NCBI RefSeq assembly: GCF_015206885.1 | Contig: NZ_JADEXY010000004.1 | Location: 1-64,000, forward strand | Reading direction: 5' to 3' | Origin: Microcystis aeruginosa LEGE 91341 | Lineage (GTDB): Bacteria; Cyanobacteriota; Cyanobacteriia; Cyanobacteriales; Microcystaceae | Length of the DNA: 64,000 bases | Shown: positions 1 to 64,000 of the stretch, one piece after another | How positions within the stretch are numbered: the first letter of the stretch is position 1 | Layout: each line of letters opens with the position of its first letter | Made by a program: the position numbers and the translations under genes | Notes under the pieces: model-generated | The model's input: the letters and a program-made list of their open reading frames with translations, nothing else | Told to the model about the DNA's origin: nothing | Databases searched by the model: none

Positions 1-1
1 A

Positions 2-88
2 GCCTTTAGTCAGATTACATTGCGAGACATCCATCACTGGTTTACCCATTGTTGCTATTGCGATACCCCTTTTAAAGAGCCTACCTAG
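2..88 (+). mobile_element. 3' end of an IS630-like transposase gene, cut by the left edge
   Basis: An open frame runs from the window edge to TAG at 86-88 and encodes about 28 residues. It contains the segment DIHHWFTHCCYC, which resembles the extreme C-terminus I associate with cyanobacterial IS630-family transposases (a D-I-x-x-W-F-T-H-C-C-Y-C ending). Family members usually stop shortly after CYC; here seven more residues follow, so the copy may be altered. The rest of the gene lies outside the window, so intactness cannot be judged. Confidence 0.5.
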
Positions 89-154
89 TCATCCATGCTG
101 TACCTCATTCAACTGAAACCCGCTATAAAAACAGGCCATAGCCTGTCAAGAATA

Positions 155-286
155 ATGTTCCAAGAACTCGAAGCCATATTTGATCGGACGGTGCTTGAAC
201 CTGATGTTCCCTTAGAGCTAACGGTGGGTACGAGGGTAGTAATTCTTGTCGAGAGCGCATTGCCCAATGAAGTCAAAGCGCCTTAA
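155..286 (+). CDS. Small AF2212-like (DUF104) antitoxin-type protein
   Basis: The 43-residue product has the typical compact pattern of the DUF104/AF2212-like antitoxin family: an E-A-I-F-D stretch, then V-L-x-P-x-x-P-L-E-L, then G-T-R-V. I start it at ATG 155 because the family begins just before the E-A-I-F segment. An in-frame ATG at 95 would add 20 residues that do not look like the family. These proteins normally sit immediately upstream of a VapC-type PIN toxin. No toxin follows, so this is an orphan or a relic beside an IS end. Confidence 0.5.
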   Translation: MFQELEAIFDRTVLEPDVPLELTVGTRVVILVESALPNEVKAP

Positions 287-377
287 ACATTTCTTAAAAC
301 TGCCCGGTTTCTAAAATAGGGTTAACCTGATTAGTCGGAGAAAATTGACCAATATTTGTATGGGGAGTTACCAACTA

Positions 378-1547
378 ATGCTTACTTCTCTTAATCGCAT
401 TTTCTCGCCTATAGTATCTGGCGTTTTGCTTACCATAATTATCTCCAGTTGTCAAGGTACAAATGTATTAACTTCGGCGAATAATTCCCAGACCAATCAA
501 TGGCAAAAAGTGACCGTAATCGAGGGTTTAGAGCATCCTTGGTCGATGGTTTGGCTACCTAAGGGGGAAATCCTCATCACAGAGCGTCCCGGTCGTTTAA
601 GAGTGGTTAGAGAGGGCAAATTAGACCCAAAAGCCATCCCTGGAGTTCCCGAAGTTTTTGCCCTCGGACAAGGAGGATTGCTGGATGTGGCAATTCATCC
701 CCAATTTGCCCAAAATCGCTGGATTTATCTAACTTATGCCCACGGAGACCAGGAGGCTAATCGTACCCGCGTCGCTCGTGCGGTTTATGATGGTGCAAGT
801 TTGCGAGATGTGCAGGTTATTTTTGAAGTTTCCCAGACAAAAACCGGCTCTCAACACTTCGGTTCGCGGTTATTATGGCTACCAGATGGCACTTTATTGG
901 TAGCAATTGGGGACGGGGGTAATCCTCCCCTACAATTAGCGGGAGATTTAATTAGAAAACAGGCACAAAATCGGCAAAGTCATTTAGGTAAAATTATCCG
1001 CATCAATGACGATGGTTCCATACCGAAAGATAATCCTTTTGCGGGTTCTAAAATTTGGAGTTATGGTCATCGGAATATTCAAGGAATCAGCTTTGATCCG
1101 ATGACTAAAAGAGTCTGGGCAACAGAACACGGAGCGAAAGGAGGGGATGAATTAAATTTAATTGAAAAAGGTAAAAATTACGGTTGGCCACTGGTTTCTG
1201 CTAGTCAAGAGTACGGCACTAATACCCCAGTTTCCCGCGAAGAATCTCGCCCCGGTCTGATCGATCCGAAAACAATTTGGACACCTGCGATCGCTCCTTC
1301 GGGATTGGTCTTTTATACCGGTAATCGCTTTCCTAATTGGCAGGGAAATTTATTCGCAGGTGGTTTAGTTTCCAGGGATATTCGTCGTCTGGAAGTGGAT
1401 AAATCGGGTGAAATTATCAATCAAGAAGCGATTCCCATCGGTCAGAGGGTGCGGGATGTGCGTCAAAGTCCCGATGGATTTTTATACCTGCTCACCGATG
1501 AAGGTAACGGCCAATTAATTCGCCTTGAACCGCTATCTAATTTGTAA
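378..1547 (+). CDS. PQQ-dependent sugar dehydrogenase-like lipoprotein (GSDH beta-propeller)
   Basis: This belongs to the soluble aldose sugar dehydrogenase/sorbosone dehydrogenase family, six-bladed beta-propellers that oxidise sugars with PQQ outside the cytoplasm. Visible family marks are L-E-H-P-W-S near the mature N-terminus, E-R-P-G-R-L-R, G-Q-G-G-L-L-D-V, Y-G-H-R-N-I-Q-G and the W-x-P-A-I-A-P-S-G segment. A hydrophobic leader ends in I-S-S-C, a plausible lipobox, so the protein is probably a membrane-anchored lipoprotein. I prefer ATG 378, preceded by GGGGAG at good spacing; a TTG at 345 would add 11 residues. Cyanobacteria often lack PQQ synthesis, so the cofactor source is open. Confidence 0.85.
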   Translation: MLTSLNRIFSPIVSGVLLTIIISSCQGTNVLTSANNSQTNQWQKVTVIEGLEHPWSMVWLPKGEILITERPGRLRVVREGKLDPKAIPGVPEVFALGQGGLLDVAIHPQFAQNRWIYLTYAHGDQEANRTRVARAVYDGASLRDVQVIFEVSQTKTGSQHFGSRLLWLPDGTLLVAIGDGGNPPLQLAGDLIRKQAQNRQSHLGKIIRINDDGSIPKDNPFAGSKIWSYGHRNIQGISFDPMTKRVWATEHGAKGGDELNLIEKGKNYGWPLVSASQEYGTNTPVSREESRPGLIDPKTIWTPAIAPSGLVFYTGNRFPNWQGNLFAGGLVSRDIRRLEVDKSGEIINQEAIPIGQRVRDVRQSPDGFLYLLTDEGNGQLIRLEPLSNL

Positions 1548-1635
1548 AAGTTCACAGAAATTATTATGGAAACCTTGAAGATTTTTTAGCGACTTCTAGT
1601 ATAGTTATGTTTGTACGGGAGTAAGCACTCGATTT

Positions 1636-2535
1636 ATGAAGAAAATTTTACAGTTAGTGGGACTAGGTTGTATATTACCTATGTTCCTCGCCAGTGCAAG
1701 TTTAGCGGAAACAGTGGTAGAAAAAGTGGCTCGCACGGGATTTTTGACCGTAGGAACCCGTTTTGATGCGATTCCCTACTCCTACGTCAATGATAAGGGG
1801 GAATTGGTCGGCTATTCTATGGATGTGTTGGAACGAATTAGAAAACGATTGGAAACTCGTCTCGGTCGTCCCGTCACCCTGCAAATGATTGAAGCTAATC
1901 AACCCGGAGAGAAAATTAATCTCATTCGTAGCGGGGACATCGATATTGCTTGTAGTACGGCTTTTACTTGGGAAAGGGCGAAAGTGGTCGATTTTTCCAT
2001 CAGTTACAGCATTTCTGGGATTAGGATTTTAGCCAAAAAAGGCAGCAATCTCTCCACTCCTCAATCCCTAATCGGTAAACGTATCGCCTTGATTCCCAGT
2101 TCCGCGGCCGTGGATGTGATTAAATTAGTACAACCGCGAGCGACGATTGTGACTACCTACAGCACCGTGGAAGAAGCGATCGAAGCTTTAAAAACCGGTA
2201 AAATCGACGCAATAGCGGGGGATAGCATTTCTTTAGCGGGAACAATCCTCAGAGATAACCCTAAAATCTACGAAATCGTCCCCGAAGAAGCTCTAGCTAA
2301 TTTTGGCATTGCTTGCATGGTTCCCGAAAATAACTCTACTTTTTTGGATGATGTCAACTATGCCATTGTTAAAATGATGCAGGATTACATCACCAATGAT
2401 ACGGCCACCGTTAGTCAAATCGATCGCTGGTTCGGTAGTCAAGGCATGGTTCCCATCCCCCCAGAATTATTAAAGGGGTTTTTTGCCTTCAAAGTTATCG
2501 AACACGCCCAAATTAATCCCCAAGAAGCCAAATAG
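1636..2535 (+). CDS. grrP: GrrP-like extracellular solute-binding-type protein
   Basis: This is a 299-residue protein with a Sec signal peptide (positive start, hydrophobic core, cleavage near A-S-L-A-E around residue 25) followed by a type 3 periplasmic amino-acid-binding fold. Supporting motifs are G-x-L-x-V-G-T-R, I-P-Y-S-Y, G-Y-S-M-D-V and the D-I-A-C-S-T-A-F-T-W-E-R-A strand. No ABC permease or ATPase is adjacent. It lies 14 bp upstream of a GrrA-type glycine-rich precursor, the arrangement described for GrrP orphan binding proteins of the Grr radical-SAM peptide systems. I therefore call it GrrP rather than a transporter component. Its ligand is unknown; binding the mature GrrA product is an inference. 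Confidence 0.8.
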   Translation: MKKILQLVGLGCILPMFLASASLAETVVEKVARTGFLTVGTRFDAIPYSYVNDKGELVGYSMDVLERIRKRLETRLGRPVTLQMIEANQPGEKINLIRSGDIDIACSTAFTWERAKVVDFSISYSISGIRILAKKGSNLSTPQSLIGKRIALIPSSAAVDVIKLVQPRATIVTTYSTVEEAIEALKTGKIDAIAGDSISLAGTILRDNPKIYEIVPEEALANFGIACMVPENNSTFLDDVNYAIVKMMQDYITNDTATVSQIDRWFGSQGMVPIPPELLKGFFAFKVIEHAQINPQEAK

Positions 2536-2549
2536 GAGCATAAATTCAG

Positions 2550-2924
2550 GTGAATATCAGTAATAAAACCGGTTTAGTCGGCTTTCTTCTCGCTTTATCT
2601 GCTTTCGGTCTGACTAGCACCGCTCAGGCCGTCTCAGACGAGGCTAATCCCATTGAAGCGCGTTTAAGTCGTCTATCTAGCGCTGTACGCGAACGAGTTA
2701 ACCAACTGCCGGAAGGTACTGCCGATCCTAGTTTACAAGCTTTAGGCTGGGGAGATGGTGGCAATCGCGGTTGGGGGAATAGTCGTGCTGGTGGTTGGGT
2801 AGATGGTCGCGGTGGTAGTTTTGTTAATGCGCGGCCCTGGCGCAATGGTTGGTCTGACCGTGGCGGTTTCTTTAATTCCCGACCGCGCTGGGGTAATGGT
2901 GGCGGTTTCTTAAATCGTTGGTAA
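2550..2924 (+). CDS. grrA: GrrA-type glycine-rich RiPP precursor with nine aromatic-X-Asn/Asp motifs
   Basis: The 124-residue secreted peptide starts at GTG 2550, preceded by AGGAG. Residues 1-27 form a Sec signal peptide ending A-Q-A, and about 28-62 a charged leader-like region. The remainder is a Gly/Arg/Asn/Trp-rich core with nine aromatic-X-N/D triplets: WGD67, WGN75, WVD83, FVN91, WRN97, WSD101, FFN107, WGN114 and FLN120. The first four are exactly eight residues apart. GrrA precursors are substrates of the radical SAM enzyme GrrM, and aromatic-X-X motifs are the sites of three-residue cyclophane formation in related families. GrrP is directly upstream, but no SPASM-type GrrM is seen in the window. 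Confidence 0.85.
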   Translation: MNISNKTGLVGFLLALSAFGLTSTAQAVSDEANPIEARLSRLSSAVRERVNQLPEGTADPSLQALGWGDGGNRGWGNSRAGGWVDGRGGSFVNARPWRNGWSDRGGFFNSRPRWGNGGGFLNRW

Positions 2925-2929
2925 GTTAA

Positions 2930-2966
2930 GGTTGGGTGAAGGGATAACTTTATCCTCGTCCCAACC
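2930..2966. terminator. Hairpin between convergent grrA and old yellow enzyme genes
   Basis: GGTTGGG (2930-2936) pairs with CCCAACC (2960-2966), and an inner GGATAA (2942-2947) pairs with TTATCC (2950-2955). The stem begins six bases after the grrA stop and lies just downstream of the convergent gene at 2985. A bidirectional terminator is likely, although no long T-run follows. Confidence 0.6.
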
Positions 2967-2984
2967 CCGGTTTTAGGATGAAAT

Positions 2985-4088
2985 CTAGGGTTTATAGCTG
3001 GGAAAATCGATATAACCTTCCTTGTCAAAAGAATACCAATCCTTCATCTCAGCATCGGGATTAAGGGGCCAATTGTTGGCGAATCTTTCCACCAAATCGG
3101 GATTACTGATATAGGGGCGACCGAAAGCAATTAAATCCGCATCTCCTAACTGAATAGCGGCTTCAGCAGTTTCTTTTGTATAACCACAATTGCCGATTAA
3201 AGCACTATTAAAAACAGCCCGAAACTCCGATAAAAGCATCGGTTGACCCTTTTCATGAAAACCAAAAGCCAAGCCATCTAGCAGATGCAAATAAGCTAAA
3301 TTGTACTCATTTAATCTTTGGGCAATATAGAGAAAAGTTTCTCGAAAATCCTCGGAACCCATGTCATTATAAACCCCATTGGGAGACAGACGCACCCCCA
3401 CCCGATGACTGGGAAAAACAGTTAAAATTGCCTCGACTACTTCCTGTAAAAAACGATAGCGATTTTCCAAACTGCCACCGTACTTATCCTGACGCTGATT
3501 AGTAGCCGATTGTAGAAAAGTATCGATTAAATAACCATTAGCCCCGTGAATTTCTATGCCATCAAACCCCGCTAATTTTGCCCTCTGAGCGGCTTTACGG
3601 TAATCGGTGACAATTGCGGCGATTTCCTCGGTTTCTAAGGCTCTAGGGGTCTCGTAGGGCTGTTTACCTATGGGTGTATGCAACTCCCCCTTAATCTTAA
3701 TTGCGGAAGGGGCAACCGGTAAAGCCCCATTTTCCTGAAAACCGGGATGAGAAGCGCGACCACAGTGCCACAATTGACAAAAAATTGGTGTTCCTTTTCT
3801 TTGGGCGATTTTTGTCACTATTTGCCATGCTTGCGCTTGTTCGTCGGTGTAGATACCGGGGGTATTTTGCCAACCGTTAGCTTGGGGAGAAATTACCGTC
3901 GCTTCCGTAATCATTAATCCGGCGCTGGCCCTTTGCCGGTAATACTCGGCCATTATCTGATTAGCAAGACGTTTTTCTCCGGCTCGCGCTCGCGTCATGG
4001 GAGCAAGCACAAGACGATTTTCTAGGTTTAAATCTCCCAATTTAAATTGACTTAAAAGAGCCAGGGAAGTAGTGAAGGAAGTCATCAA
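2985..4088 (-). CDS. Old yellow enzyme family flavin oxidoreductase (NemA-like alkene reductase)
   Basis: This is a 367-residue FMN-dependent ene-reductase of the OYE/NemA class. It shows the standard TIM-barrel marks: L-x-N-R-L-V-L-A-P-M-T-R near the N-terminus, C-Q-L-W-H-C-G-R-A-S-H (flavin and substrate region), G-F-D-G-I-E-I-H-G-A-N-G-Y-L-I, the N-x-R-x-D-x-Y-G-G-S-L-E-N-R-x-R-F segment and I-A-F-G-R-P-Y-I-S-N-P-D at the phosphate-binding end. Length and motif order fit an intact enzyme reducing activated alkenes with NAD(P)H. It converges on grrA and is followed upstream by a long non-coding stretch, so it is probably monocistronic. Confidence 0.92.
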   Translation of the reverse strand: MMTSFTTSLALLSQFKLGDLNLENRLVLAPMTRARAGEKRLANQIMAEYYRQRASAGLMITEATVISPQANGWQNTPGIYTDEQAQAWQIVTKIAQRKGTPIFCQLWHCGRASHPGFQENGALPVAPSAIKIKGELHTPIGKQPYETPRALETEEIAAIVTDYRKAAQRAKLAGFDGIEIHGANGYLIDTFLQSATNQRQDKYGGSLENRYRFLQEVVEAILTVFPSHRVGVRLSPNGVYNDMGSEDFRETFLYIAQRLNEYNLAYLHLLDGLAFGFHEKGQPMLLSEFRAVFNSALIGNCGYTKETAEAAIQLGDADLIAFGRPYISNPDLVERFANNWPLNPDAEMKDWYSFDKEGYIDFPSYKP

Positions 4089-4882
4089 ATTTGCCGATAG
4101 AGAATTTAGGTTAATTTTACCGCAATTAGTTAAAACCAGACAATCGCACTCAAGGATGATTGATTTTCTGGCTATCTGCGAGATTGTCCCTCTCCTAAGG
4201 GAGAAGAATTAATCGGATCAACTAGCTGAATATAATTAATATTTGGTTATAAGTTTGACTATAATTACCAGTTATTTAATTTATTTATCGTCCAAAACTA
4301 AAGAGACAGAAACTATATTTTCTGGTAGTTAAGTCATGATGGTTCGGTATAAAATAGTGTAATTACGCTTATGTTTATCTGACCATAAATAGTCATTTTC
4401 GAGATGTCTAGTAACTGGTGTTTTAAGCTAAGACGCATTTAAACCGCTTATTCTTAGATTAGCCGAACCTCCCCCAATCCCTTTACTGTTGCCTTTTGCC
4501 TTTTGCCTCGTCTCAACAAGCAATTTAAATTACGAACAGCTTACCGATAAAATAGACTTCCTAAGGACTGAAACGAAACCTTTACTATTCGGTACTTGCT
4601 AATTTTAAGAGGGTTTTTCAGAATCAGTATTTTTTAAGAAACCTACCCAAAAATACCCAAAAGAGGCAAACAGCCTCTAGATTGCGTTGATAAAAATGGG
4701 AAAACACGAGTTTTTAGCAAGCATAGTTCATTTAATTGTGCTAATCTCCAGAAAATAGCTATTTTTTCACAATTTATTTAGAACTAATTTATTAGTAAAA
4801 AAAGATGTTAAAAAAGTCTTGATCGACTTGGGCTTTGTGGCTAGTATGTAAAGCATCTAGCTTCTTCATTGGAGACACCTGA
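4089..4882. other. Long intergenic region without a recognisable gene
   Basis: About 790 bp separate the divergent starts of the old yellow enzyme gene and the radical SAM gene. I see no coding frame. The only clear structure is the 120 bp palindromic repeat at 4424-4543; the rest is AT-rich. The promoter of the gene at 4883 should lie in the last 150 bp. Confidence 0.6.
4424..4543 (+). repeat. MITE-like 120 bp repeat, copy 1 (inverted copy at 46313-46439)
   Basis: The segment begins TAAGCT and ends AGCTTA, with imperfect terminal inverted repeats of about 20 bp that both run into TTTAAA. The core holds TTGCCTTTTGCC repeats. A near-identical sequence occurs in reverse orientation at 46313-46439. 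It is non-coding and flanked by unrelated sequence, as expected for a small non-autonomous mobile repeat. Confidence 0.7.
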
Positions 4883-6448
4883 ATGAAAGCCCTATTACTG
4901 TGGCCGCTGATGCCCAACTCCTTTTGGTCCTATCAAGAGACTTTAGATCTAGCCGGTTTAAGATCAACTAATCCGCCCCTGGGTTTAATTACGGTGGCAG
5001 CCCTGTTACCATCGGATTGGGAAATCCGGTTTGTTGATCGCAATGTCCGATTAGAAACAGCTTCGGATTGGGAGTGGTGCGATTTGGTAATCATCTCCGC
5101 CATGATCATTCAGAAAAAGGACTTTCAAGAATTGATTGCCAAAGGATTGCAGTTGGGTAAAAAAGTGGCTGTAGGCGGGCCTTACCCCACCTCCTATCCA
5201 GAAGTTGCCCAAAAAGCCGGGGCAGATTACCTGATTCTCGATGAAGGGGAACTGACAATCCCGCTGTTCCTGGCAGCCCTGGAGCGGGGTGAACCGAGTG
5301 GTGTCTTTAGAGCCAGCGAGAAACCCGATGTCACCATGACACCGATCGCCCGCTATGATCTACTGGATCTGGATGCTTATCTGGCGATTACCGTGCAGTT
5401 TTCTCGCGGTTGCCCCTTTCAATGCGAATTTTGTGACATCATCAACCTTTATGGCCGCAAACCGCGCACCAAAACCCCAGAACAAATGTTGGCTGAGTTG
5501 GAGACGTTATATCAACTGGGCTGGAGGCGCTACATTTTTGTTGTGGATGACAACTTCATTGGCAATAAGCGGAATGCCAAGGTGTTTCTGCGGGAGTTGA
5601 TTCCCTGGATGGAGCAACACCAGTATCCCTTTAAACTGATTACGGAAGCTTCCCTTAATCTGGCCGAAGACAGTGAACTGATTGAGTTAATGGTCAAGGC
5701 TGGCTTTATGCTGGTGTTTATGGGGATTGAGACACCAGATACCGATAGTTTAATGGGCATCAACAAGGTTCAAAACACCCGCCAATCCCTGATCGAATCC
5801 TGTCACAAAATTACCCGCATGGGGCTGCAGATTATGTCTGGCTTCATTATCGGTTTTGACAATGAGAAATCTGGCGCAGGGCAGCGGATCAAAGAGTTTA
5901 TTATGGAGGCAAGTATTCCCCAAGGGCAGTTTAGCCTGCTCCAGGCCCTGCAAAATACCGCCCTGTGGAATCGTCTGCAACAGGAAGGTCGTCTGGTGGA
6001 TGGCATGGGTACTTTCCATCAGGGAGCGATGATGAACTTTGAGCCAACTCGCCCGGTGGAAGAGATTACCGAAGAATACATCGATGCTTTCTGGGAAATC
6101 TACGATCCTGTTAACTACCTGAAACGAACCTTCAACCATTTTATGATCATGGGGGGATGGCGCGGCAAATCGAACCGTAAATTAGATGGGCAACAGTGGC
6201 AATTGTTCCGCTCCTTGCTCTGGCGACAGGGGATTGTCCGACCGACGCGGTTCCGTTTCTGGTGGCAACTGGCAGTGATTGCCTGGGTCAAACCCCGTCT
6301 GCTAGAAGAGTATCTAGCGACCCTAGGGATAGGTGAGCATTTTTTTGCCTATCGCTATGAAGTCAGAGAACAATTACTAAAACAACTAGCCGATTTAAAG
6401 CAACAGAAAGCAAGGGTAGCCCAGCTGGAAAAAACGCTCAAAAGCTAG
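4883..6448 (+). CDS. B12-binding radical SAM protein of the HpnP-like DUF4070 family
   Basis: The 521-residue protein has an N-terminal cobalamin-binding domain (about 1-140), a radical SAM core whose cluster cysteines are Cys177, Cys181 and Cys184 (C-P-F-Q-C-E-F-C), and a C-terminal DUF4070-type region. The N-terminal S-F-W-S-Y-Q-E-T-L, N-P-P-L-G-L-I-T-V-A-A-L-L-P and G-G-P-Y-P-T-S stretches are very like the hopanoid C-2 methylase HpnP family, whose members methylate using B12 and SAM. Cyanobacteria carry several paralogues, so 2-methylhopanoid synthesis is possible but not proven. The ATG at 4883 follows GGAGACACCTGA. The C-terminal 30 residues look like a coiled coil. Confidence 0.88.
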   Translation: MKALLLWPLMPNSFWSYQETLDLAGLRSTNPPLGLITVAALLPSDWEIRFVDRNVRLETASDWEWCDLVIISAMIIQKKDFQELIAKGLQLGKKVAVGGPYPTSYPEVAQKAGADYLILDEGELTIPLFLAALERGEPSGVFRASEKPDVTMTPIARYDLLDLDAYLAITVQFSRGCPFQCEFCDIINLYGRKPRTKTPEQMLAELETLYQLGWRRYIFVVDDNFIGNKRNAKVFLRELIPWMEQHQYPFKLITEASLNLAEDSELIELMVKAGFMLVFMGIETPDTDSLMGINKVQNTRQSLIESCHKITRMGLQIMSGFIIGFDNEKSGAGQRIKEFIMEASIPQGQFSLLQALQNTALWNRLQQEGRLVDGMGTFHQGAMMNFEPTRPVEEITEEYIDAFWEIYDPVNYLKRTFNHFMIMGGWRGKSNRKLDGQQWQLFRSLLWRQGIVRPTRFRFWWQLAVIAWVKPRLLEEYLATLGIGEHFFAYRYEVREQLLKQLADLKQQKARVAQLEKTLKS

Positions 6449-6529
6449 ACAATAGCACCGACGAACAGTCAATGCAGACATTTTGGCAAAATTTTCTTTT
6501 TAGGATGGTTTTTCTGAGTTGAGATTCTC

Positions 6530-6552
6530 CCCCCTTACTTAAAGTAAGGGGG
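6530..6552. terminator. Palindromic hairpin between convergent genes
   Basis: CCCCCTTAC (6530-6538) pairs with GTAAGGGGG (6544-6552) across a five-base loop, followed on the plus strand by eight A residues. It sits between the convergent ends of the radical SAM gene and the CDC48-like gene and probably stops transcription from both sides. Confidence 0.6.
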
Positions 6553-6560
6553 AAAAAAAA

Positions 6561-8405
6561 TCAATTGGCACGCTGTTCAACCAACAGTTGGTAAGCATGA
6601 TTAAAATCAGCCGTTGTAATGCGAATATCAGCCGGGTCAGTCATTCCCTGATGGCGATAACGACGAATTGCCATCAGTGCCGCTTGGTTACATAATAACG
6701 ATAAATCTGCGCCATTCCAGCCTTCGGTTGCCTCGGCCCAATAGCCTAAATCCACATCCTCTAAAGGACGTTCATCATTATGAACCCCGAGAATTGCTAA
6801 ACGACTAGAGACATTGGGTAAATCAACTTTTAACTGTAAATCCAAGCGTCCCGCTCGCAATAAGGCCGGATCTAACGCATCTGGGCGATTAGTGGCTCCA
6901 ATCACTAAAATCGTTGCCCCCGTTTGCAACCCATCTAACTCCGTGAGGATTTGTCCCACAACCCGGTCACTCACGCCTGAATCCCCACTATAACGACCTC
7001 TTGCCGGTGCTAAAGTATCAATTTCATCAATAAAAACCACACAAGGGGCTGCCTGACGAGCTTTGGCAAACAACTCACGCACCGCTTGTTCACTCGCCCC
7101 CACCCATTTACTCAAAAGCTCAGGTCCATTAATACTGATAAAATTAGCTCGCGCCTGAGATGCAACCGCTTTGGCCAATAAGGTTTTTCCCGTTCCGGGG
7201 GGACCCCAAAGTAAAATACCTTTGGGAGCTTGGGCTTTGGTTTGCGTATATAATTGCGGATGGAGTAATGCCCCTTCCACGGATTCCTGTAGGGTTTGTT
7301 TAATCTGTTCAAGTCCGCCAATATTGTCCCAGGCCACATGGGGGGATTCCACCTCCACAGACCGCAATACCGCCGGTTTAACTTCTTTAAGGGCTTGCAA
7401 AAAGTCGGCTTGGACTACCGTCATTGTTTCTGGAATTTGCGAGTCAATCGTAGGAACCTGCCGCCGCAAAGCACTATAGGCCGCTTTCTGGCAAACGGCT
7501 TTTAAATCTGACCCGACAAATCCCACCGCATTATCGGCAATCAGATCTAAGGAAACTGATTCATCTAGGGGCATGGAACGGGTGAGAATTTGCAGGATTT
7601 CTAAACGGCCCTTGCGGTCAGGCACCCGAAAGAGAACTTCTCGGTCAAACCGTCCAGGACGACGGAGGGCAGGGTCAAGATGGTCGGGACGGTTTGTCGC
7701 CGCTAGAACAATCACCCCTTGGCTTTGGGCAAACCCATCCATTAAACCCAGCAATTGGGCCACCAGTCTTTTTTCTACTTCCCCTTCAACTTTACTGCGA
7801 TCGGGTGCCATGCTATCAATTTCGTCAATAAAAACGATACAAGGCGCATTCTTACTGGCTTTCTCAAAAATTCCCCGCAGTTTTTGTTCAGCCTCCCCAT
7901 AATATTTGCTGATCACCTCTGGTCCGACTAAGGCAATATAGTTAACACCGAGTTCTTCGGCCAAAGCACGGGCAGTCAGGGTTTTACCGGTTCCAGGGGG
8001 GCCGACTAAGAGAACGCCGCGAGTCGGTTCAAGTCCTAACTTGGCCAATAAGTCGGGGCGTTTCAGAGGAATGGCAATTAGTTCCTTGAGTTCTTTAATC
8101 ACTTCCGTCAAGCCACCAACATCTTTCAGGGAAGCCGTGGTCGGTCCTTCCGGCGGTGTCACATTGTTTTCAACCCCTGAATCGGTGGGGGTATCGCGAT
8201 TGCGATTCACCTCAAAATCATCCCCACCAGCATTGTTCTGGCGATAAGCTCCCCCTGGACGGGGAATACCGCCAGAACGGGGAATATTACTCAAGGGACG
8301 AGAGTTAAACTGCACTTCGGTTTTAATTTCCCCTTTTTCCAGTTTTTCTTCTAAGGTTTTAGCCAGTTCGACTAATTGCTCAAAGCCTTTGAATAGTTCT
8401 ACCAT
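6561..8405 (-). CDS. CDC48-like double AAA+ ATPase at the end of the gas vesicle cluster
   Basis: The 614-residue protein has two AAA+ modules. Walker A motifs (G-P-P-G-T-G-K-T) start near residues 135 and 401, each followed by an F-I-D-E-I-D Walker B and an R-P-x-x-L-D-P-A-L segment with R-x-G-R-x-D, as in CDC48/p97/VAT unfoldases. It lacks the usual CDC48 N-domain. Instead residues 1-100 hold a short predicted helix (F-E-Q-L-V-E-L-A-K-T-L-E-E-K) and a Gly/Pro/Asn-rich linker. It lies 83 bp downstream of the ArsA-like gene on the same strand, so probably forms the last gene of a gvpW-arsA-AAA unit. A remodelling or chaperone role in gas vesicle assembly or turnover is inferred from position only. 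Confidence 0.88.
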   Translation of the reverse strand: MVELFKGFEQLVELAKTLEEKLEKGEIKTEVQFNSRPLSNIPRSGGIPRPGGAYRQNNAGGDDFEVNRNRDTPTDSGVENNVTPPEGPTTASLKDVGGLTEVIKELKELIAIPLKRPDLLAKLGLEPTRGVLLVGPPGTGKTLTARALAEELGVNYIALVGPEVISKYYGEAEQKLRGIFEKASKNAPCIVFIDEIDSMAPDRSKVEGEVEKRLVAQLLGLMDGFAQSQGVIVLAATNRPDHLDPALRRPGRFDREVLFRVPDRKGRLEILQILTRSMPLDESVSLDLIADNAVGFVGSDLKAVCQKAAYSALRRQVPTIDSQIPETMTVVQADFLQALKEVKPAVLRSVEVESPHVAWDNIGGLEQIKQTLQESVEGALLHPQLYTQTKAQAPKGILLWGPPGTGKTLLAKAVASQARANFISINGPELLSKWVGASEQAVRELFAKARQAAPCVVFIDEIDTLAPARGRYSGDSGVSDRVVGQILTELDGLQTGATILVIGATNRPDALDPALLRAGRLDLQLKVDLPNVSSRLAILGVHNDERPLEDVDLGYWAEATEGWNGADLSLLCNQAALMAIRRYRHQGMTDPADIRITTADFNHAYQLLVEQRAN

Positions 8406-8488
8406 AAAATTTCTCCTGAGTCAAGTGAAGGATGGGGACTAGGTAATAGATGAGGTTAAGAAGTCGGACTTGATTAGACTAATTACCT

Positions 8489-10390
8489 TTAAAATAACAG
8501 ATCTGCCGCGCCTTTTACCCGGGCTAGAGGTTCTACTGATCGGGGTAAACTGGCTAAGCGGATCAAAGTTTGCTCGGGGAATAAATCCTGATCAATTTCC
8601 TCATTAGCATGATAACGATTCTGCACGACGTAACGTTGATAGACTCCCATTTTTTTCAAAGATGCTGTCAATCGCACTTGTTCGGCAACGATGACATCTT
8701 GGGCTTGCAAAACTCCAATAAATTCTGTATGTTGGGGGTCTTTGAGTTTTTTCTGAGCAGACATCACCTGTTGTCTTAAGGTTCGCAATCGTCCCATTAA
8801 ATCTACACGCCCTAAGACATTTTGATATTTCATCCAAAGCTTAAAAATCCAACTTAACCAATCTCCTAAAGCCGTTGGCATTTCCAAAAATCGCAGGAGA
8901 TGACCGGTAGGAGCCGTATCTAAAATAATCAAATCTTGTTCTTTCTGGTCTAATAACTCCATTACTTTTACTAGAGACAACATTTCATCAATTCCTGGCA
9001 GAGATTGAGATACAATTTGTCGCCAAGCTTCTGGAGTATAAGCTAGTTTGATGTTCCCTTCTTCCTTACCTTCACCACTAATCATTTCTGCCAGTTCCCA
9101 TAAATAATCATCCCGAAATTTTTCTAAAACGATATTAGCATCAACTTCTTGACCACTTAAATTATCAGTTAATTGTGTAGATTGATGTCCTAATTTTGTC
9201 CCAAAGGCATCTCCCAAAGAATGAGCAGGATCAATAGAAATAATTCTAATTTTTTGATCGGGATGACGATTAGCTAACGCCCAACCAATGGCCGCAGCAA
9301 CGGTGGTTTTTCCCACACCTCCCTTGCCACCAATGATAATGAGTTGGCGTTTGTCGTCAATAAAATCACTAAAACTAGGCAGAATTTTTTGCGGCCATTG
9401 AATAGGAGGCGGCGCAATAAATTCTACTTGTTCGAGGATTTTAATTTGACTCATGATCTGATCTAATGCTTCACCTCCTAGGGGTTCTTTTGCCTGTTGA
9501 GGCAGGGTAAAAATTGTCTCCTGACCTGGAATTTTTAGGAATTTATCGAGGAGTTGCTGTTGCTCACTGTAGCGATCTAAATTTTGATTAGGATCCGTTA
9601 GAATGCGATTGATAAATAAGCAGCCGCAGGGAATATTTAAGTGACGCAAACTATTGAGTAATCGTTCGGTTTCTAATAAACTCATCGGTTCGGCAATTGC
9701 CACAATTAAACAAAGGGTAAAATCCCTATTTTGTAGGAGTTGTTTGCCTTCGCTTAATTCTGATTTTGTTTTGACTAAAAAGTCGTCCACATCATCGGCA
9801 TTGTAGGTTTTTGCAAAAGTTTGCGAAATAACACGATGTTTTTCTTGAAACAGCTCTAAAGAATTGAGAATAATCTCTAAAAAGTCTTTAATTTCCAATA
9901 AATTTAAGGTATGACCAGAGGGGGCCATATCAACAACAATTCGATCTACAACATTCTCTATTAGTAATCGTTGAATTTCTAATAGACCCATGATTTCATC
10001 TAAACCTGGCCAGTCTAAATCCCAAACAGGAGTTAGATCTTCTCCTTCAACAAAACTGCCCCGTTCTACTAAAAGTTCTAAAAATTTTCCGTATTTTTCT
10101 TTAAATTCTAAGAGCAATTTTTCCGCATCTAATGCCCTAACTTTTAAGTTAGGTAAGTCTTTTACAGGTAATGCCTCATCGCTAACTTCTGTTTGCAATA
10201 CATCCCCTAAAGAGTGAGCGGGATCGGTTGAGATTAACAGGATTTGTTCCTCTGGAAATAATTTAGCCCAACGGCGAGCAAATCCACAGGAAAGAGTGGT
10301 TTTTCCCACTCCTCCTTTGCCGCTAAACATAACTAAATGTCGAGTGTCATAACGACTTAGAGAGTTATTTGCCAAGTTAAAGTTAGTCAT
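8489..10390 (-). CDS. Double-domain ArsA/Get3-like ATPase in the gas vesicle cluster
   Basis: The 633-residue protein is a tandem duplication of the ArsA/Get3 (TRC40) deviant-Walker ATPase. Each half has a G-K-G-G-V-G-K-T-T P-loop (near residues 24 and 355), a D-P-A-H-S-L-G-D switch I and an A-P-(S/T)-G-H-x-L-x-x-L-E switch II. I see neither an arsenite permease or regulator nearby nor the Get3 C-x-x-C zinc motif. It starts 12 bp after the gvpW stop. Get3 proteins shield hydrophobic tail-anchor segments, so a role in handling hydrophobic GvpA is a reasonable inference. Arsenic efflux is less likely in this context. Confidence 0.9.
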   Translation of the reverse strand: MTNFNLANNSLSRYDTRHLVMFSGKGGVGKTTLSCGFARRWAKLFPEEQILLISTDPAHSLGDVLQTEVSDEALPVKDLPNLKVRALDAEKLLLEFKEKYGKFLELLVERGSFVEGEDLTPVWDLDWPGLDEIMGLLEIQRLLIENVVDRIVVDMAPSGHTLNLLEIKDFLEIILNSLELFQEKHRVISQTFAKTYNADDVDDFLVKTKSELSEGKQLLQNRDFTLCLIVAIAEPMSLLETERLLNSLRHLNIPCGCLFINRILTDPNQNLDRYSEQQQLLDKFLKIPGQETIFTLPQQAKEPLGGEALDQIMSQIKILEQVEFIAPPPIQWPQKILPSFSDFIDDKRQLIIIGGKGGVGKTTVAAAIGWALANRHPDQKIRIISIDPAHSLGDAFGTKLGHQSTQLTDNLSGQEVDANIVLEKFRDDYLWELAEMISGEGKEEGNIKLAYTPEAWRQIVSQSLPGIDEMLSLVKVMELLDQKEQDLIILDTAPTGHLLRFLEMPTALGDWLSWIFKLWMKYQNVLGRVDLMGRLRTLRQQVMSAQKKLKDPQHTEFIGVLQAQDVIVAEQVRLTASLKKMGVYQRYVVQNRYHANEEIDQDLFPEQTLIRLASLPRSVEPLARVKGAADLLF

Positions 10391-10402
10391 AGAGAAATCA
10401 AG

Positions 10403-11086
10403 TTAAGTAAAGTGATAGGGGGGAGAAACTTGTCCTAATTGTAATTCCCAACGAGGACAGGCTTTCTGCCAATGCAAGACTCGCTCGATTAGTAAAGGTT
10501 CCTCTTGAAAATTAACTAAAAGATAAATTCTTGATTCTGTCCCCGGAGCAGTAATAATCTTCGTTGATGGATAGCTTTGGTTGATTAAATCCACGAGATT
10601 TTGCCATTCTAGACCTTGCAAAGTATAAAAATCTTGTTGGGCTTCATAAAGCTGTTTTTTGGCTAAAAAATATTGTCTGCCCTTGCTTTCAGAAGAGAGT
10701 ACAGGCTCCTCTGGCTTACGGGGAATACATTTTAAAAGATATTCTCCTTTTCCCTCAAGTTCTTCAATTTTTTCTTGATATTCTTGGGCATGAGAACAAA
10801 GATGAGTCAGTAAATTTTCTGCCTCTAAAAAAGATGTGCCAAAACGTAAGGGTAAAATAGTGGTTTGTTGAAATAGTTCACAGATAACTCGATCATGACA
10901 TAAAACCGATTGAATCAAGCGTTCATCATCATTTTGTAAAGTGTCTAAACCAACTTCGGGTTCGACTACGGCCGAGAGAGAGCCACCAGTTATCAGTAAC
11001 AATGGGTTAGCCATTCCAACGGGTAATTTTAGGCTTTCTATGGGGGTTTTCAAAAAAGCGTAAGTATATAGATTGTACAATTTCAT
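10403..11086 (-). CDS. gvpW: GvpF/GvpL family gas vesicle protein (gvpW position)
   Basis: The 227-residue protein begins M-K-L-Y-N-L-Y-T-Y-A-F and contains the GvpL/GvpF signature region with a conserved H-D-R-V-I followed by T-I-L-P-L-R-F-G-T, just as in gvpF at 11913. GvpF/L proteins bind GvpA and act in nucleation of vesicle assembly. Its place after gvpV at the end of the cluster matches the gene called gvpW in other cyanobacteria. It heads a probable operon with the ArsA-like and CDC48-like genes (12 bp and 83 bp gaps). Its promoter must lie in the 92 bp divergent region shared with gvpV, unless read-through from gvpG occurs. Confidence 0.8.
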   Translation of the reverse strand: MKLYNLYTYAFLKTPIESLKLPVGMANPLLLITGGSLSAVVEPEVGLDTLQNDDERLIQSVLCHDRVICELFQQTTILPLRFGTSFLEAENLLTHLCSHAQEYQEKIEELEGKGEYLLKCIPRKPEEPVLSSESKGRQYFLAKKQLYEAQQDFYTLQGLEWQNLVDLINQSYPSTKIITAPGTESRIYLLVNFQEEPLLIERVLHWQKACPRWELQLGQVSPPYHFT

Positions 11087-11178
11087 AGGGTTTACTAAAA
11101 GAAAATTGACGATTTTTTACAAGTTTTTATATTGGGGCGTTGATATGCTAGAATATTCTAAGTTATTCAGGGATTGTT
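11087..11178. promoter_or_regulatory. Divergent intergenic region between gvpW and gvpV
   Basis: This 92 bp AT-rich gap separates two genes transcribed away from each other, so it should hold promoters for both. On the plus strand TAGAAT lies about 29 bases before the gvpV start and could be a -10 box. No convincing -35 element or operator palindrome is visible. Confidence 0.45.
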
Positions 11179-11514
11179 ATGACAACCACTCGTCCACCCA
11201 GACCAATTAGATCTAAAATTAGCACCATGCCTCGGAAACAATCTGAAGCAGATCACCAACTTGAGCTTTATAAGTTAATTACTGAAAAACAACGTATCCA
11301 AGAAAAATTAGAAATGATGGAGCGGCAGCTTCAGCAATTAAAAAATCGTCTCACGTTTGTGACAGAGCAAATTGAGACTACAGAACAAAGTATTCAAAAT
11401 TTGCGTACAGCCAACCCTCCTAGTGTAGCTAAAAAACCTGACTCCCCCAAAACTGTTGCTCACTCCTCTAATAATAATTCTAGTAATTTCCAAGCTTTTT
11501 ACCTAGAATATTAA
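11179..11514 (+). CDS. gvpV: Gas vesicle protein GvpV, inverted relative to the cluster
   Basis: The 111-residue protein matches the cyanobacterial GvpV pattern: a basic, proline-containing N-terminus, K-I-S-T-M-P, a Q-S-E-A segment, L-Y-K-L-I-T-E-K and then a long coiled coil (about residues 40-80) rich in Q, E, K and L. The C-terminus is Ser/Asn-rich. Its biochemical function is not known; it is an accessory factor of cyanobacterial gas vesicles. It is the only cluster gene on the plus strand, divergent from gvpW and convergent with gvpG, so its expression is uncoupled from the main gvp transcript. Confidence 0.8.
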   Translation: MTTTRPPRPIRSKISTMPRKQSEADHQLELYKLITEKQRIQEKLEMMERQLQQLKNRLTFVTEQIETTEQSIQNLRTANPPSVAKKPDSPKTVAHSSNNNSSNFQAFYLEY

Positions 11515-11637
11515 GGCTTAATCAAGGGCTAGTTCTGACCAAGCTTCAACGAGTTCTTGAGCTTGTCAAATCCGCCCTTACTAAGCTTACAATTTGTGAT
11601 TTTGTTCATGGCCTATAGGGTGGGAAAGATTGCAAGT

Positions 11638-11898
11638 TTAGAGAGAAGATTCTGATTCGTTTTCTGCCTCCTCTTCTTCTAAGGCTTGAATTTTTAATAA
11701 AAGTTCTTCTTCCTGAATTTCAAACTCCTCCTCAGAAATGTTGCCCATATCGTAAGATAGTTGTAAGGATAATAACAATTTGTGCAAATTTTCCGCCTCA
11801 TCATATTCTATATCTGCACGCTCTTGAATTTTTTCCCCAATCCAGATCAGACCCCCAATAGGACCAGTAATAGGAAGAAGTAAAAGGTCGAGAAACAT
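11638..11898 (-). CDS. gvpG: Gas vesicle protein GvpG
   Basis: The 86-residue protein has the typical GvpG layout: a hydrophobic start (M-F-L-D-L-L-L-L-P-I-T-G-P-I-G-G-L), W-I-G-E-K-I-Q-E-R-A and an acidic, coiled-coil-forming C-terminus rich in Glu. GvpG is a minor assembly factor believed to act with GvpF/L and GvpA. The gene follows gvpF by 14 bp and is the last collinear gene of the main minus-strand operon before the inverted gvpV. Confidence 0.93.
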   Translation of the reverse strand: MFLDLLLLPITGPIGGLIWIGEKIQERADIEYDEAENLHKLLLSLQLSYDMGNISEEEFEIQEEELLLKIQALEEEEAENESESSL

Positions 11899-11912
11899 AA
11901 CTGATACTCTCC

Positions 11913-12647
11913 TTAGATAAGTTGGGCAAAGGTATAGGGTGCAGTTAAATTGTTATAGCGAATTCTTAGGCGATCACCAAACTGCTGATCGATCGCTTCA
12001 ACGTTTTGGCTAAATTCTGGCTCTTGCTCCCAGGGAATTAAATAAGCTGTATTGTAAATCATGTCATCCGTCATCGGATCGCTTTCAATTACCTCTTGGG
12101 CGCGATGATTTAATTGGTCTCTAAAGACTTGAATAATGTCTTGTTTCCGTTGCAATACAGTGGCTTCAATGAGTTGACCTATATGGATAATTTCTTCCAT
12201 ATTTAAGTTTTTCCCCATCATCGCATCCCGTTCTTGTTTTAACTTAGGATTAGACTCCAAAGCCGCTTGTAATTCCCACTTATTATCCCAAAAAATCTTA
12301 ATGCTAACCTCTCGTTGTCCTGACAGTTTAGCAAATAATTCTTTCAGTTGGGTTTTATAGGGAGTAATTAGTTGTTCGGTGACGGATTCCCAGGTTTTGA
12401 TAACTAAGCCAAACCGCAGGGGCAACAACGTTGTAAACCCTGCTTCCATGACAGTTTCTAATACTTTTTCATGGCAAATTAAATAGCGACGGGACGCCAA
12501 ATACTTCTCTTTATGAGCAGCGGAGTAGAGAAAACTAAAACCATCAATCATCTCACTGTGAACTGGCTCATTATCAATCCCCTGCAAAACCAGTCCTTCA
12601 GGAACTGGTTCGGGAAATATGCCATATAAATAAAGACCCACTGTCAT
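11913..12647 (-). CDS. gvpF: Gas vesicle protein GvpF
   Basis: The 244-residue GvpF/L family protein opens with V-G-L-Y-L-Y-G-I-F-P and has the conserved C-H-E-K-V-L-E followed by T-L-L-P-L-R-F-G-L. It shares this core with gvpW at 10403. GvpF has a ferredoxin-like N-terminal domain and an alpha-helical C-terminal domain, binds GvpA and sits on the gas-facing side or at nucleation sites. It lies 15 bp after gvpK and 14 bp before gvpG, an obvious co-transcribed set. Confidence 0.93.
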   Translation of the reverse strand: MTVGLYLYGIFPEPVPEGLVLQGIDNEPVHSEMIDGFSFLYSAAHKEKYLASRRYLICHEKVLETVMEAGFTTLLPLRFGLVIKTWESVTEQLITPYKTQLKELFAKLSGQREVSIKIFWDNKWELQAALESNPKLKQERDAMMGKNLNMEEIIHIGQLIEATVLQRKQDIIQVFRDQLNHRAQEVIESDPMTDDMIYNTAYLIPWEQEPEFSQNVEAIDQQFGDRLRIRYNNLTAPYTFAQLI

Positions 12648-12662
12648 CAGTATTCTCCCAAA

Positions 12663-13136
12663 TTAAACCGGCTGAGAAGTTAAAACCAAACGAAGCTTGA
12701 GGTGAATTAGATCTAGTTGAGCTAAACCCAGATCAACATTTCCTTCCACAACAACTCCTGTATTGAGAAGTCTATCCACTAATTCTAACACAGAGGGCTT
12801 AACACCCTCCTTTCCAGGGTAATAACTCCCTGCTTCCGGTAAAAGAGTGCCAAACTCTCCTAGGTGGACATTTAAATCTTCTGGCTCAACCTCAAAAATT
12901 TCACACAAATGGAGAATTTGTTCTTGCAATTTTTGGATACTTTCTGCAGCCCTATCTAAATCAGACTCACTGAGAGCCCCTTTTTCCATCCGGCGAATGA
13001 TTTGGGCTTCGAGCAATTGGCGTACCAGTTCCACAACAGTTAACAGTAAAGGGGCTAAACCAGCTTGGCTATTACTTTCTGGAGGGGTCAGCAAGGCTTG
13101 ATTATCAGAATCGTAAGGTGTGCAAGCAAGTGTCAT
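12663..13136 (-). CDS. gvpK: Gas vesicle protein GvpK
   Basis: GvpK is recognised by A-G-L-A-P-L-L-L-T-V-V-E-L-V-R-Q-L, E-A-Q-I-I-R-R-M, L-D-R-A-A-E-S, L-G-E-F-G-T-L-L-P and the C-terminal L-D-L-I-H-x-K-L-R-L-V-L. It is an essential minor gas vesicle protein related to GvpA-type helices. I start it at ATG 13136, giving 157 residues with the usual C-T-P opening. A TTG at 13196 would add 20 residues of low-complexity sequence that is not part of the family. Confidence 0.9.
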   Translation of the reverse strand: MTLACTPYDSDNQALLTPPESNSQAGLAPLLLTVVELVRQLLEAQIIRRMEKGALSESDLDRAAESIQKLQEQILHLCEIFEVEPEDLNVHLGEFGTLLPEAGSYYPGKEGVKPSVLELVDRLLNTGVVVEGNVDLGLAQLDLIHLKLRLVLTSQPV

Positions 13137-13255
13137 GGTTGGAGTTGGTAAATGAGGAGTTCTTAAGGGTGAGTCTCTAGAGGGGAGCTTGGCCAAGAAA
13201 TTTTATCTGAGGGAAAAAATGATGTAACCAAGCAATGTCAACTTCCCGCCGCCCT

Positions 13256-14005
13256 GTGAAGATTCTAGTGACGAATTTACCCGACATGAGGAATGTGCTT
13301 GATTATTTTAACTGGTATCATGGCCCTCGATTGCCCCCGATTGGGATAGGGATTTTAAGGCTTAAAGTTCAGCTGCCAGGGGTTCTGTTAATAAGGCTTG
13401 GGATTGGCTATAGAGATAGGAGTCGCTTGCCCACCCATTAATCGCCATCTCCCTTGCTCTATCAACAGAGGCAATCGTTAACTACTGTAAACTTCTTGAC
13501 CGTTTGAGGATTCAATTGAGGAATTTCAATATATATGAGGAATGTGCCTGATCGTTGGGACTGCCATCACGTCTCTCCATTACACTCCATTTGGTTAAGG
13601 ATTTTAAGGTTTGAAGTCGGCGTGAAAGTTCCAGGTTTTCTGCGAATAAAGCTTGGCCTTGGCTAGGGAGGTAGGGATAACCTTGCAAGCTGTTAATCGC
13701 AGTTTCCCTAGCTTTATCAAGGGGGGCAATCGTCTCGTGTAAATTTCCTAATCTTTGAGGATTCAAGTGAGGAATTTCACGCATCTGAGGAATGTGCTTC
13801 ATCGTTCGGACTGGTATCATGGCTCTCCGTTGCACTCAATTGGCTTAAGGATTTTAAGGTTTCAAGCTCAGTTTCCAGGGTTTGGAGTCGGAGCGAAAGT
13901 TCCCGATTTTCTGCTAGTAAAGCTTGGGATTGGCTATGGAGGTAGGGGTCTCCTTCCCACCAGTTGATTCCCATTTCCCTGGCTTTATCAACAGAGGCAA
14001 TTAAC
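13256..14005 (-). repeat. Three tandem degenerate copies (about 250 bp) of the gvpJ 3' end
   Basis: The last 230-250 bases of gvpJ (13756-14005) recur at about 13505-13755 and about 13256-13504. Shared blocks in plus-strand order include GAGGAATGTGC, GGATTTTAAGG, AGCTTGG(G/C)(A/C)TTGGCTA and TTTATCAA or CTATCAA before GGCAAT. The middle copy still holds an open frame; the distal copy has lost it. The array fills the gap between gvpJ and gvpK. Confidence 0.85.
13512..13835 (-). CDS. Partial GvpJ duplicate, possibly the gene called gvpX in Microcystis
   Basis: This 107-residue frame overlaps the end of gvpJ by 59 bp. Its residues from about 40 on match the GvpJ C-terminal half (D-K-A-R-E, then Y-P-Y-L-P-S-Q-G-Q-A-L, A-E-N-L-E-L-S-R-R-L-Q-T-L-K-S-L, then D-G-S-P-N-D-Q-A-H-S-S). 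It lacks the GvpA-like fold entirely. It may be translated as an accessory peptide or be a by-product of the tandem duplication. The first 40 residues read through the junction and look non-native, and the start is uncertain. Confidence 0.45.
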   Translation of the reverse strand: MQRRAMIPVRTMKHIPQMREIPHLNPQRLGNLHETIAPLDKARETAINSLQGYPYLPSQGQALFAENLELSRRLQTLKSLTKWSVMERRDGSPNDQAHSSYILKFLN

Positions 14006-14199
14006 AAACGAATGCGGATATTTATAAGTTCAGTGGAGGCGATCGAAACGGAAATATCGCCGGCAATTACAATTCCTTTATCTAAAACTCGTTCGAGTAT
14101 ATCCGCTAAACTCGAACCTTGAGTTGCTGTTTTTAGGGAGCTGTTTGACTGGTTTTTGAGCGAGCCAGCAAAAGTGGAAGAAGTCACGGTTGGTTTCAC
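13777..14199 (-). CDS. gvpJ: Gas vesicle protein GvpJ
   Basis: The 140-residue protein is a GvpA/GvpJ family member. After a Ser/Thr-rich N-terminus, residues about 29-75 carry the GvpA-like core: L-A-D-I-L-E-R-V-L-D-K-G-I-V-I, then D-I-S-V-S-I-A-S-T-E-L-I and I-R-I-R-L-L-I-A-S-V-D. The C-terminal half is a leucine-heptad coiled coil plus a Ser/Asp-rich tail that GvpA lacks. GvpJ is thought to cap or initiate the vesicle cone. Its start is 17 bp after the gvpN stop. Its 3' half is tandemly repeated downstream. Confidence 0.92.
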   Translation of the reverse strand: MKPTVTSSTFAGSLKNQSNSSLKTATQGSSLADILERVLDKGIVIAGDISVSIASTELINIRIRLLIASVDKAREMGINWWEGDPYLHSQSQALLAENRELSLRLQTLETELETLKSLSQLSATESHDTSPNDEAHSSDA

Positions 14200-14216
14200 T
14201 CAATAAGAGTATAAAA

Positions 14217-15257
14217 TTAGTCTTTTCGCTGGGGCAAGTTGCCTCGCAGTAAAGATTGAATGGCTTTTAACGATTGATTTCCTGTCGAAGGTTCAGGAGT
14301 TGAAGCTTGGGCATCGGAAGGCTCCGTTTCCTCGACAAAGGATAAGGATTCTAACGGATTGTCCTCGAGGATTTCCCATAAAATCGCTCTTGACTTATCA
14401 ACAGATAAATTGGTGCGGGACAAAAGAACATCGGCGCATATATCACGGAAGTCCGAGTCAGCGGAGTTGGCCGCAATATCGTGAGAGGCGCAGACTTTAG
14501 CAATCATTAAACAAGAGCGCAAACCCGACGTTTTTTCAGTCCCAGTTTTCACCCGAAAGGTTTTGACGAGGTTGACAATAAATAAAGCATCTTCTCGACC
14601 AATCCCCGTTTTTTGAGCAAGAATTTCAGTCTGAGTCAGTTGGTCCGGCTCAGGCATATTGATAGTTACCAACCGATCCATTAAAGCATCTTGGGTGGCA
14701 TGAACCCCACAGTATTCTTCTGGGTTGGAGGTGAAAATTGCCCGAAACTGAGAATTGACTTGTAGGTAATCGGGTTGATGGCTAGTGGGGGGCAGGGTGA
14801 GAATTTTTTCTTCCAAGGCGGAGAGTAAAACGTTGTTGACCTCAGGCCGAGAACGATTGAACTCATCATAAACTAGGGTAAACCCCTCTCGACAGGCCAT
14901 TGTTAACCGAGAATCCACCCAATTGTGTTTTAGCTCGTCTTCAACTTTGAGAACGCTGTGGATATAGTTATCCATCAGTTTTTTATGGGTGTAGCCAGAC
15001 TGGCTACCAATTAAATCGGAACTGGTAAAGTCATCATCGCCAAAGATCAGCATCACAGGTCTGGCTAAACAATTGGCCAGGTGCATTGCCAAGGTGGTTT
15101 TTCCCGTTCCTGCCGGACCACACAGATGGATGGAAAAACCAGCGTTTAGATAACGTAAGGCGCGAGTGGCAACTTGATCAATCGAAGGCGTAACAACAAA
15201 TTGACCGGGGCGAAGGCAGAGTACGGCTCTTCTTGTTTGAGTTTCAGTAAATGTCAT
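14217..15257 (-). CDS. gvpN: Gas vesicle ATPase GvpN (MoxR-type AAA+)
   Basis: The 346-residue AAA+ protein has Walker A G-P-A-G-T-G-K-T at 47-54, L-V-Y-D-E-F-N-R-S as Walker B, a sensor-like F-T-S-N-P-E-E-Y and the D-R-L-V-T motif. These define the GvpN branch of MoxR ATPases. GvpN is needed for full-size vesicle growth. The N-terminal R-P-x-x-F-V-x-T-P is typical of the family. About 45 extra C-terminal residues are Ser/Pro-rich and not conserved. The gene follows gvpC after a 599 bp gap, so it may have its own promoter. Confidence 0.95.
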
Positions 15258-15856
15258 AGTTGAAATCTAGTAAATACTATTGATAATCCCCGCCTGAAGC
15301 GGACGGGCATTCTCGAGCTAACAACCGCCTGTTGACGCTTGTGTCACCCGAATTTTACGGCAAGAAGTTTAATCGGGTTTGACTTTTAAGGCTTACCTCA
15401 TAATATATAATATCCTAAAAGATTAGGAACTGTCACTAATTAGCTCTAGAACCTTGATTCTGAAGGTATTTTTACGACATTCATTAGTCAAGGGGCTAAG
15501 GGTCTAAAATTCTTGTCTAGATTACTTTTCAAGACTTAAACAATGATAAGCCCAGATGCAGTCCTTTTCCCTTACCTCCTTTGTCAATAAAAGACTAATA
15601 ATCACGACATTAACTATAGACTGAGTGAAGCTTTATCATACTTTTTAATTTACCAGAGACCTAGAGAGGGCTAAATAGGAACCCAACACTACTAGGTTGA
15701 GTATAGAAACTTAGAAAAGCAGGATCAGCATGGTAGATTGAAAACCAAAGGGTTATTGTTGTATTCTCAGATAGTCCTCTAGTTTAGCCAGGAAAAGGGA
15801 CTAGAGGGTTTTTACTCTAGCCCTAGGCTTAAGTGGGTTGGAATTAACCTAGAGAT
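15258..15856. other. 599 bp gap between gvpC and gvpN
   Basis: I find no gene here. The segment near 15283-15315 has a GC-rich fold-back (CCCCGCC...GGACGGG) reminiscent of IS200/IS605-type ends, and a hairpin lies at 15776-15807. Other cyanobacterial clusters keep gvpC and gvpN close, so the gap may mark an excised or decayed insertion. It may also hold a promoter for the gvpN-to-gvpG genes. Confidence 0.4.
15776..15807. terminator. Hairpin just downstream of gvpC
   Basis: CCTCTAGT (15776-15783) pairs perfectly with ACTAGAGG (15800-15807) around a 16-base loop. It lies about 50 bp after the gvpC stop. A T-run exists only on the plus strand, so for gvpC it may be an attenuator or an RNA-stability element rather than a strong terminator. 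Confidence 0.5.
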
Positions 15857-16495
15857 TTATTTGCCAAAAACGTAGATAGACAAATCTTGACGAAATTGAC
15901 GCAATTCATCTTTTAGCTGTTTCGCTTCAGCTAAACGTCGTTCTTGAAATTGACTTAAATCATCCTTCACCTGTTTAGCTCGATCTAGATGAAGTTGGCG
16001 TAAGTCGTCCTCTAGCTGTTTCGCTGCTGCTAAACGCTGTTCTTGGAATTGACTTAAATCCTCTTTCAGCTGTTTAGCTCGATCTATATGCTGTTGACGT
16101 AAGTCGTTCTCCAGCTGTTTCGCTGCTGCTAAACGTTGTTCTTGGAATTGACTTAAATCGTCCTTTAGCTGTTTGGCTCGATCTAGACGCTGTTGACGTA
16201 AGTCGTTGTCTAGCCGTTTGGCTTCCGCTAAACGTTGTTCTTGAAATTGACGTAAATCCTCTTTTTGCTTTTCCGCTTGAGCTAAACGCTGTTTTTGGGT
16301 AGCTGTTAAAAACAAGTGGCTTTCCTGTTGAACTTTTTGGAAAGATTGACGCAAAGCAGTTGCCTGTTCTTGCGCTTGTTTTTGTCTTTCAGTTTTGACA
16401 TCCAACAGAAAAGATTGCACTTCTCGCGAGAGTTTAGCTACTTCTTCAGCAATCGATAAACGATCCTGGCGGAACTGTTCCATGAGAGCAGGCAT
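15857..16495 (-). CDS. gvpC: Gas vesicle outer protein GvpC
   Basis: The 212-residue highly charged, entirely helical protein rich in Q, R, L, A and D is a GvpC. Residues about 79-203 form 33-residue repeats, each built of an 18-residue half (L-(S/R)[13 protein letters not shown]...) and a 15-residue half (L-R-Q-x-x-x-D-R-A-K-Q-L-K-x-D). GvpC wraps the outside of the GvpA shell and raises its collapse pressure. The opening M-P-A-L-M-E-Q-F-R and the closing Y-V-F-G-K are not repetitive. It follows the third gvpA by 267 bp. Confidence 0.93.
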
Positions 16496-16711
16496 GGGGT
16501 TGTCCTCAATTACTAAATACTATGGAATGGATTTGGCTCAATCACCCGTTAGAAAAACCTTCACGGAGACTGGGGGGAGAGACAGCAGATTTCGACTTTT
16601 CTTATTATCCCAAAGTTGAGATAGCGAATCACCCTATCAATTATAGACTATTGCGCCCCAAGAGAGGGGTAACTAAACTCAACAGGGATTAAAGAAAAGC
16701 CGAGAATCTAG

Positions 16712-16729
16712 AAAACCCGGTCGGGTTTT
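16712..16729 (-). terminator. Hairpin downstream of gvpA copy 3
   Basis: AAAACCC pairs with GGGTTTT around GGTC. The minus-strand transcript ends the stem in a U-run, so this can act as a partial intrinsic terminator that favours short gvpA-only transcripts over read-through into gvpC. Confidence 0.6.
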
Positions 16730-16762
16730 AACTGAGCAGATAGGAGAATCTGGGACCAATCC

Positions 16763-16978
16763 TTAAGCAGGAACCGCCGCAGATTGAGTCAGACCAACTG
16801 CTTCAGCATATTTGAGGTAGGTTTCAACCGAAGCGATGACTACACGAGCTTCAATCGCTAATAATTCGATGCCCACTAGAGAGACACGAGCCCAGGCGTC
16901 AATAACGATACCTTTGTCAAGGATACGATCAATAACTTCAGCCAAGCTAGAGGAAGAGTTGGTTTTTTCAACTGCCAT
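16763..16978 (-). CDS. gvpA: Major gas vesicle protein GvpA, copy 3
   Basis: The 71-residue GvpA matches the nearly invariant family: [34 protein letters not shown]-type helix-hairpin-helix core and C-terminal A-E-A-V-G-L-T-Q. It forms the ribbed, gas-permeable shell. I start at ATG 16978; longer upstream frames are not part of the family. The protein is identical to copy 2. It is the copy nearest gvpC. Confidence 0.97.
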
Positions 16979-17260
16979 GGTAATAGACCTTGTTTGTTTG
17001 TTAGTTGTATGGAAAATGTACAGTGCTGATCCCAAAGTTGATATATCGAGCTACCCCATCTCAAGAGGTGCGGACTCCTAGCCAAAGAATGACTTTCTAT
17101 TCCGAAAAATTGTAAGGCTTAAACTCTGGTGATAAGGGGTAAACCTAGATGCAAGGGTCAAAACACGTTTGCCGTGCCAACCTTGTCAATCATAGAGCAT
17201 TGCGCCCCAAGAGAGGGGTAACTAGACTCAATAGGGATCTAAGAGAAGCCGAGAATCTGG

Positions 17261-17278
17261 AAAACCCAGTCGGGTTTT
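17261..17278 (-). terminator. Hairpin downstream of gvpA copy 2
   Basis: AAAACCC (17261-17267) pairs with GGGTTTT (17272-17278), at the same distance from the stop codon as behind copy 3. It reads as a weak intrinsic terminator for minus-strand transcripts. Confidence 0.6.
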
Positions 17279-17311
17279 CACTCAGCCGATGGGAGAATCT
17301 GGGATGGATTC

Positions 17312-17527
17312 TTAAGCAGGAACGGCCGCAGATTGGGTCAGGCCAACAGCTTCAGCATATTTGAGGTAGGTTTCAACAGAAGCGATAACTACACGAGCTT
17401 CAATTGCTAATAATTCGATGCCCACCAGAGAGACGCGAGCCCAAGCATCAATAACGATACCTTTGTCAAGAATACGGTCAATAACTTCAGCTAAGCTAGA
17501 GGAAGAGTTAGTTTTTTCGACTGCCAT
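17312..17527 (-). CDS. gvpA: Major gas vesicle protein GvpA, copy 2
   Basis: The 71-residue GvpA has the same amino acid sequence as copy 3 and a slightly different nucleotide sequence. The start is ATG 17527. The conserved leader with CAGCACTGTACA lies just upstream. Tandem identical copies raise GvpA dose, which is by far the most abundant vesicle protein. Confidence 0.97.
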
Positions 17528-17843
17528 GGTAATAGACCTTTTTGTTAGTTGTATAGAAAGTGTACAGTGCTGATCCCAAAATTGACGTATAGAACTACCG
17601 CATCTCAGGGGGGCAGCTTCCACACCAAAAATGACTTTCTATTCCGAAAAATAGCGAGTTTCACACTCTGGTGATAGGAGGCCAGCTACAAAGGACAAAA
17701 TCACGTTTACAAAAATAATTTGTATGGGTCTAGCTTCGTTTTCGCTATCCGTTGCCGTGCCAACCTTGTCGATCATAGAGTATTGCGCCCCAAGAGAGGG
17801 GTAACTAAACTCAATAGGAATCTAAGAGAAGCCGAGAATCTGG

Positions 17844-17861
17844 AAAACTCAGTCGGGTTTT
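17844..17861 (-). terminator. Degenerate hairpin downstream of gvpA copy 1
   Basis: AAAACTC (17844-17850) pairs with GGGTTTT (17855-17861) with one G-T wobble. This is the weakest of the three gvpA hairpins and should allow more read-through. Confidence 0.5.
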
Positions 17862-17894
17862 CACTCAGCCGATGGGAGAATCTGGGATGGATTC

Positions 17895-18110
17895 TTAAGC
17901 AGGAACCGCTGCAGATTGGGTCAGACCAACTGCTTCAGCATATTTGAGGTAGGTTTCAACAGAAGCGATAACTACACGAGCTTCAATTGCTAATAATTCG
18001 ATGCCCACCAGAGAGACGCGAGCCCAAGCATCAATAACGATACCTTTGTCAAGAATACGGTCAATAACTTCAGCCAAGCTAGAGGAAGAGTTAGTTTTTT
18101 CAACTGACAT
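17895..18110 (-). CDS. gvpA: Major gas vesicle protein GvpA, copy 1 (promoter-proximal)
   Basis: The 71-residue GvpA differs from the other two copies only at residue 2 (Ser for Ala). It is the first gene of the cluster. The leader to its start differs from the leaders of copies 2 and 3 in the last 15 bases (GGCATACCTACC before ATG), consistent with the duplication boundary lying here. The main gvp promoter should be upstream. Confidence 0.97.
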
Positions 18111-18250
18111 GGTAGGTATGCCTTTTTGTTGTTTTCATAGAGTTTGTACAGTGCTGAGGTCATGAAGGATTCAGAAATTTATTTGGGTTTTCTGCCTTCA
18201 TCACTTCCGCACTTTCAAGAATAACACCCTTATTGGGTGGGTGTCAATAC
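18111..18250 (-). promoter_or_regulatory. Upstream region of the gas vesicle operon
   Basis: This is the only sequence between gvpA copy 1 and the IS-rich region, so it should contain the main gvp promoter. The minus strand has GCACTGTACAAACTCTATG about 45 bases before the start, a block shared in part with the other gvpA leaders. I cannot fix -35 and -10 boxes. Confidence 0.45.
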
Positions 18251-18270
18251 CTAATCTCGATTTTTTTTGG

Positions 18271-18338
18271 TTAAGAAGTATGTAGTGATTTCTCATTTTT
18301 GTCGTTAAGAAGTGTGTAGTGATTTCTCAGATAAGTCC
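18271..18338 (+). repeat. Two tandem copies of a 34 bp direct repeat
   Basis: The repeat begins TTAAGAAGT(A/G)TGTAGTGATT and occurs at 18271-18304 and 18305-18338 with a few mismatches. There are only two units, with no spacer, so it is not a CRISPR. The function is unknown; it lies at the junction between the gvp upstream region and IS debris. Confidence 0.6.
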
Positions 18339-18509
18339 GATACATTAGACCTATTGCATAATTTTTTATGGCATGATGGGCGGTTTTGCTTTTTTCTCGG
18401 TTTTGAGATTGAAGTTGACAAGAGAATAGAATGTGATCTGAGGTCAGGAAATCATCTATACAGGGCAAGCTCATCTAAATTTGGTAGAATTTTTACTTGA
18501 CAAAAATTT

Positions 18510-19010
18510 CTGGTGATGGTTCTCTAGTAGTTATGGATCCTTAATGCTTTGCCTTGCTGCGCATTGTAGTCATGGATAAAATACCAAGCAGCACCAAAGG
18601 GATTCTCCATTTTTTTAGAGAAAGATAGATTCTCTCTCACCAACAGAGAAATCCTTGGTCGAAAGGTATTATTAAGTCTTCACAATGGGATTAGTTTGAC
18701 CAGTTTCTTTTCCTAGCACTCGATCACGTTTACTCAGAATTACTGTCTTATATAACTTCCAAAAAACAGTGTAAGTAACAGCACATTATCGGTCAACACC
18801 GGGTAAACTGTCCTCAAAGTTTTTTGGCTGACTGGCGACTCCTAATATCCTAAATAGCCGCCAATAATTTCCCTTGTCTTTCTATCAATTGCCAGCCAAA
18901 TGTAAATCTTTATCGTCTTCAAAAAACCAATGACTACATTTCATCACACTCTAGGAATAATGGCTCTTCAAAATAGTCCTAAAAGTCTTGTCCAGTAAGC
19001 ATTTCACCTT
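18510..19010 (-). mobile_element. IS1-family remnant A (3' part of InsB only)
   Basis: The minus strand near 18540-18590 reads W-Y-F-I-H-D-Y-N-A-Q-Q, the C-terminal InsB motif of IS1-family transposases. It continues upstream with fragments matching remnant B at 19075 but with frameshifts and stops. The 5' part of the element is missing. Confidence 0.7.
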
Positions 19011-19074
19011 ACATAAGCAAAAATTATTACACAAAGTCGAGAAGAGGCGGACTAATTTACCTTTTGATTTTTCC

Positions 19075-19946
19075 TGGTGGTGATTCAGTAGTGGTGATGG
19101 AGCCTTAATTCTTGGCTTTGCTGTGCATTGTAGTCATGGATAAAATACCAAACAGATGCAAGGGGATTCTCCATTTTTTTTATAGAATCTCTCTCACCAA
19201 CCGAGAAATCCTTGGTCGAAAGGTCTTATCAAGTTTTCCAAGGGGATTAGTTTGACCAGTTTCTTGGCTCTACCTCGCGATGACGTTTACTCGGAACTAC
19301 TGTCTTATATGACTCACAAAAATGAGTGTAAGTAAAAGCACATTGTCGGTAAACACTGGGTAAACTTGGCAAAAGTCTTTTAGCTGATTGCCTGGGCTTA
19401 TACCCTATAATATCCACCAATAAGTTGCCTTGTCTTTCTATCAATTGCCAGCCAAATATAGACTTTTATTGTCTTAGAAAAAACAAAAGGACACATCTGA
19501 TGACATTCTGTGAGCAATGTACCTTTTGGTTTGTCCGAAACCTTGATTTGAGGGGGAACAGCCGCCAGTCCATTGTTGACATAATTTTGTAACCATGACC
19601 AATTTACCCCTCTTACTCTCGCAATTCCTCGTCAGGAAATTCGTTCGAGCAAGAGTTGATCGATTAATTATCTTGGTATCGGGAGATATAGTTTTATTAG
19701 TGGGATTGATCACAAACGGTTGACCACATTCTTGACAGTGACGTTTGGGTTTTCCCTTAAAAATATAAGGGTTCTTAATAGTATGGTGAGAACCACAACT
19801 AGGACAAGTAAATACAGGCAAACCAGTGGGGGGATTTTGTTCCGTGCTAGGCTGATATTTGAGTAGGCCCTCCACGAGCCATAAAGAGATACTTATCAGA
19901 AAAGTCATGATTAAGCTAGGGGTTAAAGGATTGATTTGAGTCAATT
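19075..19946 (-). mobile_element. IS1-family remnant B, frameshifted InsA and InsB
   Basis: A minus-strand frame at 19474-19944 encodes an InsA-like zinc-ribbon region with C-P-S-C-G-S and, 25 residues on, C-x-x-C-G-Q-P-F-V, then N-P-T-N-K. The frame then breaks. A second frame at 19247-19444 has the InsB-like segment S-V-Y-R-Q-C-A followed by E-S-Y-K-T-V-V-P-S-K-R-H-R. The InsB C-terminus (F-I-H-D-Y-N-A-Q-Q) ends near 19090. The element is clearly inactive. Confidence 0.8.
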
Positions 19947-20524
19947 GTTTTTATTGATAGACTGACGGTCCGCTCATTTCCCACATATGGCGTTTTTGGA
20001 CTAAGCCACCCACTGCCCGTACTGGCATAAGTTGAACTAATTCGACTTCGGGTAGGTTTTATCAGTTGTCAAAACACCATCTGTAGTGATCTGCGAGCCG
20101 AGAGTAATAAGTATATTACACAGTTCATGCCGAATAAGCAACATGGTAAGGTAAACACATCTTAACAACCCTTGACAAAATGAACTTCATGTGAGTTGCT
20201 TGCCCAGAGGGCGATTTAGGCATACTTGAGTATAATTTCTCATCTCAACTGTTAAACAAAAATCGACTAAATGTTAAGATTTCGTAACTATTTTGATTGA
20301 CTGGTATCACTTGAAACGCTCACACGGATCACAAAATTAGCCGATTGTCAATAGCTTTTGAGATGCGATACCCCCCCTTGCCTACCCGACTTCGGGTGGG
20401 GCAAGGGGGGGTGGGAGTGGTAGAATGCCTGCTAGGACTATTGAAAATTGGTATTAGCTATTTTTTCGGGGACTCTAGCCACTATTTTCAGAGATTGCTG
20501 TAATGGGGATTGGTTGACGTCCGT
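19947..20524. other. Intergenic stretch without a recognisable gene
   Basis: Nothing coding is visible. A long GC-rich hairpin lies at 20370-20412. The rest is AT-rich sequence with short IS-like scraps. Confidence 0.5.
20370..20412. repeat. Long G/C-rich palindromic element
   Basis: The left arm ACCCCCCCTTGCC-TACCCG faces the right arm CGGGTGGGGCAAGGGGGGGT around a four-base ACTT loop, with only a small mismatch. Similar C-run/G-run fold-backs occur at about 35609-35656 and 54777-54811, so it belongs to a dispersed palindrome type rather than a gene-specific terminator. Confidence 0.6.
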
Positions 20525-20794
20525 TTAGGTGGATTGACTGGCCAGAAATTGTCTTTGATAGTCTAAAAACTGGCCATGCCATTCCGCAAAACGCCGCTCC
20601 CCATCTTTGACCAAAAGTTGGCGGTAGGCTTCCGAGGAAATCCAGGGCTTTGTTGGGCGTTGTTGGGCCGAACGAGCTTGGTATTCAGCCGTTGATTGAC
20701 GGCATTGGTTGTGATAATTTTGGTGCCATTCCTGATAGCGCCGTTCTCCATCCCGCACGAGGGCTTGGCGATAGGCTTCTGAAGATAGACTCAT
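20525..20794 (-). CDS. Small protein of two internal repeats, unknown function
   Basis: I do not recognise this 89-residue protein. It consists of two similar units of about 30 residues, each starting S-S-E-A-Y-R-Q, then L-V-(R/K)-D-G-E-R-R-(Y/F), then E-W-H, then two or three aromatic and Gln residues. I start at ATG 20794, which has AAGGAGT at good spacing; the longer frame to 20839 lacks this. There is no signal peptide or membrane segment. The good ribosome site and the conserved duplicated motif argue for a real gene amid IS debris. It stands alone. Confidence 0.65.
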   Translation of the reverse strand: MSLSSEAYRQALVRDGERRYQEWHQNYHNQCRQSTAEYQARSAQQRPTKPWISSEAYRQLLVKDGERRFAEWHGQFLDYQRQFLASQST

Positions 20795-21257
20795 GGTGTT
20801 ACTCCTTTTCAAATCCCTTGATGGCTTGGCCAGAATCATAACACAATCCGCGCACTACCGAGTGCTGACCTCTCGTCAAGGTACAATATAGTCCCTTGCC
20901 GTCAGCGGCCAGGTTTCTTGGCTATCTTAACTGCTGCATTTTGTCTAGGTTTGCATAGTAGCTCTACAGACTGACACCGCAAGCTCTGCGGCCAAAATAT
21001 TTTTACTGGCAGTACCACTCTAGAACATATCGTGTCAATGCGCTAGTATTTAAATTAAAGCCAACCTAAAACGGCGGGGTTTCAGCCCAAAATTTTCGAT
21101 GATGTTGTTTAATTTGATCGTAACCTATTGTAGGTAGAATATACACTTTAGTTATTAATATGGTAATTTTTTTGTCCTGGGGAGCCTAGTTGAGCCAAGA
21201 AATGCCATATTTCCATTAGCACCGTTACAAAAATCTCTGGAGAGTTGAGTTACTAAT
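20795..21257. other. Intergenic region upstream of dnaE-C
   Basis: No gene is seen. The segment near 21065-21110 (ACGGCGGGGTTTCAGCCC) resembles a short IS200/IS605-like end. The dnaE-C promoter should lie in the last 150 bp. Confidence 0.4.
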
Positions 21258-22595
21258 ATGGTTAAAATTATCGGTCGTCAATCCTTGGGAAGAAAACCCG
21301 TTTACGATATTGGTGTGGAGAAAGATCATAATTTTTTGCTGGGCAACGGGTTAATTGCCTCCAATTGTTTTAATAAATCTCACTCTACCGCTTATGCTTA
21401 CGTCACCTATCAAACTGCTTATTTAAAAGCTAATTATCCTGTGGAATATATGACAGCGTTACTAACTGCTAGTAGCGATAATCAGGATAAGGTGGAAAAG
21501 TATCGAGAAAACTGTCAGAAAATGAATATCGATGTCGAACCTCCCGACATCAATCGATCGCAAAAACATTTTACCCCGATTGGACGCAAAATTCTCTTTG
21601 GTTTGTCCGCAGTTAGAAATCTGGGCGAAAATGCGATCGAGGCTATTTTAAAAGCCCGGGAAGCTGCGGGAGGAAAGTTTACTTCTCTAGGGGATTTTTG
21701 CGAGCGTGTTGATTTGCGAGTGATCAACAAAAGAGCTTTAGAAACGCTAATTTATTGCGGTGCTTTTGATAAAATTCAACCCAATCGCCATCAATTAATT
21801 GAAGATTTGGAATTAGTAGTTGCTTGGGCGCAACAACGCACTAAAGAGAAAGAAAGTGGTCAAATGAATATTTTTGATATGCTAGGAGGTAGCACAGAAA
21901 ATAAACAAGAATCGGAGTTTGAACAGTCTCCCAGTGCAACCCCAGTGGAAGATTTTCCCCTACAGGAAAAGTTAAGACTGGAAAAAGAACATTTAGGTTT
22001 TTATGTTTCCGAACATCCTTTAAAAGCTTTACAAAGAGCCGCTCAAGTCCTATCTCCCATCAATTTGGCTGAATTAGAAGAACACAAAAGCAGAAAAAAA
22101 GTCAGTGCCATTGTCCTATTAAATGCCGTCAAGAAAATTATGACCAAAAAAGGGACTCCCATGGCCTTTTTAACCCTAGAAGATGCCTCGGGACAGTCGG
22201 AAGCGGTGGTTTTTTCCGATAGCTACGAACGTCTGCAAAAATTATTAGTGGAGGAAGCAACTTTAATGGTGTGGGGAAAAGTTGATCGCCGAGATGATCG
22301 GGTACAATTAATTATCGAAGATGCGGAACCGATTGAAACCATTAAAATGGTGATGGTTAATTTATCACTGCAAGATGTTGTCAACCAAAATCGTCAAAAT
22401 CTTCTTAAAAGTATTCTGCAATCGGGAGACAAACAAAAGGCAAAAGTTCCCGTTATTGCCACCATCGGTGCGGGAACTCAGCGTCAATTTGTGCGTTTAG
22501 GACAAAACTATTGGGTAGAGGATGACAATTCAGTGGTAGAGTCCCTGAAAGTTGCCGGTTTTCTGGCTAATTCTGCACCTTTGATTAATCATTAA
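21258..22595 (+). CDS. dnaE: DNA polymerase III alpha subunit, C-terminal split half with DnaE intein IntC
   Basis: Residues 1-36 are the C-terminal half of the naturally split cyanobacterial DnaE intein (opening [11 protein letters not shown] and ending G-L-I-A-S-N), and Cys37-Phe-Asn is the C-extein junction. Residues 37-445 are the C-terminal part of the replicative polymerase alpha subunit, including the K-S-H-S-T-A-Y-A helix, helix-hairpin-helix region and OB domain. After translation it is trans-spliced to the N-half encoded elsewhere in the genome. Asn36 and Cys37 needed for splicing are present. The host polymerase is inactive without splicing. Confidence 0.98.
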
Positions 22596-22709
22596 ATGCT
22601 AACTGGCAATCATCCAAGGGCGATGATTGCGCCAATATTGTTCCTGTAAAACCTTTTCGATTTCCCGTTTCGATAATAATTCTCTCTCGACCCACAAATC
22701 AAGACAAAT

Positions 22710-23744
22710 ATGGATTTTGATCATCTCTTTGACACTATTGCCACTCTTGTCCTCCATCATTCTCCTAGTGGAATGGAAACGGAAATCGATCGCTTTTTAC
22801 TAGAACGCTTTCAAGAGTTAGGATTAAAAACATGGCAAGATCAAGCGGGAAATGTCATCGGCCAAATTAAAGGACAAGATTCGACTAAAAAAATTGCTAT
22901 TACCGGCCATAAAGACGAAATTGGCGCTATTATCAAGGCAATTAATCCCGATGGCACTCTGCAAATTCGCCGACTCGGGGGAGCTTTTCCTTGGATTTAC
23001 GGAGAGGGAGTGGTAGATATTATCGGTGATCAAGAAACCAGATCGGGGATTCTCTCCTTTGGTTCCCGTCATATCTCCCATCAATCCCCGCAAAAAGTCC
23101 AGCAGGAAAATACTCCCGTCACCTGGGAATCCGCATGGATAGAGACGAAATTGACTCCAGAAGAATTAGACGCTTGTGGAGTGCGCGTCGGTAGTCGAGT
23201 CGTGGTGGGAAAACAGCGAAAACAACCCTTTCGACTAAAAGACTACATTGCCAGTTATACCCTCGATAATAAAGCTTCCGTGGCGATTCTTTTGGCATTA
23301 GCGGCCAGAATTATTAACCCTGCGGTGGATATATATCTGGTTGCCTCAGCAAAGGAGGAGGTAGGAGCCTTAGGAGCCTTATTTTTCACCGCAAATAACC
23401 GCTTAGATGCTTTAATTGCCCTAGAAATCTGTCCCCTCGCTCCTGAATATCCGATTAAGGATGGCAGCAGTCCTGTGTTATTGTCTCAGGATGGTTACGG
23501 TATCTATGATGAGGAATTAAATCAAGAATTGAGAATAGCGGCTGAAAAGGCGGGAATCCCCCTACAATTAGCCATTATTAGTGGTTTTGGTAGCGATGCC
23601 TCCATCGCCATGAAATTCGGTCATATAGCTAAGGCCGCTTGCTTAGGTTTTCCCACCCAAAACACCCACGGTTATGAAATCGCCCATTTAGGAGCCATAG
23701 CTAACTGCATTAGCATATTAGAAGCTTATTGTCAACTAATTTAA
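22710..23744 (+). CDS. M42 family metallopeptidase (glutamyl aminopeptidase-like)
   Basis: The 344-residue M42 aminopeptidase has the di-metal ligands in order: G-H-K-D-E-I-G near residue 70, D-N-K-A-S-V-A near 190, the A-K-E-E-V-G-A catalytic Glu pair near 218 and a C-terminal N-T-H-G-Y-E. The family forms tetrahedral dodecamers that trim peptides in the cytoplasm. Length is typical. It ends on the convergent gene at 23741, overlapping by four bases. Confidence 0.92.
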   Translation: MDFDHLFDTIATLVLHHSPSGMETEIDRFLLERFQELGLKTWQDQAGNVIGQIKGQDSTKKIAITGHKDEIGAIIKAINPDGTLQIRRLGGAFPWIYGEGVVDIIGDQETRSGILSFGSRHISHQSPQKVQQENTPVTWESAWIETKLTPEELDACGVRVGSRVVVGKQRKQPFRLKDYIASYTLDNKASVAILLALAARIINPAVDIYLVASAKEEVGALGALFFTANNRLDALIALEICPLAPEYPIKDGSSPVLLSQDGYGIYDEELNQELRIAAEKAGIPLQLAIISGFGSDASIAMKFGHIAKAACLGFPTQNTHGYEIAHLGAIANCISILEAYCQLI

Positions 23745-24232
23745 CCATTTTTAGCAAAAAACCAGAGCATCAATAGCACAACAGCGATCGCCAATACGAT
23801 AAAAACAGTATTTTTATGCTGCTCTAACTGCATGGGTGCGGGGGGTTCTTCTTTTTTCTGTTTATTTGTTCCCTTTTTAAATTGCGCTGTGCTATCGGGA
23901 AGTTTCTCTAAATCGGGAATCTTCGTCATCCACTCATCTGGGCGTTTGAGACGGGGAGCTTCGATAATATAAAGTAAGCGCTTGGCCTGTTCGCGAATTT
24001 GATAGATAGGATGGGTAATAAGTTGCCTACAGATTTCACTAGCTTTCTCCCCCTCTCCCAACCCCTGATGGGCAGAAATTAACCAAATTTGGATCTCACC
24101 CCCTGCTCGGGATCCTAAGGAAATTAAGGCTAAAGCCGCATTTAATTGCTGGATACTAAGACGATATTGTCCACGCTCAAAGGCACTGATGCCAGCTTGA
24201 TAAAGGTCTTGAAAAGAAGGATTTTCGGCCAC
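23741..24232 (-). CDS. Tail-anchored TPR-like protein, unknown function
   Basis: The 163-residue protein starts with a TPR-like helix pair (F-Q-D-L-Y-Q-A-G-I-S-A-F-E-R-G-Q-Y, then A-L-A-L-I), has a basic linker rich in K, E and P, and ends with one transmembrane helix (I-V-L-A-I-A-V-V-L-L-M-L-W-F-F) four residues from the C-terminus. That topology predicts a cytoplasmic domain anchored by its tail. No specific function can be assigned. It overlaps the M42 gene end by four bases. Confidence 0.8.
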   Translation of the reverse strand: MAENPSFQDLYQAGISAFERGQYRLSIQQLNAALALISLGSRAGGEIQIWLISAHQGLGEGEKASEICRQLITHPIYQIREQAKRLLYIIEAPRLKRPDEWMTKIPDLEKLPDSTAQFKKGTNKQKKEEPPAPMQLEQHKNTVFIVLAIAVVLLMLWFFAKNG

Positions 24233-24444
24233 GGAGTCAAGATCGAGATAAATAAAATTTTACATAAGTATAGCAAAAGCTAAGAAGCAAAAGGAAACTC
24301 TCGGCCATCAGCCTTGAATCAGTGATCAGCTTTTCAATTATCGGTAAACTGATGACTGAAAAGCTCCCCAATTCCCCATTGAGAATGAGAATCTCGGCAA
24401 AAATCTGATACACTTTCTCCTAAACCTGCTCAAAGCTGCACAAT

Positions 24445-26022
24445 ATGAAAGAGAGGAACTATCTCTTACTAAATGTATTAGCGATCTCTACCATAATAAT
24501 TAGTCTAGTTTTAGGGATTGTATTGGACAAAAAAGCCGCCTTGTTGGGAATTTTCGCAGTTCCTGCCATGGTCGCTTCTTTTATCCATCCCCGTCTGGGA
24601 TTATTAGCCCTAATCATCTATCTTCCCCTGAGTAGTACCGTCACTTTTGCCGTGGCCAGAGTTTTTCAGGTAAAGGGCAACTTCATTGGTGAAGAGCCAT
24701 CCTATGCTCTCTACAAAATCGCCAAGGATGCCTTTTATTTCCCAGCTTTAGCGGCAATTTTACTTAAAACCAAAACTTTTAAGCAATTACGCCCGCAAAT
24801 CAAGCCTTTTCTCCTCGCGGCTTCAATTTTACTTGCCATCAGCTTGATGACTTTTCTTTTTGTCAATCTGCCCCAAGGAGCAATTGCCGTGGGAATTGTA
24901 GGATTGAAAACCCTCCTTGGTTATATTCCCCTGGTTCTCTGTGGCTACTATCTAATCAAGGAAAAACGGGATTTATTCGTGGTTAATCGGCTTTTAATCG
25001 TGATGATCCTAGTCTGTTGCAGTTTAGCTCTAATTCAATACTTCTTACTCCTCCAAGGCATCTGTCCCGATAATGAATTCCTCAATCAACTAGAAGTTAC
25101 TGCCCCGAAATCCGACACCCAATTTTACCCAGATATTAGCGAAAAAGCCAGCTTGAAAGCTCAATGTTTTGTCGGCGGTTCGGTGTTGTATAATCCCGAT
25201 CGAGGCTTAATTCGTCTCCCCGGCACATTTTCCGATCCTTGGCAATGGGGTTGGTTTTTAGTATCTAGTAGCGTCATCAGTTACGCCGCCAGTTTTAGTG
25301 ATCCACAAAAAAGATGGCGCGTCGCTGGTTGGGGAGCAATGGTTTTAGTCTTCCTTGCCACTCTGGTTTCTGGACAAAGATTACCTTTATTGCTAGTACC
25401 TTTGTTTTATTTGGTTCTTTTTATTGCTACCAGCAAAAATAAACAAAAGTTACCATTAAGATTGGGAATCTTGGGGCTGCTTTCCCTGCTCGCAGTGACG
25501 TTAATTCCCTTTATTCGGGAAAGAGGGCTAAATTTTGTTGATCGCTGGTTATATTCGTCTCCCATTAACTTTGTAGTCGATCAAATGCAGTGGGTCTTCA
25601 AATATGCACAGCTTTTTGGTCTTGGTTTAGGCACAGCCAGCAGTGGCGCTCGTCATATAGTGGGAGAAGAAGGGATAAGACTAATTGAAACCTACTACGC
25701 TAAACTCCTCTACGAAATCGGTATCGTCGGTTTTATCGCTTTTATGGCACTGGTGACAATTCTCTGTATTCTCACCTTTAAAGCCTATTTAAAAGTAAAA
25801 AATCCTGCTTTAAAGCATTGGGGTCTCTGTATCTGGATTTTTATACTTTTTATTAGCTATAATCCCTACTATTATCCTCTCTCCGTCGAGCCTGTTTCTG
25901 TTTACTATTGGTTATTCGCTGGAATATTGCTAAAACTGCCAGAAATCAGCGATAAATTGGAAGATGAGGCGGTATTTGCCCAAAAAAATCAAGTGGATAA
26001 TCAAGGAGATTTTTATCGATAA
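24445..26022 (+). CDS. O-antigen ligase/polymerase-like membrane protein
   Basis: The 525-residue protein has about twelve hydrophobic segments and a large central extracytoplasmic loop (about residues 190-270). The segment F-S-D-P-W-Q-W-G-W-F-L and the later G-L-G-L-G-T-A-S and E-T-Y-Y-A-K-L-L-Y-E-I-G-I-V-G stretches are characteristic of the O-antigen ligase (Wzy/WaaL) superfamily in cyanobacteria. It probably polymerises or ligates surface polysaccharide repeat units. No glycosyltransferases are adjacent, so the polymer is unknown. The C-terminal tail is acidic and cytoplasmic. Confidence 0.85.
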   Translation: MKERNYLLLNVLAISTIIISLVLGIVLDKKAALLGIFAVPAMVASFIHPRLGLLALIIYLPLSSTVTFAVARVFQVKGNFIGEEPSYALYKIAKDAFYFPALAAILLKTKTFKQLRPQIKPFLLAASILLAISLMTFLFVNLPQGAIAVGIVGLKTLLGYIPLVLCGYYLIKEKRDLFVVNRLLIVMILVCCSLALIQYFLLLQGICPDNEFLNQLEVTAPKSDTQFYPDISEKASLKAQCFVGGSVLYNPDRGLIRLPGTFSDPWQWGWFLVSSSVISYAASFSDPQKRWRVAGWGAMVLVFLATLVSGQRLPLLLVPLFYLVLFIATSKNKQKLPLRLGILGLLSLLAVTLIPFIRERGLNFVDRWLYSSPINFVVDQMQWVFKYAQLFGLGLGTASSGARHIVGEEGIRLIETYYAKLLYEIGIVGFIAFMALVTILCILTFKAYLKVKNPALKHWGLCIWIFILFISYNPYYYPLSVEPVSVYYWLFAGILLKLPEISDKLEDEAVFAQKNQVDNQGDFYR

Positions 26023-26057
26023 TTACATTATCTCTCGACTGATAGGAGTTAACCGCA

Positions 26058-26387
26058 ATGACAGCAGAAACCGTTAACTATTCCCTCGAATCTGTCCTTA
26101 AGGAAATTAAAGATAGTATTCAAAGTGTTGATCGAAAGCTAGACACCTTCCAGCAAGATGTTGATCAAAAGCTAGATAATCTCGAAAAAGGTTTCGATCA
26201 AAAGCTAGAAACCTTACAGAAAAATCTCACCGATGTGAAGATAGGACTAGCAACTTTAACAGAGAAAGTCGATGGTATGGATAATCGACTGATCAAGGTG
26301 GAAGGAACCCAAAGCAACCAAATTTGGACATTAATAACTATCTTGAGTGGTTCCTTGATTGCCCTGGGATCCCGTGCTTTTTTATGA
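26058..26387 (+). CDS. Coiled-coil protein with a C-terminal membrane anchor
   Basis: The 109-residue protein consists of a heptad coiled coil (about residues 10-85) with three related D-(R/Q)-K-L-(D/E) segments, followed by one hydrophobic helix near the C-terminus (W-T-L-I-T-I-L-S-G-S-L-I-A-L-G). Such small hemolysin-XhlA-like coiled coils are common in cyanobacteria and have no assigned role. A GATAGGAG ribosome site precedes ATG 26058. It is 35 bp downstream of the O-antigen-ligase-like gene and may be co-transcribed with it. Confidence 0.75.
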   Translation: MTAETVNYSLESVLKEIKDSIQSVDRKLDTFQQDVDQKLDNLEKGFDQKLETLQKNLTDVKIGLATLTEKVDGMDNRLIKVEGTQSNQIWTLITILSGSLIALGSRAFL

Positions 26388-26519
26388 ACAACAATCCTTA
26401 GGCGATCGCTGGAGGGTAACGAGACTTTCTCTCTTTCCCCACCCGTGACCTTTTTCGGTTAGATTATAAATGGATACAAAACTTAACATTTTATCCAGAA
26501 TCTACCGAGAGGGCAGATC

Positions 26520-27980
26520 GTGCGGCCAGATACCCTAGAAAATAACCAGCATTCAGGCGATAATTCGCTAGTTCCCGAAATTATCGCATTTAATCCCGAA
26601 ATTGAGCCAGAGGAAACCGAATACTCGCCAAAACCGACAAAAACCAACTCTTGGCTATCGGGAGGAAAGGGTTTATTTATCGGTGTGGGATTGGGGGTTT
26701 TATTGACCCTGGGGGCGACTCGTTTCGCTAATCGACCTCAAACAGCCCAAAACCCCAATACTCAGCCCGTAGCGGCAAAAAATGAGGCACCAGCACAAAC
26801 AGTAACCACCACTAGGGTAGAATCCACTGCCGTGGCCCGCACCCTGAAAGCGACTGGAAGCGTGGCAGCCTACGAATTAATCCCGATTCTTTCCCAAGCG
26901 ACGGGACTACAAATCAAAGAAATCTTTGTCGATGAGGGTGATATCGTTAGCCAAGGTCAAATTCTCGCTCGTCTCGATGATACCGTCCTACAAGCGCAAT
27001 TAACCCAAGCACAGGCAAATGTCGCCCAGTCGCGAGCGCGTTTGGCAGAATTACAAGCGGGTAGCCGTAAAGAGGAGATCGCTAGAGCTAAACAAGCTAT
27101 TCAACGCATAAAAGCTGAAATTAGTCAAGCTCAATCGGATTGGGATTTGGCTAAAAAACGCGTCCAGAGAAACCAAAGTTTAGAAGCGGAAGGAGCGATC
27201 GCCCGGGATCGTCTCGATGAGGTCCTCAATGAAGAAAGAAACAAAGCGGCGATCGTACAACAGACCCAATCCCGTTTAGGAGAAGCAGAGCAGCAACTAG
27301 CGCAATTGCAAGCGGGCAATCGTCCCGAAGTGATTGCCCAAGCTACAGCCCAATTAACGGAAGCTCAAAGCCGTTTAGCCATTGTTAAAGCTCAATTAAA
27401 CGAGACGCGCCTGATTTCTCCGGTTAGTGGCAAAATTGCCGAAAGAAATGCTCGCATCGGGGACACCACCAACGGTCAAAATGCTCTCTTTAAAATCATC
27501 GAAAATGGGCGTTTAGAGCTAAGATTACGGGTTCCTGAGAATCAATTGCCCTTAATCCGCGTCGGAGCGCCTGTTACTATCACTTCCGATGCTAATAGCA
27601 GTTTAAAATTACCGGGACAGGTGCGCGAAATTAATCCCATCGTCGATGAGGCATCCCGTCAAGCAACGGTTAAAGTCGATTTAACCGACAATAGAGGATT
27701 AAAACCGGGGATGTTTTTACGAGGTGCGATCGTGACGAATACTAGCAATAGTTTAACCGTCCCCATGACCGCAGTTTTACCCCAAAAAGATAATCAAGCT
27801 CTAGTTTATTTAGTGGGACCTGATAACACCGTTACCGCCAAAACTGTGCAATTAGGTCAAATTATGCCGAATAATCGCGTGGAAATTCTTACGGGTTTAC
27901 AAGCGGGCGATCGCATTGTGGTCAAAGGGGCAGCCTATCTCGGTGATGGCGACAAAATTACAGCAATCAGTGATCAGTAG
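26520..27980 (+). CDS. RND efflux periplasmic adaptor (membrane fusion protein)
   Basis: The 486-residue protein has a cytoplasmic N-tail, one membrane helix (about 45-65), then the HlyD/AcrA order: a biotinyl-lipoyl half-motif (V-D-E-G-D-I-V-S-Q-G-Q-I-L-A-R-L-D), a long alpha-hairpin with two A-Q-L-x-x-L-Q-A-G-like repeats, the second lipoyl half (S-P-V-S-G-K-I-A-E-R) and a beta-barrel with P-G-M-F-L-R. It starts with GTG at 26520. It connects the inner-membrane pump at 28358 to an outer membrane channel encoded elsewhere. Confidence 0.93.
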   Translation: MRPDTLENNQHSGDNSLVPEIIAFNPEIEPEETEYSPKPTKTNSWLSGGKGLFIGVGLGVLLTLGATRFANRPQTAQNPNTQPVAAKNEAPAQTVTTTRVESTAVARTLKATGSVAAYELIPILSQATGLQIKEIFVDEGDIVSQGQILARLDDTVLQAQLTQAQANVAQSRARLAELQAGSRKEEIARAKQAIQRIKAEISQAQSDWDLAKKRVQRNQSLEAEGAIARDRLDEVLNEERNKAAIVQQTQSRLGEAEQQLAQLQAGNRPEVIAQATAQLTEAQSRLAIVKAQLNETRLISPVSGKIAERNARIGDTTNGQNALFKIIENGRLELRLRVPENQLPLIRVGAPVTITSDANSSLKLPGQVREINPIVDEASRQATVKVDLTDNRGLKPGMFLRGAIVTNTSNSLTVPMTAVLPQKDNQALVYLVGPDNTVTAKTVQLGQIMPNNRVEILTGLQAGDRIVVKGAAYLGDGDKITAISDQ

Positions 27981-28357
<377 letters not shown>

Positions 28358-31300
28358 ATGGCTTTTAATATTTCTAATTGGTCTATCAAAAATCCCATTC
28401 CGACGATCCTGATCTCCCTGGTTATGGCCTTAATGGGATACATTGCCTTTCTAGGATTAGGGATCGATCGCTCTCCTAATATTGACATTCCGGCCGTGAT
28501 TATCACCGTTAATCAACCCGGCGCCGGTCCAGAGGAATTGGAAACCCAAGTCACCAAAAAAGTCGAGGATGCGGTGGCTGCTTTGGGTAATATCGATCAA
28601 ATTACTTCTACCGTTAACGAAGGCAGCAGCACCACCACCGTTAACTTTATCCTTGGCACTAACAGCGATCGCGCTACCAATGATGTACGCAATGCCATAG
28701 CGCAAATTCGGCAGGATTTACCCCAAGATACTAATGATCCAATTGTCCAACGTTTAGAATTTGCCGGGGGTGCGGTGATGAACTATACCATCTCCTCCCC
28801 GAAAAGATCGATCGCCGAATTAAGTGATCTAGTCGATCGTCAAATTGGCCGCGCTTTAACGGGAGTGCCGGGGGTAGCACGAGTCGATCGCGTTGGGGGA
28901 GTCGATCGAGAAGTGCGTGTAGATTTAGATCCCGGTCGTCTTTTGGCCTACGGTATCACGGCTGCGGCGGTTAATGACCAAATTCGTAGTTTTAATATTA
29001 ATTTACCCGGAGGGCGATCGGAAATCGGTGGTAGTGAACAAACTGTCCGCACCCTCGGCAGCGCTGAAACGATCGAAGATTTAAGAAATTATCAAATCTC
29101 TTTACCTAACGGTGATACCGTCCCCTTAAGCAATTTAGGGACAGTTAGCGATAGTTCCAGTGATCCTCGACAAATGGCCCTCTTAGATGGGCAGCCAGTG
29201 GTGGGTTTTTCGATTTTACGGGGGACTGGCAGCACCTTGGTGACGGTAGAAACAGCAGTGCGCCAAGAAATCGAGAATTTAAAGAAAAAACTGCCCGAAG
29301 ATATTAAATTTCAATTAATTTTTACCCGTGCCGACTCAATTCGTGATAGTTACGAAAGCCTTCTTAGCGATCTCCTGATTGGTTGTATGATGACGGTGAT
29401 CACGGTGGGTCTATTTTTAGGCAATTGGCGCGCCACGATTATCACGGGTTTGGCCCTGCCTTTGTCGATTTTCCCGACTTTTTGGGTGATGCAGTCCCTA
29501 AATTATACCCTTAACGGCATGACCCTGCTGGCCTTAGCTTTAGCTTTGGGTAATCTGGTGGATGATGCGGTGTGTATGGTGGAGGACATCGATCAACATT
29601 TAGCTATGGGTAAAAAACCCCTGCAAGCGGCCTTTGATGCCTCAAAAGAGATTGGATTAGCCGTTTTAGCTAGTGCGGCGGCAATTATGGCGGTATTCCT
29701 GCCGGTTGCTTTTATGGGTGGTGTGCCGGGGCAATTCTTTCAACCTTTCGGCGTTACGGTGGCGGTTTCTACCCTTTTTTCCAGTTTGATCGCTGTCACC
29801 GTCACCCCGATGTTAAGTGCCTATATTCTACAGCCGAAAAAGCTCAAAACTGGTGATAATAATCCCTCCTCGCGCCCCCGTTTTCGTCCCTACAAAAGTT
29901 TGTTAACTTGGGCTTTACGTCATCGAATCCTGACTTTATTGGCCGCTTTGGTCTTTTTTATCGGTAGTTTACAGTTAGTTCCCTTGATTCCAAAAGGGTT
30001 ATTTAGTTCCGGGGATACTGGATTAAGTACCATCAGTCTAGAATTGCCTCCCGGTGCGACTTTGAATGATACCGTTGCCGTGGCTAATCAGGTGAATAGT
30101 TTACTGCAAAAAAATCCCGCCGTCGCTAATGTTTTGGCTATTCCGGGAGATTCGGGACGGGTAAATACGGGCTTAATATATGTTAATTTGGTTCCTAAGG
30201 AACAGCGATCGCTAACTCAACGGCAATTTGAGGAACAAACCCGTCGGGATTTCCAGAAGATACCGGGGGCTAGAGTGACTTTTCGAGCGCAGGGGGGAGC
30301 AGGAAGCACTAAGGATGTGGCTATTGTCTTAAAAAGTGAAAATGGCGATATTTTAACCCAAACTGCCCAAAAATTAGAGCGAGAAATGCGGGCTTTACCC
30401 GGTTTTGTCGAGGTCAGTTCCGGGGTAAGTTTAGTTAAACCAGAGATCATTATTCAACCGGATCCTGTGCGGGCTGCCGATCAGGGAGTCTCAGTCAGAG
30501 CGATCGCCCGTACTGCATCTTTAGCTTTAATCGGCGATAATGAGTTTAATTTAGCTAAATTTAACCTTGCTGACCGACAAATTCCCATCCGGGTGAAAAT
30601 TGCCAATGATGGACGCAGTGAGATAGAAACTCTGCAAAATTTGCGCGTTCCTAGCAGTAATGGGACGTTAGTACCGCTTAACTCGGTGGCGACAATTAGC
30701 TTAGGTAGTGGACCTGCGGAAATTCAACGCTTTAACCGTCAACGTCAGGTTAATATTGGAGCTAATTTAGAGGGAGTTTCTTTGGGAAGTGCGGTGACAC
30801 AAATTCGCACTTTACCAATCATGAAAAACTTACCCCCAGAGGTGACAGAAGAACCCTTTGGTGATGCTCGTATCATGCGCGATATCTTCGCTCGTTTTTT
30901 GGGGGCGTTAAGTTTAGCAATTATTTCTATTTATGGGATTTTGGTCTTATTGTATAACAATTTTCTCTATCCCTTAGCGATTTTAACTTCCCTTCCTTTA
31001 TCGATTGGTGGTACTTTAATCGCTCTTTTAATTACCCAAAAAGAGTTAGGTTTATACGCTTTAATTGGCATAGTTTTACTGATGGGATTAGTCACTAAAA
31101 ATGCGATTCTGTTAGTAGATTTTGCCTTGAGTGGCATTGAGTCAGGGAAACCGCAATTTAAGGCGGTAATTGATTCGGGAGTCTCTCGTTTACGACCAAT
31201 TATTATGACCTCCGTTTCCACAATTGCCGGGATGTTACCGATTGCTTTAGCTTTAGGTGCAGATGGGGAAATTCGCGCACCGATGGCGATTGCTGTTATT

Positions 31301-31423
31301 GGTGGTTTTACCACTTCCACCCTATTAACTTTGGTGGTTGTACCAGTAATCTTTACTTATATCGATAGTTTTTACTATTGGTTCCGGGGATTATTTGTTA
31401 AACAAAAACCCAAGTCGATTTAG
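28358..31423 (+). CDS. RND (AcrB/HAE1-type) multidrug efflux pump
   Basis: The 1021-residue inner-membrane transporter has the RND duplication: N-terminal helix F-N-I-S-N-W-S-I-K-N-P-I-P, two large periplasmic porter loops and twelve transmembrane helices. The proton-relay residues are visible as L-V-D-D-A-V near residue 405 and T-K-N-A-I-L-L-V-D-F near 915. With the adaptor at 26520 it should export hydrophobic compounds with proton antiport. Two acidic residues in the fourth helix and the Lys in the tenth are kept, so it looks active. Confidence 0.95.
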   Translation: MAFNISNWSIKNPIPTILISLVMALMGYIAFLGLGIDRSPNIDIPAVIITVNQPGAGPEELETQVTKKVEDAVAALGNIDQITSTVNEGSSTTTVNFILGTNSDRATNDVRNAIAQIRQDLPQDTNDPIVQRLEFAGGAVMNYTISSPKRSIAELSDLVDRQIGRALTGVPGVARVDRVGGVDREVRVDLDPGRLLAYGITAAAVNDQIRSFNINLPGGRSEIGGSEQTVRTLGSAETIEDLRNYQISLPNGDTVPLSNLGTVSDSSSDPRQMALLDGQPVVGFSILRGTGSTLVTVETAVRQEIENLKKKLPEDIKFQLIFTRADSIRDSYESLLSDLLIGCMMTVITVGLFLGNWRATIITGLALPLSIFPTFWVMQSLNYTLNGMTLLALALALGNLVDDAVCMVEDIDQHLAMGKKPLQAAFDASKEIGLAVLASAAAIMAVFLPVAFMGGVPGQFFQPFGVTVAVSTLFSSLIAVTVTPMLSAYILQPKKLKTGDNNPSSRPRFRPYKSLLTWALRHRILTLLAALVFFIGSLQLVPLIPKGLFSSGDTGLSTISLELPPGATLNDTVAVANQVNSLLQKNPAVANVLAIPGDSGRVNTGLIYVNLVPKEQRSLTQRQFEEQTRRDFQKIPGARVTFRAQGGAGSTKDVAIVLKSENGDILTQTAQKLEREMRALPGFVEVSSGVSLVKPEIIIQPDPVRAADQGVSVRAIARTASLALIGDNEFNLAKFNLADRQIPIRVKIANDGRSEIETLQNLRVPSSNGTLVPLNSVATISLGSGPAEIQRFNRQRQVNIGANLEGVSLGSAVTQIRTLPIMKNLPPEVTEEPFGDARIMRDIFARFLGALSLAIISIYGILVLLYNNFLYPLAILTSLPLSIGGTLIALLITQKELGLYALIGIVLLMGLVTKNAILLVDFALSGIESGKPQFKAVIDSGVSRLRPIIMTSVSTIAGMLPIALALGADGEIRAPMAIAVIGGFTTSTLLTLVVVPVIFTYIDSFYYWFRGLFVKQKPKSI

Positions 31424-31426
31424 TAC

Positions 31427-31459
31427 AGAAAACGGGTTTCTCGGAGAAACCCGTTTTCT
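31427..31459 (+). terminator. Strong intrinsic-type hairpin after the RND pump gene
   Basis: AGAAAACGGGTTTCTC and GAGAAACCCGTTTTCT form an almost perfect inverted repeat immediately after the stop codon (stem of about 14 bp, five-base loop) ending in TTTTCT. Confidence 0.85.
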
Positions 31460-31467
31460 ACTCATGC

Positions 31468-31519
31468 AAAAGGCAAAAAGGCGAATAAATAATCAGTCTT
31501 TAATAACCAGATTTAGTAT
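31468..31519 (+). repeat. Dispersed repeat R, partial copy 1
   Basis: An AAAGGCAAAAAGG stretch followed by AATAAATAATCAGT, TTTAATAACCAGATTTAGTAT matches parts of copies at 32775-32879 (inverted) and 60020-60116. This copy lacks the TAGTCGTGCAAAAT end. Confidence 0.65.
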
Positions 31520-31567
31520 AAAATATCTTGCTGAAAGCTTGAAAAAAAAACCCAGAGAAACTAACCC

Positions 31568-32560
31568 ATGAATCCCTTGACAGTCACACATCAAACTCTA
31601 TCCCTTCCCCCCATGGGCTGCGGTACTTGGGCCTGGGGAAATCGTCTTCTCTGGGGTTACGATGAGAGTATGGATAGCCAGTTACAAGCGGTTTTTAATC
31701 TCTGCGTCGAGCGGGGTGTCACCCTATTTGATACGGGAGACTCCTACGGCACAGGCAAACTCAACGGACAGAGTGAGAAGCTATTAGGACGCTTTACGGG
31801 GGAATATAGCGGTTATAACGCTGATCATATCCGTATTGCCACCAAACTCGCCCCTTATCCTTGGCGTTTAACCCGTCATGCCATGGTGAAAGCTTGTCAA
31901 GCTTCGGCAACCAGATTGGGTCGCCCGGTGGATTTAGTGCAAATGCACTGGTCAACCGGCAATTATGCGCCATGGCAGGAGGGAAGATTATTAGACGGAT
32001 TGGGGGATTGTCTGGAAAAGGGGTTAGTTAAAGGGGTGGGTTTATCCAATTTTGGACCGAAAAGATTGAAGTCTGCCTATCAAAAGTTTGCCAGTCGCGG
32101 CATTCCTATCACCAGTTTACAGGTACAGTATTCTCTCCTTTCTACCTATCCTCTCACTGACTTAGGATTAAAGGAACTATGTGATCAATTGGGTATTAAA
32201 ATTATTGCCTATAGTCCCTTAGCTTTGGGGTTATTAACGGGGAAATATCGAGATAATAAAAACTTACCCCCTGGATTACGTCGCTTCCTTTTTGGTCAAT
32301 TAATTCCCGCTATTTCGCCTCTGATGAGTTGCCTAGAAATTATCGCCCAAGCTAAAAATAAAACTATTAGTCAAGTTGCCTTAAATTGGTGTATCTGTAA
32401 GGGAACAATTCCTATCCCCGGAGCTAAAAATGTTCGGCAAGCTGAGGATAATTTAGGCGCTTTAGGATGGAGTTTAGACTGTGGGGAAATAGCAGAATTA
32501 GATAAAATTGCCGCAGGTTTAGATAAAAAAATGGTACAAAATATCTTTCAAACTAAGTAG
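31568..32560 (+). CDS. Aldo/keto reductase
   Basis: The 330-residue NADPH-dependent aldo/keto reductase has the classic marks: L-F-D-T-G-D-S-Y-G (catalytic Asp and Tyr), a Lys in I-A-T-K-L, Q-M-H-W (catalytic His), G-L-S-N-F-G-P, and the C-terminal I-P-I-P-G-A-K-N-V-R-Q-A-E-D-N nucleotide-binding motif. Substrate is unknown. The TAG stop (32558-32560) coincides with the left end of the inverted-repeat element at 32558, so the original C-terminus may have been changed by that insertion. Confidence 0.92.
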   Translation: MNPLTVTHQTLSLPPMGCGTWAWGNRLLWGYDESMDSQLQAVFNLCVERGVTLFDTGDSYGTGKLNGQSEKLLGRFTGEYSGYNADHIRIATKLAPYPWRLTRHAMVKACQASATRLGRPVDLVQMHWSTGNYAPWQEGRLLDGLGDCLEKGLVKGVGLSNFGPKRLKSAYQKFASRGIPITSLQVQYSLLSTYPLTDLGLKELCDQLGIKIIAYSPLALGLLTGKYRDNKNLPPGLRRFLFGQLIPAISPLMSCLEIIAQAKNKTISQVALNWCICKGTIPIPGAKNVRQAEDNLGALGWSLDCGEIAELDKIAAGLDKKMVQNIFQTK

Positions 32561-32770
32561 GGTTTGCTGAAAAAGTTTGTTGGTGGGGTGTGGAACGAAC
32601 CACAAAGACACAAAGGACACAAAGATTGATCGCTTATAAGTTAAACTGATCAGACAAAGAATAAGAGAGCCAATTTCCCCCCGATTACTCGAAGAACCAG
32701 CAATTTTTGAGGTCAAAAAAGCCTAAAGATATTGTCCAACAAGGTTTCTAGATTTATTCAGCAAACCCTA
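32558..32770. mobile_element. MITE-like element with perfect 14 bp terminal inverted repeats
   Basis: TAGGGTTTGCTGAA at 32558-32571 is the exact reverse complement of the sequence at 32757-32770. Outer TA bases could be a TA target duplication, as for IS630/Tc1-type elements. The interior (about 185 bp) has no open frame. A related end, AGGGTTGGCTGAAAAAG, occurs near 38223. The left end supplies the stop codon of the aldo/keto reductase. Confidence 0.75.
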
Positions 32771-32774
32771 AGTA

Positions 32775-32879
32775 ATACTAAATCTGGTTATTAAGAACTG
32801 ATTATTTATTCTCCCTATTGCCTTTTGCCTATTGCCTTTTGCCTATCCTAACCAAGAAGTTAATTTTGCACGACTACTT
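32775..32879 (-). repeat. Dispersed repeat R, copy 2 (full, inverted)
   Basis: Read on the minus strand, it runs from AAGTAGTCGTGCAAAAT through GCAAAAGGCAATAGGCAAAAG-like repeats to AATAAATAATCAGTTC and TTAATAACCAGATTTAGTAT. It matches 60020-60116. Its TAG is also the stop codon of the gene ending at 32874. Confidence 0.7.
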
Positions 32880-33722
32880 ATCTTGAGAGACCAATTTTAA
32901 GCTAGGACGGGGTTGGATTGTTCCCCCGTAAGCGACGGCAGTGTGAGGAGATAGGACAAGATGAGGAGATATAACCAAAGAAATTCGATATATTTCCCCA
33001 GCTTTATCCATTAATTGCTGTTTAACTGGCTCTTTCGGCAAATTTTGTCGCCAAGCTAGGGGAATCCCCTCGATACCGTTGTACAATCCCGCCCAAATTC
33101 CCGCTAAAGTGCTGGTTAATTGCCGTTGATAGGGACTAGAATTGGCACGACGCACGCTAACGGCGAAATCCTCGCTCGTTTGCAGAAAGGTATAGAGAGA
33201 AGCTGCGATCGCAATTCCTAAAGGTGAGATATCTTTCGCCCAAGCCGATAAAATGGACTCGAAGGGATGATTCTGCCCTAAAGCTGACTGAATCCGCTCT
33301 AATAGCTTATTCTTGGGGTTAATAGTTAGTAATTGCCCGATTAACTGATTTAAAGGCCTTTTTCCCTCTAATAACAGACCTACTGCCTCTCCCCAAATTA
33401 TCGCTTCTTGTCGGGTTAACTCGGAAATTAAGCCCTTTTTCAGCCAAAAATTTAATCTAGCTTGCCAACGTTCCCCATGGTCAGGCCAGGTTAAAATCTC
33501 CGGCAACAGCACAAATAATAACGCCGATTCCGACTGCTGCCTAGCTGCGATCGCAATGGGCAAATCCTCCTGAGATTGCAGAGCTTGCAAAAGCAGGGTC
33601 GTCCTCGGTGTAGCCTCATAGTTAAAGGCTGGCATTAGGGGCTGATTATGCAAGGATTCCCCGATATATGCCCCGATTAACGCTCCCTGAAGGCGATCAA
33701 GGGGTGAAAAGACCTTTTGCAT
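32874..33722 (-). CDS. ADP-ribosylglycohydrolase-like protein
   Basis: The 282-residue protein opens with R-L-Q-G-A-L-I-G-A-Y-I-G-E and has a C-terminal A-G-I-W-A-G-L-Y-N-G-I-E-G-I-P, both typical of the DraG/ADP-ribosylglycohydrolase fold. The metal-binding Asp pairs of active DraG enzymes are not evident (G-A-Y-I-G-E replaces G-x-x-x-G-D), so it may be a degenerate, non-catalytic member common in cyanobacteria. It lies eight bases downstream of the RodZ-like gene and probably shares its transcript. Confidence 0.75.
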   Translation of the reverse strand: MQKVFSPLDRLQGALIGAYIGESLHNQPLMPAFNYEATPRTTLLLQALQSQEDLPIAIAARQQSESALLFVLLPEILTWPDHGERWQARLNFWLKKGLISELTRQEAIIWGEAVGLLLEGKRPLNQLIGQLLTINPKNKLLERIQSALGQNHPFESILSAWAKDISPLGIAIAASLYTFLQTSEDFAVSVRRANSSPYQRQLTSTLAGIWAGLYNGIEGIPLAWRQNLPKEPVKQQLMDKAGEIYRISLVISPHLVLSPHTAVAYGGTIQPRPSLKLVSQDK

Positions 33723-33730
33723 AAATTAGC

Positions 33731-34492
33731 TCAATTTGCTCGGTAGGTGACTTCCCCGACTTTGCCCGGTTGCCCCAGTTGTTTAGCATTGGCATTATTA
33801 ACCGCAACGTAAACCCCGCCGGCATTACCCGCCCTCACGGTTAATTCTCGGTTTGCTTGCCAAGTGCGATGGCTTCCCTGGGGCAGTACACCCTCAAATT
33901 CTGTCTTACCATCCACCACCACCCGCAGCCAGCAGTCATCTTCCAGTTTTACCACCACCACCAGCTGCTGATTATTGCTGGTTTTGTTGGCTACCGGTTG
34001 AAGGGGGTTACTTTTCGGTTGGACAATTTGCTGTTGTGGCAAGGAAGGCGGCGGTAAGCGATTCGATTGCAGTACCGATTTTTGCAGGACGTGGGATAGG
34101 GTTTGTACGGAACCAATAACTAAGATTAAATAGAGAAAATATAGATGAATCGGGCGAATTTGAAGACTCGGCAGCGATAAAGACGGTTTTGTTCCCCTAA
34201 AAAAGTTATTTACCTTGGTGGGAAAACGCTGGCTAACCGTCTCACCATCCAGGGATAGACTATCGGCAAATTGTTTGATTAACCAACGAATATAAATCGG
34301 TTCGGGCAATGAATCCAAATCCCCCGCTTCCAGCGCTTCTAGACGATGGCGCGGGATCAAGGTTTTCTGGGCAATTTCCTCGAGAGAAAGGGACTGTTCT
34401 AGGCGATTTTTTTGCAAATAAACGCCGATTTCCAGTAATTTGGTGCGCTGTTTATGCTGGGGATCAAGTTGTGATTGGAGAAGGCGAAACAT
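33731..34492 (-). CDS. RodZ-like HTH/transmembrane protein
   Basis: The 253-residue protein has an N-terminal Xre-type helix-turn-helix (about 15-85, with S-L-E-E-I-A-Q-K-T-L-I-P and L-E-A-G-D-L-D-S-L-P), one transmembrane helix near 115-135 and a C-terminal beta-domain (DUF4115-like: W-L-R-V-V-V-D-G-K-T-E-F-E-G). This order defines RodZ, which links MreB filaments to the cell wall machinery in rods. Many coccoid cyanobacteria keep such a protein; its role here is inferred. It is followed by the ADP-ribosylglycohydrolase-like gene. Confidence 0.85.
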   Translation of the reverse strand: MFRLLQSQLDPQHKQRTKLLEIGVYLQKNRLEQSLSLEEIAQKTLIPRHRLEALEAGDLDSLPEPIYIRWLIKQFADSLSLDGETVSQRFPTKVNNFFRGTKPSLSLPSLQIRPIHLYFLYLILVIGSVQTLSHVLQKSVLQSNRLPPPSLPQQQIVQPKSNPLQPVANKTSNNQQLVVVVKLEDDCWLRVVVDGKTEFEGVLPQGSHRTWQANRELTVRAGNAGGVYVAVNNANAKQLGQPGKVGEVTYRAN

Positions 34493-34518
34493 ATCGCTAT
34501 TAGGGGCTGACTTTCAGC

Positions 34519-35265
34519 TTAGTTAATCGGGTTTTTTAAATATTTCAGTTCATCAAGGGTTAAAAAACGGTAATGGCCCAAGGGTAAGGGGGAATTATTA
34601 CCAGAGTTTAGTTGAATAGGACCGATAGCACTGCGATGAAGTTTCAGGACGTGATAACCTAATTCTTCAGCTACACAGCGAATCTGCCGATTTCTTCCCT
34701 CCACTAAAATAACTTCTAGTAGGGTTTTTTGGTCGGTTTGCTTGAGGATCTCAACCTGTGCGGGTAAGGTTTTTTTTCCCTCTAAGAGGATACCTTCTCG
34801 CCAACGCTGGAGAGCAAGTCTATCAATCGCACCATCTAGCCAAACCCGATAGGTTTTGGGCAAATGATAACGGGGATGGGTGAGGGTGAGGGTGAGTTGA
34901 CCGTCGTTGGTGAGGAGTAAAGCCCCAGTGGTGTTAATGTCCAACCTTCCTACGGGATGTAACCCTGTCTCGCCAGCGAGGGAGTCGGGCAAAAGGTCAA
35001 TCACCGTCGGCCGGTTTTGCGGATCCTTACAGGTAGAAACCACACCAATGGGTTTGTTGATTAGTATATACAATCTTTGGGGACGATTGGCCGGTTCAAT
35101 TTTTTTTCCGTCTATCTCTAGGTGATCTTTTTCGGGGTCGGCTTTTTCTCCTAACTGCACGATTTTGCCATTCCGTCTCACTCGTCCGGCCACGATCATC
35201 TCCTCCGCCCTTCTTCGGGAGGCAATTCCCCACTGGGCAAGGATTTTCTGGACTCTCTCCGCCAT
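34519..35265 (-). CDS. RluB/RsuA-family rRNA pseudouridine synthase
   Basis: The 248-residue protein has an N-terminal S4 RNA-binding domain ([14 protein letters not shown]-x-A-E), followed by the RsuA-type catalytic domain with [19 protein letters not shown] (catalytic Asp in the first part) and a [10 protein letters not shown] segment. It should isomerise a uridine in 23S or 16S rRNA. The length fits RluB-like enzymes of cyanobacteria. Confidence 0.93.
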
Positions 35266-35565
35266 TTTTTTTTAGTTTTTAACCCTTTCTATCTCCTATT
35301 ATAGACATCCTAAAAGGGTTTTTTTCGCCCAAAAAGTGAAGAAAAACCGAATATCTCCGGCTGCCGCTTTGATTTTTTTCTTGGAAAACTTCTCAAAAAA
35401 AAGGGGTGATGATTCGGTAGTAGTGATGGCGGCTTAATCCTTTGCTTTGCTGTGCATTGTAGTCATGGATAAAATACCAAAGGGTTCCCCAACGTGATTC
35501 TCCATTTTTTTAGAGAAAGATAGACTCTCTCTCACCAGCCGAGAAATCCTTTGTCGAAAGGTATT

Positions 35566-35683
35566 AAGTAGCTGGTTATAATTAAATTAAAAATAGATTT
35601 TAGTTTCGATCCCCCCTGCCCCCCTTGATAAGGAGGGTGCCGATAGGCGGGGGGATCTGATGATTTTTAACGCCTACCTACTT
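35566..35683. mobile_element. Nested MITE-like insertion 1 in IS1 remnant C
   Basis: This 118 bp segment begins AAGTAG and ends CTACTT and contains a long GATCCCCCC...GGGGGGATC fold-back. IS1 remnants A and B lack it and give the uninterrupted sequence, which defines the insertion limits. Confidence 0.65.
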
Positions 35684-35718
35684 ATTTAATCTTTCAATAG
35701 GATTAGTTTGACCAGTTT

Positions 35719-35812
35719 ATAGCGTTTCTGATTCACAAGAGGTACATTCCCGATACTGAACAGCTTAATCAGCAAAGGTTTAAGTGTGCCGCACAGATGC
35801 GAGAACCGCTAT
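35719..35812. mobile_element. Nested MITE-like insertion 2 in IS1 remnant C
   Basis: This 94 bp segment has terminal repeats ATAGCGTTTCT and AGAACCGCTAT (10 of 11 matching). Comparison with IS1 remnant B shows the insertion between CCAGTTT and the GATGACGTTTACT block. Confidence 0.65.
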
Positions 35813-36252
35813 ATTTCCCGACCGGTCGATGACGTTTACTGGGAATTACTGTCTTATAGGACTCCCAAAAGTCTGTGTAAGCAACCGCGCATTGTCGGTA
35901 AACACCTGGTAAACTGGACTCAAAGTTTTTTGGCTGATTGACGACTCCTATCTCCTAAATAGCAACCAATAATTTCTCGCGTAGTTCTATCGATATCTCA
36001 CCAAATATATACCTTGATTTTCTTACAAAATACGAATGATCACCCTTCGGCTTCTCTCAGGGTAAATAACTCATCACATTCGGCTCTTCGTTACTTGTTA
36101 TGGTTCGATAGGGGGGCATAAATCGACTTCTATAATTAATTTGCCTTTAGGTTTGTCTGTAACCTTGACCTAGTGGAGAACTTGGCTAATGGCGGCTTGA
36201 CAACCACCCCCTGAACGGTTAGCATTAGTATGTATGCACAAATTGAGGTTAG

Positions 36253-36567
36253 GATAAAATCTCAATAAAAATCACGGAAATACAAGCCTCTGATGGTGTA
36301 AAAATTTATATTCAGTTCGAGAATATAGAAGAAAGAACAAAAATTTTTCAAACAGGAGTTACTAACATTGTCAATGACTATGTACAATTATTATTAAATT
36401 CGATTAAACAGGGAGTTTCCCAAGTAAGTCCACCCAGTCAGGTTACTTGAGGATTTGGCTTACAAGTTGCGGGTAAAACGGGGATTTATTTAGTGACAAA
36501 AGGTTCAGAATAAGCCAATATTAAGGCTGCTATTGAATGAAAACTTAACCAAGATAAGGGAGGTTAG
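36253..36567 (+). pseudogene. Decayed Trypco1 (trypsin-co-occurring domain) gene
   Basis: One continuous frame encodes a Trypco1-like domain (E-I-Q-A-S-D-G-V-K-I-Y-I-Q, then a helical region, then S-P-P-S-Q-V-T followed by G-F-G-L-Q-V-A-G-K-T-G-I-Y-L-V), but it has in-frame stops TGA, TAA and TGA at about 36448, 36511 and 36538, and no proper start codon. Trypco1 proteins usually sit beside trypsin-like proteases or other conflict-system effectors. None is left here; a Uma2 gene follows directly. Confidence 0.6.
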
Positions 36568-36568
36568 T

Positions 36569-37156
36569 ATGCAAGTTCAAGTCGAAAAACGGTATTATAC
36601 ACCCGAAGAATATTGTCAGCTAGAAGAAATAGCAGAATACAAAAATGAATATCTAGATGGAGAAATTATTCCTATGACGGGAGCAACTACTAATCATAAT
36701 CTGATTGCTGGTAATTTTTATAAAAATTTTCCGACTAAGATTAACAATGAAGATTATTGGGCTTTTATGAGTGATGTCCGGTTATGGATGCCGACATATC
36801 GCTTTTATACTTATCCTGATGTAATGGTGATTAAAGGCAAACCATTATATGAAGGAAAAGGCACAAATACCGTAACTAATGCGTTAATCACTGTTGAGGT
36901 TTTATCAAAATCAACCAGAGATTATGACCGCACTGATAAGTTTAAATTTTATCGCTCCATTCCTAACTTTAAGGAATATGTTTTGATTGATCAATACCAT
37001 TATTATGTAGAACAATTTTATCAACAAGATAATGGAGAATGGTTGTTTAAAGTTTATGAATCAGACAAGGATGTTTTAAGGTTTTATTCTGTAGATTTTC
37101 AAATTTCACTGATGAATATTTATCAACGAATTGATTTTAATTTAAGTGAAGAATAA
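36569..37156 (+). CDS. Uma2 family (DUF820) PD-(D/E)XK endonuclease-like protein
   Basis: The 195-residue protein is a Uma2/DUF820 family member, widespread in cyanobacteria with a restriction-endonuclease-like fold. Visible motifs are Y-T-P-E-E-Y, E-Y-L-D-G-E-I-I-P-M-T-G-A, Y-P-D-V-M-V-I and V-E-V-L-S-K-S-T-R-D-Y-D-R, supplying the acidic active-site residues. I start at ATG 36569, nine bases after GGGAGG, rather than at 36533 in the preceding pseudogene. The cellular role of the family is not established. Confidence 0.88.
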   Translation: MQVQVEKRYYTPEEYCQLEEIAEYKNEYLDGEIIPMTGATTNHNLIAGNFYKNFPTKINNEDYWAFMSDVRLWMPTYRFYTYPDVMVIKGKPLYEGKGTNTVTNALITVEVLSKSTRDYDRTDKFKFYRSIPNFKEYVLIDQYHYYVEQFYQQDNGEWLFKVYESDKDVLRFYSVDFQISLMNIYQRIDFNLSEE

Positions 37157-37220
37157 TGATTAAATCTAATCTCAATTATCTACCAAAATCAGTTGATATT
37201 GCGATTCTCAAGATCAAGAA

Positions 37221-37300
37221 GGAAACCCAACAAAAAAATAAGAGGATCGAAATAGCGATCGCCAATTCAGACGGATTGAGGTGTTGGCTGTTGGGTTTCC
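37221..37300. repeat. 80 bp segment with perfect 12 bp inverted ends
   Basis: GGAAACCCAACA (37221-37232) is the exact reverse complement of TGTTGGGTTTCC (37289-37300). The interior is non-coding and contains a HIP1 octamer. It may be a small MITE-like element or a shared terminator region between the convergent Uma2 and TPR genes. Confidence 0.6.
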
Positions 37301-37380
37301 CTTTCCCCTAAAATTGAGAGGTTTTCTTTAACCCATTGATTCGCTCAACCCAACCGACGGACTCAACCCAACAAAAAGGA

Positions 37381-38184
37381 CTAGACCGCGCCTAATAGCC
37401 GTAGGAATTCCATAATCTTTTCATATAACGCCGCGTTTCCTTGCTGGCGGAACAGTTCGGCGGCTTGTCGCAAATCTCTGATCGCTTTTTCCCTTTCTTG
37501 TCGATAGTAATAAAGAACCCCCCGATTGTTGTAAGCCTCGGCGAATCGGGGATTAATGTTGAGCGCCTGATTGAAATCGGACAGGGCGAGGTCGGATTTC
37601 CCCTGTCTGTAGTAAAGAAGCCCCCGATTGTTGTAAGCCTCGGCGTATCGGGGATTAATGTTGAGCGCCTGATTGTAATCGGACAGGGCGCGGTCGAGTT
37701 TCCCCTGTCCGTAGTAAAGAAACCCCCGATTGTTGTAAGCCAGGGCTAATCGGGGATCAATGTTGAGCGCCTGATTGTAATCGGACAGGGCGAGGTCGGG
37801 TTTCCCCTGTCCGGCGTAAATAACCCCCCGATTGTAGTAAGCGTCGGCATCTCGGGGATTAATATTGATCGCCTGATTGTAATCGAACAGGGCGAGGTCG
37901 GGTTTCTCCTCTTGTTCGTAAAGAACCCCCCGATTGAGGTAAGCCTCGGCGTATCGGGGATTAATGTTGATCGCTTTGGTGAATTCAGCGAGGGCGAGAT
38001 CGTATTTTTCTTGTTGGATGTAGCCAACTCCCCGGTTATAGTGGCCGATCGCGTCTTGATTGTTCCCTTGAGCGATGCGGGTTTCGGCTGGTTGTCGGCT
38101 CTCTAGCGCCATGACGGGGCGAACAGTCGCGAGGGTGGAAAGGCTGATTAGGCTAAGGGTGGTAAGAAGGGCAAAGGATTTCAT
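37381..38184 (-). CDS. Secreted TPR protein with six near-identical repeats
   Basis: The 267-residue protein has a signal peptide (cleavage near V-M-A-L, residues 23-29) followed by six 34-residue TPR units of the form A-Y-x-N-R-G-x-L-Y-x-x-Q-G-K-x-D-L-A-L-x-D-Y-N-Q-A-(I/L)-N-I-N-P. The DNA repeats (102 bp) are very similar to each other, so repeat number probably varies between strains. It ends with a short helical cap. It likely scaffolds protein contacts in the periplasm; the partner is unknown. Confidence 0.85.
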   Translation of the reverse strand: MKSFALLTTLSLISLSTLATVRPVMALESRQPAETRIAQGNNQDAIGHYNRGVGYIQQEKYDLALAEFTKAININPRYAEAYLNRGVLYEQEEKPDLALFDYNQAININPRDADAYYNRGVIYAGQGKPDLALSDYNQALNIDPRLALAYNNRGFLYYGQGKLDRALSDYNQALNINPRYAEAYNNRGLLYYRQGKSDLALSDFNQALNINPRFAEAYNNRGVLYYYRQEREKAIRDLRQAAELFRQQGNAALYEKIMEFLRLLGAV

Positions 38185-38222
38185 GGCTAGTTCCTCACTG
38201 GGGATGATTTGAAATTCTAATT

Positions 38223-38400
38223 AGGGTTGGCTGAAAAAGTTTTTACTGAGCTCACGGCCGAAGCCTCTTACCTCATCTCAATAAGCAATTTAAATGCGCG
38301 GGCAGTTTACCTAGCAGCAGTCAAAGGCAATCAACCAACTCTTAACGATAAGATTCAAGCTCTAAGTATAGAGGACAATTTTTAAATAAGTATTGAAAAC
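38223..38400 (+). mobile_element. ISAs1-family transposase fragment and IS end
   Basis: Near 38300-38385 the plus strand encodes A-V-K-G-N-Q-P-T-L-N-D-K-I-Q, the typical A-V-K-G-N-Q-P-T-L motif of ISAs1-family transposases, then a stop. The left end carries AGGGTTGGCTGAAAAAG, like the terminal repeat at 32558. Only a small piece of the transposase remains. Confidence 0.65.
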
Positions 38401-38481
38401 AAGGACAGCAAAAAACTTGAACAAGAAAAACTAGAACAGCAAGGGATGGGAGCAACCCCATCCCCAAACTAGACAATTATG

Positions 38482-38877
38482 CTATTCTTTTTTATACATC
38501 ACCTCCACCACGGTATGTACGTTACCTCTGGGATGAAAATCCCCCTTAACTTTCATCTGCAAGGGTTCGCAAGCCGCCACCAAATCATCTAAAATTTGGT
38601 TAATTGCTTCTTCGTGGGAAATATAACGATCGCGATAACTATTAATATAAAGTTTAATCGCCTTTAATTCCATCACCTTTTGATCGGGAACGTAGCTAAG
38701 ATAAATACTGGCAAAATCGGGATAACCGGAAAAGGGACATTTACAGGTATATTCCGGCAGGGTAATATGAATATCATAATTTCTGCCGGGGCGTGGATTG
38801 GGGAAAGTAATTAATGTTCCTTCAGCAATTTCTCTTTCCCCGTACTTAACTTCAATTTTTTCGGAAGACTGAACCAT
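38482..38877 (-). CDS. queF: NADPH-dependent 7-cyano-7-deazaguanine reductase QueF
   Basis: The 131-residue unimodular QueF reduces preQ0 to preQ1 in queuosine biosynthesis. The active-site Cys47 lies in C-K-C-P-F-S-G-Y-P-D, and the QueF motif E-L-K-A-I-K-L-Y-I-N-S follows. The C-terminal R-G-N-V-H-T-V-V-E fits the family. No preQ1 riboswitch is obvious in the 5' region and no other queuosine genes are adjacent. Confidence 0.96.
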   Translation of the reverse strand: MVQSSEKIEVKYGEREIAEGTLITFPNPRPGRNYDIHITLPEYTCKCPFSGYPDFASIYLSYVPDQKVMELKAIKLYINSYRDRYISHEEAINQILDDLVAACEPLQMKVKGDFHPRGNVHTVVEVMYKKE

Positions 38878-39106
38878 GTTTTTTTCCTAACTAGACAATG
38901 TTTTCTATCATAGCTGGAATATTCTCTCAAGAGGCGTTACCGAATCAAGAGATGAATAGTAACTCCCGTATCCTCTTGACAAATTAGCTTAGTCCTAGGT
39001 TGAAAGAATGCCGAGAAGACAGTTGAGGCGGAAAATCAGCCAGACCCAACTTTTCAGGTAAAAAATGCTCTATGATTAACCCTAAAGATACTGTAAAACT
39101 GGTTTC

Positions 39107-40288
39107 ATGCTCTCCGAGATTAAAAACATAGCCGAGAGTCTCGCACCCCGATTAGTGGAGATTCGCCGCCACATTCACGCGAATCCAGAGTTAAGCGGGC
39201 AAGAATATCAAACTGCCGCCTATATTGCTGGGGTTTTGTCTTCCTGTGGTCTATCGGTGCAGGAAGCGGTGGGAAAAACGGGCGTTAAGGGAGAATTGGC
39301 GGGAAAAGGCAGTGATCGAAGGATTTTAGCCATCCGGGCCGATATGGATGCCCTACCGATCCAAGAAAAGACCGATTTAGACTTTGCTTCGCGTAAACCG
39401 GGGATTATGCACGCCTGCGGTCACGATGTTCATGCTACCGTCGGTTTAGGGGTGGCGATGGTGCTTTCCCGTCTCTCGGAACCTTTGGGGGGAAAAATAC
39501 GCTTTCTCTTTCAACCAGCAGAGGAAATCGTCCAGGGGGCCAGTTGGATGATCCGGGAAGGGGTGATGCGGGATGTCAGCGCCATTTTCGGGCTGCACGT
39601 TTTCCCCTCGATTCCGGCCCGCTCGATCGGGGTTCGTTACGGGGCCTTAACCGCAGCTGCCGACGATCTGGAGATTTTTATTCAAGGGGAATCGGGCCAC
39701 GGGGCCCGGCCCCACGAGGCGATCGATGCTATCTGGATCGCTTCCCAAGTAATCACCACTTTGCAACAGGCAATTAGTCGGACTCAAAACCCTTTGCGTC
39801 CCATTGTCCTCACCATCGGCCAGATTAGCGGTGGTCGCGCCCCCAACATCATCGCCGATCAGGTACGCATGGCAGGAACAGTGCGATCGCTGCACCCAGA
39901 AACCCACGCCCATCTCCCGGAATGGATCGAGGGTTTGGTCACGAATGTCTGTAGCACATATAACGCTAAATGTCAAGTAAATTATCGTCGCGGTGTGCCA
40001 TCGGTGCAAAATGACCAATTTTTAACCCGTTTGGTGGAAGAAGCCGGTTTAGAAGCTTGGGGACAGGATCGGGTTTTAATTCTCTCGGAACCCTCCATGG
40101 GGGCCGAGGATTTCTCCCTTTATTTGCAACAGGCCCCCGGTACAATGTTCCGTCTAGGAGTGGGTTCGACTAATCTCCTCAATCCCCCCCTTCACCATCC
40201 GGAATTTTTAGTGGATGAGTCGGCAATTCTCACGGGAGTGATTACTTTAGCCTACGCAGCCTATAAATATTGGCAAAGGGAAGGTTAA
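39107..40288 (+). CDS. M20 family amidohydrolase (hippurate/IAA-amino acid hydrolase-like)
   Basis: The 393-residue metallohydrolase has R-R-H-I-H-A-N-P-E-L near the N-terminus, D-M-D-A-L-P, H-A-C-G-H-D-V-H-A-T (metal ligands), Q-P-A-E-E (catalytic Glu) and a C-terminal M-G-A-E-D-F. This is the M20D subgroup that cleaves N-acyl amino acids. The dimerisation lid lies around residues 185-295. Substrate cannot be told from sequence. It is followed 22 bp later by the MEKHLA gene and they may be co-transcribed. Confidence 0.93.
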   Translation: MLSEIKNIAESLAPRLVEIRRHIHANPELSGQEYQTAAYIAGVLSSCGLSVQEAVGKTGVKGELAGKGSDRRILAIRADMDALPIQEKTDLDFASRKPGIMHACGHDVHATVGLGVAMVLSRLSEPLGGKIRFLFQPAEEIVQGASWMIREGVMRDVSAIFGLHVFPSIPARSIGVRYGALTAAADDLEIFIQGESGHGARPHEAIDAIWIASQVITTLQQAISRTQNPLRPIVLTIGQISGGRAPNIIADQVRMAGTVRSLHPETHAHLPEWIEGLVTNVCSTYNAKCQVNYRRGVPSVQNDQFLTRLVEEAGLEAWGQDRVLILSEPSMGAEDFSLYLQQAPGTMFRLGVGSTNLLNPPLHHPEFLVDESAILTGVITLAYAAYKYWQREG

Positions 40289-40310
40289 ACCAGTTTTTAA
40301 CAGTAATTTT

Positions 40311-40778
40311 ATGGAAATTTGGGAAGATTTAGCTATTATAGCTTGGACAGAATTGCTGCTGGATAGTTATGAACAATTAATCGGGCGATCGCTTTTACCC
40401 CGGATCGGTACTAGCAAAGAACAGAGTAAAATGCTCTTTTATGCCCCTTTTGTCCTAGTTTCCCACGGTACACAAACTAATCCGATCTTTAACTATGGTA
40501 ATCGCACCGCTCTCGATCTCTGGGGTTTAACTTGGCCAGAATTATTAGCAACTCCCTCGCGAGCAACGGTAGAGGGAGAGGAAATAAAAATTGAGGAAAG
40601 ACAAAAAATGCTAGATTTAGTCAAAAAACAAGGCTATATCAACGATTATCACGGCGTAAGGATCACGAAAAACGGTCAACTATTTCGCATCGAAAAAGCG
40701 ATCGTTTGGAATATCATCGATCGTGATGGCATTTACTGCGGACAGGCTGCCACTTTTGCCGATTGGATTTTTCTCTGA
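40311..40778 (+). CDS. MEKHLA domain protein
   Basis: The 155-residue protein is a stand-alone MEKHLA domain, a PAS-related fold shared with plant HD-ZIP III proteins. Characteristic parts are F-V-L-V-S-H-G-T-Q-x-x-P-I-F-N-Y-G-N, A-L-x-L-W and the later G-Y-I-x-D-Y-x-G-V-R-I-T-K-x-G-x-x-F. It may sense a small ligand or redox state; no function is established. No signal peptide or membrane segment is seen. Confidence 0.88.
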   Translation: MEIWEDLAIIAWTELLLDSYEQLIGRSLLPRIGTSKEQSKMLFYAPFVLVSHGTQTNPIFNYGNRTALDLWGLTWPELLATPSRATVEGEEIKIEERQKMLDLVKKQGYINDYHGVRITKNGQLFRIEKAIVWNIIDRDGIYCGQAATFADWIFL

Positions 40779-40821
40779 TTGAAGCTCCCCGCTCCCTTCT
40801 CCCCACTCCCTTCTCCCTAAT

Positions 40822-40999
40822 CCATAATTCATAATTCCCTCTCCCCACTTCCCAATTCATAATTCATAATTCATAATTCATAATTTATAATTCATAATTC
40901 CCTCTCCCCACTTCCCAATTCATAATTCATAATTCATAATTCCCTCTCCCCACTTCCCAATTCATAATTCATAATTCATAATTTATAATTCATAATTCC
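40822..40999 (+). repeat. Composite tandem array of CATAATT heptamers with a CCCTCTCCCCACTTCCCAATT spacer
   Basis: Runs of the heptamer CATAATT (two to six units, some TATAATT) alternate with a 21-base pyrimidine-rich block that occurs three times. Spacer copies are identical and heptamer counts vary, so this is a higher-order tandem repeat and not a CRISPR. It lies directly upstream of pyrF. Confidence 0.85.
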
Positions 41000-41024
41000 C
41001 CACACCCCACTGTATCGCCCAAAT

Positions 41025-41726
41025 ATGACCAACTCAGACCGAATTATTGTTCCTCTCGATGTGCCGGATTTAGAACAAGCGATCGCACTCCTTGATCTGT
41101 TGCCGGAAGTCAATTTTTGGAAAGTGGGACTAGAATTATTTGTCAGTAGCGGTGCGGAAATTCTGGCGCTTCTGCAAGAAAGACAAAAAAAGATCTTTCT
41201 CGATCTCAAATTCCATGATATTCCCAATACGGTCGCCGGGGCCTGTCGTTCAGCTAGTCGCTATCAAGTGGATTTACTCACCCTGCACGCAACGGCCGGA
41301 CGGCAAGCACTGACGGCGGCTAAGGGGGCCATCTCTGACCTGCTATCGCCGCCAAAACTTCTCGCTATCACCGTTTTAACCAGCCTTAACGCCAGGGAAT
41401 TAGCCCTCGACCTCAAAATTCCCCTAGAACTATCGGAATATGCCTTAAATCTGGCATTATTGGGCAAGGAATCGGGAATTGATGGGGCGGTTTGTTCTCC
41501 CCAAGAAGTGGCGCAATTGCGTCGCGTCTGTGGAGAGGATTTTCTCTTAGTTTGCCCCGGAGTTCGTCCCTCTTGGTCAAGCAAAGGGGATCAAAGTCGG
41601 GTGATGACTCCGGCCCAAGCGCTTAAAGCTGGGGCTGATTATCTAGTAATTGGACGACCGATCACCGGCGCCGAGGAGCCAAAGGTAGCATGGACAAAAA
41701 TTTGTCACGAATTAGCCGATATTTAG
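41025..41726 (+). CDS. pyrF: Orotidine 5'-phosphate decarboxylase
   Basis: The 233-residue class I PyrF makes UMP. It has V-P-L-D-V-P near the N-terminus, the catalytic [10 protein letters not shown] around residue 65, G-V-R-P-S-W and the closing Y-L-V-I-G-R-P-I-T phosphate-binding loop. Its 3' end overlaps the next gene by 37 bp. The heptamer array occupies its upstream region, so its promoter lies in or before repeats. Confidence 0.97.
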
Positions 41727-42226
41727 GGGTATTGCTGGTTATTTTCGGGATTAACTCGCCAGCAGTTAGTCTTCCTCTTTCTAGCTGTCCAGAGGATTTA
41801 AATCTTTTAGTCGATCGCCTCTTGTCAGATTTACCCGGTTATGCTAATCGAGTTATTACCCGTTCCCAAATCGATCAAAAATTATCTACACCGGTTTTTG
41901 TGATTATTGCCGGTCGTCCCGAATTTGCACCCCTACCTTTAAGTGCTAATCAATATTCCGGTCAAATTGCCGATGACACTCAACAGGTTTTTTTTACAAC
42001 TTTAGAGCGTCAGTATGGCAAAAATCGCTCTGTCACTCTCCAGAATTATCACTGGTTATTTTTAACTAAAACTGGAGAAGGATGGCGATTAGTGACGATT
42101 TACAGTCAATTAGCTGCCCTTGAACCCGCTCAAGTCCCCTTACCTCCCTTAGAAACCAGTCAAGGGACCATCGGCCAAGCGGTGCGTCTCTGGCTGCGGG
42201 ACTGCGAAGCGGGTGCATTGCGCTAA
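41690..42226 (+). CDS. Secreted cyanobacterial protein, unknown function
   Basis: The 178-residue product has a signal peptide ([18 protein letters not shown]) and a mature domain with two cysteines that could pair (S-S-C-P-E-D and L-R-D-C-E). Similar proteins occur in many cyanobacteria without an assigned function. It starts inside pyrF (37 bp overlap), so it is translationally linked to it. It ends on prmC with a four-base overlap. Confidence 0.8.
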
Positions 42227-43107
42227 ATTCGCTCGGCCAAAACAAAGCGATCGAAACCTGCTAGGTCGTTAATAATCTGAATTTGTCGATAATTGCCCTG
42301 ATTTTCTAGCATTTGCGCTACTTTTTCCCCTTGACCGGCTCTCATTTCCACTAGCCAAAGGCCTCCCGATCGCAGATAATCGGGTGCAGTGGCCACTAGA
42401 TAGCGCAGCGCGGTCAATCCGTCTTCACCTCCATCGAGGGCCAAACGGGGTTCATGTTCCCGCACTTCAATTTGTAAGTCAAGGATTTCTGCACTGGGAA
42501 TATAGGGAGGATTGGACACCATACCGTTAATCTGTCCTTTCCACTTCTCTAGGGGTGTCCACCAAGAACCCTGTTTTAAGATAATTCTGTCGGCAAAACT
42601 GGTATTGATGATATTTTCTTTGGCGATCGCTAGAGCCGTTTGACTGTAATCAACTGCATATATTTCTGCTTTTGTCAAGATACTGGCTAAACCAATAGCG
42701 ATCGCACCGCTACCAGTTCCCAGATCTACCCAGATTCCCCCGTCGTCTCCTCTGACGGTTTCGCCAACAATATCGATTAATAACTCGGTTTCGGGACGAG
42801 GAATTAAAACCCCTGGGGAGACTTTCAGGGTAAAATTACGCCAGACCACCGATTCGAGCAAATACTGCAAGGGAACCCTTGCTTGCAGGCGTTTTTGCCA
42901 GCGTTTAGTAATTTCCGACCAAGAATAACTCAAAGGGATTTTTTCTCGTTCGCGAAAGGATTGTAAGCGCAGGGAAAGATTATCTAGATCCGTCACTGCT
43001 TGCAGAAAGATATCCACTTCCTTGGCAGATAGTTGCGCTTGCGCTAAATCAGCGATCGCCTGTTGGCGCCATTGACTTAATTCTTGACCGGAAATACTAG
43101 CAGTCAC
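42223..43107 (-). CDS. prmC: Release factor glutamine N5-methyltransferase PrmC (HemK)
   Basis: The 294-residue enzyme methylates the GGQ glutamine of peptide release factors. It has an N-terminal helical domain, the P-L-Q-Y-L-L substrate-recognition segment, a SAM-binding D-L-G-T-G-S-G-A-I-A-I-G and the catalytic N-P-P-Y-I-P near residue 199. Length is typical. It starts six bases from the Tic22-like gene stop and could be co-transcribed with it. Confidence 0.95.
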   Translation of the reverse strand: MTASISGQELSQWRQQAIADLAQAQLSAKEVDIFLQAVTDLDNLSLRLQSFREREKIPLSYSWSEITKRWQKRLQARVPLQYLLESVVWRNFTLKVSPGVLIPRPETELLIDIVGETVRGDDGGIWVDLGTGSGAIAIGLASILTKAEIYAVDYSQTALAIAKENIINTSFADRIILKQGSWWTPLEKWKGQINGMVSNPPYIPSAEILDLQIEVREHEPRLALDGGEDGLTALRYLVATAPDYLRSGGLWLVEMRAGQGEKVAQMLENQGNYRQIQIINDLAGFDRFVLAERI

Positions 43108-43112
43108 AAGGC

Positions 43113-43910
43113 TTAACGATTGGGGGCGGGGCGATTGTTGGTATTATTATTAGGGCTTGGCTGATTTGCTGGGGGTTGGTTGGGAGCCTTTTGGTTACTA
43201 TTTGCCCGAATAAAATCAATCGTTTCTTGGCTAGGATAGAGGAGAATTTTAGTTAAAGCTTCATCGTTGCTTTGTTGTAGGGTAGCGATGACACTTTCTA
43301 AGGGAATAACATCAATTTTCACCGTAGTCGCTTCTGCGGGATTAGCTTTTTTATATTGTTCTACCATTTGCAAAGCGGCGGCTTTTTCAAAGAAGAAAGG
43401 AATAAAATCCTGATTATTGCGACTGATCACCAGAAAATTACTCTCTTTTCCTGCTTTTGGCACAAATAAAGGTACACCACCTTGATATTGTTGACCTCTT
43501 TCACTGAGCAATTTTTTCGCCGATTCTACTTCCGACTCTTTAGGAACAAAATCGATAATTAAACGATTTTGTTGGGTTTGACTGGCTTGCATTTTATAGA
43601 CATCTGCCAAAGAAACAGCCTGAACTTTAACTTTGCTGGCCACTTCAGGATTATCTTTTTTCAGTCGCTCAAAAAAGTTTTGTGCGTCCTGCTTACTGAT
43701 AAAAACTCCCGTGAATTTCTGTTCTTTTTCTACGGCAATTAGGGGAACTCCTTGATCATCGGCAATAGCGAAGACAGGTACAGACTGCAAGGTTTTGACG
43801 ATTTGTTCTTCCGGTAAAGCGAGTGCTTTAGAATAGCTGCCCAGCAGCGAAGTCAACATTGTCGTTCCTACTAAACCAAGAGTTGCCGTCCAACGAATGA
43901 GAGATTTCAT
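43113..43910 (-). CDS. Tic22-like periplasmic protein
   Basis: The protein matches the Tic22 family, cyanobacterial homologues of the chloroplast intermembrane-space import factor that acts as a periplasmic chaperone for outer membrane proteins. Supporting features are a signal peptide, V-P-V-F-A-I-A-D-D-Q-G-V-P-L, two internal repeats with F-F-x-K/R-K-x-x-A and a Pro/Asn-rich C-terminus of about 30 residues. I start at ATG 43910 (265 residues); a start at 43943 would put 11 polar residues before the signal peptide. Confidence 0.85.
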   Translation of the reverse strand: MKSLIRWTATLGLVGTTMLTSLLGSYSKALALPEEQIVKTLQSVPVFAIADDQGVPLIAVEKEQKFTGVFISKQDAQNFFERLKKDNPEVASKVKVQAVSLADVYKMQASQTQQNRLIIDFVPKESEVESAKKLLSERGQQYQGGVPLFVPKAGKESNFLVISRNNQDFIPFFFEKAAALQMVEQYKKANPAEATTVKIDVIPLESVIATLQQSNDEALTKILLYPSQETIDFIRANSNQKAPNQPPANQPSPNNNTNNRPAPNR

Positions 43911-43943
43911 CAAAATAATTACCTCGTTATTACTATTAACCAA

Positions 43944-44295
43944 TATTTGCCGTTAATCTGAACTATATAGCCTATTTGACTCCTCTGATCAGGAGTTTTC
44001 TGATGAATAACCAGCCCCGAAAGTTCCCTTTATTGGCTTGGTTCTGAACTATCATAGCTAAAAAGATCCATACTTGGTGAGATGAGGTGGCAGCAGCGAG
44101 GAAACAGGATCAATTTACGCGCTGATCTAGGGAATAATAGGCATTAATTAGATTTTTTAAGCTAAATTATCCGAAAAAATCCCTTTAGCTCTGGTTTAAG
44201 CTTGCTTTTGCTTTCATAAGCACTAACCTAAGATCAAAAGGCATCCTCTTGTGTGAATCAGTTAGTCAACCGGCCACCTTTTGATCTTGGCATTA
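43944..44295. other. Intergenic region between Tic22-like and membrane protein genes
   Basis: No gene is visible in 352 bp. A 12 bp perfect inverted repeat at 44230-44288 lies just after the stop of the gene at 44296. The Tic22-like promoter should be near 43950-44050. Confidence 0.5.
44230..44288 (-). terminator. Inverted repeat downstream of the membrane protein gene
   Basis: AAGATCAAAAGG (44230-44241) pairs with CCTTTTGATCTT (44277-44288) over a 35-base loop, eight bases after the stop codon of the minus-strand gene. It may terminate transcription or stabilise the 3' end; no U-run follows. Confidence 0.5.
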
Positions 44296-44730
44296 CTAAT
44301 GACTTTCCGAGAGATGGCGCGGATCTGCGATCGCTAACCGCAGCCATTGATAGGAAACTAGATTTAAAATCAGTCCGATGATCAGTAAAATTGCCATGAG
44401 AGCGATTTGATACCAGGCGATCGGTCTGACCAGAAGATCGGCGATCAGATGGGCTAAATTCAAGACAGAATAGACAATTGTTAGCCAGAAATGGGTTTTT
44501 CTCAAGGAGCGACTTTCGCTAAAATTGACCCCGATAATCGCTAACATTGGCAGCAAAAAAAAGAGTAACATTCCCCAGAAAATCGGATCGAGATTGCTGG
44601 TTTGATGACTCTCCACGATCGATTGACCATGGAAGAGCGGCATTAATCCCAGTTGAGTGTGAAATAGGGTTCCCAAGAGGAATGTTGTCCACAGAGCGGC
44701 AATTTTTTCGGGATATTTCGCTGTTTTCAC
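44296..44730 (-). CDS. Four-helix membrane protein, unknown function
   Basis: The 144-residue protein has four hydrophobic segments (about 10-28, 48-68, 82-102 and 108-130) and no catalytic motif that I recognise. Short helices with a conserved His-rich loop (L-F-H-T-Q-L-G, L-F-H-G-Q-S) are visible between the first two segments. It probably sits in the inner or thylakoid membrane. Confidence 0.7.
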   Translation of the reverse strand: MKTAKYPEKIAALWTTFLLGTLFHTQLGLMPLFHGQSIVESHQTSNLDPIFWGMLLFFLLPMLAIIGVNFSESRSLRKTHFWLTIVYSVLNLAHLIADLLVRPIAWYQIALMAILLIIGLILNLVSYQWLRLAIADPRHLSESH

Positions 44731-45007
44731 GGTAATTATCCTCGGAATTAGTTAATATAAAAGCTCGGGCTAGGTGAGAAAGTATTCTTAAATTTTTCCT
44801 AATCACTACATTCCAGAAAAAGTTGCTGTATTTGAAAGGTCAATTTAAGTCTGAATGGCATCACTATCTGATCGATTAGGTGCTAAACTCCCCAGACATT
44901 ATTTTGCTGTCAAACGTTGTCAGCAACCACGATCAGAACTACTACAAAAAGGACGTTGATTTAGTGCGAATTTTAGCCTAGCCTGAAATCGAGGGTCTTG
45001 AAAAGAG

Positions 45008-45081
45008 GGCGAACGAGGGGACTCGAACCCCCGAGTGGTGGAACCACAATCCACTGCCTTAACCACTTGGCTACGCTCGCC
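45008..45081 (-). tRNA. tRNA-His (anticodon GTG)
   Basis: The minus strand folds into a cloverleaf: an 8-bp acceptor stem (GGCGAGCG with CGTTCGCC, one G-T wobble) that includes an encoded G-1, a T-A start of the D arm, anticodon GTG complementary to 45045-45047, and a T-arm with GGTTCGAGTCC. The 8-bp stem with G-1 opposite C73 is the tRNA-His hallmark. CCA is not encoded. Confidence 0.97.
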
Positions 45082-45182
45082 GTACACCTTTTCAAGTATA
45101 GCACAAGACGAATGGTTGACAAGAGGTTTTTTATCCTAATTCAGGCTATGGTTAGGGTAAGTGAGTGATGATTTGAGAGCTT

Positions 45183-45569
45183 ATGAAATTGGCGCGGTTA
45201 GGGGGAATGGTGTTAGGAGTGGTTTTAGGGGGAATTGCGGGGATATTGCTGACAACTAACCCTAATCGTCAAGATTACGAACAATATGCTTCCCAGAGGT
45301 TAACTAGCTATCTTAAGGATAATGTCTGCGCTCGGGCGCAAGCTTCCCTCGAAGTACAAGCTCTCTTACGGGGTTACTGTAAAATGTTGGTGGATACGGG
45401 TCATCCTTTTTTACAAGAAGCGATCGCCACTAACACATCTAGAAAGAATTTTCTCATTTTCAGCGTTTATCAAACGGAATTATCGTTCCCTCCCCCTTTA
45501 CCTAGTTATCAATTCAGTACCGTCGGTTTTTTGAATAAATTATACATCTACGAAGCTTTAGAACTGTAG
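45183..45569 (+). CDS. DUF4359 family protein
   Basis: The 128-residue protein has a single N-terminal membrane or signal helix, followed by T-N-P-N-R-Q-D-Y-E-Q-Y-A and the region R-K-N-F-L-I-F-S-V-Y-Q-T, then L-P-S-Y-Q-F-x-T-V-G, as in cyanobacterial DUF4359 proteins. Two cysteines (D-N-V-C-A, R-G-Y-C-K) may form a disulfide outside the membrane. Its function is unknown. It is monocistronic, next to tRNA-His. Confidence 0.85.
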   Translation: MKLARLGGMVLGVVLGGIAGILLTTNPNRQDYEQYASQRLTSYLKDNVCARAQASLEVQALLRGYCKMLVDTGHPFLQEAIATNTSRKNFLIFSVYQTELSFPPPLPSYQFSTVGFLNKLYIYEALEL

Positions 45570-45645
45570 TTAGGCAATTGAATTTGTCCGAGAGTGATTT
45601 TCTTGTAGTGGTAATAGCTGAAACTTTTGCTAATTGGGCATTTTT

Positions 45646-46170
45646 TTATCGTCGGTGATTGGGATTTCCTCCATTTACGGAAAAAAGCAGACTTTGCCAT
45701 TCCAAAAGTACAGGAGTCGGGATACTGAGAGCGCGGGGATTGTCTAGGGGGAGGGAAAGCTCGATCGCTTCGGTAACGGGTAGCTGCGCTAAGATATCCT
45801 GCATCTTGTATTGACCAACGTTAGCTGCGGGTGATTCTTGGGCAAAAGCATCCTCAGCCGCTAAAATTTGACCTTTAGCAGTGGTTATCGTTAATTTTTC
45901 TGGGTGAAGAAACTCAATCCCCTCTGGAAATCCCACCAAGCGCAAACTAATTTCTACCGTTTCCTCATCTTTAACTCGTTTGAATAACACCACCTGCCAA
46001 GGACTACCAGTATCATCGCGCAAACTATGACGGGATTGATACAACAGCTGCCCCGGTCCTTCTGACTGTTGTCGAGTTAGAGCTAGTGCGGACAAGGAAA
46101 AATCGATTTTAAGGCTGATAAACAGCAAAAAACTGACGAGAACACAAAATAATAACAGAAATCGTTTCAT
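45646..46170 (-). CDS. DUF3122 family secreted protein
   Basis: The mature domain has the DUF3122 pattern: S-R-H-S-L-R-D-D-T-G-S-P-W-Q-V-V-L-F-K-R, L-R-L-V-G-F-P, P-E-K-L-T-I-T-T and P-A-A-N-V-G-Q-Y-x-M-x-D-I-L-x-Q-L. I start at ATG 46170, which puts a clean signal peptide (K-R-F-L-L-L-F-C-V-L-V-S) at the N-terminus and gives 174 residues; the start at 46224 adds 18 residues. Function unknown, cyanobacteria-restricted as far as I know. Confidence 0.85.
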   Translation of the reverse strand: MKRFLLLFCVLVSFLLFISLKIDFSLSALALTRQQSEGPGQLLYQSRHSLRDDTGSPWQVVLFKRVKDEETVEISLRLVGFPEGIEFLHPEKLTITTAKGQILAAEDAFAQESPAANVGQYKMQDILAQLPVTEAIELSLPLDNPRALSIPTPVLLEWQSLLFSVNGGNPNHRR

Positions 46171-46224
46171 AACTTTATTGACATTAGCTAAAAAATATGA
46201 TGCGAGCTTCGGCACTTGAGCCAA

Positions 46225-46908
46225 ATCAATATAATTATATCACTATATAGTTAATTATTTAGAAAAGCTGCTGTCAAGGGGAGTGGAGCGGCTTTTTTCC
46301 GCAAAGACATTGTAAGCTGTTCGTAATTTAAATGGCTTGTTGAGACGAGGCAAAAGGCAAGAGGCAAAAGGCAACAGTAAAGGGATTGGGTGAGGTTCGG
46401 CTAATCTAAGAATAAGCGGTTTAAATGCGTCTTAGCTTATGATTGATTATATAAAATGATAGTTGCAACTCATTGTTCGCTTAATTTTTTAGGGGAAGGG
46501 TTTTAAAGTTGCTGTTACCTTTATCCTGTATGCTTTTTAGCGAATAAGGTAAGTAGAACATTGCCGAGAGTGCGATCGCCAATTGGCTCGCTCAAACCCT
46601 AATCAATTCGTTAACCTAAAAAATAGCCTTTTTGTACTAATAAATATTTGAGTAGAACACTCAATGCGTTTGCTAGAGTGCATTTGGGAAAATTTGATAA
46701 ATTTTCGGTTCGAGAAATGAGCGAACGGTGAGTCAAAGATAGGAACAACCTTTGATCCTAGCCCATCGATCAAAAAACTACTATGGGGTCCACCAGTAGC
46801 AACAAGGTGAACAGTCACAGAACTTAACGGCCTATGATTAAAGAGACGAGGAATCAGAACCCGAAATAAATCCTCGCCCCGCCATTGCCTTGATTCTCCC
46901 TGATAATT
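46225..46908. other. Intergenic region with hairpin and palindromic repeat
   Basis: A hairpin with six T (AAAAGCTGC 46263-46271 with GCGGCTTTT 46288-46296) looks like an orphan terminator. Copy 2 of the 120 bp repeat follows at 46313. A 119-residue frame on the minus strand across 46603-46962 has no family features and overlaps the next gene, so I do not call it. Confidence 0.5.
46313..46439 (-). repeat. MITE-like repeat, copy 2 (inverted relative to 4424-4543)
   Basis: Read in reverse complement, this 127 bp block matches 4424-4543 almost throughout, including TAAGCTAAGACGCATTTAAA at one end and the GCAAAAGGCAA repeats, with seven extra bases in the repeat tract. Confidence 0.75.
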
Positions 46909-49536
46909 ATGGGACTTTTTGCCCGTCACCAAAACCTCCGTCAGTGGTTTAAATCCCAACACTTCGGACGTAGCGCGACCGATAGTCGTTATGCTTTACT
47001 GGTTGCCTGTTTAATCGGAATTCTCTCCGCCTTTGCCGCTATTATCCTGAAATTGGGCATCGGTTGGTTAGGTGGTTGGCGGGTGCATCTAGTAGCCAAT
47101 TCCTCTCCTTTCCTAGTTTTGCCCCTCGGTGGTTTTCTGCTGGGTTACAGCGCCGGTTGGATTGTGGAACACTTCTCCCCCGCAGCCGCCGGGGGTGGCA
47201 TTCCCCAAGTAAAAGCGGCCTTAGCTAAATATCCTTTGCCCTTGTCTTGGCGCGTCGCCCTAGTAAAAATGATCGGGGCGATCCTGATTCTTGGCGGTGG
47301 TTTAACCCTTGGTCGTCGGGCCCCCACGGTACACATCGGGGCAGCCCTAGCAGCCCAATTAAGCGTCTGGCTGCCCACCAGTCCTGATCACCGTCGTCAG
47401 ATGATCGCAGCCGGGGCAGCCGCCGGGTTAGCGGCCGGTTTTACTACTCCCATCGCCGGCGTCCTCTTTGTGATCGAGGAATTAATGCGCGATGTTTCCA
47501 GTATGACCCTAGAAACGGCGATCGTGGCTTCCTTTACCGGGGCCGTGGTTTCGATGATGTTGCAGAATACCCCCTCGATTATCACTGAATATGCCAATAT
47601 TAGCTTCTCTGCCCAAGAAATACCCATTTATTGCCTTTTGGGGGTTTTAGCGGGCTTATTGGGGTCTTTATTCAATCAAGGCATCCTTTTTTGTAGTCAG
47701 CTGCAGCGGCGTTGGCGGTTATCTTTAGCTTGGCGCATCGGTCTGGTCAGTTGGTTATCGGGAACGGTAGTGGCTTTTTTACCGGACTTTTTTCGAGATA
47801 ATACGGGTTTACGCGAATTTTTGCTGGCAGGGGAATTAAGTTGGCAGAATACCGCCCTCGCTTTTGTGGTCTATTTTTTCCTGACGATGATCTCCTATAG
47901 TTCCGGCGCTCCGGGAGGACTGCTCGCCCCCGCTTTGGTGTTGGGATCCTGTTTGGGGTTTCTGGTGGGGGGAATCGAGACGAAAATTATGGGTTTCGGC
48001 AGCGAACCTAGTTATGCTTTAGCCGGTATGGGGGCTTTTTTTACGGGAGTAGTCAGGGTTCCGGTAACGGCGATCGTGATTGTCTTTGAACTGCATCACA
48101 ATTTTAATGTTGTGCTGCCCCTGATGTTGACCTGTGCCGTTTCTTATATCACTGCCGAAAGCATTCTACCCGGTTCTCTCTATCAGCATTTACTTTCCGC
48201 TAGTGGTATTATTCTCAACGAGGAAACCCCTGCTAATGATGTGCTGGCCCATCTATCCGCTATGGATGTGATGCAATCCCAGGTGGAAATTCTGCCGGCG
48301 GATTTACCCCTGGGGGAAGTGGTGAAAATTATGTCCCGTTCCCATCATCGAGGTTTTCCCGTGGTGGAACAGGGGCGACTATTGGGGATTTTTACCCAAA
48401 GTGATCTGGATAAATGGCACTCAAAAAACAGTCAAACCGTCCTGCGGGAGATCATGACTCCCAATCCGATTACGGTGGCCCCCCAGGCAGCTTTAAGCGA
48501 TGTTTTATTTCTCTTAAATCGCTATCAGCTTTCCCGTTTACCCGTTACCGATGGTCAAAAACTGGTGGGGATCATCACCCGCACTGATATTATCCGGGTG
48601 GAAGCTGATCAATTGGGGGGGGTTTGTCAACTGCCCCAACCCAGTACCCCTTCCTATGTGGTTTATCAAACTCGTTCCCCAGCTGTGGGAATAGGCCGGA
48701 TTTTGTTACCTATTGCCAATCCCGACACCGCTACCGCTTTGTTTAAAATTGCTGTTGCGATCGCCCGTGAACGCAATTATGAGATAGATTGTCTCTATGT
48801 GATTACTGTGCCTCGTCTTAGTTCTCCGGCGGAAGTAAAGGTAGATACGCGGGAAGGACGCAAATTACTTCATCGTTTGGAAAGATTAGCGCGACAGCAG
48901 AATATCTCTGTTCATACACAAATTTCGGTGGCTCAGGATATCGCCGAAGGGATTTTGGCCACGATTCGCGAACGACACAGCAATTTATTAATTATGGGTT
49001 GGACGGGGGAAAGATCCACCACTGGGGCGATTTTTGGGGTTTTAGTCGATACTTTGATTGCTCAGGCCCCCTGTGAAACCATCTTGGTAAAATTGGGAAC
49101 AAAGGATTGTTTTCCCAACGATTCTAATCGGGAAAGGATTTGGCTGATTCCCACCGCTGGCGGTCCTAATGCCCAACGAGCTTTAGCATTATTGCCTAGT
49201 TTGCTGTCTTTGTCCGAGTCTTCCGATTATCCCAAACTTTGGTTATGTAAAATCTATTCTCCGACGGAGTTAATGCCAGATCTGTCTATTTTGGAAGTTT
49301 TACAAGCATCTTTACAGAAAGCGATCGCACAGCCGATTGTACCTTTACCGATTCGTTCGGCCTCTCCCGCCGAGGCGGTAATTAATCTGGTAGAATCGGA
49401 GGATTGTTCTTTGGTGCTTTTGGGTGCATCTAGGGAAAGCTTGCTCAATCAGTTATTAAATGGCAATATCCCCTCGACGATTGCCCGTGCGGTTAATTGC
49501 ACTGTGATTCTCGTGCGAGGGGAATTATCAGATTAG
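46909..49536 (+). CDS. ClC-type chloride transporter with CBS pair and two USP domains
   Basis: The 875-residue protein has a ClC membrane domain (about 25-430), a CBS pair (about 445-565, with G-I-F-T-Q-S-D-L and V-G-I-I-T-R-T-D-I) and two universal-stress-protein-like domains (about 590-730 and 740-872). In the ClC part G-G-G-I-P-Q replaces G-S-G-I-P, and residues 135-139 read G-R-R-A-P where the family has G-R-E-G-P, so the external gating glutamate is an Arg (137). The internal I-E-E is kept. The CBS/USP tail suggests nucleotide control. ATG 46909 is preceded by no strong ribosome site. Confidence 0.92.
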   Translation: MGLFARHQNLRQWFKSQHFGRSATDSRYALLVACLIGILSAFAAIILKLGIGWLGGWRVHLVANSSPFLVLPLGGFLLGYSAGWIVEHFSPAAAGGGIPQVKAALAKYPLPLSWRVALVKMIGAILILGGGLTLGRRAPTVHIGAALAAQLSVWLPTSPDHRRQMIAAGAAAGLAAGFTTPIAGVLFVIEELMRDVSSMTLETAIVASFTGAVVSMMLQNTPSIITEYANISFSAQEIPIYCLLGVLAGLLGSLFNQGILFCSQLQRRWRLSLAWRIGLVSWLSGTVVAFLPDFFRDNTGLREFLLAGELSWQNTALAFVVYFFLTMISYSSGAPGGLLAPALVLGSCLGFLVGGIETKIMGFGSEPSYALAGMGAFFTGVVRVPVTAIVIVFELHHNFNVVLPLMLTCAVSYITAESILPGSLYQHLLSASGIILNEETPANDVLAHLSAMDVMQSQVEILPADLPLGEVVKIMSRSHHRGFPVVEQGRLLGIFTQSDLDKWHSKNSQTVLREIMTPNPITVAPQAALSDVLFLLNRYQLSRLPVTDGQKLVGIITRTDIIRVEADQLGGVCQLPQPSTPSYVVYQTRSPAVGIGRILLPIANPDTATALFKIAVAIARERNYEIDCLYVITVPRLSSPAEVKVDTREGRKLLHRLERLARQQNISVHTQISVAQDIAEGILATIRERHSNLLIMGWTGERSTTGAIFGVLVDTLIAQAPCETILVKLGTKDCFPNDSNRERIWLIPTAGGPNAQRALALLPSLLSLSESSDYPKLWLCKIYSPTELMPDLSILEVLQASLQKAIAQPIVPLPIRSASPAEAVINLVESEDCSLVLLGASRESLLNQLLNGNIPSTIARAVNCTVILVRGELSD

Positions 49537-49544
49537 TTTATTAG

Positions 49545-49925
49545 CTAGGCGGAAGCTAAACTTAAACCGAAGGGTACGGTATTGTCAATTTTCGCCCCTT
49601 GACTTTCCTCTAGGGAATGGGGGTAGAATATTTCCCCCTCTAGTTGACCATCGGAGTCATCCTCATCCCCATCGCTGATATAAAGGCGTTCACAGGGGAT
49701 ATTATCGGAAAGGATGGAACTGGCCATCATCCCCGTATGAATCTCTAAGAAAGCATCCGCTAGGGTCTCAAATACTAAACGCTGCCCGGGGAAAACCACC
49801 CTTTCAAAATACCAGTTAGCAATATTGGTGATGCGAACAATTTGAATATGACTGGTCGCATTGACATAGCAACAAAGAATACTATTTTTCTTGCCGTTGG
49901 GGAGGGGATCGAGAATCTGTGCCAT
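49545..49925 (-). CDS. DUF1830 family protein
   Basis: The 126-residue protein contains the DUF1830 core I-L-C-C-Y-V-N-A-T, I-Q-I-V-R-I-T-N-I-x-N-W-Y-F-E-R-V-V-F-P-G and L-E-I-H-T-G, ending in I-P-C-E-R-L. The family is small, cytoplasmic and cyanobacteria-specific, with unknown role. It has an acidic C-terminal extension (D-G-D-E-D-D-S-D-G). It converges on the ClC gene with an eight-base gap. Confidence 0.9.
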   Translation of the reverse strand: MAQILDPLPNGKKNSILCCYVNATSHIQIVRITNIANWYFERVVFPGQRLVFETLADAFLEIHTGMMASSILSDNIPCERLYISDGDEDDSDGQLEGEIFYPHSLEESQGAKIDNTVPFGLSLASA

Positions 49926-50188
49926 AGCAATTGAGGTGATCTTAAAGTGGGTTTGTCATCGCTCCTTCACCGTAACATCCTTTGATCCCCGATAGTTGTA
50001 AAGATGATTACATTACTCTGATAAAAATCTACTGATCGCTTTTTCTGGTGATAGAAGGCGGTTTTTATTAAAAAATCATTAAATTTAACTAATGCCTAGT
50101 TTTGGCTATTTGTCAAGGGGGTAACTGCGCTTTTTTGCTGTTTTTCTCGATTTTTTGCCCAGCTATTTATCACTCAATTTTGTTAACG

Positions 50189-50305
50189 GTCCTTGACAAC
50201 CTGCCTGACCCCGATGTGCTGGCTTTGGAGATTATGGAAAACCTAGAAGCTGGATTAGAAAGCTTTCGGACAATTGTGGACAGTTTAGAAGTCACCGAGA
50301 CTTAA
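50189..50305 (+). pseudogene. Relic of a type I restriction-modification subunit C-terminus
   Basis: The frame encodes L-P-D-P-D-V-L-A-L-E-I-M-E-N-L-E-A-G-L and then a short helix and stop, resembling the last 40 residues of HsdM-type methyltransferases or related subunits. The upstream 30 codons of the same frame do not match, so this is a fragment. It marks the left end of a defence-like segment. Confidence 0.45.
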
Positions 50306-50407
50306 TGCTTCCAACTTCCATCGGGGAAGGTGAGAAATTCTCGATTAATACACTTGCTCGCACCATTAATTCTACCAAAAACCGCCCGCACTTTTTCCCT
50401 AATTGCC

Positions 50408-50525
50408 ATGGTTTTCGATCCTAACTTTTATCCCTACCCTTCCCAACGTCGTTTAATTTTTTCCCCTCGCGCTGCCGTCGCTACCAGTCAATCCCTAGCC
50501 ACCGATGTGTTAAACATTTTCAAGA
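50408..50525 (+). pseudogene. 5' stub of a gamma-glutamyltransferase gene
   Basis: ATG 50408 begins M-V-F-D-P-N-F-Y-P-Y-P-S and continues with P-R-A-A-V-A-T-S-Q-S-L-A-T, the typical N-terminus of cyanobacterial GGT. After about 34 residues the expected G-L-x-I-L-x-x-G-G-N-A region is lost and the frame runs into unrelated sequence before the convergent NACHT gene. The rest of the gene is not found in the window. Confidence 0.65.
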
Positions 50526-50559
50526 ATAATACTTATGGTAAATTTTTCGGATCAATAAT

Positions 50560-53500
50560 TTATTTTACCATTTTTTCTAGCCAAGTTTGTAAGGCATTTT
50601 CGAGGTTAATTTGATTGGGTAAAAATCCTTGTATTGGCTGTTCGATAGGTTTATCTGTGATTATGGCAATAGAAGCAAAATCGCTGATAAGTTGGCAAAG
50701 TTGAATAAAAGAATCCCTCGGATCATCACCATAAAAAATCAGGGCAAGATTTGGGGTTTCAGTCTTGAGACACCATTCTAAATCATAGACATCATTAATC
50801 GGAGAAATTAATTTTGTCAAGATACGATTACCAATACCTTTCGCAAGGCGATCGAGGTTAGTCTCTTGGTTTATTGTTTTAATATCAATAGTGCGAACAT
50901 TGGGGTTATTTGTTTTAATTTTTTCGAGAATATAGTCTAAGTGTTGCGATTGTAGTTCTTCGGGAATGCTGTTTTCATTTTGACCGTGCCACGCTTTATA
51001 AAATTCGGGGTAGGTCATCTGTTGAGCGCAATACCAACAAAGTCTATAGGATTTTTCAAAAGTTGTTCTATCATAACTGCTATAAGCTTCGGTCAAATAT
51101 TTTTTTAGTGACTTGATTATTAGATATAGTACATCGTTTTTAGACATACTTTCATAGTCAATTTCAATTGGATTTGGAATTCGATCAAAATAATCTGGAT
51201 AACTACCTTTAATTATAGATGCTAAAGCCTCGAAACAATAGTCTATGCCAATGTCTACGCTAATATTACTTGTATGTGTTTCGATTAATTCTGAAATTTT
51301 CACATATTGTACTTCAAGCTCTGTGTCTTCACCTTCCCTGTCTAATTCAAAAAGATATTCCCAGTCTGAATTTTTTAGCTTATTTAATAAAGATTTTTTG
51401 TCTTGACTATCAAATATCTTACTATGTTCTGATTTATTTAAAGTATTTTCTTCATACCAAATAGTCAAGCGATCCATGTTGTACAACAAATCCCAATTTT
51501 CTAAAATCTCATAGATTATTATTTCTTTGTTTTTAGAAAATTCTGGTTCAGTCATAAGAAAGGAAAAAAAGTTATCAAAATTTAATGGATCAGTAATAGC
51601 TAATCTTTTTATAAAGTCCACGGTTTTCTTGTGTTCTAGAAAAAAAAGATTATCTTTTTTTTGAGAGTTTGCTTTAGGAATAATATCCCACAGTTTTTGA
51701 TTGAGTTTTTTTAACAATATCGATATTAGCTCTGGAGTTTCTGAAATAGTTTTTCCTGTTTGCGGCTGCTCCGATAAACTCCATAGCACACATGAACGAT
51801 AAAGATAATCTAGTTCTTCATCTATCAATAGATGAAGACCAATTGATATCCCTAATTGATTGCTACTGTCATAATTCAATAGAAAAGAAACTGAAGGAAC
51901 CAGATTTTCTGCTTTATTCAGTTTGCAGTTATTCTCGATAATCAAGCAATAGTTTGTTAAAGTGGCAATAAATTTATCTTTTTCAAACTCATACAATGAG
52001 TCTAAGAGCGTCCATGAATCGATCCCATAAGGATAATGATATATTTCCCCCGTATTTATATCAATTTCACCGCAAGTTATTTGAATGGCCTTGGTGAGAA
52101 TTTTATCATAATTGCAATATTGTTTGAATTCACCTAAAAACTTTATCAGAATTTTAAAAGAAACAAGCCAGTAAAAATTACAAAACCCACAACCATCATT
52201 AAAATTAAACAACTCCTCCATTAATTTATTTTTTTCAGCTATTATCCGATCACTTTGCTGTCCTAACCATAATAAAATAACTTCTGTCCATTGATTTTCA
52301 AAAACTCTATAGACTCCTTGTTCTGGATTTTCGGGAATATGATTCAAGAAAAATTGATAATCATCAATAACCAAAGCGGCAAAATATTCTTGAAAACTGG
52401 GATGAAAGAAAGCATAAACTTCTTCCTCTGGATTTTCTTCAGCAACCCCAACGATGTTTAACCAACCTATATCTAAAGCTAATTTACCTAAAGGTTGATC
52501 GATTTCACCCAAATATTTAACTACTTGCTCACGACTTAAGCGGAAACGATTTGATGGTTGATTAATTGCTGCCTTTGCCAATTCTCCCAAGGCACGATTT
52601 AACTTTTTTTGCCGTGACAGTGTAGTGGAAAAATATTCAGATTTCCATTTGTATAGAGTTTCTACAAACCATTTATATAAACCCGCTTTCGTTTCGGGTA
52701 AAGAACCCTCTCGTCTTTGCCAAGCGTAACAAAGTAAAGTTAATTGGAGAGGATTTTTAATTAAATCTCGAATAGGTTCTTTTCCCGATTTATTTAACTC
52801 ACCTTGAAGCAATAAAGAACGCTCATGATCATTGATAAAAAACCGACCAATGAAATCCTTAACTTGTTCCTCATCAAAATCTAAATTCCGATAAACATCG
52901 AAATTATCGAGATAATTCTTACCATTATCCCACACATTCAACCGACAGGTTAACAGGATTCTTGCTGCAGCGAGCCAACTTTGCTCAATCTGGTTACGAA
53001 TCCAGAATAATGGGTTATTAATCCCCATCTCATCGAGTCCGTCTAGTAATAACCAAACTCTCTCGGTATTGAAAATATCTACTAATGCTTGTTTTGATTG
53101 TGGTTTAACCTCAAAGGTTTTTAAAGCTACTTTTAGCCAGTTGTCAAGTAAATAATTCTCTAAATTCTCTCCTGGCAAATCTGCGAGAGAAACCCAAATA
53201 ATTCTATCTTCTGGATGTGTTTGTGAAACGCGATCAACTATCTGCTGTAGTAGGGTAGTTTTTCCCGCACCGGGTTCACCGATAATTGCGATCCGTTTTC
53301 CCGAACTTTTAGGACTATTTCCCCCTTCGATTACCTCACAGAAAAACTGATCATTTTCAAATCTGCGGGTGATTTCTTCTTGGAAATCGTACAATCTCGA
53401 TCCTTTTTCCGCTTCCCCATCCTTAACTCTAGGTTTTTTTCTCCGTTCTATTAATCCCAAAGGAACATACATTTTATCTCGCTCTAAATTAATATCATCC

Positions 53501-53865
53501 CCTACGGTTAAAGGATTTGAGGTCATGCGTTTAATTTGTTCTGCGAGCATTTTTGTAAAGACTTCATGGGGAATAGTTTGCTGCTGCGCTTCTTCCAAAA
53601 CTGGTTCTGATGACTGTAAATGACTAAAATCCACTACATCATCCAGTTTTAATCCTAAAAGTTCGACTATTCCCTTCGCAGTAGCTATTTGGATAGGTTG
53701 GCCGTTAAAAAATCGATCTACGGTAATTTTACTTGTAAAAACTTTCTCAGCAATACGCTCATAAGTTAACTTTTTGCCTTCTTTTCTTGTTTGCGCTTCT
53801 CTGAGTCGAATTTTGCCTTGATTGGTTGCAGAAATCCCCTTTTTTGCCGGTTTAGCTTTAGTCAT
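50560..53865 (-). CDS. NACHT NTPase with N-terminal HTH (NLR-like)
   Basis: The protein of about 1101 residues has an Xre-like helix-turn-helix (about 1-75: Y-E-R-I-A-E-K-V-F-T-S-K-I-T-V-D-R-F), a charged linker, and a NACHT module with Walker A G-E-P-G-A-G-K-T-T (about 196-204), Walker B W-L-L-L-D-G-L-D-E-M-G and L-L-T-C-R-L-N-V-W. A long helical region follows, and a C-terminal alpha/beta domain with L-A-L-I-F-Y-G-D-D-P-R-D-S. Related bacterial NACHT proteins protect against phages. The gene is AT-rich compared with its neighbours. ATG 53865 and ATG 53889 are both possible starts; I use the downstream one. Confidence 0.88.
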   Translation of the reverse strand: MTKAKPAKKGISATNQGKIRLREAQTRKEGKKLTYERIAEKVFTSKITVDRFFNGQPIQIATAKGIVELLGLKLDDVVDFSHLQSSEPVLEEAQQQTIPHEVFTKMLAEQIKRMTSNPLTVGDDINLERDKMYVPLGLIERRKKPRVKDGEAEKGSRLYDFQEEITRRFENDQFFCEVIEGGNSPKSSGKRIAIIGEPGAGKTTLLQQIVDRVSQTHPEDRIIWVSLADLPGENLENYLLDNWLKVALKTFEVKPQSKQALVDIFNTERVWLLLDGLDEMGINNPLFWIRNQIEQSWLAAARILLTCRLNVWDNGKNYLDNFDVYRNLDFDEEQVKDFIGRFFINDHERSLLLQGELNKSGKEPIRDLIKNPLQLTLLCYAWQRREGSLPETKAGLYKWFVETLYKWKSEYFSTTLSRQKKLNRALGELAKAAINQPSNRFRLSREQVVKYLGEIDQPLGKLALDIGWLNIVGVAEENPEEEVYAFFHPSFQEYFAALVIDDYQFFLNHIPENPEQGVYRVFENQWTEVILLWLGQQSDRIIAEKNKLMEELFNFNDGCGFCNFYWLVSFKILIKFLGEFKQYCNYDKILTKAIQITCGEIDINTGEIYHYPYGIDSWTLLDSLYEFEKDKFIATLTNYCLIIENNCKLNKAENLVPSVSFLLNYDSSNQLGISIGLHLLIDEELDYLYRSCVLWSLSEQPQTGKTISETPELISILLKKLNQKLWDIIPKANSQKKDNLFFLEHKKTVDFIKRLAITDPLNFDNFFSFLMTEPEFSKNKEIIIYEILENWDLLYNMDRLTIWYEENTLNKSEHSKIFDSQDKKSLLNKLKNSDWEYLFELDREGEDTELEVQYVKISELIETHTSNISVDIGIDYCFEALASIIKGSYPDYFDRIPNPIEIDYESMSKNDVLYLIIKSLKKYLTEAYSSYDRTTFEKSYRLCWYCAQQMTYPEFYKAWHGQNENSIPEELQSQHLDYILEKIKTNNPNVRTIDIKTINQETNLDRLAKGIGNRILTKLISPINDVYDLEWCLKTETPNLALIFYGDDPRDSFIQLCQLISDFASIAIITDKPIEQPIQGFLPNQINLENALQTWLEKMVK

Positions 53866-54044
53866 AGCGATCGCATTGAGTCTATTCATTCTTTAGCTTT
53901 CCCATCAGGTTAACATTTATCAATATAGCCAGATCAATTTTTATCCACAAGCTCAGATTACCTCACTTCACCTCACTTAATTTTGAGGTGATCTGCTCTC
54001 GAAATTTGATTTTAATGCCGATATTATCGCAATATAAACTTTGA

Positions 54045-54749
54045 ATGAGTAAATATATGGCTCTTAATCAGAATGTCTTACCCAAGACCAATAAAGCGAC
54101 GAATCTAATCCCCTCCCAATCTCAAAAACGGTTAACTCCCTATGCTTGGGTAACTCGTGTAGCGCAACTGATGGCCAAAGAAAAAAACTGTCATTATGGG
54201 AATTGGTTGCCGACAAATTATCATATTTCTTTGCTTCCCAGCGACTTTGATAGTAGCGATCATGACAAAATGGTTATACAAAGATCGAGAGAATTACAAA
54301 ATCTGGGTTTTAGCGTTAATGTGGAGAATGCTAACTCCTTTAAAGTGAAAGGAAAAACCTATTCTATCTGTATTGCTGGTCGTCCTGATATTGTGGCAAT
54401 TAAGGATAATTGGGTAGTGGTGGAGGACTGCAAAAGTGGACGGGAAAAAACCTCCCATCTTTACCAAATCCTCCTCTATATGCTTCTACTCCCCCACGCA
54501 CCGGAAACAAAATCCCTCTGCAAGGGTCAAATTCCCCACGGACGTTTAATTTATTCTGATCGAATTATCGATATACCTAATCAACGGATCGATCGAGATT
54601 TTATCACTCATTTTCAGCAAGTTCTCTCCTCTCTTACCCGTCCCGATTTTCCCCCTCGGCAACCCCACTCCTCGGAATGTCGTTATTGTCGTTTACCCGA
54701 AAAAAACTGTAGTTTTAAACGAGTAAGTTATGCCAATTCTCGCGGGTGA
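54045..54749 (+). CDS. Cas4-like PD-(D/E)XK nuclease, stand-alone
   Basis: The 234-residue protein has a RecB/Cas4-type active site: Asp115 in A-G-R-P-D-I-V and Asp128-Cys-Lys130 in V-V-E-D-C-K-S-G, then a Q-I-L-L-Y motif. The C-terminal cysteines (E-C-R-Y-C and N-C) could hold an iron-sulfur cluster with an upstream Cys. No cas genes or CRISPR array are near, so adaptation is unlikely. It is divergent from the NACHT gene (about 180 bp apart) and may belong to the same defence region, or act in DNA repair. Confidence 0.82.
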   Translation: MSKYMALNQNVLPKTNKATNLIPSQSQKRLTPYAWVTRVAQLMAKEKNCHYGNWLPTNYHISLLPSDFDSSDHDKMVIQRSRELQNLGFSVNVENANSFKVKGKTYSICIAGRPDIVAIKDNWVVVEDCKSGREKTSHLYQILLYMLLLPHAPETKSLCKGQIPHGRLIYSDRIIDIPNQRIDRDFITHFQQVLSSLTRPDFPPRQPHSSECRYCRLPEKNCSFKRVSYANSRG

Positions 54750-54954
54750 AAATTACACATCGAATGATCAATTTAAGTCCCTCTTTTTAAGGGGGATTTA
54801 GGGGGATGAAACTTTTGTCGTCAGTTTTCTCCGTTGGGATAATGGCACTTTTGATGGGCGCACCGATGCCCCCCAAGTCCCCGGATAAATGTAGGATATC
54901 TCTACACTCTAGAAAATCAATATCTTCAGAGCTACCGAGTCAAAGAGAATTAAA

Positions 54955-55464
54955 TCAGTCAATTTTGACGATATTTTGAATGATTAATCTAAACCCAGTT
55001 TCTTGGCGAAATTTTTCCATCCTCTCCGTTTGTGAAGTCTGAAAGGTAGGCTTTTTGTTATTAGCAATGTAGGCTTTTCTAGACGAATAATACTCTATAC
55101 CATGATTTTCAATAAATACCCGAATTGTGTTTCTTAGTTGCTCTTCTCCGTCTCCTACCCACCCCGAATTTTTCCCTTTTCGTTCTTTTAATTCTACAAA
55201 AATCAAACAATTAACATAGGTCAGCATTCCATCACAGCGTTTATCCATACCATTACCATCGACTTTTCTAATTTCAATACATTTATCAATAGCGGTAAAT
55301 GTCACTTCAATTTCTTGAGAGTTTTCCACAATAGCAATCCAATCACTGGGATTTTCTGTATCTAAATAAGCGGGAGTTTCTGGGGGAAATGGCGGATCAC
55401 AAATTCCAAATTCATGCCGATGGGTTTGACTCTGACATTTTTTATCAAAGAAATTTATCTTCAT
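54955..55464 (-). CDS. Putative PD-(D/E)XK-like effector paired with an ATPase
   Basis: I do not recognise a named family. The 169-residue protein has Asp78 in K-R-C-D-G-M-L and Glu91-Leu-Lys93 in F-V-E-L-K-E-R, separated by a hydrophobic strand, followed by E-E-Q-L-R-N-T-I. This D...E-x-K plus Gln arrangement fits the PD-(D/E)XK nuclease fold. It starts within the last codons of the ATPase gene (four-base overlap), so the two are translationally coupled. A Cys/His-rich N-terminus (C10, H15, H17, C22) could bind zinc. A nuclease effector controlled by the ATPase is an inference. Confidence 0.65.
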   Translation of the reverse strand: MKINFFDKKCQSQTHRHEFGICDPPFPPETPAYLDTENPSDWIAIVENSQEIEVTFTAIDKCIEIRKVDGNGMDKRCDGMLTYVNCLIFVELKERKGKNSGWVGDGEEQLRNTIRVFIENHGIEYYSSRKAYIANNKKPTFQTSQTERMEKFRQETGFRLIIQNIVKID

Positions 55465-56699
55465 AACTGTTCTTCGATTTCTAGTAAATCATCAAAAAGC
55501 TGATTTGTCTCTCCCAGGGAAAGATTGAGATAATTTTCATCAGAAGGTAAACCCTTATATGTAGCAAGTTCTCGGATTTCTCCTTGCTCTGTTAATTCAT
55601 ATACAATAGCATCTTCTGCCGCTATACAAGAGGCTTTCGGGACAATTTGGTTGAGCTTTTCTTGGAGATAATCGGCGTTAGAAATCGCTGATGATAGGAT
55701 TTTTTTGATAACTTTATCTGCTTTGATAGCTAGGGTTAGATCGTTGATAATATAAGGACTATGAGTAGTTAAAATTAGTTTATTTCCCTGGGTTAAATTG
55801 GCAAATTCAAATAATTTATATAAAATTTTTTTCTGAGATTGGGGAAATAGATTCTGCTCGATTTCTTCCACAATATTTACAAAACACTCATTGCGGTATT
55901 TAGAAGATAACACTTCTAGTGCTGCCCTTTTTAGGTCATCGGAAAGATTATCATTAGAGAGAATTTTCTCGATTTCCATTTTTAATCTTTTTTGCTCCTC
56001 TCCACTGAGTTCATTGCGGGAAGTTTCTTGAGTTCGATTAATCGATAAAGCAATATTTCGAGAAACGAGAAATAAAGGAACAAAAGACTGAAAACCACTG
56101 GAAGCTTCTGATAGATTTAGTTGATAATCACTACCCACAATCTTTGCTAGTCTATTGAGTTTATCAAATTCCAATTTAACCTCACCTACTGGCAAAGTCA
56201 AACTGCCAGATAATTCCTGTTGTGAGCGATCCAATTCTTCCCAGAAAGTATATAATGACTCTGGCAGTCCTTTGAGTTTTTCTGGCCATCTTACTGCACT
56301 CAAAAAGTTTCGCTCTGCTGGTACATACATAATTTTTGGTACTCGATACTTTGGATTATCAGTACGCTCGATCGATAATTTAGCATTTTCAAAACTAATT
56401 CGATAAACATCTCCATTGTATTCAATTTGGGTTTCAGGTAAAAAGTAATTGGTTAAATTTTGGTATTGACAAAAAGATTTAACAAAACGATTATATTTAG
56501 TCACATATTTTTCCTCTAAATCCCCACGATATAGAGCTTTTTCCAACCAGCTTAATGTTGATATTAATTTAGCAATGCTACTTTTTCCAGTTCCTTGATT
56601 ACCGATAAAAATCGTTACTTTCCGAACGTCGATAAAACCATCATTTTCTAGTAAACCCGCCTTAATTGGACCGAAGTTTTTAACTTTAATTTGGCTCAT
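55461..56699 (-). CDS. SMC/ABC-type AAA ATPase of a two-gene candidate defence system
   Basis: The 412-residue ATPase has Walker A G-N-Q-G-T-G-K-S at 33-40, an ABC-like signature region (L-S-E-A-S-S-G-F-Q-S-F), a Walker B-like V-N-I-V-E-E-I-E-Q-N-L-F-P and the switch His in L-T-T-H-S-P-Y. This is the OLD/RecF-like ABC-ATPase class often found in defence systems. No Toprim domain follows. I start at ATG 56699, preceded by GGGGG at good spacing, rather than the longer frame to 56771. Its partner gene at 54955 overlaps by four bases. Confidence 0.82.
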   Translation of the reverse strand: MSQIKVKNFGPIKAGLLENDGFIDVRKVTIFIGNQGTGKSSIAKLISTLSWLEKALYRGDLEEKYVTKYNRFVKSFCQYQNLTNYFLPETQIEYNGDVYRISFENAKLSIERTDNPKYRVPKIMYVPAERNFLSAVRWPEKLKGLPESLYTFWEELDRSQQELSGSLTLPVGEVKLEFDKLNRLAKIVGSDYQLNLSEASSGFQSFVPLFLVSRNIALSINRTQETSRNELSGEEQKRLKMEIEKILSNDNLSDDLKRAALEVLSSKYRNECFVNIVEEIEQNLFPQSQKKILYKLFEFANLTQGNKLILTTHSPYIINDLTLAIKADKVIKKILSSAISNADYLQEKLNQIVPKASCIAAEDAIVYELTEQGEIRELATYKGLPSDENYLNLSLGETNQLFDDLLEIEEQL

Positions 56700-56800
56700 T
56701 GTTACCCCCTTGATTGACGATGATAAATTTTGGCCAGTAATTTGTCCTGAAAAAAAGCTCGTGTTGGACACGAGCTAAATTAACTAACTTCAAGGACTAA

Positions 56801-59512
<2,712 letters not shown>

Positions 59513-59686
59513 TTAACTATCTCCCTTGACGATGTGCTGAGTTCTCCAATCGTGGAGGCGATCGGTCTTAAAACCAGATGTTTAAACATTTAATCAGCAT
59601 CTAGATTAAAACTTTTTGCGCTTCCTGAGATAGTTTATTAAGAATTATATAGATTTTTTTCGCTCAAGTGGCCGATTGGTCTATTC

Positions 59687-60019
59687 TCACACCCCACCGG
59701 TATGGGAGGCTAACCAGTCTAAATAGGTCTGTGAACCCGCCACAATCGGTAAAGCGATGATTTCCGGGACGGCATAGCTATGAAGTTCCTGTATCTTCGC
59801 CGATAACTGCTCAAACTGCTTTAAATCGGTTTTAATCGCTAATTGCCATTCGCGCTCGTTTTCAATCTGTCCCTGCCAACGATAAATGGAACGAATCGGG
59901 TAAATACTGACACAAGCAGCCAGGCGATCGTTAAGTAAGGCGATCGCTAGGTGTTCCGCTTCCGTTTCGCTGGCCGTTGTCACCAGCACCACTCCAAAAC
60001 CGGTTAATTTTTCAGTCAT
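59687..60019 (-). CDS. cutA: Divalent-cation tolerance protein CutA
   Basis: The 110-residue CutA1 trimer-forming protein has V-T-T-A-S-E-T-E-A, A-A-C-V-S-I-Y-P-I-R-S-I-Y-R-W-Q-G, E-x-Q-L-A-I-K-T and Y-x-V-P-E-I-I-A-L-P. CutA proteins resemble PII signalling proteins; a metal tolerance role is debated. The dispersed repeat R begins immediately upstream of its start codon, so its promoter lies in that repeat. Confidence 0.95.
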   Translation of the reverse strand: MTEKLTGFGVVLVTTASETEAEHLAIALLNDRLAACVSIYPIRSIYRWQGQIENEREWQLAIKTDLKQFEQLSAKIQELHSYAVPEIIALPIVAGSQTYLDWLASHTGGV

Positions 60020-60116
60020 AAGTAGTCGTGCAAAATAAATTTCCTAGTGAAGATAGGCAAAAGGCAACAGGCAACAGGAGGAATAGATAATCAGTCTTTA
60101 ATAACCAGATTTTAGT
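60020..60116 (+). repeat. Dispersed repeat R, copy 3
   Basis: It starts AAGTAGTCGTGCAAAATAAA directly after the cutA start codon (reading upstream) and runs through GGCAAAAGGCAACAGGCAAC to GATAATCAGTCTTTAATAAC and CAGATTTTAGTA. It matches 32775-32879 in reverse. Confidence 0.7.
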
Positions 60117-60118
60117 AG

Positions 60119-60167
60119 GATAACCGATAACTGATAACCGATAACTGATAACTGATAACTGATAACT
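60119..60167 (+). repeat. Seven tandem heptamers GATAAC(T/C)
   Basis: Units are GATAACC, GATAACT, GATAACC and then GATAACT four times. The array ends five bases before the stop codon of the Crp-family gene. It is one of three heptamer families in this window. Confidence 0.9.
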
Positions 60168-60171
60168 GAAT

Positions 60172-60879
60172 TTAGGTGATCGCTTTTTCTAAAGCGACCA
60201 GATCGGGAATACAGAGAGATTCCTGCTGTCGTTGAATCAGGCCTTTTTTCTCCAATTTGGTCAAGGAGCGGGTCACGGTTTCCCGGGCCAGTCCACTAAT
60301 ACTACTCAATTCCCGGTGAGGTAAATTAGGAATTATTGCACCCTGACCGCTTTTTTCTCCTTGACCTTCGGCCAAAAAGAGTAAAGTATCGGCCACTCTG
60401 GAGAGACTATCGGCCTCGCGCAAACGTAAACGCCGGTTAAGCTGGCGCAAACGCTTGGCCATTAACTGAGAAAGACGAATTCCCGCTAAAGGCTCCGATT
60501 TGAGCAGATTAACAAAATCTTGGGCGGGAATACTGCTAATTGTGGCCGTGGTTAAGGTGATAGCATCAGTGGAGCGGGGAGATTCTTCTAAAGCGGCCAT
60601 TTCTCCGAGTATTTCCCCTTTACCGACGATATTTAAGGTGACTTCTTTGCCATCCGTATTGTAAGTACGAATTTTCACCCAACCATCCAGAATAAAGTAA
60701 ACCGAACCACCCCAATCATTTTCTAATAGAATTGCCCGATTAGCGGGATGAGTGCGGGTGACAGCATGAGAGGTAACTTGATCGAGGGTGTCAGGGGGTA
60801 AACCGACCAATAAGGTGGCTGTATCCAGTAATTTTTGAATCTCTGCTGATTTTTCCGCAGGATAGCGTTTTTCTTCCAT
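60172..60879 (-). CDS. Crp/Fnr family transcriptional regulator
   Basis: The 235-residue protein has an N-terminal cyclic-nucleotide-binding beta-roll (about 20-135: I-L-L-E-N-D-W-G-G-S-V-Y-F-I-L-D-G, G-E-I-L-G-E-M-A-A-L) and a C-terminal winged helix (G-L-A-R-E-T-V-T-R-S-L-T-K-L-E-K-K-G-L-I). The P-R-S-T-D-A region replaces the R-S-A of cAMP binders, so the ligand is uncertain. It is divergent from the Hsp70-like gene at 60935 (55 bp gap) and may control it. Confidence 0.92.
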   Translation of the reverse strand: MEEKRYPAEKSAEIQKLLDTATLLVGLPPDTLDQVTSHAVTRTHPANRAILLENDWGGSVYFILDGWVKIRTYNTDGKEVTLNIVGKGEILGEMAALEESPRSTDAITLTTATISSIPAQDFVNLLKSEPLAGIRLSQLMAKRLRQLNRRLRLREADSLSRVADTLLFLAEGQGEKSGQGAIIPNLPHRELSSISGLARETVTRSLTKLEKKGLIQRQQESLCIPDLVALEKAIT

Positions 60880-60934
60880 GGTTTAATATTTAAATTTTGT
60901 TCGTTTTAAGTGGGTGATTCTACAATAGACAGTT

Positions 60935-62134
60935 GTGGGTATTTTTATTTATCTAGTGACCGATAAACAGGATTTTTCCTCCCTACTGACCGAGATCGAT
61001 CGGATTCTTGCCAAGGTGATTTCATCTCTAGTTAACCCGCAAGAAGTTACTTCCGAGACAATTATCGCCACTCGTCAACATTTAGAATCGGCCAAAGCGC
61101 TTCTTTTTCCTTTATTATCCCCCGATCGAACCCCTGAAGTTGTCCGTTGGTCCCTGGGAATTGAGGTACAACCACCAGGGGTGAAAATCGTCTTTTTTCG
61201 GGAAAGCCAGGGACTGATTGATTTTTATCCTCTTTCTTGGAGTCTGGCAACGGGAACAAGCGATCTCTTACCCTGCTCTCAGGTGGAAGAATATCTAATT
61301 AGCTGGCTATCTAATCGGGATTTTAGCACCGATTCTTGGCTCTGGGAAGCTCTAGAGCGATTAGAAGCTATTATTATCACCGATGACGGGGAAACCCCCA
61401 CGGATGACCTAAAAAAAGCCCTTCTCACAGCGCAACTAATACCCCCCGATTGCCTCTCTAGTCTGGAAACAGCGATCGCTACTGCTCTGGCCTATATTCC
61501 CACTAGCGACCAACCCCAAACCCAAACCCTACTTGTTATCGAAGGTAAACGAGAGACTACCACTTTAGCGCTGCTGGAAGTGCCACCGCAAACTTGCTCT
61601 TTATCCCGTCCAGCAATTGCTCTGAGCCATTTTAACTACGGGGAAAACACCTATGAACGGGCAATAGTATCTCAGTTAATTTATCCTCTCTGGCGTTCTT
61701 TTTTGCCGCTTTCTCCCTCCGATCTCACCGATAGTAATCCCTTAAAAAAATCTTTACTGGCAGCCGCTAGATTAACCAAATTAATCCTGCAAGAAGAAAG
61801 CGAATTTACCTCCTCTCTAGCTGGTCATACTTGGACGGTCAGTCGTAGGGATTTAAATAAGAAGGTGATTGCACCATATCTAGATAATCTAAGACAGAAA
61901 GTTAATGATTTGTTAGAAAAACAGCAAAAAAGTCTTAAAGATATCGATAAAATAATTTTTAGCGGTAGTTTTTTCTTGACTATTTGGCCCTATTTCTTAA
62001 CAGAAATTCAGCAAGAATTTGCTGGCTGCCATCTAGAAGCCCCCAGTCAGGAAAGCTTCTCACCGGCAATCTTGGGTTTAGGTCGTCTCTGTTTATTTTC
62101 GGCTCTTAGAGGTCAGAAGGTCAATAATGCTTGA
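60935..62134 (+). CDS. Hsp70/actin-fold-like protein, unknown function
   Basis: The 399-residue protein starts with GTG. Its C-terminal half looks like the second lobe of an Hsp70/actin-type ATPase: A-R-L-T-K-L-I-L-Q, a charged helix N-L-R-Q-K-V-N-D-L-L-E-K-Q, then D-I-D-K-I-I-F-S-G-S-F and an S-P-A-I-L-G-L-G-R-L ending. Typical Hsp70 phosphate loops are not clear in the N-terminal half, so ATPase activity is doubtful. There is no peptide-binding domain. A terminator follows ten bases after the stop. Confidence 0.65.
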   Translation: MGIFIYLVTDKQDFSSLLTEIDRILAKVISSLVNPQEVTSETIIATRQHLESAKALLFPLLSPDRTPEVVRWSLGIEVQPPGVKIVFFRESQGLIDFYPLSWSLATGTSDLLPCSQVEEYLISWLSNRDFSTDSWLWEALERLEAIIITDDGETPTDDLKKALLTAQLIPPDCLSSLETAIATALAYIPTSDQPQTQTLLVIEGKRETTTLALLEVPPQTCSLSRPAIALSHFNYGENTYERAIVSQLIYPLWRSFLPLSPSDLTDSNPLKKSLLAAARLTKLILQEESEFTSSLAGHTWTVSRRDLNKKVIAPYLDNLRQKVNDLLEKQQKSLKDIDKIIFSGSFFLTIWPYFLTEIQQEFAGCHLEAPSQESFSPAILGLGRLCLFSALRGQKVNNA

Positions 62135-62143
62135 AAAATCAGC

Positions 62144-62167
62144 ATCCCCGCAACAATTTACGGGGAT
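62144..62167 (+). terminator. Intrinsic terminator
   Basis: ATCCCCG (62144-62150) pairs with CGGGGAT (62161-62167), ten-base loop, followed by ATTTTTTT. This is a textbook rho-independent terminator for the gene ending at 62134. Confidence 0.9.
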
Positions 62168-62226
62168 ATTTTTTTATCTTTTAGAAGGCAAAGTAATTGC
62201 TTTTTTACCACTAAAATAAACTGTCT

Positions 62227-62322
62227 CTATCCAAATTCGCTCGCCTCTTCAATATTAATAATCACTTTTTCTCAAGTTTCACCCTGACTCATACATCCGG
62301 GTAAATCGGGAATTAGTTTTTC
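62227..62322 (-). pseudogene. Relic of a HicB antitoxin
   Basis: The minus strand encodes L-I-P-D-L-P-G-C-M-S-Q-G-E-T, stop, E-K-V-I-I-N-I-E-E-A, matching the HicB core pattern (P-x-L-P-G-C-x-S-x-G-E-T then a helix with N-I-x-E-A). In-frame stops bracket and interrupt it and no HicA gene remains. The rest of the gap (62135-62443) shows only a GTCGGGTT/AACCCGAC fold-back (62351-62376). Confidence 0.6.
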
Positions 62323-62443
62323 CTAGACAAAAATGGTAGTAAATTCGTAGGTCGGGTTGAGGCTACGAAACCCGACAGAAACCCTCTTAATCCTTTTTTT
62401 GCTGAATAAAATGCACAACCGGACTAATTTTTGATTATAACGA

Positions 62444-62845
62444 TTAAATAGGCTTGACTAGATCGCCAACTTGAGCATTATCAAAAGGTTTTAATTCATC
62501 CGATTCGACTACTTCAGATTGATAACTCCTCAATGCAAAAGGAGAATTTTCTATTCTTTTTCTATAAGTTTTTTTCTGATCGGTTTCAATTATAGATATT
62601 TTATCTTGAACAAAAATAATTCTTCCCGTACCTCTTACTAATTCGAGAAACCCTAAAGATTCGCCAGTATGGGGATCTAATATTTCTTCCTCATCGATAC
62701 GATAAACCATCATTCTTTGACCTTCTCGAATTCCGTTCTGTTCACCTCTATTCATTACTAATTTATAGTCGTCAATAACCTTAACGACCGTGGCAGGAAA
62801 AGTTCCTTTGGGGGATAAAAGGGGAATTTCTGTGACGTTTTCCAT
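62444..62845 (-). CDS. Small beta-rich protein, unknown function
   Basis: I do not recognise a named family. The 133-residue protein has A-T-V-V-K-V-I-D-D-Y-K-L-V-M-N-R-G-E-Q-N-G and E-I-L-D-P-H-T-G-E-S-L-G, a pattern seen in small beta-barrel proteins of the FlgT C-terminal type. No signal peptide. It lies 20 bp downstream of the membrane protein gene at 62866 on the same strand, so the two likely form an operon and may act together. Confidence 0.7.
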   Translation of the reverse strand: MENVTEIPLLSPKGTFPATVVKVIDDYKLVMNRGEQNGIREGQRMMVYRIDEEEILDPHTGESLGFLELVRGTGRIIFVQDKISIIETDQKKTYRKRIENSPFALRSYQSEVVESDELKPFDNAQVGDLVKPI

Positions 62846-62865
62846 AATTTCCTCTACAGGTTTAA

Positions 62866-63393
62866 TTATTTTTTATAAATACTCGGTTTGACTTTGATTC
62901 TTTGAATAATTTTGTCTTCGTTATTAGCTAATCTGTCTAAAACATTTTGATAGCCCGCTTCTGGCTGGTCGAGAACTGTCTGTATTTTTTGATCGCTTTG
63001 TACATTTTTAACAAACCCCTCACCGATTAATACTTCAAACCCATCTTCGTCCGTATAGTAAAATGATATCATTAGTTGAGCGGCAAATAAATTTGAGGCT
63101 TCGAGTAAGCATTGAATATTATTATTTGCGTCCTTTTGAACTCGTAGGATTTTCGGAATAATATTTTGCTTGACTCTGTGATATTCTTCTAGTGACGTTT
63201 GTAACGCCTTATATAGAGTAGCTATAGCTAATATAGCTATCGTGATTATAACAAAAAGAACCACTAGAGGAATAGGTGTCTGCCCAGCAAATACCCACGC
63301 AAGTAAACTAGCGACAAAACCCAGGAATCCCAGCACCAATGACTGAATTCCTAACAAACTAGACCAAATTAACCCCCAAAAGTTATTTTTCAT
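62866..63393 (-). CDS. Membrane protein, unknown function
   Basis: The 175-residue protein has two N-terminal transmembrane helices (about 8-33 and 38-60) followed by a cytoplasmic or periplasmic domain of about 110 residues with a helix (L-Q-T-S-L-E-E-Y-H-R-V-K-Q) and a beta-rich part (I-L-R-V-Q-K-D-A-N-N-N-I-Q-C-L-L-E-A). No known motif is seen. It is paired with the gene at 62444. Confidence 0.7.
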   Translation of the reverse strand: MKNNFWGLIWSSLLGIQSLVLGFLGFVASLLAWVFAGQTPIPLVVLFVIITIAILAIATLYKALQTSLEEYHRVKQNIIPKILRVQKDANNNIQCLLEASNLFAAQLMISFYYTDEDGFEVLIGEGFVKNVQSDQKIQTVLDQPEAGYQNVLDRLANNEDKIIQRIKVKPSIYKK

Positions 63394-63453
63394 TTTTTTT
63401 GAAAACTCAAGAGACCGGCGATTAGCCAGTCTCTCAAGTCTTATCTATCTATT

Positions 63454-64000
63454 CTACTCGATTCCTTCGATACGGTCCTCCACTTCTTGATAAAGTTCCT
63501 GTAAGCGGTCTAAATTCTCTTGAGAAGTTTCCCAATAACCGCGACCATTAACTTCTAGCAAGGTTCCCACCATCTTGCGGAAAGAATTGGGATTGAGATT
63601 CATCAGACGCTGACACATCTCCTCATCTTGAATAAAGGTGGTGTTGACATCTTCATACACCCAATTATCCACCGCGTCAGCAGTTGCCGACCACCCCATA
63701 GTATTAACCAAACGCTTCGATAACTCTCGAACCCCCTCATAACCGTGACTTAACATTCCCTCATACCATTTGGGATTGAGTAACTTGGTGCGGGTATCTA
63801 AGCGCACGGTTTCCGATAAAGTACGCACCTGAGCATTAGCCGTAGTAGTATCAGCAATATAGGCCGCTGGTTTTTTGCCATCATCGCGTAAACTAGCGAC
63901 AACTTTCGTCGGATCCGAGTCGAAATAGTGGGAAACATCGGTTAAACTAATCTCGCTAGAATCCAAATTTTGGAAAGTTGCCTCCGCAGTTTTTAAGGAT
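63454..64000 (-). CDS. chlH: Magnesium chelatase subunit H, C-terminal part (cut by the window edge)
   Basis: The frame continues without interruption to the right edge. It encodes the C-terminal end of ChlH, which binds protoporphyrin IX for Mg insertion in chlorophyll synthesis. Marks are [35 protein letters not shown]-type stretches and the closing L-L-E-x-N-G-R-G-Y-W-x-T, followed by an acidic coiled end. The TTG at 63966 is an internal Leu codon, not the start. Confidence 0.96.

Follow-up and report, generated by a model that had tools for sequence, protein, structure and literature searches.

A probable GrrA/GrrM triceptide system with separated precursor and maturase genes in Microcystis aeruginosa LEGE 91341

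The radical SAM maturase OscB (InterPro family IPR026357) forms bonds from Trp C7 to the C-beta of Asn or Asp and from Phe C4 to the C-beta of Asn (PMC11002830). In NCBIfam the precursor model TIGR04260 currently bears the title 'GrrA/OscA1 family cyclophane-containing rSAM-modified RiPP' and the maturase model TIGR04261 'GrrM/OscB'; a literature search on GrrA and GrrM returned no papers, the primary OscB papers lying outside its apparent coverage. The commonest layout in genera other than Microcystis was grrA adjoining grrM, usually together with grrP. All three genes were adjacent in genomes G113, G166 and G280, and a motif-rich ORF adjoined grrM at most of 80 named loci. Neither in M. aeruginosa LEGE 91341 nor across Microcystis was grrM located next to grrA. 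GrrA and GrrM constitute a known kind of modified-peptide system, the genes of which are now separated, and precursor, GrrP partner and one intact maturase coexist in one genome. GrrA is very probably an ordinary multi-site triceptide precursor that is matured in trans by the distant GrrM and exported via Sec.

The stretch of DNA analysed here (64,000 nucleotides, called the window) harbored grrA at positions 2550-2924 of the forward strand. It encodes a 124-residue precursor of the GrrA/OscA1 family from a GTG start, which was kept in 11 Microcystis orthologues. Assignment as a GrrA precursor, already proposed from the sequence in the original prediction, was upheld by a full-length match to TIGR04260 (94.4 bits, cut-off 31, positions 1-118 of 118), and no other sequence of the LEGE 91341 genome scored above this cut-off. 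The protein displayed both a signal-like N-terminus and a Gly-rich core with aromatic-X-(N/D) repeats, as expected from the family. The signal peptide (2550-2630, residues 1-27), predicted by eye and from hydropathy, would be of the Sec/signal peptidase I type, with cleavage between LVGFLLALSAFGLTSTAQA and V and a mean Kyte-Doolittle value of 2.25 over residues 9-20. Weak matches to TIGR04260 elsewhere in Microcystis genomes were mostly low-complexity repeats of the WGNGEMGK type and were discarded as precursors.

The core (2745-2921, residues 66-124) contained all nine of the aromatic-X-Asn/Asp triplets first noted: WGD, WGN, WVD, FVN and WRN starting at residues 67, 75, 83, 91 and 97, followed by WSD, FFN, WGN and FLN at 101, 107, 114 and 120. 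Successive starts were 8, 8, 8, 6, 4, 6, 7 and 6 residues apart, the first four motifs displaying exactly the eight-residue spacing described for them. These motifs took up nine of the 11 aromatic residues and nine of the ten N/D residues of the core. Shuffling of the 59-residue core (100,000 trials) produced 1.8 motifs on average, at most seven and never nine, so that the nine motifs are not due to chance. Relatives of GrrA contained from five to 12 motifs, so that nine is unexceptional.

Comparison of 11 Microcystis orthologues revealed no variation at any of the 18 putative cross-link positions (the aromatic and the N/D residue of each motif), whereas three of the nine middle residues and 10 of the 32 core linker residues were variable. 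Swaps were of the kind WGN/WVN, WVD/WGD/WAD and WRN/WGN. Judged from these alignments, the fixed positions are those predicted for cross-link sites; loss of motifs in close orthologues, which the original prediction had named as evidence against itself, was not seen. This invariance does not amount to a formal selection test, because codons for Trp, Asn, Asp and Phe leave little synonymous room.

Two genomes of the genus departed from this picture. In G007 grrM was intact, but grrA was interrupted by an insert of about 100 bases (L059:2369-2480), and in G002 GrrA retained all nine motifs while GrrM was not found. It could accordingly be supposed that Microcystis GrrA is no longer modified, separation of grrM being a step of decay and the motifs persisting by recent ancestry. 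Decay would however be expected to hit GrrA positions at random, in contrast to the 18 fixed positions surrounded by changing ones, and GrrM was intact in 11 of the 12 Microcystis genomes, which renders this reading distinctly unlikely. That proportion also answers the concern, raised beforehand, that GrrA-bearing genomes might lack GrrM altogether. G002 lacked the entire mltA-grrM region (at least 7.3 kb), whether through a sizeable deletion or through incomplete assembly, and since the whole neighborhood is absent its use as a natural grrM knockout would be unsafe. The insert in G007 looked mobile-element-like; an identical 117-base copy was located upstream of the dehydrogenase gene in G002 (L058:1340-1456).

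A profile search with TIGR04261 detected no GrrM gene within the 64-kb window, in line with the absence of the maturase from the grrA flanks noted at the outset. Extended to the whole assembly (4.49 Mb in 280 contigs, 99.97 % complete), the genome-wide search that had been called for yielded a single intact gene, located on a different contig (C237:31557-32645) and scoring 627 bits (cut-off 310). Its ORF encodes 386 amino acids (L002:11501-12661) and lies 78 nt downstream of a co-oriented gene resembling that of murein transglycosylase A, for which 'mltA' is a best-match name since its 155 bits fall under the curated cut-off of 242. The CxxxCxxC motif of GrrM (C26, C30 and C33) was invariant in 48 out of 48 relatives, and its SPASM cysteines C332, C336, C342 and C365 were kept in 47 of the 48. 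A join of contigs C237 and C13, in which grrM and grrP lie about 3 kb and 1.6 kb from the respective ends, was considered and rejected because grrM and grrA are megabases apart in near-closed relatives.

The place of the 'missing' maturase is hence settled: it is encoded in the same genome at a distant locus. Two options had been put forward for it, and the one invoking another locus gained support from the single intact GrrM and from the unlinked position of grrM in the genus and the co-occurrence described below, while recourse to an unrelated enzyme was found unsupported and unnecessary. One candidate for such an enzyme near grrA is a B12-binding radical SAM protein (4883-6448, forward strand; B12-binding, Radical_SAM and DUF4070 domains), encoded about 2 kb downstream of grrA and likewise close to the old yellow enzyme gene in G009. 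This protein matched no SPASM-type peptide maturase and passed no NCBIfam cut-off among the matches listed. Its gene was not found at the grrA loci of other genera (regions of 7-12 kb compared), and a true GrrM is present in the genome; modification of GrrA by this or another neighboring enzyme is therefore most improbable.

Synteny comparison, also suggested originally, indicated that linkage between grrM and grrA is lacking across the whole genus Microcystis. On single contigs of near-closed genomes the two genes were separated by 1.36 Mb (G001), 2.78 Mb (G009) and 0.56 Mb (G011). Wherever other Microcystis genomes carry the mltA-grrM pair, its DNA is about 95-97 % identical, and at the named Microcystis loci L132-L134 MltA was encoded upstream of grrM, the precursor not being beside it. 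Among the 51 GrrA genomes of the order, grrM was found within 5 kb of grrA in 31, on one contig with it but at a long distance in four, and on another contig in 15, a class that may include breaks of draft assemblies (in G153 and G198, for example, a gene lies at a contig end); in one genome it was not found. In a GrrM tree, several deep branches of which were weakly supported, sequences from Microcystis and from G018 nested among linked relatives and those of family f5 were set apart from both. This placement implies at least three separations, in Microcystis, in Roseofilum (family f5, genus g42) and in G018.

Distribution of the two proteins was strongly associated. Among 293 genomes of the order, 50 carried both, five GrrM only, one GrrA only and 237 neither (Fisher p about 2e-49, shared ancestry being ignored). 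In at least two of the five GrrM-only genomes, G273 (with FGDFAD repeats) and G279, a divergent short ORF resembling a precursor, rich in aromatic-X-N/D motifs but scoring below the GrrA model, was located near grrM. Precursor-like repeat ORFs were found beside grrM-like genes at L165, L170, L172, L177, L191, L199 and L206; their repeats were either W-type (WNNWDNWGN) or FGDFGD/FDDFDD, dense in aromatic-X-N/D and unlike the Gly-rich GrrA. In G001 a further GrrM-like gene (598 bits, 51 % identity; L060:8644-9825, reverse strand) was adjoined by two secreted-looking ORFs (L060:9991-10308 and 10357-10701, both on the reverse strand), which displayed W-X-N/D motifs at their ends, were missed by TIGR04260 and possibly represent a divergent precursor subfamily.

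Maturases of the wider GrrM family act on varied precursors and, as in G001, a GrrM-like gene may be accompanied by precursor-like ORFs of its own, which raises the question whether the unlinked grrM serves some other precursor, its match with GrrA being coincidental. GrrA alone passed the family cut-off in the LEGE 91341 genome, however, and the flanks of three named Microcystis grrM loci contained no ORF rich in aromatic-X-N/D motifs. Service to another precursor is accordingly very unlikely, and GrrA is retained here as the probable substrate.

The GrrP partner anticipated beside grrA was confirmed at 1636-2535 (forward strand; TIGR04262, 281 bits against 190; PF00497). This secreted solute-binding-like protein (SBP_bac_3) is encoded upstream of grrA with a gap of 14 nt, and grrP was found beside grrA in 43 of the 51 grrA-bearing genomes of the order. 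It remained there in Microcystis and in G018, while in family f5 all three genes were apart. Retention of grrP by grrA upon departure of grrM suggests that GrrP and GrrA act together after export. An Arg/Asp pair characteristic of proteins that bind amino acids was retained in GrrP: Arg114 and Asp196 showed conservation of at least 95 % across 38 sequences and align with positions that contact the ligand in amino-acid-binding relatives of this fold. GrrP may therefore bind a small ligand or a peptide end. A second GrrP-like protein of about 215 bits (G000:C214:16638-17414 and equivalents) was present in most Microcystis genomes and in relatives devoid of GrrA. It is likely a paralogue, and TIGR04262 alone is for this reason no marker of the system.

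The remaining neighbors were those originally named. A glucose/sorbosone dehydrogenase-like gene (375-1547, forward strand; PF07995, 430 bits) lies upstream and also neighbors the grrA locus in several Microcystis genomes; the old yellow enzyme (FMN oxidoreductase) gene (2985-4088, reverse strand; PF00724, 263 bits) is convergent with grrA. Synteny and family matches gave no sign of a role in the GrrA system for either of them. In G001 the dehydrogenase gene upstream of grrP was in pieces (L061:590-3552), grrP and grrA being intact.

By analogy with OscB, GrrM would be a radical SAM/SPASM 3-CyFE that modifies GrrA in trans in the cytoplasm, joining the ring of Trp or Phe to the C-beta of the Asn or Asp two residues further on. 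All nine motifs belong to the W-X-N, W-X-D and F-X-N kinds bonded by OscB, and up to nine sites could thus be cross-linked, the number actually modified possibly being lower. The cross-linked peptide would then leave via Sec by means of its own signal peptide, cytoplasmic cross-linking before export being the simplest order because GrrA carries such a peptide, and might meet GrrP in the periplasm. The most likely guess is that the product is secreted or sits at the surface and is handled there by GrrP. Under a more far-reaching reading, the separation of grrM, repeated in Microcystis, Roseofilum and another lineage, would be adaptive: maturation could be controlled independently of the supply of precursor, grrM being placed behind the cell-wall gene mltA in Microcystis, and GrrP would recognise a nine-ring peptide with a surface or signalling function. 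This reading appears unlikely.

GrrA, GrrM and GrrP belong to families that are already annotated; the conserved separation of grrM from grrA is informative, and precedents exist, for example among prochlorosins (PMC10783134). RiPP mining that relies on gene clusters would overlook or mis-assign GrrA and GrrM across the bloom-forming genus Microcystis, where they offer a directly testable pair of one precursor and one maturase, proposed to act in trans. Maturases XncB, MscB, YhhB and AmcB share with GrrM the same class of radical SAM/SPASM cyclophane chemistry, but GrrM scored under the cut-offs of AmcB (288 against 425) and YhhB (147 against 445). ProcM works in trans on its ProcA precursors. 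Like GrrA and GrrM, prochlorosins (ProcA/ProcM) are a cyanobacterial RiPP system whose modifying enzyme may be encoded at a distance from the precursors, most ProcM-like enzymes being singletons (PMC10783134); they differ by their lanthionine chemistry and by one promiscuous ProcM serving many precursors, as opposed to one GrrM and one GrrA. OscA/OscB (TIGR04260/TIGR04261, IPR026357) is a further close system: precursor and maturase both passed the curated cut-offs over their full length, the motifs fit the bonds formed by OscB (PMC11002830), GrrP is present, and nine motifs, four of them regularly spaced, fall within the family range. The Microcystis system differs from OscA/OscB in that grrM, instead of adjoining grrA, is unlinked and located next to mltA.
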